This document shows, piece by piece, positions 1 to 64,000 of a stretch of 64,000 nt of DNA. A program made the translations under genes and the position numbers. This DNA comes from Trichocoleus sp. (GTDB taxonomy: Bacteria; Cyanobacteriota; Cyanobacteriia; Elainellales; Elainellaceae), in the NCBI GenBank assembly GCA_036702865.1, contig DATNQD010000074.1:1-64000 (forward strand). The letters are read 5' to 3'. Every line of letters begins with the position of its first letter. Position 1 is the stretch's first letter. The notes below the pieces were generated by a model. It did no database searches. It was given only the letters and a program-made list of their open reading frames with translations, and was not told the DNA's origin.

Positions 1-1
1 G

Positions 2-85
2 GCGGTGGAACTGTTCATCAAATGTGCTGCGCTCAATCGGATGATTCAGATCGCCAAGCCCGATAGCTACAAGGTTGAAGCTTAA
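2..85 (+). CDS. C-terminal end of a truncated gene, unrecognised
   Basis: An open frame enters from the left edge and stops at TAA (83-85). The 27 visible residues end in RMIQIAKPDSYKVEA. The frame looks coding (CTG, GCC and CGG codons, no stop), and it is followed by non-coding AT-rich DNA and a hairpin. I cannot identify the protein from so short a tail. Confidence 0.5.
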   Translation, partial: AVELFIKCAALNRMIQIAKPDSYKVEA

Positions 86-193
86 TACCAAGACTACCTC
101 AGGGCGGATTTGACCGTTTTTCTAATCATGCAACAAAGCCCCAGTTTGGATTTAAATCTAAAATACTTTAAAGCATATCATTCAATAAAAATG

Positions 194-213
194 GGGCGGA
201 CAAAATGCCGCCC
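194..213 (-). terminator. Rho-independent terminator of the carotenoid protein gene
   Basis: GGGCGG and CCGCCC form a perfect 6-bp GC stem with an 8-nt loop. Read on the minus strand the stem is followed by CATTTTTATTG, a T-rich tail. It lies just beyond the stop of the minus-strand gene and may also stop readthrough from the plus-strand gene ending at 85. Confidence 0.75.
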
Positions 214-242
214 TGCAATGCTAATCATTCTGCCAACAGGCT

Positions 243-770
243 TTAGAGGCTAGAAGTTTTCCCTGTTTCCGCCTGTGTTGGAATGGGTTGAACATCGCTG
301 TATCCCATGCCATTTGCAATTTGGCGCAGCACCGAGATTTGTTCTTGCAGTTCCAGGTTTTCGATCTGACTTAGTACCCCTGTAATCGTTTCCCCTGCTT
401 GGTAATTAGCAGGCATACCTACGATCGTGTCACCCATTCCTTGTGCCCAGGCATACCAGACTACAAGCTGGTTGTTGGGTGTAAGTGCCCCATAATCACG
501 GGAGTATTCAGAGTCTTCGCAATTGACAATTTGCCGCATGATAGCGAGCTGATCGTCTTTGGACAAATTGTAAAAATCTCCAAGTAAAACTGGAGCAAGG
601 TTCGGTTCAGCAGCAGCGGGAGCAGCAGGCGTGATTGATTCGCCCATCTTTTCGTAAATGTAGTACAAAAGCGCCAGTCGATCGTCAATATTCAGTTTTG
701 AGTAAGACTGAAACACGTTCTGAGACTTTTCAGACAAAAGTTGAGAATTGCTATCTGAACTGGATGTCAT
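243..770 (-). CDS. Helical carotenoid protein (OCP N-terminal domain-like)
   Basis: This is a 175-residue soluble all-helical protein that matches the N-terminal, carotenoid-binding domain of the orange carotenoid protein. Recognisable segments are LALLYYIYEKMGESITP, LSKDDQLAIMRQIVNCEDS, NNQLVVWYAWAQGMGD and ISVLRQIANGMGY. There is no C-terminal NTF2-like regulatory domain, so it belongs with the stand-alone helical carotenoid proteins, which bind a ketocarotenoid and quench singlet oxygen or phycobilisome energy. I chose the ATG at 770 because GGAAAG precedes it; a longer frame to 884 adds 38 residues of unlikely composition. No separate C-terminal-domain homologue lies nearby. It is transcribed away from the gene at 979 and ends at a strong terminator. 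Confidence 0.85.
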   Translation of the reverse strand: MTSSSDSNSQLLSEKSQNVFQSYSKLNIDDRLALLYYIYEKMGESITPAAPAAAEPNLAPVLLGDFYNLSKDDQLAIMRQIVNCEDSEYSRDYGALTPNNQLVVWYAWAQGMGDTIVGMPANYQAGETITGVLSQIENLELQEQISVLRQIANGMGYSDVQPIPTQAETGKTSSL

Positions 771-978
771 AAGGCTTTCCAAAATCACTTTAATTTCACA
801 TCTAGAATTAGCCGATTTTTGACTACAACTAAAACTTGCTGAAGGAAGACTTTTAGCTAACTTCTGGATCAATCTTTTGAACAATGATAAATCCGTCTAG
901 GGGGTGGTTAGAGCTGAAAGTATCTCCTGATACGATGTGACACATTAAATTCGCAACAAGAGATACAAAGGGGTAAAT

Positions 979-1284
979 ATGACTCAAGCTGGTGCAGACG
1001 CTAATTTTGATGCTGAACAGATGAAAGAAGACATTGCTCAGGGTGAGCAAAAGGCGCCTCAGGTCAATGTTGATGCAGATTACGAGCTTTCTAAAGAATT
1101 TGCTGTAGCAGATATCGATCGCACGAGTGCTGGTGCAGAAGCCGCAGAAGCCGCAACTGCTCATAAACTGGATGTAGATTCGATCGCTAGTCGCGCTGAT
1201 ACTGGTAAAAAGACAGAAGGCTTCTCTGATTCTGATCCACAGTCCTTTACAGATATGGCAAAGGAAGTTAACCCTCGGCTGTAA
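979..1284 (+). CDS. Small acidic protein of unknown function
   Basis: It encodes 101 residues, strongly acidic and rich in Ala, Asp and Glu, with no signal peptide, membrane segment or cysteine. The centre (AGAEAAEAATA) is low-complexity helix. AAAGGGG precedes the ATG at a good distance and a terminator follows the stop, so it is very likely expressed as a single gene. I do not recognise a family. Small hydrophilic proteins of this kind in cyanobacteria are often stress-related, but that is only an inference from composition and from its neighbours. Confidence 0.7.
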   Translation: MTQAGADANFDAEQMKEDIAQGEQKAPQVNVDADYELSKEFAVADIDRTSAGAEAAEAATAHKLDVDSIASRADTGKKTEGFSDSDPQSFTDMAKEVNPRL

Positions 1285-1318
1285 AACCAAGTTCCATTAT
1301 TTCAAAAATCGTTTAAAA

Positions 1319-1352
1319 GCCCATGCAGCTATCTCCGCTGTATGGCATTTTT
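1319..1352 (+). terminator. Rho-independent terminator after the small acidic protein
   Basis: GCCCATGCAG and CTGTATGGC form a stem with one G-U pair and one bulge, followed by ATTTTTGTT. It starts 35 bases after the stop codon at 1284. Confidence 0.6.
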
Positions 1353-1563
1353 GTTGGGCTATCTTTTAATAATTCATGGTGCAATAAAACTGTAATGATT
1401 TGTTACTGAAGGAGTTGTGCTGGAGCTGTTTGGCAATAAAACTTAAACACTTGCACCAGACTAGATACGCCTCACGGAAGATTTGCGATGTAACCAATAT
1501 CAAGTATTTCTTTAATTGGGAATTAATTAATTCGCACCAATTTATCGCTTTAGGTAAAATATC

Positions 1564-1938
1564 ATGATTCAACGCGGTTCTACAGTACAGATTCTCCGGA
1601 AAGAGTCTTATTGGTACAAGGACTATGGCACAGTAGCTTCAGTTGATCAAAGCGGAATTAAATACCCTGTTGTAGTGCGCTTCACTAAAGTCAACTATGC
1701 TGGGGTTAACACGAATAATTTTTCTTTATCAGATTTAGCCGAAGTTTCACTACCGCAATCGCAACCTAGAACATCAACGACTCCCTCCGGTGGTAAGCAG
1801 ACAACGCTTGATCCAGCAACTCGTCGGACTGGACAAGGCACGAATATGGCAGTTCGACCCGGATCTGCAGCTGAGTCTCCCGGAAACGACAATCCTTCTG
1901 TTGAGGGCGATCCAAACCAGGGAACAGAGTCTCGTTAA
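1564..1938 (+). CDS. psaE: Photosystem I reaction centre subunit IV (PsaE) with extended C-terminus
   Basis: Residues 1-62 are a clear Psa[21 protein letters not shown], then [19 protein letters not shown] and a [11 protein letters not shown] segment, the SH3-like beta barrel on the stromal face of photosystem I that helps dock ferredoxin and flavodoxin. Cyanobacterial PsaE is usually about 70-75 residues. Here the reading frame continues for about 60 more, a tail rich in Ser, Pro, Thr, Gly and Gln with no hydrophobic segment, ending [10 protein letters not shown]. The tail is likely disordered. The stop is followed at once by a strong terminator, so the tail belongs to the transcript. Core identity is certain; the role of the tail is unknown. 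Confidence 0.95.
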
Positions 1939-1987
1939 TTTTGACAAGTCCTTAGCCAATTCAGATTGCTTTCAGGGGTTTTATCTT

Positions 1988-2018
1988 AAGGGGATGCCAG
2001 AAACGGTGCCCCTTTTTT
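1988..2018 (+). terminator. Rho-independent terminator of psaE
   Basis: AAGGGG (1988-1993) pairs with CCCCTT (2009-2014), and the stem runs straight into six T residues ending at 2018. It is about 50 bases downstream of the psaE stop. Confidence 0.85.
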
Positions 2019-2235
2019 CATGCTTTAGAGCAAGCGATCGAACGCACCTTAACTATTAAACGAATCAAGCTACTCCCGGTCGCCTACAACAAAATCTCTT
2101 GCTTTAGCGGGACGACTAAGGAATTTAGCAAGGAGAACATACAAGAAAAGGTTTAATGTAGCTTCAGTTTCTAAGTTTGAGCAGCGAATCCTGAAGCGAT
2201 CGAACCTCTGATATTCCTTTACCCATATCTTAGTC

Positions 2236-2736
2236 ATGGTAGAGATCGTTCAGTCTCATCAATTTCCGTTAAGAAAGTTCAGTGACGTTCAACAAGCTGC
2301 TGATGCACTTCATGCACTAGAAGAACAAGGGTTTGATGCTGAGCGGCTGGCAATTGTGCCTGAATCTCTGCAATCTCGTCCTAATATCCAAGAAACCGAA
2401 GCAGCTAACAGTGCTGGCGCAGGAGCGATCGTAGGCACCGTTTTAGGCGTAATGGTCGGACTTTTAATAGCTTCCTTTAATCTCAGCAGCACAGCCTCTC
2501 TTGATATGGCACCGCTGGCAGAAATCCTGTCCATTACATCGCTCGCCAGTGGCGTTGGTGCCGCAGGGGGGGCAGTCATCACAGCAATTACAGGTGGATC
2601 AGTGAACAAACAAGCTGTGCAATCAGGCGCAGGTGAAACAGAAAATTATTTGCTTGTTGTAGACAATACAACACCTGAAGAAGTACAAAAAGCCCAGAAT
2701 GTTTTACAGCAATTGAAGGGCGGAATACCTGCTTAA
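2236..2736 (+). CDS. Glycine-zipper stress protein with YflT/GS17M-like N-terminus
   Basis: The N-terminus (about residues 10-45, FSDVQQAADALHALEEQGFDAERLAIV) has the alternating pattern of the heat-induced stress protein YflT / general stress protein 17M fold. It is followed by a Gly/Ala-rich hydrophobic stretch (residues 55-125: AGAGAIVGTVLGVMVGLLIA, then GVGAAGGAVITAITGG), a glycine-zipper membrane-associated region. The C-terminus (NYLLVVDNTTPEEVQKA) looks like the end of the same ferredoxin-like fold. At 166 residues it is typical for this type. A longer relative with an added YsnF domain lies at 45646-46710. Function is inferred to be stress-related; no enzymatic motif is visible. Confidence 0.7.
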   Translation: MVEIVQSHQFPLRKFSDVQQAADALHALEEQGFDAERLAIVPESLQSRPNIQETEAANSAGAGAIVGTVLGVMVGLLIASFNLSSTASLDMAPLAEILSITSLASGVGAAGGAVITAITGGSVNKQAVQSGAGETENYLLVVDNTTPEEVQKAQNVLQQLKGGIPA

Positions 2737-2834
2737 TTTTTAGATTCCCTGTTTTGAAGCAATACTTCTCAGGATAGAAGAACAGCAATTTCTAGCTGAC
2801 TAATATCAAGGATATATTGGAGGAATCGAATCGG

Positions 2835-2865
2835 GCAGTCCTTCTCCTTTGGGGGCTGCTTTTTT
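2835..2865 (+). terminator. Rho-independent terminator
   Basis: GCAGTCC pairs with GGGCTGC (one G-U) across an 11-nt loop, followed by six T residues. It is the first strong stop signal after the gene ending at 2736. Confidence 0.65.
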
Positions 2866-2995
2866 GTTGGTTATTTTGGCTTTATTGCTTGTTAGACAAA
2901 TTATTTTCGGTTTCAATCGACCGATCGATCTGCTAATTGGTTTAAAACAAAGTTGCTCTAACTCAATCAAAATCAACCAGAATTGGCAACAAAAA

Positions 2996-3022
2996 TCCCC
3001 AGCCAAGAACCCGAAGCTGGGG
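2996..3022 (-). terminator. Orphan minus-strand terminator-like hairpin
   Basis: TCCCCAGC (2996-3003) and GCTGGGGA (3015-3022) form a perfect 8-bp stem. On the minus strand it is followed by TTTTTG, so it has the form of a terminator for minus-strand transcription. No convincing minus-strand gene ends here, which leaves a small antisense or non-coding transcript from the 3.0-3.2 kb region as one possibility. Confidence 0.5.
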
Positions 3023-3244
3023 AATGAGTGCATCTACGTTTGTACTCGCTGTGAGTCGCTTATTCACTAAATTATCGATTTAGTAGGGGTGAAACATCCT
3101 CCTATATGCAGATTTTCTGGTAGCGATCGGTTTCAAGCTGCTTGCTCAAAATGATTCACTCAAATATTCCGGCTAAAGAGGGATAACAGCAATTGTTCAG
3201 TGATACACAATCTTGATTAGTTAGATTGAAAACGGAGAATAATT

Positions 3245-3427
3245 ATGAGCCAAGATAATCAACAAAACGATGAATCATTGCGTGGACCAATGAAAGGCGT
3301 TCCTGATGATCAAACCCCTGCTGTAACCACTGCTGGAAGCTATACAGGAACCAGCCCTGATGCAAAGAATAAGTCCCAAGAATCAGAAAATTCTGATGAG
3401 GAAACGATCCAAGAGCAAGGATCATAA
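3245..3427 (+). CDS. Small hydrophilic protein, 60 residues, unknown
   Basis: It encodes MSQDNQQNDESLRGPMKG followed by a Ser, Asp, Glu and Gln-rich sequence ending ETIQEQGS, with no hydrophobic segment and no cysteine. ACGGAGAATAATT precedes the ATG, a good ribosome-binding site. The composition is that of an intrinsically disordered, possibly desiccation- or osmotic-stress-related protein, but I do not recognise a family. It converges with a small minus-strand gene, and a long hairpin lies between them. Confidence 0.55.
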   Translation: MSQDNQQNDESLRGPMKGVPDDQTPAVTTAGSYTGTSPDAKNKSQESENSDEETIQEQGS

Positions 3428-3486
3428 CTTGACTCAACGGTGATTAAATAAGTGAGAAACTAAGGAAGCACGATCGTCTTCCGGCA

Positions 3487-3531
3487 CTCCTGTCAATTTC
3501 AGCCTGAAGCTGATTTAAAAGTTGGCAGGAG
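3487..3531. other. Long inverted repeat between two converging small genes
   Basis: CTCCTGTCAA (3487-3496) pairs with TTGGCAGGAG (3522-3531) with one G-U, and inside it TCAGC pairs with GCTGA. There is no T tract on the plus strand. It could act as a two-way transcription stop or as a 3'-end stabiliser for the genes at 3245 and 3537. Confidence 0.5.
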
Positions 3532-3536
3532 ACTTG

Positions 3537-3647
3537 CTATTGAAAGAGAAACCCTGCAAACAAAAGTGGCAATAGCAGTGCGGCAGAAATCACTAGAATT
3601 AGAGTACTGGCATCAACGTTAACAACATTCTTAGGTGGCTCTTTCAT
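3537..3647 (-). CDS. 36-residue single-pass membrane micro-protein
   Basis: On the minus strand an ATG at 3647 opens a 36-codon frame: MKEPPKNVVNVDAST, then LILVISAALLLPLLFAGFLF and a final Q. The first 15 residues are polar with three Lys, and the rest is one clean transmembrane helix. GAGGT sits six bases before the ATG. It lies 65 bases downstream of the cyclase gene on the same strand, so it may be the last gene of the uracil-catabolism transcript. The size and shape resemble the small subunits of photosynthetic or respiratory membrane complexes, but it matches none I know (PsaM, PsaX, PetN or PsbJ). It is real by codon pattern and ribosome site, of unknown function. Confidence 0.55.
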   Translation of the reverse strand: MKEPPKNVVNVDASTLILVISAALLLPLLFAGFLFQ

Positions 3648-3712
3648 TGCGACCTCGTTCAATTATTAAACTCATAGAACTTACAGCTTACCTGAAATTA
3701 ATTTAGGCTGCT

Positions 3713-4417
3713 TCAGGGCAGCAGTGCCAGCACAGAGACAGGTGAACCTGTTCCACCCTGCAAAGGCAATACCCCAATCACGATCGTTGTTCCCATTGCC
3801 GGAAGCTGACCCAAGTTTGCCAAGTTTTCTAGCACAATACGCGGCTGTGAGAGAACGAGGCGATTAACGGCAAAGGTTGAATCGTTGCCCGGATCAACGC
3901 CATGCGTATCAATCCCAATGCCTGCAATTTGTCGCTGCTCTAGCAGAAATTCCACTGCCTCTAAGCCAAATCCAGGGAAATGTGCTGTTCCAGCGCGATC
4001 GACATTAAAAAACGCAGTCGGATCATGCCAGCGAATTTCCCAACCCGTATTGAGTAAGACAAGACTACCTGCAGCGATCGTGCCATGCTGCTGTTCCCAA
4101 AGGGCGATATCGGACAGAGTGAGGATGTAATCTGGGTTGTGCAGAACCCGATCGCGGATATCAATGACAATAGCGGCAGCAATCAACGATTCTGGAGAGT
4201 AAGCATCAATCCCAATCCCTCGTTGATAAAAGCTAGCAGGTGCGTTGATATGGGTTGCGCTATGTTCTCCAATCGTCAGTTTTCTGAGCTGATAGCCTTC
4301 AGTTGCAAGATCAGCAACAGTCGTGAGTTCAATGGATGGATCGCCTGCCCAACATGGAATCTGCTCATGAATAACATGGCTGAGTGAAATCACTCGTGAA
4401 TAGGTCAATGTATTCAT
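3713..4417 (-). CDS. Cyclase family (kynurenine formamidase-like) metal-dependent hydrolase
   Basis: The 234-residue protein shows the cyclase/formamidase metal-binding signature: SHVIHEQIPCWAGDP near residue 13, GEHSATHINAPASF near residue 50 (the HxxTHxD-type motif, here with Asn in the Asp position), and GIGIDTHGVDPG near residue 168. Family members hydrolyse N-formyl or ring amide bonds, as in kynurenine formamidase. Its ATG directly follows the stop of the URC4 gene with no base between them, so the two are translationally coupled. I infer that it hydrolyses an intermediate of uracil breakdown. The Asn in place of the usual Asp in the main motif is worth noting. Confidence 0.8.
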   Translation of the reverse strand: MNTLTYSRVISLSHVIHEQIPCWAGDPSIELTTVADLATEGYQLRKLTIGEHSATHINAPASFYQRGIGIDAYSPESLIAAAIVIDIRDRVLHNPDYILTLSDIALWEQQHGTIAAGSLVLLNTGWEIRWHDPTAFFNVDRAGTAHFPGFGLEAVEFLLEQRQIAGIGIDTHGVDPGNDSTFAVNRLVLSQPRIVLENLANLGQLPAMGTTIVIGVLPLQGGTGSPVSVLALLP

Positions 4418-5674
4418 TTAGAACACTGTTCCATCGCTGATGATTTGAATGGGAGGAATGCCACCCGATCGCTTTTCTTGAGCAATTTGCCGTCCCGCTG
4501 CCCAGGTTCCTCCTTCTAAAACTTTGGCTAACGGTAGCGTTTCAGCCGTCATACCCAGTTTTTGACGAATCTGATTGGCAATGCGATCGAGCAAAATGAC
4601 CGTCAGAGCCCGCCATTCCACAATCACTTCTGAACTGGGCGAATGCGCTGCACTAATCACCGCGTCATACTTGGGCTGCAACAGTTCCAAATCGAGGCAC
4701 AGCCCGCCATTACGATATTCGGAAAGCCCGGTGAGCGCATCCAGATTAGTAATCTGCAACCCTAACTCCTGCAACGGTTCCAGCAGCGAATAGGTCAGCC
4801 ATTGCGAGAGTTTGTGAAAGGGAACCAGCCGAGAACCCAAACCGCGATCGGGCAAAGCAGAATGAAACCAAACGTCCCCCAGATTCACACCTGCGATCGT
4901 AGTGCGTCCTGACCAGATTTCGCTTAAGCCAGTCAAAACTGCCTCAAAAACATGATGCGCTGCTAATCGGCTCTGAACTGCCTGCTCCAACAGATAATCA
5001 ACCAGATACCCCGGACGCGGATTCTCCTGCCCAAATAACTCTGGATAAGCTTGCAGCACTCTGCCTAATTGATGCATTAACGCCAGTCGCCCTGAAACTC
5101 CAACAAGCGGATTTTTCTCGCTGACCTGAAATCCTGCTGCAAAAGCAGATTCAGTTAAATTTTGCAATCCGATCGCGTCTGCCTGACAGGGATGGTTTCG
5201 ATCGCTGGAAAAGCTGCCCTGCATGAGTAGATGAAAGCTGGCAACCCCCAACCCTTCCGATCGCTTAAACACTTGCCCAGTCTGAATTTCTTGATATTGC
5301 CAATCTGCGCCTGCTCCAGCATCCAGCAAGACACTCGTGATGACCAGATCGAACTTTGCTCTCGCTTTTTCTACAGGAGTCAAACCAGATAGCTGCTGAT
5401 CGAAGTAGGCGGCTCGATTCACACCACCTGCTTCAAAATGCCGCCAGCGGCTATGAAACGGAACATTTAGATCAGGATATGCCTTTTGCATCACTGCAAT
5501 GACGTAATCAGCAACGCGATCGAGCTGACTTAAATCACAGCGAAAATGACGCAGCTGATCTTGATTCGCTAACTCAAACAAGTATCCACATCGCTCTCGA
5601 ATTGCCTGAGTCGATCGCAGATAATGAATCGCTGTTTGCTCTAAATCAGATAAGGGTTGAGAGTGCAGAACCAC
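4418..5674 (-). CDS. URC4/Urg3 (DUF1688) uracil catabolism protein
   Basis: About 418 residues with the features of the URC4/Urg3 family (DUF1688): LRSTQAIRERCGYLFELAN at the start, HSRWRHFEAGGVNR near residue 90, LDAGAGADWQYQEIQTGQ near residue 130 and EYRNGGLCLDLELLQPK near residue 325. In the yeast Lachancea kluyveri URC4 is required for a uracil degradation route distinct from the reductive and Rut pathways; its precise reaction is not settled. I place the start at GTG 5674, behind GGGAGGG and 19 bases after the upp stop. An ATG at 5728 would give 436 residues overlapping upp by 35 bases. It sits between upp and the cyclase gene in one tight operon. Confidence 0.85.
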   Translation of the reverse strand: MVLHSQPLSDLEQTAIHYLRSTQAIRERCGYLFELANQDQLRHFRCDLSQLDRVADYVIAVMQKAYPDLNVPFHSRWRHFEAGGVNRAAYFDQQLSGLTPVEKARAKFDLVITSVLLDAGAGADWQYQEIQTGQVFKRSEGLGVASFHLLMQGSFSSDRNHPCQADAIGLQNLTESAFAAGFQVSEKNPLVGVSGRLALMHQLGRVLQAYPELFGQENPRPGYLVDYLLEQAVQSRLAAHHVFEAVLTGLSEIWSGRTTIAGVNLGDVWFHSALPDRGLGSRLVPFHKLSQWLTYSLLEPLQELGLQITNLDALTGLSEYRNGGLCLDLELLQPKYDAVISAAHSPSSEVIVEWRALTVILLDRIANQIRQKLGMTAETLPLAKVLEGGTWAAGRQIAQEKRSGGIPPIQIISDGTVF

Positions 5675-5693
5675 GATCGTTTTATTCCCTCCC

Positions 5694-6341
5694 TTACTTC
5701 GTGCCAAAGAGCCGATCGCCAGCATCACCTAACCCCGGCACAATGTAACCGTGATCGTTCAACTGTTCATCGATCGCGGCAGTGTAAATGGGGATATCGG
5801 GGTGCTGTTCCTGAAGATGCTGAATGCCTTCGGGGGCAGCCAGGAGACAAACAAATTTGATTGAGGCAGGGTTTGCTTCTTTGAGGCGATCGACCGCAGC
5901 AACGGCAGAGTTTCCGGTTGCCAGCATTGGGTCAACAACCAACATATCTCGCTGCTCAACATCAGGCGGCAGCTTGAGATAATATTCCACGGCAGTTAAG
6001 GTAGATGGCTCTCGATATAGCCCAATGTGTCCAACTTTGGCAGTGGGCATGAGTTCGATCATGCCGTCGAGTAAGCCCTGCCCCGCGCGGAGAATGGACA
6101 CCAGCACCATTTTCTTTTCCGCTGCTAATACGGGAGCTTCCATTATGGCGATCGGCGTTTCGATCTTCTCGTATTTCAGCGGCAGATCGCGGGTCACTTC
6201 ATATGCCAGCAGCATCGAGACTTCTTTCATCAGGCGACGGAAATCTTGGGTGTGGGTGTCTGCCCGCCGCATCAAGGTCAGCTTATGCTGCACCAACGGA
6301 TGCTCAATCAGAAAAACATTTTTACCTGGAGATTGATTCAT
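5694..6341 (-). CDS. upp: Uracil phosphoribosyltransferase (URC6-type)
   Basis: The 215-residue protein has all UPRTase landmarks: [12 protein letters not shown] near the start, [14 protein letters not shown], the PRPP-binding loop [15 protein letters not shown] near residue 130, and the terminal uracil-binding end [14 protein letters not shown]. It converts uracil and PRPP to UMP. In this setting it would feed the URC pathway, where uracil is first activated to the nucleotide, rather than only salvaging uracil. It is the first gene of a minus-strand operon and diverges from the URC1 homologue across 157 bases. Confidence 0.93.
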
Positions 6342-6498
6342 AGATGCCTGTAGCGTCCACAGCGTCAGAACTGTATATTTTGTAATCCGACCGGATCAAG
6401 TGTTAGTAGCCTTTGACACGAATTGGAGAAATAGAAATCGGGAGGATTCAGATACTACAATACGATACATCTCTATTACGGGATGCCACTGTACCGCT

Positions 6499-7776
6499 AT
6501 GACCGATCGCCCAGCCCAGCCAAACGGCAAATCTAGTAAAACGAAGCATATTATTCTCACCTCTCACCATCGCGGCAGCGACCAGGTCATGCCGATCCAT
6601 TGGGGGGCAGCCGATCCGCAGACCCGAGGGGCAATCATTGGTTCGCTTCGCAGCCTCAAGCACCGCAATGTTATTGGCACTCATGCCGGATCGTATGGCG
6701 TTTATCGCGCTTTAGCCGTTGCCAGTGGCGTTCTCGATCCAACCCACAAAGCCGACCTGACGAACACTGCGCCGATCGTCCAGCTTGGACCCCATCCCAG
6801 TTGGGGCGATCCGGACAAAATTGTCTCCCTCGATCCCTTCGGAGCCTTTGGCAGCAGCACATTTGCCGATCTCTCGTCTGAAGAATATGACGTTCTGCCC
6901 ACGATCGCCATCACCAAGGCACATATCAACATTCCCGAACTGAAAGATGAGATCGCCGCCGGGCGCTTGCAGGTCGATGGGCAAATTCTCAAAGCAGACG
7001 GCAGTTTATTAGTCACGAAAGCAGCGATCGATCCAGTCTGGTATCTTCCCGGCATTGCCAAGCGGCTACAAATTGACGAATGGGATTTGCGGCGCGTGCT
7101 GTTTCAGCAAACCGGAGGCATGTTTCCAGAACTGGTGACTCGTCCCGATCTCCATGTTTTCCTGCCCCCGATCGGCGGCACCACCGTTTACATTGTCGGC
7201 GACCCGGATGCAATTAAGAATCCTGACCTGCCAGTCGCGGTTCGCGTTCATGATGAATGCAACGGCTCTGACGTGTTCGGCTCCGATATCTGCACTTGCC
7301 GTCCTTATTTAGTGCATGGAATTGAGGTCTGTATTCAAACCGCGCAAGAAGGCGGCGTCGGCGTCATTGTCTATTGTCGGAAGGAAGGCAGAGCACTGGG
7401 CGAAGTGACAAAATTCCTGGTCTATAATGCGCGCAAACGGCAGGAAGGGGGCGATCGGGCAGATGCCTATTTCTTGCGAACTGAATGCGTTGCTGGAGTT
7501 CAGGACATGCGCTTTCAGGAACTCATGCCCGATGTACTGCACTGGCTAGGGATTACCCGGATCGATCGACTCGTCTCAATGAGCAACCTCAAATATAATG
7601 CGATTACTCATGCAGGCATTGAGGTCGTCCAGCGGATTCCGATTCCCCCAGAGTTGATTCCGGCAGATGCTCAGGTAGAAATTGAGGCAAAAAAGGCATC
7701 CGGCTATTATTCCGAAAATGAAGTATTGGCAGCAGAGGAACTGGCAGCCGTGAAAGGACGCGAGTATCAACCGTGA
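6499..7776 (+). CDS. URC1-type GTP cyclohydrolase II homologue
   Basis: The protein has 425 residues from the ATG at 6499. Residues about 230-400 form a GTP cyclohydrolase II domain: RVHDECNGSDVFGSDICTC keeps the three zinc cysteines, and YCRKEGRALGEV matches the catalytic arginine region. The N-terminal 220 residues (MPIHWGAADPQTRG, LGPHPSWGDPDKIVSLDPFG) are typical of the URC1 branch, not of RibA used for riboflavin. In the URC pathway URC1 is thought to open the uracil nucleotide ring. A longer frame from GTG 6400 adds 33 residues unlike the family. It diverges from upp, URC4 and the cyclase, so all four are probably co-regulated from 6342-6498. Confidence 0.85.
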   Translation: MTDRPAQPNGKSSKTKHIILTSHHRGSDQVMPIHWGAADPQTRGAIIGSLRSLKHRNVIGTHAGSYGVYRALAVASGVLDPTHKADLTNTAPIVQLGPHPSWGDPDKIVSLDPFGAFGSSTFADLSSEEYDVLPTIAITKAHINIPELKDEIAAGRLQVDGQILKADGSLLVTKAAIDPVWYLPGIAKRLQIDEWDLRRVLFQQTGGMFPELVTRPDLHVFLPPIGGTTVYIVGDPDAIKNPDLPVAVRVHDECNGSDVFGSDICTCRPYLVHGIEVCIQTAQEGGVGVIVYCRKEGRALGEVTKFLVYNARKRQEGGDRADAYFLRTECVAGVQDMRFQELMPDVLHWLGITRIDRLVSMSNLKYNAITHAGIEVVQRIPIPPELIPADAQVEIEAKKASGYYSENEVLAAEELAAVKGREYQP

Positions 7777-7922
7777 CACAAGTGAGCGGAAATCATCGTC
7801 ATTCCTGCATCTTTGATTTCAGCTATCATCGATTCTGCCCAGAGACTCAGGTATTCTAGCAAAGGAGCCTTTGTTCTTCAGGTTCTACGCGCAAACCTTC
7901 AATCCTTAGATATCGAGTTGAT

Positions 7923-8639
7923 ATGTCTAACTTGTTTGATCTGGTGGTGAAAGGCGGTCCTGTCATGGTGCCGACGATCGGATTCTCCGTTGCCACGATC
8001 GCCTGTACGCTGGAAAGAGCCTGGTTTTGGTATCAACTGCTAAGTCAGGAAGATCGGATTGTTCATGATGTCCTGGCAGCCGCTCGTCACAGTTTAGAAG
8101 AGGCGAGAGAGATTGCAGAGCAGGCACAAAATTTGGCGATCGGGCGATTTCTGCTGGCTCCGCTACGGTTGAAAAACGCCACACCAGAAACCTTTAAGCT
8201 GGCGCTGGAAGCCGCAGGCGATAAGGAATTTGTCCAGATTCGCAGAGGAGATAAGCTGCTCGAAACGACGGTAGCAGTCGCGCCGCTGCTGGGTTTACTT
8301 GGAACGGTGACAGGCTTAATTCATACTTTTAATAACCTGAATATTGGCGGTGGTGGCGGTACAGAGCAGGCAACTCAGGCAGCAGGCGGGATTGGCGAAG
8401 CCCTGATTACAACCGCAGCCGGAATGATTGTGGCAATTATGGCATTGGTGATCTACCGCGTTATGGTTGGACTGCAATCCCGTCAAATGGACTATTTTTC
8501 AGAAGTGGGCATGGAGTTGGAACTGCTCTATCGTCAGGTCTGGTATGAACCTGCTTTAGTTGAGTCCCAGTATGCTTTGACTGCCCATGCGAATCATGCC
8601 TCAGTCCCAGCCGATCGGGCTAACCCCCATGCGATTTAA
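7923..8639 (+). CDS. exbB: ExbB/TolQ/MotA-family proton channel subunit
   Basis: The 238-residue protein has an N-terminal membrane helix (GGPVMVPTIGFSVATIACTL), a central cytoplasmic loop, and two further helices within LLETTVAVAPLLGLLGTVTG and GIGEALITTAAGMIVAIMAL, the conserved ExbB core. With ExbD it forms the inner-membrane proton-driven motor that energises outer-membrane uptake or envelope processes. The following exbD overlaps it by 11 bases, so they are coupled. A run of glycines (IGGGGGTEQ) lies between the last two helices. Confidence 0.9.
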   Translation: MSNLFDLVVKGGPVMVPTIGFSVATIACTLERAWFWYQLLSQEDRIVHDVLAAARHSLEEAREIAEQAQNLAIGRFLLAPLRLKNATPETFKLALEAAGDKEFVQIRRGDKLLETTVAVAPLLGLLGTVTGLIHTFNNLNIGGGGGTEQATQAAGGIGEALITTAAGMIVAIMALVIYRVMVGLQSRQMDYFSEVGMELELLYRQVWYEPALVESQYALTAHANHASVPADRANPHAI

Positions 8640-9033
8640 ACGTCACCGTCGCACTTCTGCGATTCCTGAAGTCAACCTTGTACCGATGCTGGACGTGCTC
8701 ATGACCGTCCTCACGTTCTTCATTATCGTCTCGATGACCTTAACGCTAGAACAGGGGGTCGAAGTCCAGCTTGCCAGGCAGGAAACCCCACCCGGACAGG
8801 CAGAACCCACACCGCTGATCGTCCAGATCAAACCGCAAAATCAGCTATTCCTCAACAACAAACCGATCGCCAAGCCCCAACTTAATGCAGAAATTCAGGG
8901 CTACCTCAAAGCAAACCCGAAAGGAGCCGTTGTTCTGCAAGCTGATCGCCAGTTGCCCTATGAGCAGGTCGTTCAGGTTTTAGGAGAGATGAAGGAGATT
9001 GGCGGTCGTCAAGTATCTTTAGCGATCGAATGA
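8629..9033 (+). CDS. exbD: ExbD/TolR family protein, first copy
   Basis: About 134 residues: a short basic N-terminus (MRFKRHRRTSAIPEVNLVPM), one membrane helix with the motor aspartate in LDVLMTVLTFFIIV, and a periplasmic domain ending GRQVSLAIE. I use the ATG at 8629, overlapping the exbB stop, because the second copy begins with the same motif (MRFRHRRS). A longer frame from 8587 is possible. ExbD dimerises in the ExbB pore and couples proton flow to TonB or a similar partner. Confidence 0.88.
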   Translation: MRFKRHRRTSAIPEVNLVPMLDVLMTVLTFFIIVSMTLTLEQGVEVQLARQETPPGQAEPTPLIVQIKPQNQLFLNNKPIAKPQLNAEIQGYLKANPKGAVVLQADRQLPYEQVVQVLGEMKEIGGRQVSLAIE

Positions 9034-9050
9034 GGAGTAAAGGGGGAGCA

Positions 9051-9476
9051 ATGCGATTTAGGCATCGGCGATCGGAGTCTCAACTGCCGGAAGTCAATTT
9101 AGTCCCCATGATGGACGTGCTGATGACGGTGCTCACGTTTTTCATTATTGTGTCCATGACGCTGACCGGACAGCAGATTTTGAATGTGCAGTTGCCCGAA
9201 ACCAGCGGCAAGGGAACCAATAGCGAAGCAGCAACCCAAAAAAAACTTTTGGTAGGGCTTAACCTCGATCGCCAAATTGTGATTGATGATCGCCCCATCA
9301 GTTCAGACCAGCTTGCTCAGGCAATGCAAACCTTTTTCAGCCAAAATCCAAACGGCATTGTTTTGCTTAAAGCCGATCGAAAACTCACTTATGATACCGT
9401 TGCCCAACTGTTAAAAACGATGCGTGATATTGGGGGCGATCGAGTTTCGTTAGCGATCGAGCGGCAGGGAGAATAG
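9051..9476 (+). CDS. exbD: ExbD/TolR family protein, second copy
   Basis: The 141-residue paralogue of the gene before it has the same plan: MRFRHRRSESQLPEVNLVPM, then MDVLMTVLTFFIIVSMTLTG with the motor aspartate, and a periplasmic domain ending DRVSLAIERQGE. GGGGGAGCA precedes the ATG at 9051, 17 bases after the first exbD. The membrane segments are almost identical while the periplasmic parts have diverged, which suggests a hetero-oligomeric ExbB-ExbD-ExbD complex or different partners. No tonB or receptor gene lies next to it. Confidence 0.88.
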   Translation: MRFRHRRSESQLPEVNLVPMMDVLMTVLTFFIIVSMTLTGQQILNVQLPETSGKGTNSEAATQKKLLVGLNLDRQIVIDDRPISSDQLAQAMQTFFSQNPNGIVLLKADRKLTYDTVAQLLKTMRDIGGDRVSLAIERQGE

Positions 9477-9675
9477 GGGTAATTGAAAGAGAGACTACAA
9501 CAGATAGCTACTTGAAGCCCCTGATACGCAAGCTTCCTGCAATCTAAAATCGCATCACAACGATCGCCCAGTCATCCGCCATTGCCCATTCCCAACCTCA
9601 CCGTCTCAACTGCAAATTGGGAACCTATCTCAAGGCAGAATACTCTACAAGAAAGAATCGATTAGGTTAGACGAC

Positions 9676-11763
9676 ATGAATCAGCGCCTGAAGTTCCCTC
9701 GCCTGACTGCCTTAATGAGTGCAGTGATCGCTGCCTGGATAGGTCAAAGCCCTATCTCGATCGCTCTGGCACAAGAATCTAATCAATCGATCCCATCACC
9801 CACCCCTGATCAAACCGTCAATTGTGATCTGCTGATCGTGGGGGGAGGATTGGCAGGAACCGCAGCCAGCTATGAAGCCCTCTTGGATGGTCGATCGGTT
9901 TGTTTAACAGAGATCACAGATTGGCTCGGTGGACAAATCTCATCGCAGGGAACTTCTGCTTTGGATGAAGCGCAACGGCAACGATCGCTGTTGTTCTATC
10001 CACGCGGCTATAAAGAACTGCGGCAGCGAATTGAGAAAAAATATAGAACGCTGAATCCGGGCGACTGTTGGGTGAGTGAATCTTGCTTTATACCCAAAGA
10101 TGCGGCAGCAATTCTTGAACAGATGCTCCGGGATGCCGCCAAGCAAGGCAAAGGTAAGCTGCAATGGTTCCCTTCCACGGTGATCAAAGACCTAAAAGTT
10201 AGCGCAGATGGCAAGCTGATTGAAAGTGCGATCGGCATTCAACACCAGCCTGCTGCGGGTCAGCCACCGCTCAATACAAAGCCGCTGTCTCAGACGATCG
10301 AAGATGCCTATCGGTATGAGGATTCGCCTCAGTTCACCAAGACAATCATTCGGTTTGAACCAGGGTTTAAAGGACGCGAAGCGGGAGAACGGAGACGGGA
10401 GGAAAATGTTGCTCAAACGCCTGGTTCCTGGTTTGTGATTGATGCAACAGAGACGGGAGAACTGGTGGCATTGGCAGATGTGCCTTATCGAGTCGGAATT
10501 GATCCGCTCTCTTATCGAAATCCTTCTTCGCCCAGTGTGACGGGTGATCCTTACTGTACGCAGGGATTTACCTATACATTTGCGATGGAGCAGACGAGTG
10601 AGCCGCAGCCGCAGCCAGAGCCGTCTTTCTATTCGCAGTATGCACCGTATTACAGCTACGAACGATCGAACGCCAATTTCGATTATGTGTTTACCTATCG
10701 CCGCATTCACGATACCAACCCGAAAGCAAAGCGGGGGCGATATGGCGTCACTGACCCCAAACCCGGTGATATTTCCATGCAAAACTGGACATGGGGCAAT
10801 GATTATCGTCCGGGAACGGCAGCAGATAATTTGATCTACACCCATGAGCAGCTTCAGCAGCAGGGACAGCTTAATCCGGGGGGATGGATGGGCGGTTTGC
10901 GCAAGGAAACGCTGCGGAAGGGCGAGGAGAACGCGCTGGGGTATTACTATTGGCTGGTGGAGGGAACGACTGATTCCCAGTTGGGCAATGGCGTGAAGCA
11001 GCCTGCTCCAAATCATCGGTTTTTGAGCGGGTTGGATGCGCCGATGGGAACAGCGCACGGACTGTCGAAACATCCTTATATCCGTGAGGCAAGACGGATT
11101 ATCGGGCGTCCTTCTTATGGCTATAGTGACGGGTTTACCATCTCCGAAATTGACATTTCACGAGTTGATTACCGCGATCCTTACTATGCTCAAACGCTGC
11201 CCCCAGCAATGTATCGCCAGCTTTGGATCGCCGTTGCCGGATTAGAAGCCGCGTCTGCGATCGTCCAGGGCACACCTCCCGACCAAATTGGCCGCCGCAC
11301 TCGATCGACCATCTATCCTGATGCAGTGGGCATTTCGCAATATGCGATCGACTTTCATCCCTGCATGACGCTCTCTCCCCCAGAAACCCCCGGCAATACG
11401 GAACGAGAGGGAGTCCGACGGGCGCATGGTCCTGCTTATCCGGCACAAATTCCGCTGCGCGCCATGATTCCCCAAAAGATGGATAATCTGCTGGTCACAG
11501 GCAAAAGTATTGCAACGAGCTTTATTGCTGCTGCTGCTTACCGCGTTCATTCCTTTGAGTGGTCTGCTGGAGCCGCCGCTGGAACTACTGCCTCTTACGC
11601 CCTATCCCAGGGAATTTTGCCCTACGAACTGGTAGATAATCTGCCCCAACCCGAACCAATGTTGGCAGAGTTGCAAGCCCTCATGCGAGCCAAAGATAAC
11701 CCGATCGCTTTCCCGGATACTTCAATCTTCAATTTAGATTGGGATGAGTGGCGCGTCTGGTAA
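9676..11763 (+). CDS. Exported FAD-dependent oxidoreductase
   Basis: The protein has 695 residues. Residues 1-33 form a signal peptide ending IALAQ. A dinucleotide-binding motif follows at about residue 52 (CDLLIVGGGLAGTAASYEA), then LTEITDWLGGQISSQG and, near the end, NLLVTGKSIATSFIAAAAYR, the second FAD-binding stretch. This is the FAD_oxidored family (also seen in xanthan-lyase-like annotations), whose substrates are mostly unknown. Sec export of a flavoprotein is unusual; no twin-arginine motif is present. The gene stands alone with about 200 non-coding bases before it. Substrate unknown. Confidence 0.8.
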   Translation: MNQRLKFPRLTALMSAVIAAWIGQSPISIALAQESNQSIPSPTPDQTVNCDLLIVGGGLAGTAASYEALLDGRSVCLTEITDWLGGQISSQGTSALDEAQRQRSLLFYPRGYKELRQRIEKKYRTLNPGDCWVSESCFIPKDAAAILEQMLRDAAKQGKGKLQWFPSTVIKDLKVSADGKLIESAIGIQHQPAAGQPPLNTKPLSQTIEDAYRYEDSPQFTKTIIRFEPGFKGREAGERRREENVAQTPGSWFVIDATETGELVALADVPYRVGIDPLSYRNPSSPSVTGDPYCTQGFTYTFAMEQTSEPQPQPEPSFYSQYAPYYSYERSNANFDYVFTYRRIHDTNPKAKRGRYGVTDPKPGDISMQNWTWGNDYRPGTAADNLIYTHEQLQQQGQLNPGGWMGGLRKETLRKGEENALGYYYWLVEGTTDSQLGNGVKQPAPNHRFLSGLDAPMGTAHGLSKHPYIREARRIIGRPSYGYSDGFTISEIDISRVDYRDPYYAQTLPPAMYRQLWIAVAGLEAASAIVQGTPPDQIGRRTRSTIYPDAVGISQYAIDFHPCMTLSPPETPGNTEREGVRRAHGPAYPAQIPLRAMIPQKMDNLLVTGKSIATSFIAAAAYRVHSFEWSAGAAAGTTASYALSQGILPYELVDNLPQPEPMLAELQALMRAKDNPIAFPDTSIFNLDWDEWRVW

Positions 11764-11827
11764 GGCATCTGAGGCTTAAAAGCAGGGCGATGTATCGTGG
11801 AGGGGTAGCCCTTCTCCGGTGCCCTCT

Positions 11828-12889
11828 ATGACTGCCAATCTCACGATGAACACTGCTGAACAGTTTGCCAGTGATAACTACGCGGGAATTTGTCCAGAAG
11901 CTTTAGAATACACGCTCAAAGCCAATCAAGGATATGCTCCAGCATATGGAAATGATGAATGGACAGAACGCGCCTCAAATTACTTTCGGGAGTTATTTGA
12001 GACCGATTGCGAAATGTTTTTTGTCTTTAATGGCACTGCCGCGAATTCTCTGGCTTTAGCGGCTCTTTGTCAGTCTTATCACAGCGTTATTTGTCACGAA
12101 ACAGCGCATATTGAAACAGATGAATGCGGCGCGCCTCAATTTGCCTCCAACGGCTCAAAGCTGCTGCTGGGTCACGGTGCAAATGGGAAACTCACGCCAG
12201 AATCGATCGCGGCAATTGCCACTCGCCGTACCGATATTCACTATCCCAAACCCAAAGTCATCAGCCTGACCCAAACCACTGAACTGGGAACGCTGTACAC
12301 GATCGAGGAACTGCAAGCAATTTATCAAGTCGCACAGGCTCATCATCTAAAAATCCAGATGGACGGAGCCAGGTTTGCGAATGCGGTGGCTGCCCTGAAT
12401 CGCTCGCCTGCTGAGATCACCTGGAAATCTGGAGTCGATGTGCTGTGTTTTTGTGGCACAAAGAACGGTACAGCTTTTGGTGAAGCAATTCTTTTCTTCA
12501 ATAAAGCACTGGCAGAAGATTTTGCCTACCGCTGTAAGCAAGCCGGACAACTCGCTTCAAAAATGCGCTACATTTCTGCCCCTTGGGTTGGTTTACTGGA
12601 AACAGGAGCCTGGTTGCGAAATGCTCGTCATGCGAATGATTGTGCTGCCTATCTGGAACAGCAGTTGATGGGTTTGGCAGAGGTGAAAATTATGTTTCCC
12701 AGAGAAGCGAACGCTGTATTTGCTGAATTACCGGAATCAGTCGTGCATTCTCTACGAGCCAAAGGCTGGCAGTTCTATACCTTTATTGGCGTTGGAGGGG
12801 TGCGGTTTGTGTGCTCTTGGGCATCAACCTATGAACGGATTGATCAGTTGGTCAGTGATATTAAAATGGCGCTAATGGTAGCTGCCTAG
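11828..12889 (+). CDS. ltaE: Low-specificity L-threonine aldolase
   Basis: A PLP-dependent beta-eliminating lyase of about 353 residues. Family segments are FASDNYAGICPEALEYTLKA at the start, FVFNGTAANSLAL, CHETAHIETDECGAP, the substrate region MDGARFANAVAA, and CFCGTKNGTAFGEAI with the PLP lysine. It cleaves L-threonine and L-allo-threonine to glycine and acetaldehyde. The frame opens at GTG 11819; the ATG at 11828 is my choice. It follows the oxidoreductase by 64 bases but probably has its own promoter. Confidence 0.88.
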   Translation: MTANLTMNTAEQFASDNYAGICPEALEYTLKANQGYAPAYGNDEWTERASNYFRELFETDCEMFFVFNGTAANSLALAALCQSYHSVICHETAHIETDECGAPQFASNGSKLLLGHGANGKLTPESIAAIATRRTDIHYPKPKVISLTQTTELGTLYTIEELQAIYQVAQAHHLKIQMDGARFANAVAALNRSPAEITWKSGVDVLCFCGTKNGTAFGEAILFFNKALAEDFAYRCKQAGQLASKMRYISAPWVGLLETGAWLRNARHANDCAAYLEQQLMGLAEVKIMFPREANAVFAELPESVVHSLRAKGWQFYTFIGVGGVRFVCSWASTYERIDQLVSDIKMALMVAA

Positions 12890-13064
12890 TTTCGATTGCA
12901 TCCAGTGTAATATTTTTCAGAGTTCGGTAAACTTGACAAAAAAGGGGGTAACTTCCCTGCTTCAGTCAAGCAGACGATCGCTAAGATATAACTGTCTACA
13001 AAGACGATCGCAATTACAAACTAGCTACAAACTAGCGAAATTTATTAACCTGGAGGAGACATTA

Positions 13065-13406
13065 ATGCAAGACGTATACGACACAGACAAACGGAAGCTG
13101 TTATCAGCGCTGTGTCATGGTTCGATCTTCTTCAGTGCCGCAATCGTTTCGGTGATCGTGCCGATCGCCATCTGGTTTGTTTCTGAAGATCCAGTGGTGC
13201 GTGAGAATGCAAAAGAAGCCTTAAACTTTCACTTCAACGTTTGGCTTTACGGCATTATTCTGGTTCCCTTATCTTTCATCACATTTGGTCTAGCGGGCGG
13301 GATTTGGTGGTTGGTTCATTGGGGAATGACAGGTTGGGCAATTTGGTCTTGCCTGAATCGACCGGAGCAGCCTGTTCAGTACCCCTTTATTTTTCGGCTT
13401 CTGTAA
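13065..13406 (+). CDS. DUF4870 family membrane protein
   Basis: The 113-residue protein has three hydrophobic segments: LCHGSIFFSAAIVSVIVPIA, a central LYGIILVPLSFITFGLAGGI and WLVHWGMTGWAIWSCL. DUF4870 hallmarks are the early histidine helix and VRENAKEALNFHFN before the second helix. GGAGGAGACATTA immediately before the ATG at 13065 fixes the start; a longer frame to 12933 is not credible. Function is unknown in the family. A strong terminator follows. Confidence 0.88.
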   Translation: MQDVYDTDKRKLLSALCHGSIFFSAAIVSVIVPIAIWFVSEDPVVRENAKEALNFHFNVWLYGIILVPLSFITFGLAGGIWWLVHWGMTGWAIWSCLNRPEQPVQYPFIFRLL

Positions 13407-13451
13407 TTCTCGAAGCCATTCTCTCGATCGTTTACTTTTACCTAAAAAATG

Positions 13452-13489
13452 TCTCCATTTGTTCTAATTAAGCAAGTGGAGATTTTTTA
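13452..13489 (+). terminator. Rho-independent terminator of the DUF4870 gene
   Basis: TCTCCATTTG and CAAGTGGAGA pair over 10 bp with one G-U, across an 11-nt loop, and run into TTTTTTAT. Confidence 0.85.
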
Positions 13490-14191
13490 TAATAATTTAA
13501 TTTATATTGTACTCATACTTAAATCTAGCAAGAGCAAATAGTAAGGACAGCTCATCCAACATCTATCCTTACCAATCTACTCTTACCAACCTACTTATTC
13601 TTTTTCAGAAAAACTCGTTTTATATCGCTCTCTGTCTTTAGAACCTTTAGCTCAGGATTGCTCTACTTCTTTTGACAGTGTTACTGACTTGCAAAGACTG
13701 ATTACGCTACTTTTAGCCTGTCGTGTTTCCCCTTGATGATTTTAATTAGCCGTATTTTTGACCTCATTATTATCTTCTGAGACTTACTAAATCAATTCAG
13801 ATTTTAGCCTCTGTTTGTTTACATTTTCTGGCAACAAACGGATCGATCGAGATATTACTTTTAGTAAATAATTCTCGATTTCCAATCCAGCACTTGTTGT
13901 TGATGAACAGTTCGTAGTTTCAACTTGTCGATCGGACAGGGAATGGTTTGAGATTGGATTTTGTTGTCGAAGAACAGAGCGCTATCATGCTGCATCTGTC
14001 TGCATCTGTTGTCATTGGCTCTTTTCAATATTTCGTTGAGCAATTCACGGTGAGCAGCAAACAAGCCCAGCTTGCTACCAAACCTTGGGATGCTGTACGG
14101 CTTTACGCCAGTGAAAACAAATTGCTCTGTTTAATGACCTGTTTGATGCTCTGTTTGACGAATATAAATTTACCTTAGTTGGGAGTAATGT
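13490..14191. other. 700-base AT-rich gap, no convincing gene
   Basis: The stretch has a low-GC first half. CTTACCAATCTACT followed by CTTACCAACCTACT is a 14-base imperfect direct repeat near 13570. A frame at 13948-14178 has no ribosome-binding site. The last bases (TTGGGAGTAATGT) form the ribosome site of the methyltransferase gene. I see no RNA family I can name. Confidence 0.5.
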
Positions 14192-15037
14192 ATGACCTCT
14201 GGAATTGTCGATCAAGTTGTCACTAATCTGCCCCGTCCTGTCACACCAATTGGCATTGCAGCCAGCCATTTAGAAGCGGCAACAATGCTATTGCTGCAAG
14301 CTGAAAACGTGCCGGACGAGTTAGCGCTACATTTACAGCAAGCCCTGGTTCTGCTAACCGGATTAGACAATTATCTGGAGCAATGCACTACACCAGAATC
14401 ACCTGAGTTAACGGAGATTGCTCAGAAAACCTGTAATGAACCCTGGCAATCCGACCATCTGAACGGCAACACAATCCGAGAACTGGAACAGGAAATGTTG
14501 TCAGGTCATGTTGAAGGGCAAACGCTCAAAATGTTTGTTCAGATGATGCGGGCGCAGCGAATTTTGGATATTGGTATGTTTACTGGCTATTCTGCTCTGG
14601 CGATGGCAGAAGCTTTACCCGAAGAAGGTAAATTAATTGCCTGCGAAGTCGATCCTTACACCGCTGAATTTGCTCGATCGCGCTTGACGACCTCCCCCCA
14701 CAGCAGCAAAATCCAAATTGAAGTTGGGGCAGCCCTGGAGACGCTCGATCGATTAGCGGCGAATGAGGAATCGTTTGATCTGGTTTTTATCGATGCTGAT
14801 AAGCAGGAATATTCAGCCTACTACCAAAAGCTGATGGACAGTAATCTGGTCAGTTCTCAAGGCTTTATTTGTGTGGATAATACACTCCTGCAAGGACAGG
14901 TCTATCTACCAGAAACCGATCAATCGGCAAACGCGAAGGCGATCGTGCAGTTCAACCAACTGGTCGCAGATGATCCGAGAGTCGAACAAGTATTGCTCCC
15001 GCTCCGTGATGGATTAACCATCATTCGACGCCTGTAA
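14192..15037 (+). CDS. MysB-like class I O-methyltransferase
   Basis: The 281-residue SAM-dependent O-methyltransferase has its SAM-binding loop at about residue 123 (ILDIGMFTGYSALAMAEAL), the acidic residue in IACEVDPY, metal-binding DLVFIDADKQEY near residue 195, and VDNTLLQGQVYLPE near residue 230. It resembles the caffeoyl-CoA type, and in particular the mycosporine enzyme MysB (4-deoxygadusol methyltransferase) as I remember it from Anabaena: CTTPES, EQEMLSGHVEGQTLKMFV and DPRVEQVLLPLRDG are shared features. The usual partners mysA, mysC and mysD or mysE are not in this window. It may serve mycosporine synthesis from genes elsewhere or methylate a different cyclitol or phenol. Confidence 0.8.
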   Translation: MTSGIVDQVVTNLPRPVTPIGIAASHLEAATMLLLQAENVPDELALHLQQALVLLTGLDNYLEQCTTPESPELTEIAQKTCNEPWQSDHLNGNTIRELEQEMLSGHVEGQTLKMFVQMMRAQRILDIGMFTGYSALAMAEALPEEGKLIACEVDPYTAEFARSRLTTSPHSSKIQIEVGAALETLDRLAANEESFDLVFIDADKQEYSAYYQKLMDSNLVSSQGFICVDNTLLQGQVYLPETDQSANAKAIVQFNQLVADDPRVEQVLLPLRDGLTIIRRL

Positions 15038-15125
15038 GCCGCAGTTATGTAATCCGCAGTTAATCGTCGGCAGTCTGTATTCCCTGTTCCCTGTTATCAA
15101 CCATCTGCTGTCAAACTACTAGCGT

Positions 15126-15488
15126 TTAGCTATCGATCAAAACCATGACCGATGCAACGGCGACCAGCATTTCATCATTCTTGTCCTCTAATTCAGGAAT
15201 CGCCCGACCCTGAACCACCATTCCCCCTGCCTCAACTCGCAGTGATTTTTGCCCAAAGGGAAGTACGGCTAGCACTTCAGCTTCTCGGACTTGCTCAGGA
15301 TAAGGCACCGCAACCTGAACCTCGACAACCATTTGATTGGGATGCTCTAAACCTGCAACTTCCCAAACTCCCGGTAGTGCATTATGGGCGATCGCATTTC
15401 GCACAGCTCTCGCAGCAGCAACAGTCGGATCTTGTCCATGTTGATCGACGCCCATGCCCATTTCAATAACGAACCGTTTTAATGCCAT
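15126..15488 (-). CDS. Lin0512 family protein
   Basis: The 120-residue protein starts MALKRFVIEMGMGVDQHGQD and contains PTVAAARAVRNAIAHNALPG, the signature of the Lin0512 family, small proteins of unknown function that probably form ring-like oligomers. AVPYPEQVREAEVLAVLPFG and VVQGRAIPELEDKNDEM complete the fold. There is no signal peptide. It converges with the methyltransferase and diverges from frmA. Confidence 0.8.
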   Translation of the reverse strand: MALKRFVIEMGMGVDQHGQDPTVAAARAVRNAIAHNALPGVWEVAGLEHPNQMVVEVQVAVPYPEQVREAEVLAVLPFGQKSLRVEAGGMVVQGRAIPELEDKNDEMLVAVASVMVLIDS

Positions 15489-15612
15489 TGTGATCTCGAA
15501 TTAAGCTCAGCTTAATTACTCTGACAGATTTCGAGAAATATTGGATAGTCAACAATTGAGATATCTCAAACACGAAATCAGACATTCAAATCAAACGATC
15601 GAAGGAGTAAAG

Positions 15613-16722
15613 ATGGACGTAAAGGCAGCCGTAGCGTTTGAGGCAGGCAAACCTTTAAGCATTGAAACCGTGCAGCTTGAAGGACCCCAGGAAGGCGAGG
15701 TTCTGGTTGAAATTAAAGCCACTGGAGTTTGCCACACAGACGCTTTTACTCTGTCTGGAGCCGACCCAGAAGGGCTATTCCCGGCAATTTTGGGACATGA
15801 GGGGGCAGGGGTTGTGGTGGAAGTTGGGGCAGGCGTCAAGTCTGTGAAACCGGGTGATCATGTGATTCCGCTCTACACACCAGAATGCCGCAACTGTGAA
15901 TACTGCTTAAGCCAGAAAACAAACCTCTGTCAAGCCATTCGATCGACCCAGGGACGCGGCTTAATGCCCAATGGAACCAGTCGTTTCTCGATTGATGGCA
16001 AAATGATCCATCACTACATGGGCACTTCAACTTTCGCCAATTACACCGTTCTCCCTGAAATTGCAGTCGCCAAAATTCGTGAAGACGCCCCATTTGAAAA
16101 GGTCTGCTACATCGGTTGTGGGGCGACAACAGGTGTGGGAGCAGTGGTGAATACAGCGAAGGTTGAACCCGGATCAAATGTTGTGGTGTTTGGTTTGGGC
16201 GGCATTGGCTTAAACGTGATCCAGGGTTGCCGCATGGTGGGCGCAAACATGATTGTGGGGGTCGATTTGAATGAGAAGAAGCGGGCACTGGCAGAGAAGT
16301 TAGGCATGACGCACTTTGTCAATCCAAGTGAAATTGAAGGTGATCTCGTTGCCCACCTCGTTGAACTCACCAAAGGCGGTGCAGACTATAGCTTTGAGTG
16401 CATTGGCAATGTCAAGGTGATGCGTCAGGCGTTGGAGTGCTGCCATAAAGGTTGGGGTGAAAGTATCATCATTGGAGTGGCAGGAGCCGGGCAGGAGATC
16501 AGCACTCGTCCGTTTCAACTGGTGACTGGTCGCGTCTGGAAAGGGAGCGCCTTTGGCGGCGCAAAAGGTCGCACGGATGTACCCAAAATTGTCGATTGGT
16601 ATATGGACGGCAAGATTAATATTGATGATTTAATTACAAACGTGATGCCGATCGAGCAAGTCAATGAAGCGTTTGATCTGATGCATAAAGGAGAGGCAAT
16701 TCGCACCGTTCTGACCTTTTAG
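15613..16722 (+). CDS. frmA: S-(hydroxymethyl)glutathione dehydrogenase (class III alcohol dehydrogenase)
   Basis: The 369-residue zinc alcohol dehydrogenase is class III. The catalytic zinc region is [17 protein letters not shown] and LGHEGAGVV, the structural zinc lobe is [15 protein letters not shown], and NAD binding is at [14 protein letters not shown]. It oxidises S-hydroxymethylglutathione, formed from formaldehyde and glutathione, to S-formylglutathione, and can also reduce S-nitrosoglutathione. GAAGGAGTAAAG precedes the ATG at 15613, so the longer frame from 15541 is rejected. The S-formylglutathione hydrolase gene follows 154 bases later, giving the complete detoxification pair. Confidence 0.95.
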
Positions 16723-16876
16723 ACTTTCAAGCTAAACTGGAGCCTGGCAGGCGGATAAGGTTTCCAAAATATTCTCTGTCCATATCAGCCCTCTCCATAG
16801 CCAGAAGTAGGAAGACTATCCTAATCTCTGTGTCAGGAACCATCCAATCAAAAACAGCAGCATTCTAATTCACCCC

Positions 16877-17725
16877 ATGCCTGAAGCGCCTCAACTGATC
16901 AGCGAATATTTTTGTTTTGGTGGAACCGTTCAGTTCTACAAACATCGATCGTCTACCTGCAATCATGAAATGCGGTTCTCGGTCTATCAACCACCACAGG
17001 TACAAACCGATCGCATTCCCGTTCTCTACTTTCTCTCTGGGTTGACCTGCACCGAAGAAAACTTTATGGTCAAAGCAGGAGCGCAGCAGGTCGCTACCAA
17101 ATATGGTTTGATGCTTGTTGTACCCGACACTAGCCCCCGCAACACAGGCATTCCAGGCGAAGACGACGATTGGGATTTTGGCACAGGCGCAGGCTTTTAC
17201 GTGGATGCGACCCAAGATCCCTGGAAATCGCACTATCAGATGTACAGCTATGTGACGCAAGAATTACCTGAGCTGATTGCCGCCAACTTTCCGGTTCTGC
17301 CCGATCGCCAGAGTATTTTCGGTCATTCAATGGGCGGTCACGGTGCATTAATTTGTGCCTTGAAAAATCCCGATCGCTATCGTTCAGTTTCAGCCTTTGC
17401 GCCGATCGTTGCGCCGATGCAGTGCCCGTGGGGACAAAAGGCGTTCAGCAATTACTTAGGAGAGGATCAGGGCTTGTGGCGATCGTATGATGCAACGGAA
17501 CTGATTGCAACCTCGACCTGGCAGCATCCAATTCTGATTGATCAAGGTACTGCTGATCAATTTCTGGAAAAACAGCTAATGCCCCAACGCTTTGAGCAAG
17601 CCTGTACCAGGGCAGGCAAGCCGCTAACGCTGAGAATGCAAGCTGAATATGATCACAGCTATTATTTCATTACTTCTTTCATGGAAGACCATATTCGTCA
17701 CCATGCTGAAGCCCTACAATCATAA
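16877..17725 (+). CDS. fghA: S-formylglutathione hydrolase
   Basis: The 282-residue esterase D/FGH family protein has the nucleophile elbow GHSMGGHGA at about residue 149, [19 protein letters not shown] near residue 55, and [19 protein letters not shown] near residue 86. The Asp and His of the triad lie in [11 protein letters not shown] and YDHSYYFI. It hydrolyses S-formylglutathione to formate and glutathione, the second step after frmA. Confidence 0.95.
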
Positions 17726-17742
17726 ATCTACAAAATTAAGCT

Positions 17743-18843
17743 CTAATTTCTTGCCTGAAATCGCTGCCACTGTGAAAAGAAAAACGAACGGTTTTGTTTT
17801 AGGAAAAAGAAGAAATAAATGATCAAAATAATGATGAGACAAAAGTTTCCCAAAGCACTATAAGTTTGAATAATCTGGGAATCACTCCAGCCAAAATCGA
17901 GACTCAAAATATTCATATCTCCCCCCGCATCTCCCTCGCCACCCCACAGCGACCCCCAGGGAATCGAAGTTTTGCCTGTTTGAATCTCATGCCATCGCCG
18001 CAGATTACTCCACAGCGTATAAGCTGCACCAAACGCAGCAGGATAGCGCCAGAAGTCCCACCGCCAGCGATCGGGCATCGGGAAAAAGAAACTAACCAAC
18101 AGCAATGTACTTAAATAAAACTCGCCGCCGATTCCAGCGAACGCCAACAGCAGAATAAATGTCTCAGCGGAGATCAGCCAGGTGAAGTAAAACTGCAAAA
18201 CTGCAAAAATGACTGCCAGCGTCATTGCCCAGCGCCGTTTCTCGCGTCGTCCTGTCCAGAACAGCAATCCCAGCAGCAGCAGCACCCCAAAATAGACAAA
18301 GAGCGATCGACCTTCTCCCACGTTCGTCCAGCCAAAGGGAAGGGGAATGGCTCGCCGACCAGACAGCCAAGCCAGCGTCGCATGACCAAATTCGTGAATC
18401 CAGACCTGAATGCCCCGCAGCAAAAATTGAGTTAGTGGAGTTGCATCCGCAAGAATCGCCAGGACAAATAGTGCCGGAAAAACGATCGCATTGCTAATCC
18501 GATTATTGAAGGAGTACAGATCCAGATCATCTTTTGCCAGCCCTGACTGAGGCATTGGAAGTGTTTCTTTCCAAACAGCTCTCCTGGAAGACCGCAGCCC
18601 ATAGACCACAACCGTTCTCACTTCATCCAGACCTAACATCGTTCGATCTGAGGATTCCAGTAAAACGTAGATCTGAGCGATCGTCTTTTTAGGATTGTCA
18701 ACTTGAGCAGCATTCAAGCCCAAGTAGAGGCGATCGTTCTGAACTTTGGCTTGCGCTTGAAGACCGAGGGTATGAAGTTTCTCAACCAACCACGTCAGGG
18801 ATTGGATCTGGCGATCGTCTGAGGATGATTCCGCATCAAACAT
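17743..18843 (-). CDS. M50-like membrane zinc metalloprotease homologue
   Basis: The 366-residue protein has a soluble N-terminal domain of about 120 residues, then several membrane helices. IHEFGHATLAWLSGRRAIPL at about residue 148 carries the HExxH zinc motif inside a hydrophobic region, as in site-2-protease-type enzymes. A second metal-ligand Asp of the S2P family (NPDG) is not evident, so activity is uncertain. The C-terminus ends in a helix followed by a basic, aromatic tail (FFLKQNRSFFFSQWQRF). It converges with fghA with only 17 bases between stops. Confidence 0.65.
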   Translation of the reverse strand: MFDAESSSDDRQIQSLTWLVEKLHTLGLQAQAKVQNDRLYLGLNAAQVDNPKKTIAQIYVLLESSDRTMLGLDEVRTVVVYGLRSSRRAVWKETLPMPQSGLAKDDLDLYSFNNRISNAIVFPALFVLAILADATPLTQFLLRGIQVWIHEFGHATLAWLSGRRAIPLPFGWTNVGEGRSLFVYFGVLLLLGLLFWTGRREKRRWAMTLAVIFAVLQFYFTWLISAETFILLLAFAGIGGEFYLSTLLLVSFFFPMPDRWRWDFWRYPAAFGAAYTLWSNLRRWHEIQTGKTSIPWGSLWGGEGDAGGDMNILSLDFGWSDSQIIQTYSALGNFCLIIILIIYFFFFLKQNRSFFFSQWQRFQARN

Positions 18844-18911
18844 GGTTTGAGATCAGGGAAGTGGGTCAGGGGAGTTCCTGTCCTAGCATTCCCCAATCTC
18901 GTCATGAGCAA

Positions 18912-20300
18912 TTAAGTTGCCCGTCGTCGGCGACCGGAAGCAGCCGATCTTGCTGGCTTTGCTGTCTGGTAAGGCTTACCGCCTGATTCAGAGGTTGCCT
19001 GAGGTTTTCGGGGCTGAGCAGATTTTTGACCTACTGATTTCAAAGTCGGCGATTTTGCCGTTGGCGACGACGATCGCTTCTCCCGCTGTGGCGTTTGTTT
19101 GCGCTGCTTGCCCTGCTGGAGCGGCTCCGGCTTGACCGTGAGATCAGGCTCAAATCCAGTCACGGTTTCCTGCGGCAGCGATCGTTTGATCAGCTTTTCA
19201 ATGTCTGCCAAGAGCTTATGTTCATCAACGCAGACGAGCGAAACGGCTTCTCCTACTGATCCTGCTCGACCTGTGCGCCCAATCCGATGGACATAATCTT
19301 CCGGCACGTAGGGCAGATCAAAATTGACAACCTGCGGTAGCTCGTTAATATCGATCCCTCGCGCTGCGATATCCGTCGCGACTAAAACCCGAAGACTTCC
19401 TTCCTTAAACTTTGCCAGCGTTCTTGTTCTTGCTGCCTGCGTTTTATTGCCGTGGATTGCCAGTGAAGCAATGCCAACCTGGGCCAGCTTTTTGGAAAGG
19501 CGATCGGCTCCATGCTTGGTGCGGGTAAAGACGAGCACCTGAAACCATTGATGCTGTTGAATTAGATGCGCCAGTAAATCAGACTTCTTGTCACGATCTA
19601 CCCAATACACCTTTTGCTCAATCAGTTCTGCTGTGGTGTTACGGCGTACCCCTTCAATAAAAACAGGCTGATGAAGAATCCCCTGAGCCAGAGTCTTAAT
19701 TTCATCAGAAAAGGTGGCAGAAAAAAGCAAGCTTTGTCGCTGTTTGGGCAGAAGTGCCAGAATGCGGCGAATATCAGGCAGAAAGCCCATATCCAGCATT
19801 CGATCGGCTTCATCCAGCACCAAAATTTCCACCTGCGATAGATCTACCGTTCGCTGGTGCACATGGTCTAACAACCGTCCAGGTGTGGCAACCAAAATAT
19901 CAATCCGACCTTTGAGCCGTTGGATCTGGGGAATAATATTGACGCCACCAAACATTGCCATTGAGTTGAGCGGCAAATATTTTCCATACTCTCGGACGCT
20001 TTCTTCAACCTGAGCCGCCAGTTCACGAGTCGGCGTCAAAATCAGCGCACGAATGGGAAAGCGACGCGGCTGTGACCTTGTAGTTGCGTGGGGTGGCGCA
20101 GAGCGCTCTGAAAGCTGTTGCAAAATGGGCAGTGTAAAACCAGCCGTCTTACCTGTTCCTGTTTGTGCTCCTGCCAACAGATCATTTCCCTGCAAAATTG
20201 CCGGGATCGCCTGCATTTGAATTGGTGTAGGAGTCGTATAGCCACGTGCCGTTACAGCACGCAAAATTTCATTGGACAGACCGAGCGTCGAAAAGGACAT
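18912..20300 (-). CDS. DEAD-box ATP-dependent RNA helicase (RhlE-like)
   Basis: About 462 residues with motifs in order: the Q motif ([19 protein letters not shown]), motif I AQTGTGKT, Ia PTRELAAQ, motif [15 protein letters not shown], motif III SATF, and the second domain [28 protein letters not shown] and [10 protein letters not shown]. The last 80 residues are basic and low-complexity, ending ASGRRRRAT, a typical RNA-binding tail. TGGAG four bases before the ATG at 20300 sets the start. In cyanobacteria such helicases are commonly cold- or redox-regulated; nothing here shows that directly. Confidence 0.93.
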
Positions 20301-20605
20301 AAAACTCCACATATAAATCGGTCTGTTGCCAAAGATGACACCAGTCTTAAGCAGACGGATCAGGACTTATTGCACGGGAAGCAATTGCGGGGTAAAGACT
20401 GGAAATAAAACCGCAGTGTTACATTCTAACAGAACCAAGCCGATACCGTCTGGCGCAAATCATGCACTTTCACCCGAAGGCAGCGTGACGCGAGCAGGTA
20501 ATAAGCGATCGATCGAGTCCTCGCGTAGGGGCGAGGCATTTGCGTCAATGGATCCTCATCAATGCAACCGTTTTGCTTCGCCCTTACCCCTGTCTGCACC
20601 ACAGA
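20301..20605. other. Non-coding region upstream of the helicase
   Basis: It contains the helicase leader and GC-rich stretches without a credible gene; a 108-residue frame at 20326-20652 is low quality. It leads into the dispersed repeat at 20606-20702. Confidence 0.4.
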
Positions 20606-20702
20606 TCGGTCAAAGAACAGCCTGTTTTTGGAATCGACCGCTAAGAGCCTAAGACAGCCATGATTTTAGAAGTTTTTCGCGAGAAGTGATGAATAATCCA
20701 GG
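20606..20702 (-). repeat. Dispersed repeat, copy 1 (probable IS1380-family end remnant)
   Basis: These 97 bases match 44968-45063 at about 85% by eye, with one single-base indel. Read on the minus strand from 20702 the copy begins CCTGGATTATTCATCACT and continues TCTCGCGAAAA. The CC-A/G-GATT terminus resembles the inverted-repeat ends of IS1380-family elements as I know them. No transposase frame remains. It lies just beyond the 3' end of a minus-strand gene, as does copy 2. Confidence 0.6.
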
Positions 20703-20754
20703 CTAACCACTGCACTTTATTCAAGACAAAAACTGTTCACCAATTCAGTAAGGC

Positions 20755-20780
20755 AAAAAATAGGGCGGTTTTTCCGCCCC
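20755..20780 (-). terminator. Rho-independent terminator of the gene at 20824
   Basis: GGGCGG and CCGCCC form a tight stem with a 5-nt loop. On the minus strand it is followed by TATTTTTTGCC. Confidence 0.85.
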
Positions 20781-20823
20781 TTCATTGCAGCTAATTAAAT
20801 CACTTTTGGCTTACTTCTTTGGC

Positions 20824-21186
20824 TTACTTCGCCATGTCAACGCCAAGTTCGTCAGTGCTTCTTGCCGCCGTATCTGGGTAAAGGGAACCCCACTCTTTCA
20901 CCGCCTTAGCAGATTCTTTGGCGATGTTTTGTAACCGTTCAACTGGAGCACCTTTCGTTTCGCGGGCTTCGTCATACCATTCGCCAGTTGTTTTAGGTCT
21001 AACTGAATCACTTTGATGAGCCGTTTCATCAATCTTTTGATACATTTTTTGAGTGCGGCGGTCGGTATCAACGTTCGTCGTTAGCAGGAAAAACCCAACC
21101 AGGACAACCGCCAAAAATTGCTTGACCTGGATTTTCTTTAACAGGGAATTCAAAGAAGAAATTGTACTTGCAATCAAGTTTGTCAT
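20824..21186 (-). CDS. Small membrane-anchored protein of unknown function
   Basis: The 120-residue protein has an N-terminal amphipathic and hydrophobic segment (SLNSLLKKIQVKQFLAVVLV, then GFFLLTT) that looks like an uncleaved signal or a single anchor, since no lipobox cysteine is present. A hydrophilic remainder rich in Lys, Glu and Arg follows (YDEARETKGAPVERLQNIAK and so on). Short proteins with this layout are frequent in cyanobacteria and often respond to stress, but I cannot name the family with certainty. It has its own strong terminator and a long leader. Confidence 0.65.
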   Translation of the reverse strand: MTNLIASTISSLNSLLKKIQVKQFLAVVLVGFFLLTTNVDTDRRTQKMYQKIDETAHQSDSVRPKTTGEWYDEARETKGAPVERLQNIAKESAKAVKEWGSLYPDTAARSTDELGVDMAK

Positions 21187-21462
21187 TAGAAAGCTCCGTT
21201 GTTTCTCAATATGCTGTGAATTTCACTGGCTGGTTTGTCTGCCAGACCGATTCACATTTTTATTCCAGATTTAAATTAACGATAAAAAATTGGTTATTCC
21301 TCTAACAGAAGTCATAACTCCTGCCTTGCAGATAGATTCATCCGATAGATAGAGAATCGAGTTAACTGTTCTTGTTCTGCCACATCGATCGTCCGAACCA
21401 ATTCAGGTCAGGTCAGCATTTGAACAAATATCTTGCTCCTTCAACCCTGCCCGCTATCATTT

Positions 21463-22428
21463 CTACATCCCTAATCGTTCTAGAATGGCTTGAGCAGCTG
21501 CTTCATCCGTAATCAGCCCTGTGATTAATTTTCCTCGCAGCGCAGCCAGAATTGCTTCTGCCTTTCTTATCCCTCCTGCCACCCCAATCACGCATCGTTG
21601 AGCTGGCTGATCGAGCGGGACACCAGCAACTCGACTATTTGTGCCATCTTGCAGCAATTTTCCATATTGGTCGTATGCCCAGCTTGCAATTTCCCCCACT
21701 GCCCCGAGTTCAATCAGTTCAGCCACTTCCGCATCATTAATAAATCCGTCTTGATGGAGTGGTGCATTCCAGGCAATATGACTGATACCCACAAAGGTAG
21801 CTTTGGCTTGTTCAGCAAGGGTCTTGACGGCAATAAACGATCGCTGCGTCTGCAATAGTTCTCGTTCTTCAACGCTCGTTGCCACCACTGGAGTTGGAAC
21901 GGGGTACGCTTGAGAGCCAACGCGATCGGACAGATGCATCACCACTTCATGCCGACCTGCCCGCCCATAGTGGGACATATTGCCAATAATCGAAACGATT
22001 TTGTGCTGAGGCTGCTCCATTGAGGGGATTTGTTCCACCATTGTTCTCAGGGTACGCCCGGAAGAGAACCCCAGAATGGTCGGCGTTTTGGCAAGCAGGT
22101 AAGTCTCTAGATGACTGGCAGCACAAACCCCAATGCCGTTCATGGTGTCGCTATTGGCATCGCTCGGCACGACTTCACAAAAGGACAAGTCAAACTTCTC
22201 GCGTAGGGATTCCGCTAGAGCAATGCATTCACTCAAGGGGTGATCAAGCCGAAATTTAATCAGCCTTTCGCTGACTGCAAGGGCAACTAATCGTTGGGCA
22301 GCCTGCCGTGATACGTTCAGCTTTACTGCAATTTCTTCCTGAGTATTGCCAGCAATGTAATAAAGCCACGCCGCACGAGCCGCTAAATCTAGTTTGCGAT
22401 CGCGCCTTTCCGAAAAAAAATCTACCAT
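21463..22428 (-). CDS. SorC/DeoR-family sugar-binding transcriptional regulator
   Basis: The 321-residue protein has an N-terminal helix-turn-helix at about residues 28-50 (NTQEEIAVKLNVSRQAAQRL) and a SorC-type effector domain: GFSSGRTLRTMVEQIPSM near residue 120, VSIIGNMSHYGRAGRHEVVM near 145, and the C-terminal VIGVAGGIRKAEAILAALRG. SorC regulators bind a sugar or polyol phosphate and usually control neighbouring catabolic genes. It precedes the polyol importer and dehydrogenase genes. The ATTGAGCAAA-like site about 70 bases upstream would allow autoregulation. Confidence 0.9.
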   Translation of the reverse strand: MVDFFSERRDRKLDLAARAAWLYYIAGNTQEEIAVKLNVSRQAAQRLVALAVSERLIKFRLDHPLSECIALAESLREKFDLSFCEVVPSDANSDTMNGIGVCAASHLETYLLAKTPTILGFSSGRTLRTMVEQIPSMEQPQHKIVSIIGNMSHYGRAGRHEVVMHLSDRVGSQAYPVPTPVVATSVEERELLQTQRSFIAVKTLAEQAKATFVGISHIAWNAPLHQDGFINDAEVAELIELGAVGEIASWAYDQYGKLLQDGTNSRVAGVPLDQPAQRCVIGVAGGIRKAEAILAALRGKLITGLITDEAAAQAILERLGM

Positions 22429-22497
22429 ATCCCACCTTCAGGAAGATACGACTAAAAGAATAGGGTTGTTTTTTGGGCTTATGCCTGAAGACAGATT

Positions 22498-22509
22498 TTT
22501 TGCTCAATT
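22498..22509. promoter_or_regulatory. Candidate SorC-type operator half-site before the regulator gene
   Basis: TTTTGCTCAAT here is the reverse complement of ATTGAGCAAAA. The same ten bases (ATTGAGCAAA) occur in the divergent promoter at 23669. It lies about 70 bases upstream of the regulator start, where autoregulation would act. Only one half-site is clear. Confidence 0.4.
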
Positions 22510-22714
22510 CTTTTCTGTTCAAATGTCTAGCTTGAATTCATATGCTCCTTCTACAAGAACAAAACAATGGCTGATTTGGCATCGATATATTAGAGGATTG
22601 TGATTATCGCTACTGCAATCCTCTTAAATCTCTCATTTAGAGAACAAGTTCTTCCCCAAGCCAGAGGCTAGAGGAGCGCATCATCCGTGGATTTAGCAGC
22701 AATGCCTCTATTGT

Positions 22715-23518
22715 CTACTGCCCTCCAGTAATTTCCAAGTTGAATCCAGTCGTGTAGCTCGCTTCGTCGCTCATCAAAAACGCAACTCCGTTTGCCACCT
22801 CTTCTAAGCTGCCAAGGCGGCGCATCGGGACTGCCTGAATCATTTGCTGCTCTACAATTTTCGGGTCAGCATCAAAATACTGTGATCCAACTGCTGCCTG
22901 CAATTCCGTCTGCCGCGTCCACATAAAACCAGGACCAATCAGCGCAGGCGAAAGCGAATTGACTCGAATCCCGTAGGGGGCTAAGTCTTTCGCAGCTGTT
23001 TGAGTCATCCCAATGACGGCAAATTTAGAAGCGCCATACGCCAGCATATTCGGTGGACCAGCGACTCCTGCGTGACTCGCCATATTGACGATCGCCCCTC
23101 CACCCGCATCCCGTAACTGCTGTGCCGCTGCCTTCAGCACATGAAAAACGCCAACCACATTGATATCAATCACCTTTTGGAAATCGTCTTCAGGATACTC
23201 ATCCGTTTTTGCAAACGCGCCCTGATAGCCAGCGTTGTTGAATACATAGTGAATTTGCCCAGCCTGGTTTACTGCTTCAGCAAAGGCTTGAACCACGTTT
23301 TGCGACTGCGTGACATCACAGTGAACCGTGGCGATCGGGGTATTGTGCACCTTGAGCGATTGGGCAACCTCTAGCATTTTGGTTTTGTTGACATCGAGCA
23401 GGACGACTCTTGCCCCATTTTCGGCAAACCGCTGTGCCGTCACCCGACCAATATCACCAGCGCCACCCGTAATCAAAATCGTCTTGCCAGCGAAGTTATA
23501 GCTTGCTTTCACTGTCAT
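22715..23518 (-). CDS. Short-chain dehydrogenase, probable polyol dehydrogenase
   Basis: The 267-residue classical SDR has an NAD-binding TGGAGDIGRVTAQRF at residue 17, NNAGYQG near 95, the serine in IVNMASHAG, catalytic YGASKFAVIGMTQ near 164, and a C-terminal SYTTGFNLEITGG. The ATG at 23518 has AGGAGA upstream; a longer frame to 23572 is rejected. It diverges from the binding protein gene in the polyol locus, so oxidation of a hexitol or pentitol (sorbitol to fructose, or a xylitol or arabinitol) is a good inference. The exact substrate cannot be read from sequence. Confidence 0.85.
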   Translation of the reverse strand: MTVKASYNFAGKTILITGGAGDIGRVTAQRFAENGARVVLLDVNKTKMLEVAQSLKVHNTPIATVHCDVTQSQNVVQAFAEAVNQAGQIHYVFNNAGYQGAFAKTDEYPEDDFQKVIDINVVGVFHVLKAAAQQLRDAGGGAIVNMASHAGVAGPPNMLAYGASKFAVIGMTQTAAKDLAPYGIRVNSLSPALIGPGFMWTRQTELQAAVGSQYFDADPKIVEQQMIQAVPMRRLGSLEEVANGVAFLMSDEASYTTGFNLEITGGQ

Positions 23519-23668
23519 AGCCTTAAATTCTCCTGAAGATTGAAAAGATTGAAATATCGAGAGCAGCCACATTGCTGACGCTCCCTTACCTGAGAATTCT
23601 TATGAATATATGTTGCAAATCCTTCTTCCCTTCTCAGAATTATAGGAAGTGTAGGTATGATTTCAATT

Positions 23669-23697
23669 ATTGAGCAAATGCTCGGTGACAGAGCACA
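23669..23697. promoter_or_regulatory. Candidate operator in the divergent polyol promoter
   Basis: GAGCAAATGCTC (23672-23683) is a perfect inverted repeat of two GAGCA arms around AA, inside ATTGAGCAAATGCTCGG. A further GAGCA occurs at 23691, two helical turns from the first. ATTGAGCAAA recurs near the SorC regulator gene. The position between the SDR and importer genes suits control of both. Confidence 0.45.
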
Positions 23698-23745
23698 AAA
23701 TCAATTTTTGTTAATTTGACTGATTGAAATTAAAGGAGTGGTGCG

Positions 23746-25092
23746 ATGCGTCAGTTTCGCTTCGCTAAAGTCATTGCTGCCTTCCTGGTTGGAATTTTGC
23801 TGGTGCAGTTGCATGCCTGCTCATCAGGTTCCCAAGCGAATCGAAAAACAACACTTACGATCGCCACGGTCAACAACAGTGACATGGTGATCATGCAGGA
23901 TTTATCAAAGGAATTTGAGAAGGCGAATCCTGACACAAATCTCAAGTGGGTAGTGCTGGAAGAAAACGTGCTCCGTCAGCGAGTCACGAATGATATTGCG
24001 AATAAAGGGGGACAGTTTGACGTTCTCACGATCGGCACTTATGAAACCCCAATCTGGGCAAAACAAGGATGGCTGCTGCCAGTCAATAACTTGCCTACCG
24101 AATATGACGTAAATGATATTTTGGCTCCGGTACGAGATGCCCTTTCCTACGAGGACAAGCTCTACGCCCTGCCCTTCTATGCTGAGAGTTCCATGCTGTA
24201 TTACCGCAGGGATCTGTTTCAGAAAGCAGGAATTACGGTGCCAAATCAACCGACCTATGCCCAGGTGGCGGAGTGGGCAAGTAAAGTCCATGATCCAAAT
24301 AGCGGCGTCTATGGCATTTGCTTGAGAGGCAAACCAGGCTGGGGTGAAAACACAGCATTCTTCACCACGCTGGTAAACACCTTTGGCGGCGAGTGGTTTA
24401 ACACCAGTTGGCAGCCTCAACTGAACAGCCCGCAGTGGAAAGAGGCACTGAACTATTACGTTGATATTCTGACGAAGTACGGTCCACCGGGAGCCAGTTC
24501 CAACGGTTTCAACGAGAATTTAGCCCTCTTCTCGACTGGCAAATGCGGGATGTGGATTGACGCCACAGTTGCAGCGGGTAAGCTTGCTGATCCGGACGAG
24601 TCTCAGGTTGCGAATACTGTTGCCTTTGCTCGCGCACCGATCGCCAGCTATCCGAATGGTTCAAACTGGCTGTGGGCTTGGTCACTTGCGATTCCATCTT
24701 CAACCAAGTCGCCTGAAGCGGCACAAAAATTTGTGCAATGGGCAACGTCTAAACCCTATGTTCAGCTTGTTGCTCAAGAGCGGGGTTGGGTTGCAGCTCC
24801 TCCGGGAACCCGGAAATCAACCTATGCCAATCCTGAGTACAAGAAAGCGGCTCCCTTTGCTGATATTGTGCTGAACTCGATCCAATCTGCTGACCCCAGC
24901 AAGCCAACAGCTCGACCCGTTCCTTACAAAGGGATTCAATTTGTGGCAATTCCTGAGTTCCAGGCATTGGGCACACAGGTCGGACAAACACTTGCCTCTG
25001 CATTGACCAAGCAAGTCACAGTTGATCAGGCTTTGCAGCAAGCACAGAACACTGCTCAAGAAACGATGCAGCGCTCTGGCTACCTTAAGTAG
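23746..25092 (+). CDS. Polyol/sugar ABC transporter substrate-binding lipoprotein
   Basis: The 448-residue family-1 extracellular binding protein has a signal peptide with lipobox LLVQLHAC, so the mature protein is probably a lipoprotein starting at Cys25. Family segments are IGTYETPIWAKQGWLLPV, PFYAESSMLYYRRDLFQKAG and WLWAWSLAIPSSTKSPEAA, the last typical of sorbitol/mannitol-type (SmoE/MtlE) proteins. AAAGGAGTGGTGCG precedes the ATG. It is the first gene of the importer operon and is followed by a hairpin before the permeases, which fits higher expression of the binding protein. Confidence 0.9.
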   Translation: MRQFRFAKVIAAFLVGILLVQLHACSSGSQANRKTTLTIATVNNSDMVIMQDLSKEFEKANPDTNLKWVVLEENVLRQRVTNDIANKGGQFDVLTIGTYETPIWAKQGWLLPVNNLPTEYDVNDILAPVRDALSYEDKLYALPFYAESSMLYYRRDLFQKAGITVPNQPTYAQVAEWASKVHDPNSGVYGICLRGKPGWGENTAFFTTLVNTFGGEWFNTSWQPQLNSPQWKEALNYYVDILTKYGPPGASSNGFNENLALFSTGKCGMWIDATVAAGKLADPDESQVANTVAFARAPIASYPNGSNWLWAWSLAIPSSTKSPEAAQKFVQWATSKPYVQLVAQERGWVAAPPGTRKSTYANPEYKKAAPFADIVLNSIQSADPSKPTARPVPYKGIQFVAIPEFQALGTQVGQTLASALTKQVTVDQALQQAQNTAQETMQRSGYLK

Positions 25093-25129
25093 GCTTGAGG
25101 CAAAAAGCTTGAGGTCACGCGTTGTTAAT

Positions 25130-25162
25130 CCCCTAAATTCACCAATTTTCAGGATTTAGGGG
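25130..25162 (+). other. Intra-operon hairpin after the binding protein gene
   Basis: CCCCTAAAT (25130-25138) and ATTTAGGGG (25154-25162) are perfect complements with a 15-nt loop and no T tract. The GGGGCAACGCAG that follows also occurs after a similar hairpin near 33900, so it belongs to a small dispersed palindrome. It may protect the upstream mRNA from 3' decay. Confidence 0.6.
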
Positions 25163-25225
25163 CAACGCAGGATCGAGATCGGCATCATTTTTGCTCATTT
25201 CAGTCACTCACGCCAAGTTTTTATT

Positions 25226-26131
25226 ATGTCCTCTACCCTGGCGGTTAAGCCTCACCCAACAAAAACATCAAAACGACAGGTCGCAACGCTACCTCTGGTG
25301 GGTCCTTCGGTTGTAGCTTTGCTGCTCTGGATGGTTGTGCCCCTGGTGATGACGCTGTGGTTTTCATTTCAGCGTCTTAACCTGCTTAGTCCAGAAAACA
25401 ATAGCTTTGCGGGTCTCTCCAACTATATTTCCTTGCTCAGTACCTCGTCATTGTGGATTTCAATCTTCAATACATTGGTGCTGGTCGGTTCAGTGTTAAT
25501 CATCACGATCGGCTTAGGTACGCTACTCGCGGTTTTATTTAATGAAGAATTTTGGGGACGCAGCATTGCCCGAGTGCTGGCGATTTCTCCATTTTTTGTC
25601 ATGCCAACTGTGAGTGCTTTGATCTGGAAAAATTTGCTAATGCATCCCGTGAATGGGCTGTTTGCTTACATCACGCGATCGTTAGGGTTAGGCGCGGTGG
25701 ATTGGTTTGCGAACTATCCCATGCCATCTGTTATTGCGATCGTGTCCTGGGAGTGGCTGCCTTTTGCGCTGTTGATCTTGCTGACTGCAATTCAGTCACT
25801 GGATGATGAGCAGGTGGAAGCGGCTCGCATGGATGGCGCAAAAAGTGTAGATATCTTCCGATATATCACGCTGCCTCATCTGGGTCGGGCGATCGCGGTT
25901 CTCGCCATGATCGAAACAATTTTCTTTCTGACCATTTTTGCCGAAATCTTTGTGACGACATCGGGCGGACCCGGATTGGCAACCACAAACCTGGCTTATT
26001 TCATCTTCGTCAGGGCATTGTTTGAGTTTGATGTTGGTGGAGCTTCAGCAGCCGGATTAATTGCCGTTGTTCTTGCCAACATTGTTGCCATTTTCCTGAT
26101 GCGGATCGTTGCTCGCAACTTAGATGCCTAG
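25226..26131 (+). CDS. ABC transporter permease, MalF/SmoF type
   Basis: The 301-residue protein has six predicted helices. The EAA loop at EAARMDGAKSVDIFRYITLP (about residue 198) contacts the ATPase. The first helix is in LVGPSVVALLLWMVVPLVMT. It is the first of two permeases of a sugar/polyol importer. Confidence 0.92.
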   Translation: MSSTLAVKPHPTKTSKRQVATLPLVGPSVVALLLWMVVPLVMTLWFSFQRLNLLSPENNSFAGLSNYISLLSTSSLWISIFNTLVLVGSVLIITIGLGTLLAVLFNEEFWGRSIARVLAISPFFVMPTVSALIWKNLLMHPVNGLFAYITRSLGLGAVDWFANYPMPSVIAIVSWEWLPFALLILLTAIQSLDDEQVEAARMDGAKSVDIFRYITLPHLGRAIAVLAMIETIFFLTIFAEIFVTTSGGPGLATTNLAYFIFVRALFEFDVGGASAAGLIAVVLANIVAIFLMRIVARNLDA

Positions 26132-26169
26132 CTCAAATCATTCACTCAGATTTTCCTGAACTTCTGATC

Positions 26170-26994
26170 ATGGCAAACTCTAAACTAAACCGCAAAATTA
26201 TCACCACTGTTCTCGCCTGGCTGGCGGCAGCTCTCCTCTTTTTCCCGATTTTCTGGATGTTTCTGACCAGCTTTAAAACAGAAGTAGAAGCGATCGCACT
26301 GCCGCCTAAGCTTTTCTTTCAGCCAACACTGGAGAACTACGTCTCGATTCAAGAGCGATCGGATTATCTTTCGTTTGCTATCAACAGCGTTGTTATTTCA
26401 GTTGGTTCTACTTTGCTGGCGCTCTTGCTTGCTATTCCTGCTGCCTATGCCATGGCATTTTTTCCCACAAAGCGCACGAAAGGGACGTTGCTCTGGATGT
26501 TATCCACAAAGATGCTACCCCCCGTTGGCGTACTTGTGCCAATTTATCTCCTGTTTCGTAATTTCAACCTGTTGGATACGCGAATTGGCTTAACGGTGAT
26601 CTATACGCTGATTAATTTGCCGATCGTCGTTTGGATGATCTATACCTTCTTCCGAGACGTTCCCAAAGATATTCTCGAAGCAGGACGCATGGATGGAGCA
26701 TCAACACGACAGGAAGTATTCCAGGTCTTGTTACCTCTAGCGTTACCTGGCATTGCCTCAACGGGGTTATTATCCATTATTCTGTCCTGGAATGAAGCCT
26801 TTTGGAGCCTTAATCTCACAACCACAAATGCGGCTCCTCTAACTGCGTTTATTGCCTCATTTTCCAGCCCACAGGGCTTATTTTGGGCACAGCTTTCAGC
26901 CGCGTCATCGCTGGCGATCGCCCCAATTCTGATTTTTGGCTGGATGAGCCAGCGGCAGTTGGTTCGCGGTCTGACGTTTGGTGCTGTGAAATAA
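26170..26994 (+). CDS. ABC transporter permease, MalG/SmoG type
   Basis: The 274-residue protein has an N-terminal helix in TTVLAWLAAALLFFPIFWMF, the characteristic TSFKTEVEAIALPPKLFF after it, and an EAA loop EAGRMDGASTRQEVFQVLLP near residue 170. It starts 38 bases after the first permease and pairs with it to form the channel. Confidence 0.93.
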   Translation: MANSKLNRKIITTVLAWLAAALLFFPIFWMFLTSFKTEVEAIALPPKLFFQPTLENYVSIQERSDYLSFAINSVVISVGSTLLALLLAIPAAYAMAFFPTKRTKGTLLWMLSTKMLPPVGVLVPIYLLFRNFNLLDTRIGLTVIYTLINLPIVVWMIYTFFRDVPKDILEAGRMDGASTRQEVFQVLLPLALPGIASTGLLSIILSWNEAFWSLNLTTTNAAPLTAFIASFSSPQGLFWAQLSAASSLAIAPILIFGWMSQRQLVRGLTFGAVK

Positions 26995-27024
26995 ACATCT
27001 TTTAGTACATCAACGGAAAAAGTT

Positions 27025-28173
27025 ATGTCTACAGTTACTTTAAGAAATATCCGCAAGGCTTACACCGACACTGAGGTGATCAAGGGCATCGATTTAGACA
27101 TCAACGATCAAGAGTTCGTTGTCTTCGTCGGTCCTTCTGGTTGTGGTAAGTCCACCTTGCTGCGGATGATTGCCGGACTGGAAGAAGTTACTTCGGGTGA
27201 TCTGCTGCTGGATGGAGAGCGCATCAATGATGTGCCACCTGATAAGCGAGGCTTGGCAATGGTGTTCCAGACCTATGCTCTCTATCCACACATGACGGTT
27301 GCTGAAAATATGGCGTTTAGCTTGCGTCTTGCAGGTATGCCCAAAGCCAGACGATATGAACGAGCCAAAGAGGTTGCCCGCGTTCTGCAACTAGAGCCAT
27401 TGCTCGATCGAAAGCCTAGAGCCTTATCCGGAGGACAGCGACAGCGGGTGGCGATCGGTCGGGCGTTGGTTCGCAATCCGAAAGTCTTTTTGTTTGATGA
27501 GCCACTGTCCAATCTAGATGCTGCTTTGCGAGTGCAAATGCGAATTGAGCTTTCCAGCCTGCATGACAGCCTCCGATCCACCATGATTTACGTGACGCAT
27601 GATCAGGTGGAAGCCATGACGCTGGCTAACAAAATTGTGGTGTTGCAGAGTGGCGTGATTGAACAGGTCGGTTCTCCGCTCGAACTCTATAACAATCCCC
27701 GCAATCTGTTTGTTGCCGGATTTATTGGCTCACCTAAGATGAACTTCTTCCCGGTCACGGTTGCAGCCATCAGTGACTCTGGCACAACTGTTTCACTACC
27801 AGGTGGGGCAAGCATCATAATTCCAGTCATACCGGACAGTTTATCGGTTGGCGATCGAGCTACCTTAGGAATTCGTCCGGAGCATGTGCGGGTCGATCGC
27901 AGCAAAGCCACAATGAACGGTGAAGTACTGGTGGTAGAACGTTTGGGCGGAACAACCTTTCTCTATGTCAGGTTGCCGGATGGGGAGATGCTAACGGTGC
28001 AAGCAGACGGAGATGATCCTAGCCGTGTACGCGATCATGTACCGATTTATATCAACGAGAATCTTTGTCATTTATTTGACCAACAAGGCGAAGCCATTTC
28101 AAAATCGCGGCGTCATCACCTCAATGTAAATGAGTCTCATGAACAGCAATATCAAAACCGGGTCAGCAGTTAA
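27025..28173 (+). CDS. ABC transporter ATP-binding protein, UgpC/SmoK/MsmK type
   Basis: The 382-residue ATPase has Walker A GPSGCGKSTLLRM, signature LSGGQRQRVAIGRAL, Walker B VFLFDEPLSNLDA and the switch histidine in YVTHDQVEAMTLA. The C-terminal third is the MalK-like TOBE/regulatory domain (LGIRPEHVRV). Its end overlaps the dehydrogenase start. It completes the importer with the two permeases and binding protein. Confidence 0.95.
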   Translation: MSTVTLRNIRKAYTDTEVIKGIDLDINDQEFVVFVGPSGCGKSTLLRMIAGLEEVTSGDLLLDGERINDVPPDKRGLAMVFQTYALYPHMTVAENMAFSLRLAGMPKARRYERAKEVARVLQLEPLLDRKPRALSGGQRQRVAIGRALVRNPKVFLFDEPLSNLDAALRVQMRIELSSLHDSLRSTMIYVTHDQVEAMTLANKIVVLQSGVIEQVGSPLELYNNPRNLFVAGFIGSPKMNFFPVTVAAISDSGTTVSLPGGASIIIPVIPDSLSVGDRATLGIRPEHVRVDRSKATMNGEVLVVERLGGTTFLYVRLPDGEMLTVQADGDDPSRVRDHVPIYINENLCHLFDQQGEAISKSRRHHLNVNESHEQQYQNRVSS

Positions 28174-29638
28174 ACTCAATGAAGCAGCGCTTTCTCGTTT
28201 AAATCATACCGTTCAGGTTCCCCAATACGATCGTCAGCAAATCACCAATGGCATCATTCATATTGGCGTTGGTGGGTTTCATCGCGCCCATCAGGCGTTA
28301 TATCTCGATAGTTATTTTCAGAAAACTGCCGATCGTCAATGGGGAATTTGTGGGGTTGGGCTGCTGGAATTTGACAGGCGGATGCGAGATGCGCTGGAAT
28401 CTCAGGACTGCCTGTACACCCTAGTTGAACGATCGCCAGCGGGTGATCATGCGAGAGTGATTGGCTCGATTACGCAATACCGATTTGCGCCAGAAGATCG
28501 ACAAGCGGTTATTGATGCCTTAGCCGCTCCCCAATGCCGAATTGTCACGCTAACCATTACTGAAGGCGGGTATTACTACATTGAAGGCAGCGGTGAATTT
28601 GATGCCAATCACCCAACCATTCAGTACGATTTGCAGCATCCAGATCAACCGATCGGCGTTTATGGTTTCTTAACCGCAGCTCTCAGCCAGCGTCGCAAAC
28701 AGGGCATTGCCCCTTTTACGGTTCTCTCCTGCGACAATTTACAGGGCAACGGCAACATCGTCCGCAAAATGCTCACCACCTTTGCCACAATGCAGAACCC
28801 GGCTCTGGGACGCTGGATTGAGGAACAGGTCACATTTCCCAACTGCATGGTCGATCGAATTACGCCTGCCACCACTCCGCCCGATATCGATATGGTGAGG
28901 GAACAGTTTGGCATTGAGGATGCTTTCCCCGTTGTTGCGGAGCCTTTTTTGCAATGGGTTGTAGAAGACAAGTTCTGTGCCGGACGACCACAGCTAGAAG
29001 CCGTTGGGGTGCAGTTTACAGATAATGTGCATCCCTACGAAATGATGAAAATTCGGCTGCTGAACGCCAGCCATCTGCTGCTTGGATACCTCGGCTTACT
29101 ATCTGGGTACACCTATGTTCCTGAAGCCATGGCTGATCCGCTGATTCGGCAAGCGATCGAGCACCTGATGGCAGAAGTCACCCCAACCCTCCAGCCCGTT
29201 CCTGGAGTCGATCTTGACCAGTACAAAAAGACGCTGATTGAACGGTTTACCAATCCTAAAATCAAGGATCAACTGCCACGCCTCTGTCTCAACAGTTCTG
29301 CGAAACTGCCCGAATGGGTTCTCAGTCCTGTCCGCGATAAGTTGCAGCAGCATGGGACGATCGATTATCTGAGCCTGACAGTTGCCGCTTGGTTCCGCTA
29401 TCTCAAGGGGCAGGATGATCAGGGCAAGTCGATCGTCATTAATGATCCAATGGCAGAGACGCTAACAGAACTGGCTCAAAGCGGTGCCGATCCGCAGCCA
29501 CTACTCGGTCTTTCAGAGCTATTTGGCGATTTGTCTCAGTCTGCTCATTTCGTTGAATTGGTGACAAACCATCTCCAGCAGTTCTATCAGCTTGGTGTTG
29601 AGAAAACATTAACTCAACTGATCCAAAGCCGATCGTAA
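28139..29638 (+). CDS. Mannitol 2-dehydrogenase-family polyol dehydrogenase
   Basis: About 499 residues of the long-chain mannitol dehydrogenase family: IIHIGVGGFHRAHQALYLD at the N-terminus (NAD binding), VLSCDNLQGNGNIVRKML, FPNCMVDRITPATTPPDI and the catalytic-lysine region MMKIRLLNASHLLLGYLG near residue 305. It oxidises D-mannitol (or arabinitol or sorbitol) to the ketose, most often fructose. It overlaps the ATPase gene by 35 bases from the ATG at 28139, or 44 from 28130, so translation is probably coupled. Confidence 0.92.
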   Translation: MNSNIKTGSAVKLNEAALSRLNHTVQVPQYDRQQITNGIIHIGVGGFHRAHQALYLDSYFQKTADRQWGICGVGLLEFDRRMRDALESQDCLYTLVERSPAGDHARVIGSITQYRFAPEDRQAVIDALAAPQCRIVTLTITEGGYYYIEGSGEFDANHPTIQYDLQHPDQPIGVYGFLTAALSQRRKQGIAPFTVLSCDNLQGNGNIVRKMLTTFATMQNPALGRWIEEQVTFPNCMVDRITPATTPPDIDMVREQFGIEDAFPVVAEPFLQWVVEDKFCAGRPQLEAVGVQFTDNVHPYEMMKIRLLNASHLLLGYLGLLSGYTYVPEAMADPLIRQAIEHLMAEVTPTLQPVPGVDLDQYKKTLIERFTNPKIKDQLPRLCLNSSAKLPEWVLSPVRDKLQQHGTIDYLSLTVAAWFRYLKGQDDQGKSIVINDPMAETLTELAQSGADPQPLLGLSELFGDLSQSAHFVELVTNHLQQFYQLGVEKTLTQLIQSRS

Positions 29639-29760
29639 CTTCGTTTTGTCGCTTGTCGTCAAAAGGTTCACCTCAAGAATGGGTGATTGGTCACTGATTC
29701 ATCTCTCTACCGATCGCCCATTTCCTATTTCTCCTCCTGATCATCTATCCCCTATGCTAT

Positions 29761-30405
29761 GTGAACGAAATTAATATTGTTCAAGCGTGGACGTTATGGT
29801 TATCGGGTCACTTATCATCGCACGCAACGATCTGGGGTGTGAGCATCTTTTGGTGGGGACGGCTGGGCAAAATGATGCAGTTTGTTGGCGCTATCACGAT
29901 TATTGCTGATATTATCGGACCTGAAAAAATTCGTCGTTTTGGCACATCGCTCCAGAGCGCAATTACGCCCACCAGCCTCATTCAATTTCTGAAAGATTGC
30001 TTTGATTGGTACACCATTATCTTTCAGCGTACGCTGATGAAGGATTACTCAAGTGAACCAGTCGTTGCTAAGGAAAAAAACCACCACTTACAGCTAAATA
30101 TTCTCAACTATGTAATTTGTTCTCTTTTAACTCTCCTCATTATTGCTTTAATTAAGCTGCAACAAGTCGGCTGGACTCTCTTTCTGGAAGCAGCAATTAT
30201 CTTCGGCTGTTTGCTAGTATCAGTTTCTCCATTAATCACTGTATTAACGATTCTTACCTTCACGTTAACGGGGATTTTTATTAACACAGCCTTTGTTAAA
30301 CCCCTCGCATGGGTTCTAGAGCACCCTTCTCTCGATCGCTCCACTAAAATTGTTAGTTTTCTTTTCTTATTATTTGGGTTTCATTTTGAGTTGCTTGCAT
30401 CTTGA
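29761..30405 (+). CDS. Hypothetical membrane protein inside the polyol operon
   Basis: The 214-residue protein starts at GTG 29761. It has an N-terminal aromatic segment (TIWGVSIFWWGRLGKMMQFV), a polar centre, and three to four membrane helices in the C-terminal half (NYVICSLLTLLIIALIKL, AAIIFGCLLVSVSPLITVL, ILTFTLTGIFINTAFV, IVSFLFLLFGFHFELL). I do not recognise a family. It sits between the mannitol dehydrogenase and the fructokinase, and its AT-rich composition differs from both, so it may be a recent insertion or an unrelated gene. Confidence 0.55.
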   Translation: MNEINIVQAWTLWLSGHLSSHATIWGVSIFWWGRLGKMMQFVGAITIIADIIGPEKIRRFGTSLQSAITPTSLIQFLKDCFDWYTIIFQRTLMKDYSSEPVVAKEKNHHLQLNILNYVICSLLTLLIIALIKLQQVGWTLFLEAAIIFGCLLVSVSPLITVLTILTFTLTGIFINTAFVKPLAWVLEHPSLDRSTKIVSFLFLLFGFHFELLAS

Positions 30406-30435
30406 TAAAAATAAAGTATTTAGAATTTACAAACG

Positions 30436-31383
30436 ATGAGTGATGTAATTTGTCTAGGCGAACTTTTAATTGACTTTGTGCCAACGGTAACTGGGGTAAC
30501 GCTAATTGATGCCCCTGCTTTTCAAAAAGCACCCGGCGGCGCACCTGCAAATGTGGCAGTTGGTCTTTCCCGGTTGGGCATTTCGAGTGCATTTATGGGG
30601 AAAGTCGGGGATGATGCATTCGGGCATTTTCTCGCCAATATTCTTCGCGATGCAGGGGTAAATATTCAGGCACTCCACTTTGCCACTGAAGCACGCACAG
30701 CTCTGGCATTTGTCTCTCTGAAAGCAGATGGCGATCGAGAATTTATGTTTTATCGTCATCCCAGTGCTGATATGCTGTTCACGCCTGAAGAAGTCGATAC
30801 TGATCTAATTCAGCAAGCCAAATTGCTCCATTTCGGTTCAATTAGTCTCATTAGCAGCCCGTCACGCGAAGCCACACTTCATGCGATCGATTGCGCTCAA
30901 CAAGCAGGCAAAATTATCTCCTGTGATCCAAACTTGCGGCTGGCTTTGTGGCAGGATGAGCAAGCGGCGCGGGAAGGAATGCTGCTTGCCTTAAAGCAGG
31001 CTCAAATCGTCAAAGTGAGCGAAGAAGAACTGGAGTTTTTGACAGGCACCACTGATCCGGCTGCCGTATATCAACAGCTCTGGCACGACAGGATGATGCT
31101 GCTGCTATTGACGAAAGGGACTCAAGGCTGCCGCTTTATGACTTCTCATGCAGAAGGGGAGGTTCCTAGCTTTCCAGTTAAGGCGATCGACACCACGGGA
31201 GCAGGCGATGCATTTATGGCAGGTTTCCTGCAAGGCATTGTGAAAAACCCAGAGATTCTGGAAGATCCAGCCCAGCTAAATCAACTTTGCCGCTTTGCCA
31301 ATGCTGCTGGTGCGTTAACCACCACACAACGAGGCGCAATACCCGCTTTACCCACCCGTCAGCAAGTAGACAGCTTTTTCTAA
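30436..31383 (+). CDS. PfkB-family fructokinase
   Basis: The 315-residue ribokinase-fold sugar kinase has an N-terminal VICLGELLIDFVP, substrate-binding PGGAPANVAVGLSRLG near residue 34, SCDPNLRLALW near 160, and the ATP and catalytic-base motif DTTGAGDAFMAGFLQG near 254. The pattern is that of fructokinases. It would phosphorylate fructose produced by the dehydrogenases of this locus to fructose 6-phosphate and so end the pathway. Confidence 0.92.
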   Translation: MSDVICLGELLIDFVPTVTGVTLIDAPAFQKAPGGAPANVAVGLSRLGISSAFMGKVGDDAFGHFLANILRDAGVNIQALHFATEARTALAFVSLKADGDREFMFYRHPSADMLFTPEEVDTDLIQQAKLLHFGSISLISSPSREATLHAIDCAQQAGKIISCDPNLRLALWQDEQAAREGMLLALKQAQIVKVSEEELEFLTGTTDPAAVYQQLWHDRMMLLLLTKGTQGCRFMTSHAEGEVPSFPVKAIDTTGAGDAFMAGFLQGIVKNPEILEDPAQLNQLCRFANAAGALTTTQRGAIPALPTRQQVDSFF

Positions 31384-31404
31384 AATCCTCATCCCAAAAC
31401 CAAA

Positions 31405-31485
31405 CCCTGCTGTCTGCTCCCTGCTGTCTATCCCCTGCTGTCTATCCCCTACTACTGTCCCCTGCTGCCTATCCCCTGCTATATG
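31405..31485. repeat. Six imperfect 14-bp tandem repeats
   Basis: Units of the form CCCTGCTGTCTATC follow one another six times with small changes, starting at 31405, 31419, 31433, 31447, 31460 and 31474 (the fourth is 13 bases). They occupy almost the whole gap between the fructokinase stop and the GTPase start. No spacer separates the units, so this is a simple tandem array and not a CRISPR. Confidence 0.8.
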
Positions 31486-31526
31486 ATGAACAAGTATTTC
31501 CAGAGACAGGTAGTCCAGAAAAAACG

Positions 31527-33425
31527 ATGCGACTCAAACTGTGGCAGTGGGTTGTATTAGCAGCACCGATCGCCCTGGTCGTTGGTTTTCTGCTGATCAC
31601 AGCCGGAATCCAGATCCATGAATGGGGGCTGAATTGGATTTGGGCAATCTTGCCGCTGGTCTTTGTCGGTTGGCGTTGGTTGCTTGTTCGCTGGACAAAC
31701 CCAATGCAATCGCAAGTTGCAGCAGTGGTTGCAGAAATGCAGGGAACAATCGAAGCAACGGCAACAGAAGGAGCTGTCTTTTCAGCAGAAGACCCGACTC
31801 AACAAGCAGAAGCCGCACTGCAACAAATTTTAGAAGCTGCGAGAGATGATTTGCCGCTCTGGGAAGACTGGCAAACTTTTTGGAAACGCTGTCAGGATGT
31901 CGTTGTTGCCGTTGCCCATATTTATCATCCAGAGGTGAAGTATCCGCTGCTGAATATTTATGTGCCTCAAGCCTACATGCTGATGCGTGGCACCACAAAT
32001 GATCTTGATCAGTGGATGCAGAAGCTTTCGCCTGCTCTGAATCAGGTAACGATCGGTCAAGCCTATCAAGGATTTGAGGTATACCGTAAACTCGAACCTT
32101 CTGCCCGCAAACTCTGGCAAGTCTGGAACTGGGCACAGTGGCTTTTGAATCCGGCAGTCGCCCTGACAAGGCAGGCAAGTCAGCGATCGAGCAATCGGGC
32201 AACCCAACAACTCCTGGTTAATTTCAGTCAGCTTTTGAGAGAAGTGACGCTGCGAAATTTGTCCCGGCAAGCAGTCACACTCTACAGTGGCAATCCCTTT
32301 GCCGATACCGTTCCTGTCCCTCCTTCAGTGCCAAAAGCGAAGACGCAAGCTCTGAGAGAAATTTTGGCGCAGGTAGAGCCAGTTGAGGCAGTCGCGCAAA
32401 AGCCAGTCAATATCCTACTGATTGGTCGGACAGGAGCCGGAAAAAGCAGTTTAATTAATACGCTGTTTCAAGCCGATCGGGCTGAAGTGGATGTCTTACC
32501 CAGTACCGATCGAATTCAAAGTTATCAGTGGCATCAGGCACAGGAAATGCTAACGCTTTGGGACAGCCCCGGCTATGAACAAGTGAATCGATCGGATCTG
32601 CGAACGCTCGTCTTAGACTATGCCCAAACTGCCGATTTGCTGTTGCTGGTCACGCCTGCTCTTGATCCAGCCCTTCAGATGGATGCTGATTTTCTTCGCG
32701 ATCTGAAAGCTGAAATTCCTGACTTGCCTGCCATCGCCATTGTGACTCAGGTCGATCGGCTCCGCCCAATCAGAGAGTGGAACCCACCTTATGACTGGCA
32801 GTGGGGTGAGCGTCCTAAGGAAATTGCTATCCGAGAAGCGACGGCATACCGTGCCCAAATGCTAGGCGAGGAGTGCGATCGGGTATTGCCGCTAGTTACG
32901 GGAGATAGCCAATCGGGTCGAGTTGCCTGGGGAGTTGATGCCCTATCAGTCGCATTGCTTGACTCGATCGCCCCAGCAAAACAACTCCGTCTCGCCCGCT
33001 TTCTTCGAGATTTAGAAGCCCGCTCGGTCGCGGCAGCAAAAATCATCGATCACTACACCTTTCAGATGGCAACGACGCAAGGCTTAACCACATTTCTCAA
33101 AAGCCCGATTCTCTCGTTTCTCTCCACGCTGACGACCGGATCACCCACCCTGGCTTATGTTTTGGCAGAACAAATTCCGGTGGAACAGTTACCGATCGTC
33201 ATTGGTAAACTTCAGATGGCATACGATTTGTTTTCTTTGCTCTCCAGCAACGAGACAGACATCTCTTTTGATCTGCGCTCCCTCTGGCCACTGCTGCTTG
33301 AAAATTCTGCAACACCCGATCGCAATGCCTGGGCGTTTGGTCATGCCCTGGTCGAATATTGGACACAAAACCAAACGCTTGAACAATTACAGCAGCGGTT
33401 TGAGGATTATCTCCAGCAGAAGTGA
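31527..33425 (+). CDS. Membrane-anchored GTPase (YeeP/Era-like G domain)
   Basis: The 632-residue protein has two N-terminal membrane helices (LWQWVVLAAPIALVVGFLLI and WIWAILPLVFVGWRWLLV), a helical region, then a G domain: G1 LIGRTGAGKSSLINTLF at about residue 298, G3 LWDSPGYEQ near 350, and G4 IVTQVDRL near 407. The C-terminal 200 residues are helical with a hydrophobic patch. The family (HSR1-related, 50S-binding-type GTPase fold) has no settled function. I choose the ATG at 31527; the longer frame from 31287 runs through the tandem repeats and the fructokinase gene. Confidence 0.85.
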   Translation: MRLKLWQWVVLAAPIALVVGFLLITAGIQIHEWGLNWIWAILPLVFVGWRWLLVRWTNPMQSQVAAVVAEMQGTIEATATEGAVFSAEDPTQQAEAALQQILEAARDDLPLWEDWQTFWKRCQDVVVAVAHIYHPEVKYPLLNIYVPQAYMLMRGTTNDLDQWMQKLSPALNQVTIGQAYQGFEVYRKLEPSARKLWQVWNWAQWLLNPAVALTRQASQRSSNRATQQLLVNFSQLLREVTLRNLSRQAVTLYSGNPFADTVPVPPSVPKAKTQALREILAQVEPVEAVAQKPVNILLIGRTGAGKSSLINTLFQADRAEVDVLPSTDRIQSYQWHQAQEMLTLWDSPGYEQVNRSDLRTLVLDYAQTADLLLLVTPALDPALQMDADFLRDLKAEIPDLPAIAIVTQVDRLRPIREWNPPYDWQWGERPKEIAIREATAYRAQMLGEECDRVLPLVTGDSQSGRVAWGVDALSVALLDSIAPAKQLRLARFLRDLEARSVAAAKIIDHYTFQMATTQGLTTFLKSPILSFLSTLTTGSPTLAYVLAEQIPVEQLPIVIGKLQMAYDLFSLLSSNETDISFDLRSLWPLLLENSATPDRNAWAFGHALVEYWTQNQTLEQLQQRFEDYLQQK

Positions 33426-33611
33426 ACCGAATGTTGTCGTTGTACCAACTGTCGCAATCATTCTTAACTTTTGCTTCACTTGCTGTCGCCGTAGGGAGTT
33501 TGATACTGTTGGGGTTGAGCGCTTGAAGAAGCAATTATTCTTCTGGAGTAGATTTTATTGGCTTGTTAATCTACAAAAAGGTAGAGAAAACACTTCATTC
33601 AGTCTATAAAA

Positions 33612-33791
33612 ATGGTTATTCCCAATCAGATCAGCACCGACGAACTCTTTAAAATCTGGGTGCAAAGAGCTTTACAAGAAGTTGCAGAGCAACAAAATCA
33701 GCAGAACCAGCAAAATCAGCAAAATCAGCAAAATCAACAGAATCAACAAAGTCAGCAGCAGAACCAGCAGCAATCTGATAGCGAGACCTAA
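33612..33791 (+). CDS. 59-residue Q/N-rich micro-protein
   Basis: ATG 33612 opens MVIPNQISTDELFKIWVQRA, then LQEVAEQ, and then 25 residues made almost only of Gln and Asn with a QNQ rhythm, ending QQQSDSET. The repeats come from a 9-base unit (AATCAGCAA) with silent variation (CAA/CAG, AAT/AAC), which suggests selection on the protein. The first 27 residues form an amphipathic helix. No strong ribosome site is visible. Glutamine/asparagine-rich tracts can self-assemble, but function is unknown. Confidence 0.5.
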   Translation: MVIPNQISTDELFKIWVQRALQEVAEQQNQQNQQNQQNQQNQQNQQSQQQNQQQSDSET

Positions 33792-34098
33792 GCGCAAGCA
33801 TTAGCAAAGGCGTTGCTGGATGCAGAGATGATTTGCTCCCCTAACTTCCAACTTTGAAGAGAGCAAGAGTTCCAAGTCTCTTAAATTGGGGGATTAAGGG
33901 GGCAACGCAGTCAGCGAATTAGCGTCATTCCATCCTTCAATGCCTGAGAAAACTCATTTCTTGCGCTTGCAAATTGAGCGATCGTAAACCGAATTGTTGC
34001 CGCCAGAATCATGCTGTAAAAAGTGAGTTGCCGCACTGAGTGACATATCTCCTATATCTGGCTCATCAAAGGCAATTCCCTATTCGTGAAGTAAGCAA
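33792..34098. other. Non-coding gap with a second copy of a small palindrome
   Basis: It contains TTGCTCCCCTAA near 33832 and TTAAGGGGGCAACGCAG near 33893, arms of an imperfect palindrome whose right end repeats the one at 25155-25170. Nothing else recognisable is seen before the gene at 34099. Confidence 0.45.
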
Positions 34099-34929
34099 AT
34101 GCTAGACTCGCCCAGCGTTGAGGGTTTGCCGCAAGTTGAGGCATCTCTCAATTATGTAGTGCCGACTGCGGAGAAGCCCGTAAACTACACCTTTGAGCCA
34201 CCGCCCGGAATTCCAGTCCAAGGTGGAACTTATGAAGCGCGTGTTTTGCCAATCCACAATGCCCGATCGATCGCTCCAAGTTTGTCCCTCGATCGAGAAG
34301 GCTTTGCCTTTGTTAGTCATTGCACCGCAGTGCAGAATTTTGACGACAGAGATGAGGTGGAGCGCGTTTATTATCCTGAAGCCACAGAAATTGTCAGAAA
34401 AGCAACAGGCGCAACGAATGTGATGGTGTTTGACCACATGATTCGTAAGGATGGGCAGGTGGGCGTGAAGCAACCTGTGAAATCTGTGCATAATGACTTC
34501 ACCACAAAGTCGGTTTATGTGCGGGCTCGGAAGGAACTAGTCAGTAGAAATTGGGACAACCCCGATGAACTGCTGCAACAGCGATTTGCTGTCGTGAATG
34601 TTTGGCGACCGATCGTTGAACCTGTACAAGCTTTACCCCTTGCTGTTTGTGATGCTCAAAGTATTGCCGCCACTGATTGGGTTCCAACCGATATCGTTTA
34701 TCGCGATCGAGTGGGCGAAACCTATGCAGTTGCTTATAATCCAATGCACCGCTGGTTCTACTTTCCCCAGATGCGTCGAGATGAAGCAATCTTGATCAAA
34801 TGCTTTGACTCGGCAACCGACGGTCGAGCACGGTTTGCGGCTCACAGCGCCTTCGATGACCCAACCACCCAACCCGATGCCCCATCTCGCCAAAGTATTG
34901 AACTAAGAACGCTAGTTTTTTATCCATAA
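34099..34929 (+). CDS. CmcJ/NvfI-family (GA4 desaturase-like) oxidoreductase
   Basis: The 276-residue protein has the family hallmarks: LNYVVPTAEKPVNYTFEPPP at the start, FVSHCTAVQNFDD near 74, VMVFDHMIRKDG near 111, VKSVHNDFTTKSV near 127, and FAVVNVWRPIVEPVQALPLA near 162, closing with FAAHSAFDDP. The family includes CmcJ of cephamycin synthesis and fungal NvfI/AsqJ-type Fe(II)/2-oxoglutarate-dependent enzymes. The His-x-Asp (HND) and a later His are the probable iron ligands. It stands alone here; substrate unknown. Confidence 0.82.
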   Translation: MLDSPSVEGLPQVEASLNYVVPTAEKPVNYTFEPPPGIPVQGGTYEARVLPIHNARSIAPSLSLDREGFAFVSHCTAVQNFDDRDEVERVYYPEATEIVRKATGATNVMVFDHMIRKDGQVGVKQPVKSVHNDFTTKSVYVRARKELVSRNWDNPDELLQQRFAVVNVWRPIVEPVQALPLAVCDAQSIAATDWVPTDIVYRDRVGETYAVAYNPMHRWFYFPQMRRDEAILIKCFDSATDGRARFAAHSAFDDPTTQPDAPSRQSIELRTLVFYP

Positions 34930-35087
34930 CGCGGGACAGGAATCGAGAGAATGAGTTACCTTCTCGCGTTTTCATCTCACTCTTTTGTATGAGCTGCCGT
35001 CTGACAATTCCTCTCTCAGGTAAGATGAGGATGCAAATCAGTTAAGCCATACTGTACTCATTCAATAAAAAGGATATGAAAACACTT

Positions 35088-35125
35088 TCCCCCACTCAGC
35101 GCGCGATGGGGGACTATTTATTTTT
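35088..35125 (+). terminator. Possible terminator after the CmcJ-like gene
   Basis: TCCCCCA and TGGGGGA form a perfect 7-bp stem with a 12-nt loop, followed by CTATTTATTTTTAG. A short open frame from ATG 35076 runs through the same bases, so its role is ambiguous. Confidence 0.5.
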
Positions 35126-35175
35126 AGTATGTGCTTGTGATTGCACCATGTTTAGAGACTGTTTGTAAACGTTGT

Positions 35176-35565
35176 TTAAGCGTTCTTGGGCTTACGAGTT
35201 CGTCGATTATTTCCTAATCGTCTCAGCATTAATCGAATCATCACCACATAAATCATCCCTTCGTGGTTTTCTGGTAGTCCCTCATAATCCCGACACAACA
35301 CTCTGGCGTTGTCTAACCAAGCAAAAGTGCGTTCCACTATCCATCGCCAAGGCTCTACCACGAACCCCACCCCCAGTCGAGGTGATATCTCCAACACGCA
35401 GTCGTAGACCGATTGCAGCAGTTTCGTCATTGCTTCAGAACGGTAGCTCTGATCTGCCAAAATCTTCCCTATCCGTTCATGCTGCTCGAGCAATTCGACC
35501 CAAATAGCAGGAGCGGCTTTGATATCAGCAACATTGGCAGCACTCACATAACAGTCCCACGTCAA
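35176..35565 (-). CDS. IS5-family transposase, C-terminal part (orfB)
   Basis: The 129-residue visible part begins at MTWDCYVSAANV, but the frame is open upstream through GIDGNKKVKGRKRHLSVDVL to the A-run near 35645. It carries the second catalytic Asp in ILADQSYRSEAM and the Glu in WRWIVERTFAWLDNARVL. It is in the -1 frame relative to orfA and was probably made as a fusion by frameshifting. Confidence 0.85.
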   Translation of the reverse strand: MTWDCYVSAANVADIKAAPAIWVELLEQHERIGKILADQSYRSEAMTKLLQSVYDCVLEISPRLGVGFVVEPWRWIVERTFAWLDNARVLCRDYEGLPENHEGMIYVVMIRLMLRRLGNNRRTRKPKNA

Positions 35566-35582
35566 CCCTAAGACATCGACAC

Positions 35583-35978
35583 TCAGGTGACGTTTGCGTC
35601 CTTTGACCTTCTTGTTGCCATCAATGCCCTGTTCGTCGCCCCTTTTTGTGCCGACTTGACCGACTGGCTATCGCTGATGATTAAGCTCGGTTGTGCCACT
35701 CGTCCTTCCTGTACCCGCACCTTCGCTACCAGTGCTGCATTGATCTGCTCCCAGATGCCCAAGCGTACCCAAGAGCGATAGTAGGTGTAAACGGTTTGCC
35801 AAGGGGGAAAATCAATCGGCATCGCGCGCCACTTGATGCCATTGTCGGCACGATAGAAGATGGCATTGAGAACTTGGCGTAAATCGACTTGAGGTGGTCT
35901 GCCGACTGGTTTGTCTGGGGGTAGCAATGGTTCGATAATGAGCCATTCTGCATCGTTGAGGTCGCTGGGATAAGTCAT
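35583..35978 (-). CDS. IS5-family transposase, N-terminal part (orfA)
   Basis: The 131-residue frame starts MTYPSDLNDAEWLIIEPLLP, then RQVLNAIFYRADNGIKWRAM, and carries the first catalytic Asp in IISDSQSVKSAQKG. At CAAAAAGGGG (plus-strand 35639-35648) a -1 shift would lead into orfB; without it the protein ends in unrelated residues soon after. Start at ATG 35978, with GTG 35984 as an alternative. Confidence 0.85.
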   Translation of the reverse strand: MTYPSDLNDAEWLIIEPLLPPDKPVGRPPQVDLRQVLNAIFYRADNGIKWRAMPIDFPPWQTVYTYYRSWVRLGIWEQINAALVAKVRVQEGRVAQPSLIISDSQSVKSAQKGATNRALMATRRSKDANVT

Positions 35979-36266
35979 GGGCACTAGATAGAGAACGGTT
36001 TCTTTTGCTTTTCTGCTCTACTGTTCCTCTGCCCGTATAATCTTCATTCTTGTTTACAAACAGTCTCTTAGGATTGAGAGTCAACGGGTAGATTTTATTA
36101 AGTGAACACGCTTCCCGCCGCCAAACCCAGAGTCATTCTCTAAATCACCGAATCTGATCTTCAGGCAATCCTAATCCTGACGAACGAAATTTATGACCTA
36201 AAGCGATCAGAAGCAAGTAAAATACGATCCGCCAACCTAATTATTTGTTCGATCGCACAAAGACCC

Positions 36267-37349
36267 ATGACGAAGCAATACCGCATTACGCTATTACCAG
36301 GCGACGGGATTGGTCCCGAAATTTTGAACGTATCCGTGGCGGTGCTGAAGCAGGTGGGTCAGCTTGACAATTTGCAGTTTGAGTTTGAAGAGGCTTTGAT
36401 TGGCGGTGCTGCGATCGATGCAACCAATAGCCCATTACCTGAAGAAACCCTGGCAACTTGTCGCAAGAGTGATGCGGTTCTGCTGGCAGCGATCGGCGGC
36501 TACAAGTGGGACACGCTCCCCAATGCTCAGCGTCCAGAGCGAGGACTCTTGGGGTTACGGGCAGGTTTAGGGCTGTTTGCCAATTTGCGCCCTGCCAAGA
36601 TTCTGCCCCAGTTGATTGATGCCTCCAGCCTGAAGCGCGAGGTCGTGGAGGGGGTCGATATTATGGTCGTGCGCGAACTCACGGGCGGCATTTATTTTGG
36701 GCAGCCTAAAGGCATTTTTGAGTCTGAAACGGGTGAGAAGCGCGGCGTTAATACAATGGTCTACTCGGAAAGCGAAATCGATCGCATTGGACGAGTTGCT
36801 TTTGAAACAGCTCGCAAGCGGCAGGGAAGGCTCTGCTCAGTGGACAAGGCAAATGTGCTGGAGGTGTCGCAGCTTTGGCGCGATCGGATGACGAAGCTCT
36901 CCCCAGAATATGCAGATGTTGAGCTGTCTCACCTTTATGTAGACAATGCGGCAATGCAGTTGGTGCGCTATCCGAAGCAGTTTGACACGATTGTGACGGG
37001 CAACCTGTTTGGCGATATTCTCTCCGATGCAGCCGCGATGCTCACCGGAAGTATTGGCATGTTGCCTTCTGCCAGTCTGGGTGCTTCGGGTCCCGGCGTC
37101 TTTGAGCCTGTTCATGGCTCTGCTCCCGATATTGCTGGACAGGACAAAGCCAACCCGATCGCCCAAGTTTTGAGTGCCGCAATGATGCTGCGCTATGGAT
37201 TGGATGAGCCAAAAGCTGCGGATCGGATTGAGCAAGCTGTGCTAAAAGTGCTTGATGCAGGTTATCGAACTGGCGATATCATGTCGGAAGGCATGAAGGC
37301 AGTTGGCTGTCAGGCAATGGGTGACGCTCTGCTGGCAGCACTGGACTAA
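36267..37349 (+). CDS. leuB: 3-isopropylmalate dehydrogenase
   Basis: The 360-residue enzyme shows [11 protein letters not shown] at the start, [17 protein letters not shown] near 91 (substrate arginines), [15 protein letters not shown] near 134, [16 protein letters not shown] near 226, [17 protein letters not shown] and [18 protein letters not shown] near 277 (NAD site). It catalyses the third step of leucine synthesis. It lies about 200 bases downstream of the IS element, which could affect its promoter. Confidence 0.96.
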
Positions 37350-37426
37350 GAAATTCTGTGATTCCTTGCTGTAACCTGCCAAATGAATTAGAGTCTAGAG
37401 TCGAGTTCACCTAAAGGGACAGTCGC

Positions 37427-37696
37427 ATGGTCTATACATCCAAACGAGAGGTTAATGTGAGCAATCCGGCAGAGTCGCTCGATCTTTCCGCCCTGCTCGA
37501 CCCAGCTCTATTGCAGTCTGCCCGTCAGATCTATCGTACCTACTACGAAGTTCATCCGGATGAAGTCCAGCGTCCCCTTGGTGTTGCGATCGATCGGTTT
37601 AATCATCGTGGCAAGCTAATTTTCAATGGCAAGCCTGTTCTGCTGCCCAGAGAGTGCTTTATCCCCATCAGCCAGATTGAGCCAGGGCTACGCTAA
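37427..37696 (+). CDS. Small conserved-looking cyanobacterial protein, unknown
   Basis: The 89-residue protein has DLSALLDPALLQSARQIYRT, then VHPDEVQRPLGVAIDRFNHR and LIFNGKPVLLPRECFIPI. There is no membrane segment. The start may be ATG 37427 or GTG 37457, the latter 5 bases behind GAGAGG. I do not know the function. Confidence 0.65.
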   Translation: MVYTSKREVNVSNPAESLDLSALLDPALLQSARQIYRTYYEVHPDEVQRPLGVAIDRFNHRGKLIFNGKPVLLPRECFIPISQIEPGLR

Positions 37697-37924
37697 CGAG
37701 CCTGTTAATCTGTAGAGTGAAGCGGCTTGGAATGGAGTAGCGGCGCGATCGGTAGTTTGACAATGCCCCAAGCGCTATATTTCTGAGATAGGTTGATGCC
37801 AACTGCGGATTTCACGAGATACAGCAGATAAAGTGCAAGGCAAATCAGTCCCAAATGATAGAGCTGTTTCATTTACTTCTGGCTTGACCGTATTTTCCAC
37901 AGTATAGGCGTAACTTTTGTTTAC

Positions 37925-37984
37925 TGTCCCGACACTCGTTGTCCCGATATTCACTGTCCCGACACTCATTGTCCTGACACTGTG
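37925..37984. repeat. Four 15-bp tandem repeats before the PLP enzyme gene
   Basis: The units TGTCCCGACACTCGT, TGTCCCGATATTCAC, TGTCCCGACACTCAT and TGTCCTGACACTGTG occupy 37925-37984 with no spacer. The array ends 12 bases before the ATG at 37997, so it forms the 5' leader and displaces any ribosome-binding site. Confidence 0.85.
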
Positions 37985-37996
37985 TTACCCGTTGCA

Positions 37997-38962
37997 ATGA
38001 ACTCCTCTCTTCCCCCCGTTTGTCATGCTGACATTGAAGCAGCTGCCCGACGGCTCAAAGACCAGGCACATCTCACGCCTGTTAAAACTTCAAGCACTGT
38101 CAACGATCGCACCCAAGCACAGGTTTTCTTTAAGTGTGAGAATTTTCAGCGCACCGGATCGTTTAAGTTTCGAGGCGCTTACAATGCTCTGGCACAACTC
38201 ACTCCAGCCCAGCGACAGCAAGGCGTTCTTGCCTATTCTTCGGGAAACCATGCTCAAGCGGTTGCCCTTGCCGGAAAGCTGCTAGAGATCCCCACGACGA
38301 TCATCATGCCGCAGGATGCACCTGCCGTGAAGCAAGCCGCAACGCGAGGCTATGGAGCAGAGGTCATTTTGTATGATCGCGCCACAACCGATCGCGAAGC
38401 CCTCTGTCAGCAAATTGCCCAGGAACGAGGCGCAACCGTAATTCCACCTTACAATCATCCCCAGGTGATCGCTGGACAGGGAACTGCCGCAAAAGAGCTG
38501 TTTGAAGCAGTAGGTGCGCTGGATCTGCTGTTAGTTTGCTGCGGGGGTGGGGGTTTACTGTCAGGCAGTGCCATTGCTGCTCATGCGCACTCGCCCAACT
38601 GCCGAGTCATCGGGGTAGAGCCTGATCGCGCTGATGACGCAACTCGCTCTTTCCGCACAAAAACCCTACAAACCGTTCACAACCCCGATACGATCGCCGA
38701 CGGAGCCAGAACGCCTTTTCTAGGAACGCTGACTTTTCCGCTCGTGCTGCACTACGTCCATGACATGATCACTGTTTCCGATGAAGCCCTGCTGCGATCG
38801 ATGTTTTTCCTCTGGGAACGGCTCAAAATTGTGGTAGAACCCACTGGCGCTCTCGCAGCAACGCCCCTACTTGAAGGAATCATTCAAGCCCCCGGTCAGC
38901 GAATTGGCGTGATCATCAGCGGTGGCAATGTCGATTTTACTCAAATGCTTAAACGGCTTTAG
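37997..38962 (+). CDS. Threonine dehydratase/serine racemase-like PLP enzyme
   Basis: The 321-residue fold-type II PLP enzyme has its PLP lysine in RTGSFKFRGAYNAL near residue 52, SSGNHAQAVALAG near 78, the phosphate-binding CCGGGGLLSGSAIA near 178, and ISGGNVDFTQML at the end. It lacks the regulatory ACT domain of IlvA, so it resembles serine racemase or threo-3-hydroxyaspartate ammonia-lyase. The upstream GTG 37982 lies inside a tandem repeat and is less likely the start. Confidence 0.85.
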   Translation: MNSSLPPVCHADIEAAARRLKDQAHLTPVKTSSTVNDRTQAQVFFKCENFQRTGSFKFRGAYNALAQLTPAQRQQGVLAYSSGNHAQAVALAGKLLEIPTTIIMPQDAPAVKQAATRGYGAEVILYDRATTDREALCQQIAQERGATVIPPYNHPQVIAGQGTAAKELFEAVGALDLLLVCCGGGGLLSGSAIAAHAHSPNCRVIGVEPDRADDATRSFRTKTLQTVHNPDTIADGARTPFLGTLTFPLVLHYVHDMITVSDEALLRSMFFLWERLKIVVEPTGALAATPLLEGIIQAPGQRIGVIISGGNVDFTQMLKRL

Positions 38963-39041
38963 GCTGGCTCACCACTGGCAAAGCACTCCTCTGGCAAATT
39001 AATGTCATACTAGAAGCAAAAGTTAAAGTTTTGTAACTCTC

Positions 39042-39653
39042 TTGACTCCAGCCATCAGACCCATCCAGAGTCTTATCGTACCGACCGATTGGTACGCCCT
39101 TCAGCCTTTATGGGAAGGCGATGAAACGGAGGTGCAGCAAGGGCTACCTCACGAACAACTCGCCCCAGCCTGGCAGATGCTTCTCTTAGGAGACGGTTCA
39201 CCCACCCGACATTTGCAGCTCTTGACTGGAGAGCCGACGGAGGTGGATGTGATTGATATGTCGCTGATTGGTGATCTGCCAGACGGGGCACCAGCGGTAA
39301 TCCAGGCAGTTCCAAGCCCCTGGTTGAGGCGGCAGGTTTGGCTCCGCACGCCTTCTGGACAACGGCTCGCCTATGCCACCTCCTGGTGGGAAGCCAGCCA
39401 TGTCGATGAATATCTGCAAAATCGATCGCTCCCCATTTGGGCAAATTTGGCTCGCCTCCGCACAGAGCTATATCGCGATATTCAAGGGATACACTACGGG
39501 CATTCTCAGCCATTGGCGCGAGCCTTTGAGCAATCAGGACCTTTTTGGGGAAGGCACTACCTGTTCTGGCATCACGGCAAGCCCATCACTTTAATCTATG
39601 AAGTATTTTCACCCTACCTACAAAAATATCTGGGTCAGGCAAAGTCAAGCTAA
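39042..39653 (+). CDS. Chorismate lyase (cyanobacterial type)
   Basis: The 203-residue protein has the family end GPFWGRHYLFWHHGKPITLI followed by YEVFSP, with PSPWLRRQVWLRTPSGQRLA in the middle. It converts chorismate to 4-hydroxybenzoate, the head-group precursor of plastoquinone in cyanobacteria. The only start near the conserved N-terminus is TTG 39042; a non-ATG start is inferred, not proven. Confidence 0.85.
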   Translation: MTPAIRPIQSLIVPTDWYALQPLWEGDETEVQQGLPHEQLAPAWQMLLLGDGSPTRHLQLLTGEPTEVDVIDMSLIGDLPDGAPAVIQAVPSPWLRRQVWLRTPSGQRLAYATSWWEASHVDEYLQNRSLPIWANLARLRTELYRDIQGIHYGHSQPLARAFEQSGPFWGRHYLFWHHGKPITLIYEVFSPYLQKYLGQAKSS

Positions 39654-39734
39654 ATGGCTGGTTCACCCGTTCCAATTTGCCGATTTAAACTGGATCTGGA
39701 ATGGCTGGGACAAAATGTCCTTTGAAGAGTAAGC

Positions 39735-40586
39735 ATGAAGCTTTTAATTAGCAACGACGACGGCATTTTCTCTTTGGGAATTCGGACACTGGCAAATACC
39801 CTTGCTGCAGCCGGACATCAAATTACAGTGGTTGCACCGGATCGAGAGCGATCGGCAACCGGGCATGGTCTGACGCTGCATCAGCCAATCCGGGCAAATC
39901 GCGTTGAGACAGGGTTTGATCCAGCGATCGATGCCTGGGCTTGTTCGGGCACGCCGTCTGATTGTGTCAAACTGGCACTGGGTGCATTGCTGGAAAGCCC
40001 ACCAGAGATGGTGCTGTCGGGGATTAATCATGGCTCTAATCTGGGCACTGATGTCCTGTACTCTGGAACGGTTTCAGCGGCAATGGAAGGGGTGATTGAG
40101 GGCATTCCGGGTATTGCCTTAAGTTTGACTAGCTTTTCTTCTCAGGAATTTCAGCCTGCGGCAAATTTTGCCCAAACCTTGCTCGAATCCCTGGAGAAAA
40201 CGCCGCTACCTCACCTCATGCTGCTCAATGTCAATGTTCCTGCTGTGCCTGCCTCAGACATTGCTGGGGTTGCTTTCACCCGGCAGGGAGTTCGGCGCTA
40301 TGTTGATCAGTTTGAAAAACGGGTCGATCCGCGCGGTAAAACCTACTACTGGTTGGCAGGCGAACTTTTGGAAGACGTAGACCAAACCGAACTGGCAGCC
40401 GCAGAGCAGGCGAAGTTAGAGGCGATCGGGGCAGGGATGCACTGGCTACATCAAATTCCAACAGATGTTGAGTCCATTCGACAGAACTACATCACCATTA
40501 CCCCGCTACAATACAATCTCACCTGTGCTTCTGGGCTGTGGAATTTGCAGGACTGGCATCTGAACCTGAAGCCCCTTAGACAGTGA
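39735..40586 (+). CDS. surE: 5'/3'-nucleotidase SurE
   Basis: The 283-residue protein begins [20 protein letters not shown] with the metal-binding NDDG, followed by [34 protein letters not shown] and [20 protein letters not shown]. It is a survival phosphatase that dephosphorylates nucleoside monophosphates and short polyphosphate. It is slightly longer than the usual 250-270 residues owing to its C-terminus. Confidence 0.95.
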
Positions 40587-40767
40587 AACGAAAAGCACCA
40601 GAAAAAGTTCTGGATGATCTAGATGGGGATGAGAGTTACAGATTAGACTAGAGCAGGGCATCATGCTCTCCTCATGAATTGGAATCTTTGTCAATTGGAT
40701 GGGCAGACTAAAAGTAGGTCATCCTCAGACTGCTACTAAAGCTCCGTAGAATCCGGCAAGACATCGC

Positions 40768-41670
40768 ATGGCTAATAGTCAACAGCAATTTACGGTTCGC
40801 TTTTGGGGTGTTAGAGGCAGTATTGCCTGTCCTGGCTCCAGCACCGTGCGCTATGGCGGGAACACTTCCTGTATTGAAATGCGCGTTGGGGGAAAAATTC
40901 TGGTGTTCGACGGCGGAACCGGGTTAAGAGTCTTAGGACAGACCCTACTGCGAGAGATGCCGCTGGAAGGACATTTATTCTTCACGCATTCGCACTGGGA
41001 TCACATCCAAGGTTTTCCCTTTTTTGTCCCTGCTTTCGTCAAAGCAAACCGCTTTCATATCTATGGCACGATCGCCCCAAACGGCTCAACGATCGAGCAA
41101 CGTCTCAATGACCAGATGCTGCACCCGAACTTCCCAGTGCCGCTACAAATTATGGGGGCTGATCTAAAGTTTCGCGATATCGAAATTGGTGAAACAGTCG
41201 ATTTGGGGGATGTTGTCGTTGAGAGCGCCCTGCTAAATCATCCGGGTGAAGCAGTTGGGTATCGGGTGAACTGGAACGGCTATGCTGCTGCTTATATTAC
41301 GGACACAGAGCATTTCCCCGATCGCCTGGATGAAAATGTCTTGTTGCTGGCTCGTAATGCCGATGTGATGATCTACGACGCCACCTATACTGACGCTGAA
41401 TATTACTCTGAAAAAGCAAGCAAGGTGGGTTGGGGGCATTCCACTTGGCAGGAAGCGGTAAAAGTTGCTAAGGCAGCCAGAGTGAAAAAGCTGGTAATTT
41501 TCCATCATGACCCCCTGCATGATGATGATTTTATGGATCAGATCCGGGATGATACAGCGTTGGCGTTCCCTAACAGTGTCGTTGCTTGGGAAGGTTTAGA
41601 AATTGATGTTTTGAACGTTATGCCTGCTGTTTCCCCTGCTGCACTCGAAGCCAACCAAGTCTCTGCCTGA
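40768..41670 (+). CDS. MBL-fold metal-dependent hydrolase
   Basis: The 300-residue metallo-beta-lactamase-fold protein has FTVRFWGVRGSIACPGSSTV at the start, a metal site THSHWDHIQGFPFF near residue 73, ITDTEHFPDR near 178 and IFHHDPLHDDDFMDQI near 247. This type is common next to two-component or cyclic-nucleotide systems, but the substrate is unknown. It is separated by 3 bases from the DCC-family gene, so the two form an operon. Confidence 0.9.
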   Translation: MANSQQQFTVRFWGVRGSIACPGSSTVRYGGNTSCIEMRVGGKILVFDGGTGLRVLGQTLLREMPLEGHLFFTHSHWDHIQGFPFFVPAFVKANRFHIYGTIAPNGSTIEQRLNDQMLHPNFPVPLQIMGADLKFRDIEIGETVDLGDVVVESALLNHPGEAVGYRVNWNGYAAAYITDTEHFPDRLDENVLLLARNADVMIYDATYTDAEYYSEKASKVGWGHSTWQEAVKVAKAARVKKLVIFHHDPLHDDDFMDQIRDDTALAFPNSVVAWEGLEIDVLNVMPAVSPAALEANQVSA

Positions 41671-41673
41671 TTC

Positions 41674-42195
41674 ATGAGTCAACCCGCAATGCCTCCTTCG
41701 CCCTCCTCTCCTGCATCTGCTGAAATTGCCCAATCACCGATTTGTCCGACCTGGCAAATTAAACTCCTATATGACGGTCAATGTCCGCTCTGTATGCGAG
41801 AAGTGAACTTTTTGCGAAAACGAGACGCCGATCGAGGGCGAGTTGCTTTTGTTGATATTGCCGCAGATGACTACAACCCAGATGCAAACGGGGGCGTTTC
41901 CTTTAAGGCAGCAATGGGTCGGATTCATGCTGTCTTACCTGATGGAACGATTCTCAGAAATGTGGCAGTGTTTCGCCGAGTCTATGAAGTCTTGGGTATG
42001 GGTTGGGTTTACGCAGCGACCAAGCTACCGCTGATTGGTGCTTTCGTTGATACAGTCTATGGGCTGTGGGCTGACAAACGGCTGGCACTCACCGGACGAG
42101 CGAATTTAGCGACCCTCGTTGCCGATCGCCAGAGACGGCTCACCTGTTCAGAAGAGCGCTGTCGCCTGAATGAAAATGACCCGGATGATAAATGA
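41674..42195 (+). CDS. DCC-family (DUF393) thiol-disulfide oxidoreductase-like protein
   Basis: The 173-residue protein has LLYDGQCPLCMREVNFLRKR near residue 30, the DxxCxxC motif of the DCC family, and RIHAVLPDGTILRNVAVFRR and VYEVLGMGWVYAATKLPLIG later. The first 28 residues are Pro/Ser-rich and unstructured. It is a probable redox partner of unknown substrate, cotranscribed with the MBL protein. Confidence 0.88.
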   Translation: MSQPAMPPSPSSPASAEIAQSPICPTWQIKLLYDGQCPLCMREVNFLRKRDADRGRVAFVDIAADDYNPDANGGVSFKAAMGRIHAVLPDGTILRNVAVFRRVYEVLGMGWVYAATKLPLIGAFVDTVYGLWADKRLALTGRANLATLVADRQRRLTCSEERCRLNENDPDDK

Positions 42196-42286
42196 CCTGG
42201 ATAAAAATGGCAATTAGCCGGAAGCGCAACGAATCGAGTCACTGAGACAGGCGATAAATCTCTTGAGATGTGTCAAAATGTAAAGC

Positions 42287-43264
42287 GTGTGGATTACTTC
42301 ATCACTAACGACGGTTAAAACTCCGACTTCTGTTGCTCTAGGGAACTTTGATGGCGTTCACCGAGGGCATCAGCAAGTTATTGAGCCGATTTTGACGGAT
42401 GCTTCTGGGATTCGATTTGGCACAGACGAACGTATCTCACCCCCTAATTCCCAACATTCAACGGTTGTCACGTTCCGTCCTCATCCCCGCGAATTTTTTA
42501 CTGGCGAGCATCGATCGTTGCTAACCCCACTAGAAGAAAAAATTACTGTACTTCGATCGCTTGGCGTCGAACAGCTTGTTTTACTCCCCTTTAATGAAGC
42601 TGTAGCAAATCTCACGCCAGAAGGATTTGTTCGATCGATTCTAGTCAATCAGCTACAAGTTGAGCGGATTAGCGTTGGGCAAGATTTTTGCTTTGGACGA
42701 CATCGATCGGGAACAGCAGTTGATTTACAAACCATTGCAGCTCAATATCAGATTCCTGTGGAAATTGTGCCATTGCATCTTTGTGAGGGTGAACGAATCA
42801 GCAGTTCTGCTATCCGAGAGGCTTTGAGCAGTGGAGATTTGGAACGCGCCAATCGGCTATTGGGCAGACCCTATCTGTTGGTTGGGCAGGTGGTTCAGGG
42901 ACAGCAGCTTGGACGGACGATCGGGTTTCCTACTGCAAATCTCAAATTGCCCAGTGAGAAGTTTGTCCCTCGGACAGGCGTTTATAGCGTTTGGGTGTCT
43001 TGTCCAACAGTCACTTCAGGGCAAATGATTCGAGGCGTGATGAACATTGGCTATCGTCCTACGGTTGAAGGAAAGCAACAGACGATTGAGGTTCATTTGC
43101 TAGACTGGTCAGGCGATTTGTATGGGCAGACTTTAAGCGTCAGTCTGGATAGTTTTTTGCGTCCAGAACAGAAGTTTGCCTCACTCGACGAACTCAAAGC
43201 GCAAATTCAGAAAGATTGTGCAGCCGCTCAAATGACTTTAGCAACCACAAATTTGCCGGGATAA
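42287..43264 (+). CDS. ribF: Bifunctional riboflavin kinase/FAD synthetase
   Basis: The 325-residue protein has the nucleotidyltransferase motif ALGNFDGVHRGHQQVIEPIL near residue 17, VGQDFCFGRHRSGT near 131, ISSSAIREALSSGDL near 169 and the flavokinase motif LGRTIGFPTANLKLP near 207. It phosphorylates riboflavin to FMN and adenylates it to FAD. The start is GTG 42287; no ATG precedes the conserved N-terminus. Confidence 0.95.
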   Translation: MWITSSLTTVKTPTSVALGNFDGVHRGHQQVIEPILTDASGIRFGTDERISPPNSQHSTVVTFRPHPREFFTGEHRSLLTPLEEKITVLRSLGVEQLVLLPFNEAVANLTPEGFVRSILVNQLQVERISVGQDFCFGRHRSGTAVDLQTIAAQYQIPVEIVPLHLCEGERISSSAIREALSSGDLERANRLLGRPYLLVGQVVQGQQLGRTIGFPTANLKLPSEKFVPRTGVYSVWVSCPTVTSGQMIRGVMNIGYRPTVEGKQQTIEVHLLDWSGDLYGQTLSVSLDSFLRPEQKFASLDELKAQIQKDCAAAQMTLATTNLPG

Positions 43265-43504
43265 CATTTTGCCGGGATAACATTGCTGCTATCTATCAGC
43301 ACAATTGAGATCAATCAATCCTAGATCGATTGATTAAAAACTTCTTTCGCTTCTTTCCTGTTTCCGGCCTTTTACCAGTTACCCCGTATCCTCTACCCCC
43401 TTTGGGTACTCTTAAATACAATCTCCGAAAATGATTGGAGCCGGGTTGGAGTTCTCTTCAGAACAGTGAAAGTTCACTACCCAATCAATCTAAGGAGTTT
43501 AACC

Positions 43505-43747
43505 ATGTCTGCATTTGATTGTTATTACGAAACTGCTTGCGAATACACTGTTGCAATTAAGCTCAACGTTCCTATTTTTCTTGAGCCTCATGTTCTAGTT
43601 CGTCCTGCACCTTGCGTTAAGCAAAAGTTTCCAGTCTATCTTGAACCTGACCTTTATTTACAGCCCGAAGTGCAAGCAGCACCTCCTGTTTGTCTTCCTC
43701 AACATGGTTATCATCGGGAAGAATTACCCGCACATGAAATGTCATAA
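43505..43747 (+). CDS. Small cysteine-containing protein, paralogue A
   Basis: 80 residues, behind AAGGAGTTTAACC. It begins MSAFDCYYETACEYTVAIKL and contains two similar half-repeats, NVPIFLEPHVLVRPAPC and FPVYLEPDLYLQPEVQAAPP followed by VC. The alternating hydrophobic residues suggest short beta strands. Four cysteines are spaced through the protein; there is no signal peptide. Paralogue B lies 340 bases downstream and a collagen-tailed membrane protein follows. The family is unknown to me; a structural, self-associating role is possible. A longer frame from 43466 is rejected. Confidence 0.75.
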   Translation: MSAFDCYYETACEYTVAIKLNVPIFLEPHVLVRPAPCVKQKFPVYLEPDLYLQPEVQAAPPVCLPQHGYHREELPAHEMS

Positions 43748-44086
43748 TTTATTAGTTTGTTAACTCATAAAGCTCTCATTTAGCTCACTTATTACACACC
43801 CTTTCAAAAGAGATCTTCCATCAAAACTGATAGGAACGATCTCTTTTTTTATTGTAGAGGATAGATCATTCATGACAGAAGCTAGAGCTGAACGACAGCC
43901 CTAACAACGCTTTCTCAAGCGGGATGTTCTGATTTTAGTGACGATCGCCATATTTTTAATACTTAGTACCCTTCCGGGTTATCTTCCTTAAACTATCCGA
44001 AAAGCATCCTTCTTTAGATGGAGTTCACTTTAGAGCAAATCAAACAAGCAACACTCATTACCCAACTACTGAAAGGAGCCCATATC
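43748..44086. other. Spacer between the paralogues with terminator and second promoter
   Basis: It holds the terminator at 43807-43850, a short AT-rich stretch and the leader of paralogue B. GGAGTTC, then CAAATCA and ACTCATTACCCAACTA resemble the leader of paralogue A (GGAGTTC, TTCACTACCCAATCAAT), so the duplication included the promoter region. Confidence 0.5.
43807..43850 (+). terminator. Rho-independent terminator of paralogue A
   Basis: AAAGAGATC and GATCTCTTT pair perfectly over 9 bp, with a 22-nt loop, and lead into a T tract ending at 43850. Confidence 0.85.
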
Positions 44087-44329
44087 ATGTCTAAAGCATT
44101 TGATTGTTATTACGAAACAGCTTGCGAATATACGATTGCAATTAAGTTAAATGTTCCTATTTTTGTAGAGCCTCACGTTCTCATTAAGCCAGCGCCTTGT
44201 GTAAAACAAAAACTTCCTGTCTATCTTGAGCCAGAGATTTATCTACAACCTGAAGTACAAGCAGCACCTCCTGTTTGCATCCCTCAAGAAGTTTGCGAAC
44301 GCTCTGAAGGTTCCGCCTATAAAAGTTAG
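44087..44329 (+). CDS. Small cysteine-containing protein, paralogue B
   Basis: 80 residues, nearly the same as paralogue A over its first 65: MSKAFDCYYETACEYTIAIK, NVPIFVEPHVLIKPAPC, LPVYLEPEIYLQPEVQAAPP. Differences are mostly conservative (V/I, R/K, D/E), while the last 15 residues have diverged (QEVCERSEGSAYKS) and add a fifth cysteine. GAAAGGAGCCCATATC precedes the ATG at 44087. No terminator separates it from the collagen-tailed gene 60 bases downstream, so these two are probably co-transcribed. Confidence 0.75.
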   Translation: MSKAFDCYYETACEYTIAIKLNVPIFVEPHVLIKPAPCVKQKLPVYLEPEIYLQPEVQAAPPVCIPQEVCERSEGSAYKS

Positions 44330-44389
44330 ATAATTTATTTCTTTTAGGTTCTTATTTTATTTGCTTCTCTCACCACCAAGGAGTCATCT

Positions 44390-44782
44390 ATGAACGAACA
44401 ATCTCGCCCATCCCAAAGATCTCAATATCAAGTTATTTCTCAGCCTCAAAAACACTCTATCTGGACTGAAGCAACTCCTTGTTCCTCCCCTATCTATCCG
44501 CCAAATCCCTGCCCTCCTCCTAAGGCTCCCTGTAACTGCGGTGGCTGCACGCAAATCATTACGCCACACCGCAATCCCGTCCATCGGACTTCTTGGGCTT
44601 TGCTCGGTCTGTCATCCCTTCTGTTTCTCTGTAGCTTGCTCTCTAGCTTTCTGCTGCTCTCCTTCCCGCTGAAGCCTGTTGTTTCGCAAGGTATTGGAAC
44701 CCAAGGACCTGCTGGACCTCAAGGGCCCGCCGGACCCGCTGGACCGATTGGATCTCAACAACCCCCGGCAGCCCTTTGGTAA
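44390..44782 (+). CDS. Membrane protein with cysteine-rich head and collagen-like tail
   Basis: 130 residues in three parts. Residues 30-55 are Pro/Cys-rich (CPPPKAPCNCGGC). A strong membrane helix spans about 69-91 (ALLGLSSLLFLCSLLSSFLL). Residues 103-123 are seven uninterrupted Gly-X-Y triplets (GTQGPAGPQGPAGPAGPIG and on). Such triplets form collagen triple helices, so the protein may trimerise and expose its tail outside the membrane. CACCAAGGAGTCATCT precedes the ATG. It follows two paralogous small cysteine proteins, which may be its partners. I know no named family with this arrangement. Confidence 0.75.
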   Translation: MNEQSRPSQRSQYQVISQPQKHSIWTEATPCSSPIYPPNPCPPPKAPCNCGGCTQIITPHRNPVHRTSWALLGLSSLLFLCSLLSSFLLLSFPLKPVVSQGIGTQGPAGPQGPAGPAGPIGSQQPPAALW

Positions 44783-45112
44783 ATCTATGCCAGCTTAATC
44801 AATTTTATTTGTGCGGGTACAGGTGACTGGCTCGCACCTCTTTTGTAGTAGATGATATAGCGGATGATAGGAGACAGGTAATAGGAGAAGCAAATAGCAA
44901 GCCTACCTCAAGGTTTCACTCGATCGCGCTGTCCAAACCTCGAAATCTGCAATGTCAGGTTATCTGGTCGGTCAAAGAACCGTCTGCTTCTGGAATCGAT
45001 CGCTAAGAGCCTGATGCACTCGTGATTTTATGGGTTTTCGCGAGAAGTGATGAATAATCTAGGCTAGGACGAGAAAACTCGCCCCTATTACCCGATGTGA
45101 TTTTACGTTGCT
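44783..45112. other. Gap with a possible terminator and a transposon remnant
   Basis: AGGTG (44821-44825) and CACCT (44835-44839) followed by CTTTTGT may be a weak terminator for the collagen-tailed gene. From about 44900 to 45063 lies the transposon-like remnant described separately. Confidence 0.45.
44902..45063 (-). repeat. Dispersed repeat, copy 2, with transposase-like remnant
   Basis: 44968-45063 matches copy 1 at 20606-20702. From 45063 on the minus strand it starts CCTAGATTATTCATCACT, like an IS1380-family end. Further along the minus strand a short open stretch reads RRFFDRPDNLTLQISRFG and stops after QRDRVKP; it looks like the end of a transposase, but the frame has a stop upstream. 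An internally deleted element is the simplest reading. Confidence 0.6.
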
Positions 45113-45628
45113 CTATGGAGCATTCGTCTGAGTTTTGATCGGAGTGCTGGCATCATCTTCCGCAGGTGCTGGCTCCGCCGCCGATTTTAGCGTTGCATTC
45201 ACTAAAACGCTCTTTACACCTTTAATCTCCTTTGCAAGAGGCTCAATTTTGTTCAATTGATCCTGATCAACAACTGTACCTGCGATCGCTACTGCCCCAT
45301 CTTTCGCTTCAACTGTTAGTTCACTATTGGGAAGATTGGCTTCTAGTTTAGACCGCACTTCACTTTGTAAATCACCATCTGCCCGATCAACATCGCCTCC
45401 GGTTGCATCATTTCGCTGCTCACGGGAACGAATATCCGCATTAAGCTGCCGTCTCCGCAGTTCGGAAGTCGCATCATCTTGATTCGTTTGAGCAGTCGAG
45501 CGATCGAGTTGGTTGTCCGGCTGTGATGCCGAATCTGGTGCACTGCTGCTGGTCTTTGCTGTATTACTACAAGCAGCAACACTCAACAAAAGTGAAAAGC
45601 TTAAGAGAACTGGAGCAATTTTTTTCAT
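45113..45628 (-). CDS. BON-domain lipoprotein
   Basis: The 171-residue protein has a lipoprotein signal: MKKIAPVLLSFSLLLSVAAC, with lipidation at Cys20. A disordered Ser/Gln/Asp-rich region follows (residues 21-75), then a BON domain at about 82-148 (LQSEVRSKLEANLPNSELTV, GAVAIAGTVVDQDQLNKI, GVKSVLVNATL). BON proteins bind phospholipid or peptidoglycan and are often osmotically induced. The start is the ATG at 45628; a frame from 45646 overlaps the neighbour's stop. It lies 17 bases after the YsnF-type gene on the same strand, so the two are probably an operon. Confidence 0.85.
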   Translation of the reverse strand: MKKIAPVLLSFSLLLSVAACSNTAKTSSSAPDSASQPDNQLDRSTAQTNQDDATSELRRRQLNADIRSREQRNDATGGDVDRADGDLQSEVRSKLEANLPNSELTVEAKDGAVAIAGTVVDQDQLNKIEPLAKEIKGVKSVLVNATLKSAAEPAPAEDDASTPIKTQTNAP

Positions 45629-45645
45629 GATTTTTCTATCCTGCA

Positions 45646-46710
45646 TTATTCGTTCGTTTCAACGATCGGATTTCCCTGCTTCTGCACATTCAATTCTTCC
45701 CGACGCAGCGTTTCATCGACAGATACATTTTCCTGTTCTACTTCTTTACGCAAACTGACTTCTTCCCGCACAAACGCTTCCTTTCGGATATCTACCGTCT
45801 CTTCATAAACCTCAACCCGGATTGCTTCTCCGTCTTGAAAGGTTGTCTCAGCAGGATTTACAGCTTGACCAATCTCAGCAGAGTTAACTCGTTCAACAAC
45901 AATCCGCTCTTTTTCAACCGGAACAGAAACGTTTGCTTTTTCTGTTTCGATGCGCTTGTTGACTGCTACTTCTCCCGATTTCTGTCGATGCTTATCTACA
46001 ACCAACCGTTCTTCATGAAGGCGAATTGCTTCGTCATCTCTGCGGGAAATTGGATTCGTGTCCTCAGACGTTATACGAGTCCCAGAGCCAACAACAGAAG
46101 CTGAATTCACCGGAGCGGAACCAACTGCCCTGGATTCGACAACGTTAGACTGACCTGTTTCGGAGGGCACATCGTAAATGCCCCATTCCTCAATTTTGTG
46201 ATGATGCAGCAGTGCTTCAGCTCGTCGCAGTTCATCATCAGTTCCTTCAACCATCACCAGATATTCGCCGCGAGCGATTCGATCGTGGTAAACCTTAGCG
46301 CGCGCCTCTGGAATGCCTAGCCCAACCAGTGCTCCCAACAATCCTCCAGTAGCAGCACCGATCGCAGCACCTGATAATGTCGTTGCTAAAGCAGTTGCCC
46401 CAGCTCCAGCCAGCATAATTGGACCAATTCCTGGAATTGCTAAAAGCCCTAATCCAACCAGTAGCCCTGCAATGCCGCCGATCGTTCCACCAGTAGCAGC
46501 ACCCGCCGCTGCCCCTTCGTCTGCCTTATTTCCGACACGGCGCTCCTCAACGTCCCTACCAGCAATGCGCTCAGGATGATTCTTATCCTGGGCAATTACA
46601 GAAACTCTGTCCATGGGAAAGCCACTACCACGAAGCTCTTCTAGCGCATGTTCTGCGTCCTGACGGTTGCGAAATGTGCCAACTGCACGTCTAATACGAC
46701 TCAAAACCAT
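45646..46710 (-). CDS. Stress protein with GS17M/glycine-zipper and YsnF (DUF2382) domains
   Basis: 354 residues. Residues 8-40 (VGTFRNRQDAEHALEELRGS) are GS17M/YflT-like, 66-140 a long Gly/Ala-rich hydrophobic glycine-zipper region (GAAAGAATGGTIGGIAGLLV and on), and 225-345 a YsnF/DUF2382 domain with alternating charged residues (RLHEERLVVDKHRQKSGEVA and RVEVYEETVDIRKEAFVREE). Such proteins accumulate in general stress. A shorter relative without YsnF is at 2236-2736. Confidence 0.88.
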   Translation of the reverse strand: MVLSRIRRAVGTFRNRQDAEHALEELRGSGFPMDRVSVIAQDKNHPERIAGRDVEERRVGNKADEGAAAGAATGGTIGGIAGLLVGLGLLAIPGIGPIMLAGAGATALATTLSGAAIGAATGGLLGALVGLGIPEARAKVYHDRIARGEYLVMVEGTDDELRRAEALLHHHKIEEWGIYDVPSETGQSNVVESRAVGSAPVNSASVVGSGTRITSEDTNPISRRDDEAIRLHEERLVVDKHRQKSGEVAVNKRIETEKANVSVPVEKERIVVERVNSAEIGQAVNPAETTFQDGEAIRVEVYEETVDIRKEAFVREEVSLRKEVEQENVSVDETLRREELNVQKQGNPIVETNE

Positions 46711-47490
46711 TCTTTTTATTCCTTATTCAAAATTCAAAATGATATGGGAGTTTAATGAATGAACAAAAGCTCATCACTTTTTTCCTTATACGGGAAAGCA
46801 GGCAACCATCCAAGAAGCCTACCAAGAACGTATTTCACCACTACAAGAGTAACAATTCAAGCCGTTAGCACCCTCTATCAGTTGAGATAGACTGCAACAG
46901 ATCGAAGATATATAGTGAGAGAGAAAAATGATAGAGTTTTTAACTTTATCAAAGCAACATAAAAATAATTTGGGGTTAAACTCTTTTATATCAATGAATG
47001 AAAAACTAACAAAAGACAAAGTAGAGCCAATATACTAGAAGCTAAACAGGGAGTTCTAACGAGTAGATTAGAAAGTTATCACCAAGAAATAATCTACTTT
47101 TCAAGGTCTGAACAAGCGCCTCATCGAGTGATTGGTTACATCTGCTTAACAAAAATAGCTTGCTATCTGTAGTAGCTAACGTAACTTTACTCGTCGCTGT
47201 ACGTCTTTAATGAGTAGGACAGAACCAGAGTAATTGCGTTAGCCAAGTTAAGGATTATGACGATGTATCGACCGTCATCGCAATCGATCGACCCAATTCA
47301 TTTTTCTTCACCCTCTAGCGTTGGCAGGATATATTTGAAGTGCGATAGCAAGATTAAAGTAGCAATTGAGATTTCCGATTTGATCGTAAAATCGGTAAGG
47401 CAGTCCCTCGATCGCTTCTGAGCCAGTTGATTGCAGCAGAACTTTTTCGTTGCTCCATTGCGTCATGTTGTTGCCATTCACGTCAGCTAG
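46711..47490. other. 780-base gap, mostly AT-rich and non-coding
   Basis: It holds the promoter of the stress operon on the left and the leader of the phosphodiesterase on the right. A minus-strand frame at 47308-47511 encodes 67 residues including EGLPYRFYDQIGNLNCYFNL, of plausible composition, but without a good ribosome site, and it overlaps the next gene by 21 bases; it may be a gene fragment. Nothing else is recognised. Confidence 0.4.
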
Positions 47491-47988
47491 ATGAGCCATT
47501 CGATGAATCACTCAAACCCAGTTCCCCAGCAGATCGGCATTATTTCAGATACGCATGGGTTACTGCGCCCAGAAGCGATCGCTGCCCTGGAAGGATCAGG
47601 TTTGATTCTGCATGCAGGTGATATTGGCAATCCTGAAGTGTTGGTGGCGCTGAACCAGATTGCGCCTGTCGTTGCAGTTCGCGGCAATAACGATCGCGGT
47701 GAGTGGGCAGAATCGATCGCAGAGCGAGAAATGGTTCAACGAGAAGACATTTCGATCTATCTCTTGCACATTATTCAAGAATTAGACTTCAATCCGGTCA
47801 CGCAAAACGTGCAGATCGTAGTTAGTGGGCATTCTCACAAACCTTCTATCAGCGAACGTGCCGGAGTTCTTTTTATCAATCCCGGAAGTGCTGGACCCAG
47901 ACGTTTCAAGCTGCCAATTACAGTGGCTCGATTACAAATCTTGGGAAAAGCGATGCAGGCAGAAATTATTGATTTAGCCATCTCTTAG
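47491..47988 (+). CDS. YfcE/MJ0936-family metallophosphoesterase
   Basis: The 165-residue calcineurin-like phosphodiesterase has IGIISDTHGLLRPEAI near residue 12 (DxH), LILHAGDIGNPEVL near 35 (GD), VRGNNDRGEW near 57 (GNND), and VVSGHSHKPSISER near 110 (GHSH), FINPGS at the end. The expected GNCD is GNND here. It hydrolyses phosphodiesters in vitro; the physiological substrate is unknown. The start may also be ATG 47503. Confidence 0.9.
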   Translation: MSHSMNHSNPVPQQIGIISDTHGLLRPEAIAALEGSGLILHAGDIGNPEVLVALNQIAPVVAVRGNNDRGEWAESIAEREMVQREDISIYLLHIIQELDFNPVTQNVQIVVSGHSHKPSISERAGVLFINPGSAGPRRFKLPITVARLQILGKAMQAEIIDLAIS

Positions 47989-48235
47989 GTTGGATTTTTC
48001 TAGCGCGAAGAACTGCAAGGAATTTGAGAACACTGACGCTTGCAGAATCTTCATGAGTTTGTAAAACACTAGACAGGATCAGCCATTCTTCAGGGCAAAT
48101 CTCCTGTCGCAGTTTTAACATAAACCTATTCTCATATTTTTATCCATGTAACCTGATCATCTATTAAAAGATCTGGATTATTCCTTCGACTTTAATTCAA
48201 GCTATCTCTCTTTGCCCCTTTTCACCTCATTTGAT

Positions 48236-49441
48236 ATGACTTCTATCACTTCTGCTTACCGTGTTGAAGACCTGATTGCCGATCGCGCCAAACCCTTGGC
48301 ACCGCCAAGCTATGTCACCGAGTTAACCCAAATTTCCAACGTTAGCTTTGCTTATGGTCTGGTTGATCCAGAGTTGTTCCCGCAAGCAGATTTGGCAGCA
48401 GCAGCGGCAGCCGTTTTACAGGAGCAACCCCACGCCACGCTAAACTATGGTCCGCCTGCGGCTCAACTGGTCGAGCAAATTATTCTGCGGTTACAGGGGC
48501 AAGGAATTTCGGCAACGCCACCGCAAATCCTGGTCAGCTATGGTTCTTCCCAAATCCTGGCTCTCTTGCTTGATGTTTTTATTGAACCAGGAGATGTCGT
48601 CCTAATTGAAGGACCAAGCTTTTTAGGTGCAGTAGGCAAATTTGCCGAAGCCGGGGCACGACTGGTTACAGTTCCTGTTGATGCATCAGGCATGAATATT
48701 GAGGCGCTGGAAACTGTACTGATGCAGTTGAGAAGTCAAAATATTCGTCCTAAATTTATTTACACGATTCCCACCTTCCATAATCCAACCGGGACAACGA
48801 TGCCGCTCGATCGCCGTAAGCGTTTGCTGGCGCTGGCAGCCGAGTATGGTGTGCTGATTGTAGAAGACGATGCTTATGGCGATTTGCGCTTCCGGGGAGA
48901 ACCTGTGCCTACGCTGGCATCCCTCGATCAGGAAGGCTGGGTGCTTTATGTCAGCACTTTTTCAAAAATTATTGCACCGGGGGTAAGAGTCGGCTGGGCT
49001 TATGGCAATCCGGCAATCATTGAGCGGCTGGGCATGTTCCGCAGCGAAGGTCCTTGTGGTCCTTTCATTACTCATTTAATTGCTCGCTTCTGTGCTGATG
49101 GCAAGCTCGAACCGCATCTGCAAACCCTAGTGAGCCGCTACCGCGAAAAGTGCGATCGGATGTTAGCGGCAATCGATCGAGCATTTCCTGCGGATGTCAC
49201 GGTGACTCGCCCGGAAGGAGGTTTCTTTGTCTGGTGTAATCTGCCGCCGCATCTGCAAGCCTCAAAACTTCTGGCTGCCGCAAATCGCTGTGGGGTTGGG
49301 TTTATGGCAGGAACGCGCTGCTACACCAACGGACAGGGGGAAGATGCAATTCGATTGTCGTTTAGCTTCCAACCCGTTGACAAAATTGAGGCAGGCATTG
49401 CCACACTTGGAGAAGTGATGCATGAACTGAGTCGAGGTTAA
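48236..49441 (+). CDS. PLP-dependent class I/II aminotransferase (LysN/2-aminoadipate type)
   Basis: About 401 residues: LNYGPPAAQLVEQIILRLQG near 70, PQILVSYGSSQILALLLDVF near 98, YTIPTFHNPTGTTMPLDRRK near 178, EDDAYGDLRF near 211, and the PLP lysine in VSTFSKIIAPGVRVGW near 240. It is the aminotransferase part of the MocR family without the GntR DNA-binding domain. The family transaminates 2-aminoadipate, kynurenine, aromatic or branched substrates. It lies about 250 bases before the NRPS genes on the same strand, so it may supply a keto- or amino-acid precursor, but this is inference. Start at ATG 48236. Confidence 0.88.
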   Translation: MTSITSAYRVEDLIADRAKPLAPPSYVTELTQISNVSFAYGLVDPELFPQADLAAAAAAVLQEQPHATLNYGPPAAQLVEQIILRLQGQGISATPPQILVSYGSSQILALLLDVFIEPGDVVLIEGPSFLGAVGKFAEAGARLVTVPVDASGMNIEALETVLMQLRSQNIRPKFIYTIPTFHNPTGTTMPLDRRKRLLALAAEYGVLIVEDDAYGDLRFRGEPVPTLASLDQEGWVLYVSTFSKIIAPGVRVGWAYGNPAIIERLGMFRSEGPCGPFITHLIARFCADGKLEPHLQTLVSRYREKCDRMLAAIDRAFPADVTVTRPEGGFFVWCNLPPHLQASKLLAAANRCGVGFMAGTRCYTNGQGEDAIRLSFSFQPVDKIEAGIATLGEVMHELSRG

Positions 49442-49695
49442 GTCATTCAACATACAGTTTTTGGTCTGTCAGCATCATTATGTTGGCAGATTTTTATTGG
49501 CAATCTTTCCATCAGTCAAACAGCTTTGACTGGCTCAAAAATGATAAGAGGTAGCCATAAGATGAAAATACTTTTCTGAATATGAAGATAATTGTTTTAA
49601 CCGCATTAAAAAATTACTTAGTTTCTGTCTAAATGCGTATATCTATTGATGCATTTTTGCCTTAAAAAGAGAGAATGTTGAGCGAGTGTCGATGA

Positions 49696-52600
49696 ATGGT
49701 TTTAGAGCAACTGAATGATGATTGCTTCGGGGAGGAGGTCTTTCTCTTTCCTGCCTCATTTGCACAGCAGCGACTATGGTTTCTTGATCAGCTTGTTCCT
49801 GATACTGCGCTCTACAATGTACCCACCGTTTTTCGTTTATCTGGCAGATTAAACATTCCCGTCCTCGAACAGAGCTTTCAAGCGATCGTCCAGCGGCATG
49901 AAACGCTCCGCACTACCTTTGACACGATCGATGGTCAGCTCACTCAGGTCATCTCACCACAAGCCCAGATTTCACTGCCGTTAATTGATTTGTCCTCCTA
50001 CTCAAAGGCAGAACAGCCCACAAAAGTAGGAGATTTTTTGCGGCAGGCGATCGAACAACCCTTTGACTTACGGCAAGGTGCGCTCCTGCGATTGCTCCTG
50101 TTAAACCTGGAAGAAACAGAGCATATTTTGCTAATCAATCTGCATCATATTATTTTTGATGAGTGGTCAAGCGGTGTGCTGATTCGAGAACTGGGTGCAT
50201 TCTATACGGCTCTACTACATAATCAGCCTGTTTTGCTGCCCGAACTGCCCATTCAATATGCAGATTTTGCTTGCTGGCAGCGAGATTGGTTGCAGGGTGA
50301 GCGATTAGCTTATCATTTGCAGTACTGGCGACAGCAGTTGAAAGATTTACCCATCCTGACGCTTCCTGAGCAACCAATAGGTTCTCCAGTTCAATCCTCG
50401 ACTGCTCGATCGCCACAAGGAGCAATGCAGTTTGTCGAATTTTCTCAGGCACTATTGAACCAGTTAGAGGCAGTCAGTCAGCAGGAAAATGTCACTCTAT
50501 TTATGACCCTGCTGGCAGCGTTCCAAACATTACTTTATCGCTATACCGAACAAACTGATATTGTCGTTGGTTCCCCGATCGCTAATCGTCATCGCAGCGA
50601 GTTAGAAGATTTAATTGGTTTTTTTGTGAATAGTGTGGTGCTGCGAACCGATCTTTCTGGTAATCCCACCTTTCGATCGCTCTTAAGCCGAGTTCAAGAA
50701 GTCACATTAGGCGCTTATGCTCATCAGGACTTACCTTTTGAAAAGTTAGTTGCAGAGATTCATCCAGAAAGGCATTTGAACCGTAACCCTCTATTTCAAG
50801 TTGTGTTTGCGCTCCAAAATGCGCCAATGGATGACCTGAAGTTGCCAGGTTTGACCCTGAGTTCCTTGAATTTTGAAACAAAAACAACGCGCTTTGATTT
50901 AGAGTTTTATGTCTGGAAAAGTACAGATAATTTCAGGAGTTTGTGGGGACAGGGTTGGCAGCGATCGGACGGATTACGAGGCGTTATTGTCTATAATGCT
51001 TGTCGATTTACACCTGAGTTCATTCGTCAACTGAGTCAGAATTTTGAGACATTACTGACCGGAATTACGACCAATCCCAATACGCCGATCGCCCATCTGC
51101 CACTCTTAGCTGAAACAGAACAGCAGCAGATTTTATTGGATTGGAATAACACAAAAACATCCTATCCTGCCGATCGCACCATCCACCAATTGTTTGAAAC
51201 ACAGGCAGCAAAAACACCAAATGCTGTTGCAATCCAGTTTGGTCAGCAGCAGTTTAGCTATCTGGGTTTGAATCAGGGCAGCAATCAACTGGCACATTAT
51301 TTGCGAAAGCAAGGCGTTGGTATAGAAACAAAGGTTGCAGTTTGTCTCGATCGATCGCCCCAGGCAATTGCGGCAATGTTGGGCATTTTGAAAGCTGGAG
51401 GTGCTTATGTGCCACTTGATCCCACTTATCCTGCCGAACGTCTGCAATTTATCCTCAAAGATGCTCAAGTCTCGATCATACTGACTGAGCAACAATGGAC
51501 CGATCGGCTCGGAGATACGACGGCAACTGTGGTTTGCTTCGATCGTGATTGGGAAGCGATTAGTTGCGAAAGGGACACAAATCCGAAGCATGAAGGAAGT
51601 GCTAAGAGCTTGGCTTACATCATGTATACCTCCGGTTCAACGGGTCAACCGAAAGGGGTTGCAGTGATTCATCAAAGCATCATTCGCTTAGTTTGCAAAA
51701 CGAACTACATCCAATTGCGATCGACTGATAAAGTTGCTCAGGCTGCGAATCTTGCCTTTGATGCTGCCACCTTTGAGATTTGGGGCGCACTGCTGCATGG
51801 CGCACAATTAATCGGCGTTGAGCCGGAGACGCTGCTTTCACCCACTCAGTTTGTTGCTCAGCTTCGATCGCAGCAGATCAGCGTTTTATTTCTAACAACT
51901 GCCTTATTGAATCAAATCGTTAGTGCAATTCCGAGTGCGTTTGCTTCGCTGAAATATTTACTGTTTGGCGGCGAGGCGGTCAATTTGCAGCGAGTTAAAA
52001 CAGTCCTTCAGGCAGGGAAACCAAAGCATCTGCTTCATGTTTATGGACCGACCGAGAACACGACATTTACATCCTGGTATGAAGTCAAAATGCTCAGTCA
52101 GGATATGACAACCGTTCCCATTGGTCGCCCGATCGCCAATACGCAAATTTATTTGCTGGATACTCATCTCAATCCGGTTCCGGTTGGCGTGGTGGGTGAA
52201 ATTTATGTGGGTGGAGATGGCTTGGCACGAGGTTATTTCAACCAGCCGGAGTTGACGCAAGAATGGTTTATTCCGCATCCTTTTAATCAGGGATTTAATC
52301 AGGGATTTAATCAGGCGAATCAACCTCAACAGATAACCGGGAAGCGGCTCTATCGCACTGGAGATTTGGCGCGTTATCGAGCTGACGGCAATCTAGAATT
52401 TATAGGTCGAAGAGATGATCAGATTAAACTGCGCGGTTTTCGGATTGAATTATCGGAAATTGAAACCCGCCTGAATCAACATCCAGCCATTGCAGCAGCA
52501 GCAGTCAATGTGCAGACCATCAGCGACGATCGACGACTGGTTGCCTATGTTGTGCTTCATGAAGCGACCCTTTCAACACTCGCAATTCAGGACTTTTTGC

Positions 52601-53037
52601 GATCGACATTGCCTGATTATATGGTTCCATCCCTCGTCATGGTTGTAGATGCCATTCCACTTACCCCTAACGGAAAAATCGATCGTCGTGCCCTGCCCAT
52701 TCCCACTTGCCAACCCACCATAACGCCGATCGTCGCTCCACAAACCTCGATCGAAACGACCCTTGCTGAAATTTGGAGTCCGCTGTTGGGCGTTGGCTCA
52801 GTCAGTGTTCATGATAATTTTTTCGAGGCGGGTGGACATTCTCTGCTGGCGACTCAGCTCATTTCCCGCATTCGAGATGTGCTACAAATTGAAATTCCGC
52901 TGCGATGCCTGTTTGAAACGCCAACGATCGCCGGACTCGCTCAATTCATCCAGACCATTCAAACTGCCCAGGGAACTGCATTATCCAACCGCATCCCAGG
53001 TTCAGAACCGCATCATTGGGAAGAGGTAGAACTGTGA
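49696..53037 (+). CDS. NRPS module 1: C-A-PCP (predicted Ile-type)
   Basis: 1113 residues. A condensation domain (residues 1-450) has SFAQQRLWFLDQL and the active site HHIIFDEWSSG near 149. An adenylation domain runs about 488-1000: AYIMYTSGSTGQPKGV (A3) near 641, YGPTENTTF (A5), YRTGDLARY (A7), and the lysine in NGKIDRRALP. The carrier domain has FFEAGGHSLLATQL near 1040. I read the specificity residues as DAFFLGVTFK, a code I remember for isoleucine in cyanobacterial cyanopeptolin-type synthetases. A FNQG tandem triplet lies before A7. The condensation domain is N-terminal with no loading partner in the window. It overlaps module 2 by 4 bases (GTGA). Confidence 0.93.
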   Translation: MVLEQLNDDCFGEEVFLFPASFAQQRLWFLDQLVPDTALYNVPTVFRLSGRLNIPVLEQSFQAIVQRHETLRTTFDTIDGQLTQVISPQAQISLPLIDLSSYSKAEQPTKVGDFLRQAIEQPFDLRQGALLRLLLLNLEETEHILLINLHHIIFDEWSSGVLIRELGAFYTALLHNQPVLLPELPIQYADFACWQRDWLQGERLAYHLQYWRQQLKDLPILTLPEQPIGSPVQSSTARSPQGAMQFVEFSQALLNQLEAVSQQENVTLFMTLLAAFQTLLYRYTEQTDIVVGSPIANRHRSELEDLIGFFVNSVVLRTDLSGNPTFRSLLSRVQEVTLGAYAHQDLPFEKLVAEIHPERHLNRNPLFQVVFALQNAPMDDLKLPGLTLSSLNFETKTTRFDLEFYVWKSTDNFRSLWGQGWQRSDGLRGVIVYNACRFTPEFIRQLSQNFETLLTGITTNPNTPIAHLPLLAETEQQQILLDWNNTKTSYPADRTIHQLFETQAAKTPNAVAIQFGQQQFSYLGLNQGSNQLAHYLRKQGVGIETKVAVCLDRSPQAIAAMLGILKAGGAYVPLDPTYPAERLQFILKDAQVSIILTEQQWTDRLGDTTATVVCFDRDWEAISCERDTNPKHEGSAKSLAYIMYTSGSTGQPKGVAVIHQSIIRLVCKTNYIQLRSTDKVAQAANLAFDAATFEIWGALLHGAQLIGVEPETLLSPTQFVAQLRSQQISVLFLTTALLNQIVSAIPSAFASLKYLLFGGEAVNLQRVKTVLQAGKPKHLLHVYGPTENTTFTSWYEVKMLSQDMTTVPIGRPIANTQIYLLDTHLNPVPVGVVGEIYVGGDGLARGYFNQPELTQEWFIPHPFNQGFNQGFNQANQPQQITGKRLYRTGDLARYRADGNLEFIGRRDDQIKLRGFRIELSEIETRLNQHPAIAAAAVNVQTISDDRRLVAYVVLHEATLSTLAIQDFLRSTLPDYMVPSLVMVVDAIPLTPNGKIDRRALPIPTCQPTITPIVAPQTSIETTLAEIWSPLLGVGSVSVHDNFFEAGGHSLLATQLISRIRDVLQIEIPLRCLFETPTIAGLAQFIQTIQTAQGTALSNRIPGSEPHHWEEVEL

Positions 53038-56000
53038 CAACCGTTGATTTTTTGGCATATCTGCAAAGCTTGGAAATTCAGCTTGTAATTGAGGACGATC
53101 GCCTGCGCTGCATTGCCCCAGCCGGAGTATTAACGCCTGAATTGCGGGCTGTTTTAGCCGATCGCAAAACGGAGCTACTGGCGTTTCTGCAACCCACACA
53201 ATCGCAGACTGCCGAGCTTTCACTCAAACCCACTCCGCGAGAACCTCATCTCCCCCTATCCTTTGCCCAACAGCGATTGTGGTTTCTGCACCAGCTTACT
53301 CCTGACAATCCTTTTTACAATATTCCAGCCGCGATTCGGTTACGGGGAGAATTAGACATTGCCGCACTAGAGCGATCGTTTAACGAAATCGTGCGTCGCC
53401 ATGAAGCACTCAGAACCAATTTTGGGCAAATCAATCAACAACCCGTTCAAAAGATTATCCCTGAAGCGTCTTTTTCTTTACCTGTTATTGATCTGCAATC
53501 GGTTCCAGAGCAAGATCGGGAGGGAATGACCAAACATTTGAGTACAGCCGAAGCTCGACGTTCTTTTGATCTTTCAGCTGATCCATTACTTCGGGTCTGC
53601 TTATTGCAGTTCAGCGCCACGGACTTTGTTTTGCTGTTGACTTTGCATCATATCGTTGCTGATGGCTGGTCGCTTGGTGTTTTAATTCGAGAACTCACTG
53701 TTCTTTACACCGCTTCCATTCAAGGAACGCCTGCCTCATTACCAACCTTACCCATTCAATATGCCGATTTTGCAGCATGGCAGCGGCAATGGTTGCAAGG
53801 GGAAGTGCTAACCGAACAACTCGCTTACTGGCGCAATCAGCTCCATGAAATGCCTGGCTTGGATTTGCCCTGCGATCGTCCTCGTCCAGCCATGCCCTCT
53901 TATCGCGGCGCAACAGAACCCATCCAGCTCTCTCATGATTTAACTGTGGCACTGGAGGCACTCAGCCAGCAAGAAAATGTTTCGCTGTTCATGACGCTTC
54001 TGGCAGCCTTTCAAACCCTGCTCTATCGCCATACCGGGCAGGAAGATATCACCGTTGGTTCCCCGATCGCCAATCGACATCACAGCGAATTGGAAGGATT
54101 AATTGGGTTCTTTGTCAACAGCCTGACGATGCGAACTGATCTCTCTGGCAATCCCACCTTTCGATCGCTCTTGCAGCGAGTCCGAGAAGTGGCGTTAGGC
54201 GCTTATGCTCATCAAGATTTACCGTTTGAAAAGCTAGTTGAAGAACTTGATCCCGAACGAGACTTAAGCCGGAATCCTTTATTTCAAGTCGTATTTGCGC
54301 TACAAAACGCGCCGATCGAACCCTTGGAGCTTCCCGGACTGCGGCTGGAGCCATTACCGTTTGATGCTGGAACCGTCCGGTTTGATCTGGAGTTTCATTT
54401 GTGGGAGCGACATCACGGTTTGAGCCAGCTTTGGCAAACGGAATCTGAGGGGCTGAGCGGCTTTGTTGCCTACAGCACTGACCTATTCGATCGCTCAACC
54501 ATTGTCAGAATGCTGGAGCAGTTTCAAACACTGTTAGCCGGAATTGTGATTCAGCCCGATACTCGGTTAAGCGATCTGCCGCTGCTCACTGCCCAAAACT
54601 ATCAGCAAATTCTGGTGGATTGGAACCAGACGCAGGTTGCCTATAATCGCCATCTCTGTTTCCATCAATGGTTTGAAGCGCAGGTCGAGCAGTTTCCGGA
54701 TGAAATCGCGGTTGTGGATGGGCAGGAGCAGATCACTTACGCCGAACTGAACCAACGCGCAAACCAACTTGCCCATTTCCTACAGCAGCTTGGCGTCCAT
54801 GCCGATCGCCTGGTGGGGCTTTGTGTTGACCGATCGCTAGAAATGACCGTCGGGATTCTGGGAATTCTGAAAGCGGGTGGTGCTTATGTTCCCATTGATC
54901 CAAATTATCCGCTCGATCGAATTCAGTTTATCTTAGCGGATACTAAAGTTTCGATTGTGCTGACGCAATCCTGGTTATCCCAAAAATTATCAGCTTGTTC
55001 AATTTCGCTCATTTATTTGGACGATCGATCGATTCTGCAAAATCAATCCAAGACAACGCCCAAGAGTACGGTTCAGTCAGGCCATTTAGCTTATGCCATT
55101 TATACCTCTGGCTCAACTGGTACACCTAAAGGAGTTTTAATTCAGCATCGTGGACTCTGTAATGTTGTTGTCGGTCAGCAACATCTGTTTCACCTGAAGC
55201 CAGGAAGCCGAATTTTACAGTTTAGCTCCCTCAGTTTTGACGCTTCTGTTTTTGAAATCGCAATGGCGTTTGGCTCAGGTGGAACACTGTATATTGTCCC
55301 TGATTCGATCCGCACATCCCCTCCTGCATTAGCGCAGTTTCTCCGAGACAGGGCAATTACTCACGCCATCCTGCCGCCTGCGGTTTTAGCTCTGATGCCA
55401 GAGGCTCATTTACCCACACTTCAAACGCTGGTTGCTGGTGGAGAAGCCTGTTCTCAGGAAGTTGTGGATCGTTGGGCAGTCGATCGACAATTCTGGAATG
55501 CTTATGGTCCAACGGAAGCCACCATTTGGGCAACTGCAGCGCGATTAACAGCAGGAAATCCGATCACGATCGGTCGTCCGGTTGCCAATACGAAAGTCTA
55601 TCTTTTAGATGCTCATCTACAGCCCGTATCGGTTGGGGTGACGGGTGAGTTATACATTGCAGGGGATGGAGTTGCGCGAGGTTATTTACACCGTCCTGAA
55701 TTAACTCAGGAACGATTTATCAACAATCCTTTTGACAACGCATCTTGTTATCCGAAGCTCTATAAAACGGGTGATTCAGCTCGCTATCGATCAGATGGCA
55801 GCATCGAATTTTTGGGTCGGGTTGATCATCAGATTAAAATTCGCGGCTTTCGGATTGAGCCAGGCGAAATTGACGTTGTCCTCAGCCAGCATCCGCTCGT
55901 TCAAACTGCAATAACGATCGCCCATCCCCCTGACAGCGCCGATCGCCAGTTAGTGACTTATTTGACGCTCAGTGCTGCTGCTGATACTCAAATGCTGAAA

Positions 56001-57710
56001 CCCTCCTTTCAGAACCAGCACATTGAACATTGGCGAACACTGTATGACCAAACTTATCAACAAGCCAGCGCTGACCCCCGGTTTGATACAACAGGATGGA
56101 ATCGCAGTGATACAGGTCAACCAATTCCGATCGAGCAAATGCAGGAGTGGGTGAACGATCGGGTGCAAACCATTCTGCAATTGAGTCCTCAATCTGTGCT
56201 TGAAATCGGCTGCGGCACAGGGCTATTGCTGTTTCAAATTGCACCACACTGTCAGAAATATTGGGCAACTGATTTTTCAACTGCTTCTCTCGATCGCATT
56301 CAAGCGTTCGTCGCTCCACCATCACCTGAAGCATTACCTCAAGTCAAATTGCTGGCTCAAACCGCGATCGACTTTAGCCAGATTCCCGCTGCTGCCTTTG
56401 ATACTGTCATTCTCAACTCAATTGTGCAGTATTTTCCCAGCCTCGACTATTTGTCCCAGGTGATTGCAGGCTCAACCCAAACCATTCTGCCAAACGGCGT
56501 CCTTTTCATTGGAGATGTTCGGAGTCTACCGCTTTTATCAGCGTTTCACACCTCGGTACAGTTTCACCAAGCCAGCGCCACGCTAGACCGATCGCAGCTT
56601 CAGCATCAGATCCAGAGAGCGATGTTTGAAGAGACAGAATTAGTGATCGACCCGGCGTTTTTTGCCGCTTTGCCTGAACAATTTCCGCAAATTCATCACG
56701 TTCAAATTCAGCTCCTGCAAGGACGATCGCCCAACGAGATGAACCAGTTTCGCTACAATGTGCTGCTTCATTTTGATCCCGCTCTCCCGCGAATGGCTGC
56801 TGATCAAGTCGATTGGATCAACTGGACAAATCAAATGACAGTCGCCAGCATTCGTCAACGTTTGGCTGAAGCACGACCTGAAATTTTGGGGATTACAAAT
56901 ATTCCCAATGCGCGCATCGCCTCTGCAATCCAGCTAACAAAATGGCTGTCTTCTGCCACTGCTCCCAAAACCGTTGGGCGAATGCGTGAAGCCTTAGAAT
57001 CGCTGTCATTCAACGCCATTGAACCACAGGACTGGTGGGATTTAGCCGCAGAACAGTCTTACCGGGTTGAGGTTTGTTGGTCGCCGTTGCATCCTGGTCA
57101 TTATGATGTTTGCCTGATTCGTGCTGATGTTCCAACTCAAGTGGTGATGCCCTTTCTGGAAGCGGCGCGATCGCAGTCCTGCCAGCATTACAGCAACCGA
57201 CCGCTACAGGCAGAATTTGTTCGCCAATGGATTCCCCAACTCCGAACAGATCTGGCGCAAAAATTACCCGATTACATGATTCCTGCCCTCTTTATCATCC
57301 TGGAAACGCTGCCGCTCACCCGTCACGGCAAAATCGATCGCCTCGCCCTACCATCCCCCGATGGCTTAAAGCTGACCAGTACCTATACTGCCCCTCGATC
57401 GCCTACGGAGGAAGCCCTGGTGAAGATTTGGATGGATTTGTTGCGGCTCAAACAAGTTGGGATTCACGACAATTTTTTTGAGCTGGGCGGACATTCCCTC
57501 TTAGCGACTCAGTTGGCTTCACGAATCCGCGATACTTTTAGCATTGAGATTCCCTTGCGAACCCTGTTTGAGTCACCCACAATTCTGCAACTGGCAAGCG
57601 TGATTGATGCCATACAAATCAGCCATGTTTCAGCCGCCGCTCCTGCCCTTGTCCCGCTCGATCGAACCTCCCGTCGCAGGTTGCGATCCTCGATCCAGTC
57701 GGCAGAATAA
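53034..57710 (+). CDS. NRPS module 2: docking-C-A(N-methyltransferase)-PCP
   Basis: About 1558 residues from GTG 53034, which overlaps the module-1 stop. Residues 1-55 (VDFLAYLQSLEIQLVIEDDR and LTPELRAVLADRKTELLAFL) are a TubC-type docking domain that joins the previous synthetase. The C domain has HHIVADGWSLGV near 203. The A domain has YTSGSTGTPKGVL near 688 and YGPTEATIW. Between A8 (about 930) and A10 (about 1415) a methyltransferase is inserted, with LEIGCGTGLLLFQIAP near 1056, giving an N-methylated residue. The carrier has FFELGGHSLLATQL near 1480. I read the code as DAFIVGAIWK, which matches no code I recall, so the amino acid is unresolved. Confidence 0.93.
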   Translation: MTTVDFLAYLQSLEIQLVIEDDRLRCIAPAGVLTPELRAVLADRKTELLAFLQPTQSQTAELSLKPTPREPHLPLSFAQQRLWFLHQLTPDNPFYNIPAAIRLRGELDIAALERSFNEIVRRHEALRTNFGQINQQPVQKIIPEASFSLPVIDLQSVPEQDREGMTKHLSTAEARRSFDLSADPLLRVCLLQFSATDFVLLLTLHHIVADGWSLGVLIRELTVLYTASIQGTPASLPTLPIQYADFAAWQRQWLQGEVLTEQLAYWRNQLHEMPGLDLPCDRPRPAMPSYRGATEPIQLSHDLTVALEALSQQENVSLFMTLLAAFQTLLYRHTGQEDITVGSPIANRHHSELEGLIGFFVNSLTMRTDLSGNPTFRSLLQRVREVALGAYAHQDLPFEKLVEELDPERDLSRNPLFQVVFALQNAPIEPLELPGLRLEPLPFDAGTVRFDLEFHLWERHHGLSQLWQTESEGLSGFVAYSTDLFDRSTIVRMLEQFQTLLAGIVIQPDTRLSDLPLLTAQNYQQILVDWNQTQVAYNRHLCFHQWFEAQVEQFPDEIAVVDGQEQITYAELNQRANQLAHFLQQLGVHADRLVGLCVDRSLEMTVGILGILKAGGAYVPIDPNYPLDRIQFILADTKVSIVLTQSWLSQKLSACSISLIYLDDRSILQNQSKTTPKSTVQSGHLAYAIYTSGSTGTPKGVLIQHRGLCNVVVGQQHLFHLKPGSRILQFSSLSFDASVFEIAMAFGSGGTLYIVPDSIRTSPPALAQFLRDRAITHAILPPAVLALMPEAHLPTLQTLVAGGEACSQEVVDRWAVDRQFWNAYGPTEATIWATAARLTAGNPITIGRPVANTKVYLLDAHLQPVSVGVTGELYIAGDGVARGYLHRPELTQERFINNPFDNASCYPKLYKTGDSARYRSDGSIEFLGRVDHQIKIRGFRIEPGEIDVVLSQHPLVQTAITIAHPPDSADRQLVTYLTLSAAADTQMLKPSFQNQHIEHWRTLYDQTYQQASADPRFDTTGWNRSDTGQPIPIEQMQEWVNDRVQTILQLSPQSVLEIGCGTGLLLFQIAPHCQKYWATDFSTASLDRIQAFVAPPSPEALPQVKLLAQTAIDFSQIPAAAFDTVILNSIVQYFPSLDYLSQVIAGSTQTILPNGVLFIGDVRSLPLLSAFHTSVQFHQASATLDRSQLQHQIQRAMFEETELVIDPAFFAALPEQFPQIHHVQIQLLQGRSPNEMNQFRYNVLLHFDPALPRMAADQVDWINWTNQMTVASIRQRLAEARPEILGITNIPNARIASAIQLTKWLSSATAPKTVGRMREALESLSFNAIEPQDWWDLAAEQSYRVEVCWSPLHPGHYDVCLIRADVPTQVVMPFLEAARSQSCQHYSNRPLQAEFVRQWIPQLRTDLAQKLPDYMIPALFIILETLPLTRHGKIDRLALPSPDGLKLTSTYTAPRSPTEEALVKIWMDLLRLKQVGIHDNFFELGGHSLLATQLASRIRDTFSIEIPLRTLFESPTILQLASVIDAIQISHVSAAAPALVPLDRTSRRRLRSSIQSAE

Positions 57711-57721
57711 GCAGAGGCGCT

Positions 57722-60700
57722 ATGACTTCCATCATTCACACTCCAGAGCAGGGCGATCGATTTGAAGAGGTTTTTCTGTTTCCGGCATCCTTCGCCCAAC
57801 AGCGACTGTGGTTTCTGCATCAACTTGTTCCAGATAGCCCTTTCTACAACGTTGTGGCAGGGATCAGGCTCGAAGGACAGCTCGATCGGTCTGCACTACA
57901 GCAAGCAATCCAGGCGATTGTCGATCGGCATGAGTCACTACGAACCACCTTCACTGTAATTGAGGGTGAATTAACGCAAGCCATTTCGCCAGAAGTCGAG
58001 ATCTGTATTTCAATCATTGATTTACAAACGATGTCGGGTGATCTTGAAGCGATCGTCCAACAGTTAGCCCAGCAGGAAGCAAAACGTTCTTTTGATCTCA
58101 GTCAAGACTTTCCGTTTCGTGTCACCTTATTTCAGCTCAGTCCTACTCAAGCCGTTCTCTTATTTGTGCTCCATCACATCATTACCGATGGTTGGTCAAT
58201 GGGAATTTTGGTGCGAGAACTGAGTGCGCTTTATGCCGCTTTTCGCCAAAATCAATCTGCTGCTCTCGCTCCCTTAGCAATTCAGTATGCCGACTTCGCG
58301 CAATGGCAAAGAGACTGGCTACAGGGTGACGTGCTGGAAACCCAAATCACCTATTGGCGGCAGCATCTCCAGGAACTTCCCGTACTAGAACTGCCGTTTG
58401 ATCGCCCCCGCTCCGCCCGTCAAACCTATCAAGGCGCGACCCAATCGATCGCTTTTTCTCCCACCTTAACTCAAGCATTAATCGCCCTCAGTCACCGGGA
58501 AAATGTTTCGCTGTTCATGGTGGTTCTGGCAGCATTTCAGACCTTACTCTATCGCTACTCTGGGCAAGAGAAGATTGTCATTGGCACACCGATCGCCAAT
58601 CGGCATCGCAGTGAGTTAGAAGGGGTAATCGGCTTTTTTGTGAATAGTTTGGTGTTGCAAACTGACCTTTCAGAAAACCTCACTTTTCGAGAACTGTTGC
58701 AGCGAGTTCGGGAAGTTGCATTCGGCGCTTATGCGCATCAAGACCTCCCTTTTGAACAACTCGTCCAGGAGCTACAGCCACAGCGAGACCTGAGCCACCA
58801 TCCGCTCTTTCAAGTCGCACTTGCCCTCCAAAACACCCACTTTGATCCGTTTGAGCTACCCGGATTAAACGCCAGCCAGTTCGAGCTTGATCTGAACACA
58901 ACCCGGCTCGATCTGGAGTTTCATCTGTGGCAAACTTCAGACCAGTTACAGGGACAGATCACCTACAGCACTGATTTATTTAATGCAGATACGATCGCCC
59001 GGATGCTGACTCACTTTCAAACCATTCTGGAAGGTATTGTTAGCCAACCCGATCAGCGACTTGCAACCTTACCGATTCTGACTTTAGCCGAACAACAGCA
59101 ATTGCTTGTCACCTGGCAACAACCCCATCAGCCGCTACCTGCCATTTCCGGAATTCATCATTTATTCGAGCAGCAAGCCGCCCAAACCCCAGAGGCGATC
59201 GCCATTATTGATGAAGACCAGCAACTCAGCTATCGGGCATTAAATCAGCGCAGTAATCAACTGGCTCACTTTCTGCGGCAAGGGGGAATTGGTGCTGAGC
59301 AATTTGTTGGTATTGCAGTTGGACGATCGATCGACATGATTGTTGCCCTATTGGGCGTTTTGAAGGCAGGCGCAGCTTATCTGCCCCTAGACCCAACGCT
59401 ACCCCAGGCACGATTGAGATTCATGTGTCAGGATGCAGGAATTTCGCTGCTGCTCACCCAGCAACAGTGGCTATCTCAATTCACGCAGTCTGACTTCTCG
59501 CCTACATACCCCATTCTTTGTCTTGAGCAAGCCTGGAATTCGATCGCGCAGTACAGCCCACAAAACCCGGTTCATTCCGTTAAACCAACCGACTTAGCCT
59601 ATGTAATTTACACTTCAGGTTCAACAGGGCAACCAAAACCCGTTTTAATTGAGCATCATGGCTTATGTAATTTGGCATCTGCCCAACGTCAAATTTTTAA
59701 TCCTCAATCTAGCGATCGGATTCTCCAGTTTGCTTCTTTCAGCTTTGACGCAGCCATCTTCGAGATCATCATGGCGCTGCAAGTTGGGGCAACTCTTTAT
59801 TTGGTTCGCGCAGATTCTCTCGTTGGCGCTCGTCTCGTTCACCTGCTGTGCGATCGAGGCATCACCTTTGTGACGCTACCTCCATCCCTATTGCGGCTTT
59901 TACCCGTCGATCAGTTACCGCAGCTAAAAACAATTATTAGTGCCGGAGAAGCTTGCTCCTCTGAGCTTGTAGGACGCTGGACAACGGGCGATCGGCGCTT
60001 CTTCAATGCTTATGGCCCGACTGAAGCAACCGTTTGGTCTACTGTCGCGGAATTACAGCCTACTCACATTGCTCCAACGTTGGGAATAGCCATTGCAAAT
60101 ACTCAACTTTATGTTTTGGATCAATGGCTTCAGCCTGTGCCGATCGGAATTCCAGGAGAACTTTATATTGGTGGGGCAGGCGTAGCACGGGGATATCTCA
60201 AACGTCCGCAATTAACTGCTGAACGGTTTATTCCCAATCCTTTCACTCACGACTCAACCCGGTTATTCAAGACAGGCGATCAAGTGCGCTATCGATCGGA
60301 CGGCAGCCTGGAATTCTTGGGTCGGATGGATCAGCAGATTAAGATTCGCGGCTATCGGATTGAGTGTGGTGAAATTGAGACGATTCTCAACCAACATGAT
60401 TCTATTCAAGCGGCTGCAATTGTGCTCGATGACAGCACCGAACATCAGCGCCTCGTTGCCTATGTGGTTTTACAAGCACAGCATTCGCTGAATCCCACAG
60501 CGCTACGTCATTTCCTGCAGCAAACACTGCCGACCTACATGATTCCCGCCGTCTTCATCCCGATCGAGGCGCTACCCCTCACTGCCAATGGTAAAGTCGA
60601 TCGCGCTGCCCTCCGCAAGACCGCTCATTCGCTTCCCGTTCAGCCCTTCATGCCACCCCGCACCCCAACTGAAAAAAAACTGGCGCGAATCTGGATGCAG

Positions 60701-61780
60701 CTTCTCGAACGGGAGCAAATTAGCTTGCAGGATCACTTTTTTGAGCAGGGTGGAGATTCCCTATTAGCAGCGCAATTGATCGAGCAAATCCAGCAGCAGT
60801 TTCAGCAAAACTTTCCGCTCTCGACACTGTTTATGGCTCCGACGATCGCCCAATTTGCTGCCCTGATCGATCAATCCCATTCTCAGCAAGCCGCTCTCTC
60901 CTGGTCGCCTCTCGTGCCGCTAAAAGCCAGCCGTTCTGAGCGATCGTTTTTCTGTGTGCATCCCGTTTTTGGTGTGGTTCTGCCATACACTGAACTAGCG
61001 CGCCAGCTCAATCCAGATCAGCCTTTTTATGGAATTCAACCGTTTGGGCTATCAAGCAATCATTCGGCGCATCGCAGCATTCCTGACATGGCAGCCGCCT
61101 ATATTCAAGCCATTCAAACCGTTCAGCCTGAATCACCTTATTTATTAGGTGGATGGTCGTTTGGTGGGCTAGTTGCTTTTGAGATGGCACAACAGCTACA
61201 GCAAGCAGGGCATGAAGTGGCATTACTGGCAATTTTTGATACGATCGCTCCCATTCCCGCAAGCCAACCTTCCCGCTTCACAGTAATTCAATTTTTGGTG
61301 AAAACTGTGCTGCAATCGATTTTTCCATTTTTATGGGATTATCTTTCACTCTTGCGTTCACAACACCGATCGCGATCGACTCACTTCCATACCAAAAAAT
61401 CGACTTATGTTTCCTGGTTTTCTCGCTGGCAATGGGCAACGATCGCGAACCTTTTGCCGCAGGAGTCTCGGCTTCGACTACTCGATGAGATCACCCTCCT
61501 ACCCATGCTCCGCGTCTTCCAGTGCAATAGCCGAGCCGTTCAGCAATATAAACCCAGCGTCTATTCTGGCAAAATTACTTTGTTTAAAGCAGCCGAGGCT
61601 GCCGAGTCACAGCAAGACCCAACGCTAGGCTGGAATCAACTGACCACTGAACCCGTTGAGGTGCATCAGATTCCTGGCAATCACTTGACGCTGCTGAGAA
61701 AACCCCACGTTCAAGAATTCGCGGCACAGCTACAGCACTGCATTGATCGCACCATTTCATCGCAACATTCACATCAATGA
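57722..61780 (+). CDS. NRPS module 3: C-A-PCP-thioesterase (release module)
   Basis: 1352 residues. A C domain has HHIITDGWSMG near 150, an A domain YTSGSTGQPKPVL near 628, YGPTEATVW and NGKVDRAALR, a carrier FFEQGGDSLLAAQL near 1007, and a type-I thioesterase (1070-1352) has FCVHPVFGVV, GGWSFGGLVAFEMA near 1142 with the nucleophile serine and the histidine in GNHLTLLRKP. I read the code as DAFTIAAVWK, close to phenylalanine-type codes (DAWTIAAICK or DAWTIAAVCK), so an aromatic residue is my best guess. Its N-terminus (FLFPASFAQQRLWFL) is almost the same as that of module 1, which suggests duplication of the condensation domain. It starts 11 bases after module 2. Confidence 0.93.
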   Translation: MTSIIHTPEQGDRFEEVFLFPASFAQQRLWFLHQLVPDSPFYNVVAGIRLEGQLDRSALQQAIQAIVDRHESLRTTFTVIEGELTQAISPEVEICISIIDLQTMSGDLEAIVQQLAQQEAKRSFDLSQDFPFRVTLFQLSPTQAVLLFVLHHIITDGWSMGILVRELSALYAAFRQNQSAALAPLAIQYADFAQWQRDWLQGDVLETQITYWRQHLQELPVLELPFDRPRSARQTYQGATQSIAFSPTLTQALIALSHRENVSLFMVVLAAFQTLLYRYSGQEKIVIGTPIANRHRSELEGVIGFFVNSLVLQTDLSENLTFRELLQRVREVAFGAYAHQDLPFEQLVQELQPQRDLSHHPLFQVALALQNTHFDPFELPGLNASQFELDLNTTRLDLEFHLWQTSDQLQGQITYSTDLFNADTIARMLTHFQTILEGIVSQPDQRLATLPILTLAEQQQLLVTWQQPHQPLPAISGIHHLFEQQAAQTPEAIAIIDEDQQLSYRALNQRSNQLAHFLRQGGIGAEQFVGIAVGRSIDMIVALLGVLKAGAAYLPLDPTLPQARLRFMCQDAGISLLLTQQQWLSQFTQSDFSPTYPILCLEQAWNSIAQYSPQNPVHSVKPTDLAYVIYTSGSTGQPKPVLIEHHGLCNLASAQRQIFNPQSSDRILQFASFSFDAAIFEIIMALQVGATLYLVRADSLVGARLVHLLCDRGITFVTLPPSLLRLLPVDQLPQLKTIISAGEACSSELVGRWTTGDRRFFNAYGPTEATVWSTVAELQPTHIAPTLGIAIANTQLYVLDQWLQPVPIGIPGELYIGGAGVARGYLKRPQLTAERFIPNPFTHDSTRLFKTGDQVRYRSDGSLEFLGRMDQQIKIRGYRIECGEIETILNQHDSIQAAAIVLDDSTEHQRLVAYVVLQAQHSLNPTALRHFLQQTLPTYMIPAVFIPIEALPLTANGKVDRAALRKTAHSLPVQPFMPPRTPTEKKLARIWMQLLEREQISLQDHFFEQGGDSLLAAQLIEQIQQQFQQNFPLSTLFMAPTIAQFAALIDQSHSQQAALSWSPLVPLKASRSERSFFCVHPVFGVVLPYTELARQLNPDQPFYGIQPFGLSSNHSAHRSIPDMAAAYIQAIQTVQPESPYLLGGWSFGGLVAFEMAQQLQQAGHEVALLAIFDTIAPIPASQPSRFTVIQFLVKTVLQSIFPFLWDYLSLLRSQHRSRSTHFHTKKSTYVSWFSRWQWATIANLLPQESRLRLLDEITLLPMLRVFQCNSRAVQQYKPSVYSGKITLFKAAEAAESQQDPTLGWNQLTTEPVEVHQIPGNHLTLLRKPHVQEFAAQLQHCIDRTISSQHSHQ

Positions 61781-62008
61781 ACCGTTGTTCGTTTCAACGG
61801 ATGAGCTACCCCTAAACTCCTTTAAATTCCTTTGCATAAGGGAACTGTGAGCCATTCGTTTCCGTCCTCTCGAGGAGAGCTAGAGGAGAGAAGGGTGAGC
61901 ATTGCATAGGCTTACTGTTTCCTTCCTGCAACCTGTCACCTGCCTTAAATTTCCGAAATAGCGCTCGTTCTGTTGTATTTCATTACTGCTTCACCTCAAA
62001 CATTACGT

Positions 62009-62602
62009 ATGCAACTACAGCAAATTCACCTTCCTCATCAAAATCTTGCAATTAAAACGCTTTTATTAGGACTTACCTTCCTGTTAAGCTCAAATCCATC
62101 GCCTGTAGAGGCAGGCCAAACAATAAACACCGCCTTCGCTCCATCGCTAGTGGCTCAAACAACCCCCAGTTCAACGGCTCGCCAGCGCCTTGTTCAGGTC
62201 TTTTTTCCTCGCTTTCCTCAAGCAGGCAATGATTTTACACAGGTGGCTCCTGTTAGGCGATCGACCTCATCCAGTAGCGTGGCACGTTTTGCGATCGAAC
62301 AACTAATTGCCGGACCCACAACCGCTGAACAACAGCAGGGATTGCGACCTGTCATTCGCTTGAGCGGAGCCTCAAATTGCAGCAGCAACTTTACACTGAA
62401 TCTGGCGAACCAAACTGCTCAACTCAAGTTTTGTCGGCAAGTTGTTTCGGGTGGCATTGGAGATGATGCGCGGGCAAAAAGCGCGATCGAAGCAACCCTG
62501 AAGCAGTTTGCATCAATTCAGCGAGTCATCATTCTCAACGCAGATGGCAGTTGCTTTGGGGATCAGAGTGGCGAAAATCGCTGTCTTCGATCGGCTCAGT
62601 AA
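62009..62602 (+). CDS. Exported GerMN-domain protein
   Basis: The 197-residue protein has an N-terminal signal anchor (LAIKTLLLGLTFLLSS) and a GerMN domain in the rest: RLVQVFFPRF near 62, VARFAIEQLIAGPTTAEQQQ near 88, and FTLNLANQTAQLKFCRQVVS near 125. Four cysteines may form disulfides. In Bacillus GerM takes part in spore envelope assembly; cyanobacterial members are probably cell-wall-related. Start at ATG 62009; the longer frame from 61973 is also possible. Confidence 0.82.
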   Translation: MQLQQIHLPHQNLAIKTLLLGLTFLLSSNPSPVEAGQTINTAFAPSLVAQTTPSSTARQRLVQVFFPRFPQAGNDFTQVAPVRRSTSSSSVARFAIEQLIAGPTTAEQQQGLRPVIRLSGASNCSSNFTLNLANQTAQLKFCRQVVSGGIGDDARAKSAIEATLKQFASIQRVIILNADGSCFGDQSGENRCLRSAQ

Positions 62603-62605
62603 TCT

Positions 62606-63364
62606 TCATTCCAGTCGCTCAAGGGTGCGAGCCTGAGTTCGACGCAAGCCCAACAAAATCACTAGCCCGATCGCACTGACAATCGCTGTACCGCTGATTG
62701 CGGGGTTGCCAAACTGCCGGACTGCAACGGCGACATAAGCCCAAACGAATACGAGCGTAAAGGCAATATCGGCTCGTTTGAACGCGACGATCGCTCCCAA
62801 AACAGCTCCGACAATCAGCATAATCACTGTCCAACCCGTATCGCCAATTCCCCATCCATTCCAGCCTGCTGCATAAAGCGCAGAGGCAATATTAACGATC
62901 GTTGCAACTGAAATCCAGCTGAGGTAAATACTAAAGGGGATCTGCGCCATCCATCGTCGATCGCGTGAGGCTGACGTTTTGCCAATTTCCAGTTGCAGGT
63001 AAGCTCCAATTAATGACAACAGAATGATCAGCATCGCCAGCACTGAAACAGCAAACAAACGAAGCGTGAAGAGATAGATCCAGGCAATTTGCGCCAAGCA
63101 AGCTACGATGAGCAAAAGGTTTACGCGCCGAATCATCGGATTTTGACGTTGAGCGGGTCGTAATTGATAAACTCCATAGGCAATTAATCCGAGATAAATG
63201 ATGCCCCAAATTGCAAAGGCATAATTTGCAGGTGTAATCTGTACACCCTGAAGAATTGTGTTTGCAATCTCGCCTACGTTTAATCCCTGAGGCGGGAAGA
63301 AATTGGACAGGCTATTCACAATCAGCGTTCCGAGAATCGCGACTAGGGTTACAATCGGCAGCAT
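62606..63364 (-). CDS. TspO/MBR-like tryptophan-rich membrane protein
   Basis: The 252-residue protein has seven or eight predicted helices, more than the usual five of TspO. PANYAFAIWGIIYLGLIAYG near residue 46 is the tryptophan-rich family motif, and AGWNGWGIGDTGW near 165 matches the later aromatic loop. TspO proteins bind tetrapyrroles or related ligands. It converges with the GerMN gene with 3 bases between stops. Confidence 0.72.
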   Translation of the reverse strand: MLPIVTLVAILGTLIVNSLSNFFPPQGLNVGEIANTILQGVQITPANYAFAIWGIIYLGLIAYGVYQLRPAQRQNPMIRRVNLLLIVACLAQIAWIYLFTLRLFAVSVLAMLIILLSLIGAYLQLEIGKTSASRDRRWMAQIPFSIYLSWISVATIVNIASALYAAGWNGWGIGDTGWTVIMLIVGAVLGAIVAFKRADIAFTLVFVWAYVAVAVRQFGNPAISGTAIVSAIGLVILLGLRRTQARTLERLE

Positions 63365-64000
63365 CGTTTTATTTTAGAGGCTTTCCTTTAACAGTTATTT
63401 CTTAAACAAGGATTTGACTCTAATCCTATCCATTACCGTACATTTTGGAACTGTGCTTTTACTCCTGCAACAGATGGAGTTTCTAACACAAAGATTTGCT
63501 TTGCCATCAACTAAAACCATGGCTCCAAATTCGGACAATTCTATCGCAATGGTTTACTTCAATCCCTCAACAGTCTCCCCGCTTCTCAATGAATTTGAGA
63601 TTTCAGTACAGTTGGGAAAATTTTTTGCGCGGCTATCAAGCGATACAGCCCAAGTGCTTTGAACAACTACAGAAATCGACCAGGAGTACGTCGCCGCATT
63701 TGATATTGGGCTGCAAATGGCTTAAGTTCTGTTAAACACAAATTTCTGTTAAGAGCAGTGATGTGACGTAATCCGTCGCAGATTGTTGTGCTATGTCACA
63801 TTTGCCCCAGCTCAAATCAGGTAAGGTTGCAATATCTCCAAACTTGGGCATTCTATATAGGAATAGAGGGAACGATCGACCTCGATCCACCAGTTAGCCC
63901 CGCTGACCCTCGCTAGACTAGAACTGCCAAACTCAGGCTAGGCGAGTCGGCATCCCCCTCGATGATCCTTCATCATCTCGATTCCAAGGAACTAGCCATG
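63365..64000. other. Right-end gap and leader of a gene cut by the window edge
   Basis: It includes a minus-strand promoter for the TspO-like gene, an inverted repeat TGTGAC (63762-63767) / GTCACA (63795-63800), and AAGGAACTAGCC immediately before ATG at 63998-64000, the probable start of a plus-strand gene that continues outside. The open frames at 63414-63735 have no ribosome site and no recognisable product. Confidence 0.5.

Follow-up and report, generated by a model that had tools for sequence, protein, structure and literature searches.

Multi-subunit assemblies anchored in the cell envelope are known in general. The chaplins of Streptomyces comprise several short paralogues with alternating hydrophobic beta segments and two conserved cysteines, features that are also found in the small proteins described here. 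Chaplins are surface amyloids (PMC7582709). The endospore appendages of Bacillus include S-ENA, with Ena1A/B/C, and F-ENA, with the collagen-like proteins F-Anchor and F-BclA; in F-ENA, the polymer is tethered by one collagen-like protein, and a second one makes up the tip (PMC8619143, PMC11952670).

We analyzed a 64,000-nucleotide stretch of contig DATNQD010000074.1 (assembly GCA_036702865.1) of the cyanobacterium Trichocoleus sp., here called the window, in which genes for two small proteins (A and B) are followed by a gene for a membrane protein (C). A sequence-only reading of the window had known of no characterized system with such a layout, but a similar one is known in the ENA and F-ENA clusters, where tandem genes for related small beta-rich subunits are accompanied by a further gene (PMC8619143, PMC11952670). 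These are the nearest known layout, and we treat the likeness as an analogy only. A test for homology found none: no PDB chain and no Pfam family matched the sequences here. The cyanobacterial hosts also form no endospores, the collagen-like tail is not conserved, and the putative anchor has a transmembrane segment.

Results

The open reading frames of A, B, and C stand where the sequence-only reading had placed them, each behind an AAGGAG-type ribosome site (Table 1), and all three are genuine, well-placed genes that are under selection. A and B had been called almost identical; their actual identity is 76 to 78%, and the low dN relative to dS between them (0.18 and 0.96, respectively) indicates an old duplication under purifying selection and not a recent copy. 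A second pair of small genes is present in the same genome (C64:236949-237607), unlinked to the cluster in the window, and gene A is nearer to that pair (85 to 86% identical) than to B. The transcription units are probably A alone and then B-C, rather than a single three-gene operon, given that a hairpin closes A (one absent from the output of a consensus terminator scan), that the gap between B and C is short, and that B has a degenerate palindrome of its own.

Table 1. Features of the three-gene cluster and their positions in the window
Feature	Position	Strand	Remarks
Palindrome TACCC-CCTTT-GGGTA, candidate operator	43394..43408	+	111 bp before gene A
Ribosome-binding site of gene A, AAGGAG	43492..43497	+	Read directly
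Gene A, 80 aa, small protein of undescribed family	43505..43747	+	60 distinct homologues; dN well below dS
Terminator-like hairpin and T7 run, 3' of gene A	43806..43850	+	-20.9 kcal/mol, z -4.76, 0 shuffles equally stable
Degenerate palindrome copy before gene B	43967..43981	+	TACCCTTCCGGGTTA, 1 mismatch
Ribosome-binding site of gene B, AAAGGAG	44072..44078	+	Read directly
Gene B, 80 aa, paralogue of A	44087..44329	+	
Ribosome-binding site of gene C, AAGGAG	44378..44383	+	Read directly
Gene C, 130 aa, single-pass membrane protein (type L partner)	44390..44782	+	~60 bp 3' of B
Predicted transmembrane segment of C	44603..44659	+	Residues 72-90, mean Kyte-Doolittle 2.19 over 19 residues; conserved LLGL..L..L
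Seven Gly-X-Y triplets of C	44696..44758	+	Residues 103-123, consecutive

Between A and B, positions 43872-43988 (+) may encode a 39-residue single-pass membrane peptide (MTEARAERQP*QRFLKRDVLILVTIAIFLILSTLPGYLP), interrupted by an in-frame TAA; this peptide has no relative in any fetched locus. Elsewhere in the window, positions 49696-61780 hold a three-gene non-ribosomal peptide synthetase cluster (condensation, adenylation, and carrier), with docking and methyltransferase domains in the second gene and a thioesterase in the third. A DCC1-like thiol-disulfide oxidoreductase is encoded at 41674-42195, upstream of ribF and the cluster, and was dropped as a candidate disulfide partner because it is not seen beside the arrays at other loci.

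A, B, and their relatives form an unrecorded family found only in cyanobacteria, with mostly filamentous hosts. The small proteins have no credible match in Pfam, NCBIfam, PHROGs, PADLOC, or the sequences of the PDB: a profile of 21 members gave no E value below 0.3 against the PDB, and the sole Pfam match of the 21 members at E values up to 1 was a chance one to QLQ (E = 0.067). Plasmid tblastn and viral contig scans found no relatives, and a literature search found no description. Relatives are present in 6 of 36 genomes from the window's own family and in 3 of 386 genomes across the phylum (the window's genome included), with a partial relative in a fourth (G407), absence from a genome being only as reliable as the searches, whose power is low when the protein is short. 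An alignment-based scan of a collection of 84,980 species found 20 loci, in Scytonema, Brasilonema, Tolypothrix, Hassallia, Calothrix, Mastigocoleus, Plectonema, Symploca, Nostoc, and other filamentous genomes; a scan with protein B as the sole query gave zero matches. The total is 27 loci, usually tandem arrays of two to five copies, and the copies within one array in many cases cluster together in the tree.

G407 has short proteins with the motif PCVFQVPIKLEVPIVLD, one of which adjoins a 246-aa protein that starts with the same kind of motif (CEFEIPINFLVPLSFKP); these features lie at L073:3007-3747 and 3979-4152, both on the minus strand, and at L072:3994-4714 on the plus strand. The motif may be a mobile N-terminal module.

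The small proteins had been labeled cysteine-repeat proteins, a label that fails. Each has four or five cysteines, of which just two are invariant in the 60 distinct homologues (C12 and C63 of A); the other invariant residues are P23 and P48. The middle 45 residues alternate between hydrophobic and polar with a period of two, so that the beta-type hydrophobic moment is 1.95 (0.65 ± 0.18 in shuffles) and the helix moment 0.27. This core consists of two amphipathic beta-type segments, VPIFLEP.. and FPVYLEP.., which form an internal repeat: residues 22-34 recur at 42-54 (VPIFLEPHVLVRP and FPVYLEPDLYLQP; P = 0.002). The small proteins show no apparent signal peptide, their N terminus being polar and lacking a hydrophobic segment. 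AlphaFold models of the single chain, made with alignments of 21 and 60 rows, were extended and had no confident fold (pLDDT 65 to 67, pTM 0.17 to 0.28), a result that would fit a protein folding solely in an assembly and would equally fit a disordered chain.

These properties bear on several views of what A and B do. They could be small regulators that act on the membrane partner and sense redox state or metals; the two invariant cysteines would then form either a switchable disulfide or a metal site, and the copies would serve dose. Consistent with this, the cysteines are among the few invariant residues, the lack of an apparent signal would place the proteins in the cytoplasm, and the two strands in a first low-confidence model of B (residues 11-14 and 63-66) contain C13 and C64. 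No CxxC or other recognized ligand pattern is present, however, and a beta periodicity this strict along 45 residues suggests a structural role and not a regulatory one; we consider such a sensing role unlikely.

The alternating hydrophobic and proline-marked beta pattern, the two cysteines, and the several paralogues resemble chaplins in outline, which raises the idea of surface-active, amyloid-like coat proteins that get out by lysis or an unrecognized route and change the wetting of the filament or sheath. Several of the hosts, Brasilonema and Scytonema among them, are genera known from subaerial habitats, which would suit such a coat, but marine and endolithic genera are hosts also. Chaplins are secreted, whereas the A/B family has no apparent signal peptide and no Pfam family match, and a coat fits poorly with membrane anchors bearing cytoplasmic domains. 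We give this idea little credence. A tandem set of small paralogues with a small membrane protein after it might also recall precursors of a secreted peptide (a bacteriocin or RiPP) with C as the export or immunity protein. That reading seems very improbable, as there is no double-glycine leader, maturation enzymes or an ABC exporter are not seen as regular neighbors, and conservation extends throughout the protein in place of a conserved leader and a variable core.

Gene C has all the parts first described for it: a Pro/Cys head, one strong hydrophobic segment, and seven consecutive Gly-X-Y triplets, a run that 20,000 shuffles of the protein never brought above five. Three orthologues, 30 to 43% identical to C, lie beside the small-protein family in other genera (genomes G010, G023, and G033), and W25, C31, C41, C53, LLGL, and the final Trp are invariant among them. 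Conservation across these type L proteins lies in the Trp/Cys/Pro head, in the LLGL membrane segment, and in the last residue. The triplets number seven in the window, six in G023, and two each in G010 and G033, the latter two having instead a polar tail that ends in EYYYYAP.ARW. Since the tract is found in only two of the four orthologues while the head, LLGL, and final Trp are kept, the triplets are one version of a variable tail. C resembles bacterial collagen-like proteins (PF01391) in its seven perfect triplets, but it scores 12.5 bits against a cut-off of 27.2, and the tract is not a defining domain of the orthologues. Tail fibre profiles matched C in the PHROGs and PADLOC search only through the Gly-X-Y tract. 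The sequence-only reading saw a true undescribed cluster and fixed on its least conserved part.

That reading suggested a trimeric surface structure with the small proteins as candidate cysteine-linked partners; in such a model A and B would be outside the cell and disulfide-linked to the cysteine head of C, itself a collagen-like stalk. In its favor are the seven triplets of C, the six of the G023 orthologue, the two invariant cysteines of A/B, and the three of the C head. A stable triple helix would normally need more than seven triplets when hydroxyproline is absent, and this shortness, the small number of invariant cysteines in A/B, and the lack of an apparent signal peptide give no positive support to a disulfide-linked trimeric surface structure. 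Moreover, two of the four orthologues lack the triplets and most arrays lack such a partner, the two outcomes that the reading itself had named as refuting it, and the cysteine head is N-terminal to the membrane segment. Hydropathy and a weak charge bias across that segment (+2 versus +1) suggest that the head is probably on the cytoplasmic side. This extracellular model as a whole is, in our judgment, quite improbable.

A census of the membrane partners, counted by hand, found a type L orthologue at 4 of the 27 loci, an unrelated membrane protein (type N) in that place at 14, and neither at 7; at the remaining 2 the contig ends too early. The type L gene follows the array at each of its loci, which belong to four genera, and in the genomes searched it was found only adjoining small genes (four of four). 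The view of an undescribed conserved cluster is thus far supported. Searches of 60 relatives and of 288 genomes spread over the phylum turned the gene up nowhere else at a convincing score; weak matches (E values of 0.001 to 0.01) were set aside as partial or stop-interrupted. The converse does not hold: 21 of 25 informative loci, including the second pair of the window's own genome, have the small genes with no type L orthologue.

Type N proteins have LMLKVPIDIEIEV near the N terminus, a C-terminal membrane segment, and an NYSWE end, and the gene is on the other strand at one of its loci. Outside genomes with the small family, just one decayed trace of it was found. In a profile comparison, the N terminus of type N matched the first half-repeat of the small proteins with a P value of 1.3e-4 and a probability of only 54%. 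Homology between type L and type N is not detectable. Two type N loci are irregular: the partner in Scytonema sp. RU_4_4 (L055:5380-5921) is apparently frameshifted, and in Nostoc mirabile (L071:4977-5459) an in-frame fusion has joined the start of a small protein to the end of type N, and the rest of the array is gone, apparently by a deletion.

The arrays also share a palindrome, TACCC-N4/5-GGGTA, which lies 107 to 122 bp before the start of A, of B, of the first C64 copy (1 mismatch), and of the first copies in both G023 arrays and the G006 array, G023 and G006 being related genomes. The second copies of those arrays lack it, and gene B has its degenerate copy. Allowing one mismatch or fewer to the 20-mer, the 5.9-Mb genome contains three sites: each of the two arrays is preceded by one, and the third falls within an open reading frame. 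This scarcity, the placement before unlinked arrays, and a leader that folds no better than chance together point to a candidate private operator common to those arrays. An RNA hairpin was unsupported (leader z of -0.7 and -1.0), and we rejected the end of an upstream gene as the source, the first upstream open reading frame found in G023 being on the other strand. The Nostocales, G010, G033, and G009 loci showed no such palindrome.

In G010, G023, and G033, the gene after type L encodes a WD40 protein in which an N-terminal segment is hydrophobic and the C-terminal part is a YkuD L,D-transpeptidase domain (PF03734; E values of 1.9e-28, 4.0e-23, and 8.5e-30), with the HG...SHGC motif intact in all. 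It shares the full domain and catalytic motif with L,D-transpeptidases and differs from them in its WD40 repeats, which are fused to the domain and preceded by an N-terminal membrane segment. The window's cluster has no such gene adjoining it; a homologue with an intact motif, 45% identical in the N-terminal stretch, is unlinked in the same genome (C86). With three linked homologues and one unlinked, all four type L genomes have the WD40-L,D-transpeptidase. It had no match in G006 or G009, which have the small proteins and no type L gene. That it accompanies the anchor of the Leptolyngbya-like group suggests a peptidoglycan link. The residue used in classic L,D-transpeptidase attachment is Lys, however, and the last residue of the type L anchor is Trp. 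PG_binding_1 proteins are encoded upstream of two arrays, in Nostocales and Symploca, at 175 and 900 bp, being next upstream of the one Nostocales array, an adjacency that may be chance.

Discussion

The data establish the family, its arrays, the partners and their linkage to it, the beta periodicity, and the common palindrome, and they support a beta-rich protein in multiple copies whose membrane partners can be exchanged; the cytoplasmic location, the assembly, the anchoring, and the wall link are inferences from them. We tentatively favor a model in which a self-assembling beta protein is held at the membrane by interchangeable anchors. A, B, and their relatives would be cytoplasmic structural subunits whose two amphipathic beta segments let them assemble side by side, with the two invariant cysteines bordering the core. 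The membrane protein encoded 3' of the array would anchor the assembly, its N-terminal part cytoplasmic and its tail periplasmic. This anchor would be replaceable. In Nostocales it would be the unrelated protein with a C-terminal membrane segment, which has one motif of its own (LMLKVPIDIEIEV) that resembles the first beta segment and could extend the sheet. For the Leptolyngbya-like group the anchor would be the protein with the Pro/Cys head, its periplasmic tail collagen-like or not. There, the anchor and the WD40-L,D-transpeptidase, if the latter acts on the same structure, would perhaps link the assembly to the cell wall. We count against this model that the single chain has no confident fold, that seven loci have no membrane partner, that the topology comes from hydropathy and a weak charge bias, that the window's cluster has no L,D-transpeptidase gene adjoining it, that the anchor ends in Trp instead of Lys, and that the two types of partner show no detectable relationship. 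The fuller version is a filament or sheet system of multi-copy cytoplasmic beta subunits with exchangeable membrane anchors, one of them wall-coupled via a dedicated WD40-L,D-transpeptidase, and with one private regulator at TACCC-N5-GGGTA; that all of this holds together seems doubtful.

The small-protein family and both partner families are in none of the libraries searched. As a sequence family the small proteins are unrecorded, and should the assembly model be wrong, they would simply be an uncharacterized family. The wall link, should it be borne out, would represent a new means of tying an internal assembly to peptidoglycan. The occurrence of the arrays in several orders, with two unrelated membrane partners in the same place, points to a functional unit of filamentous cyanobacteria.
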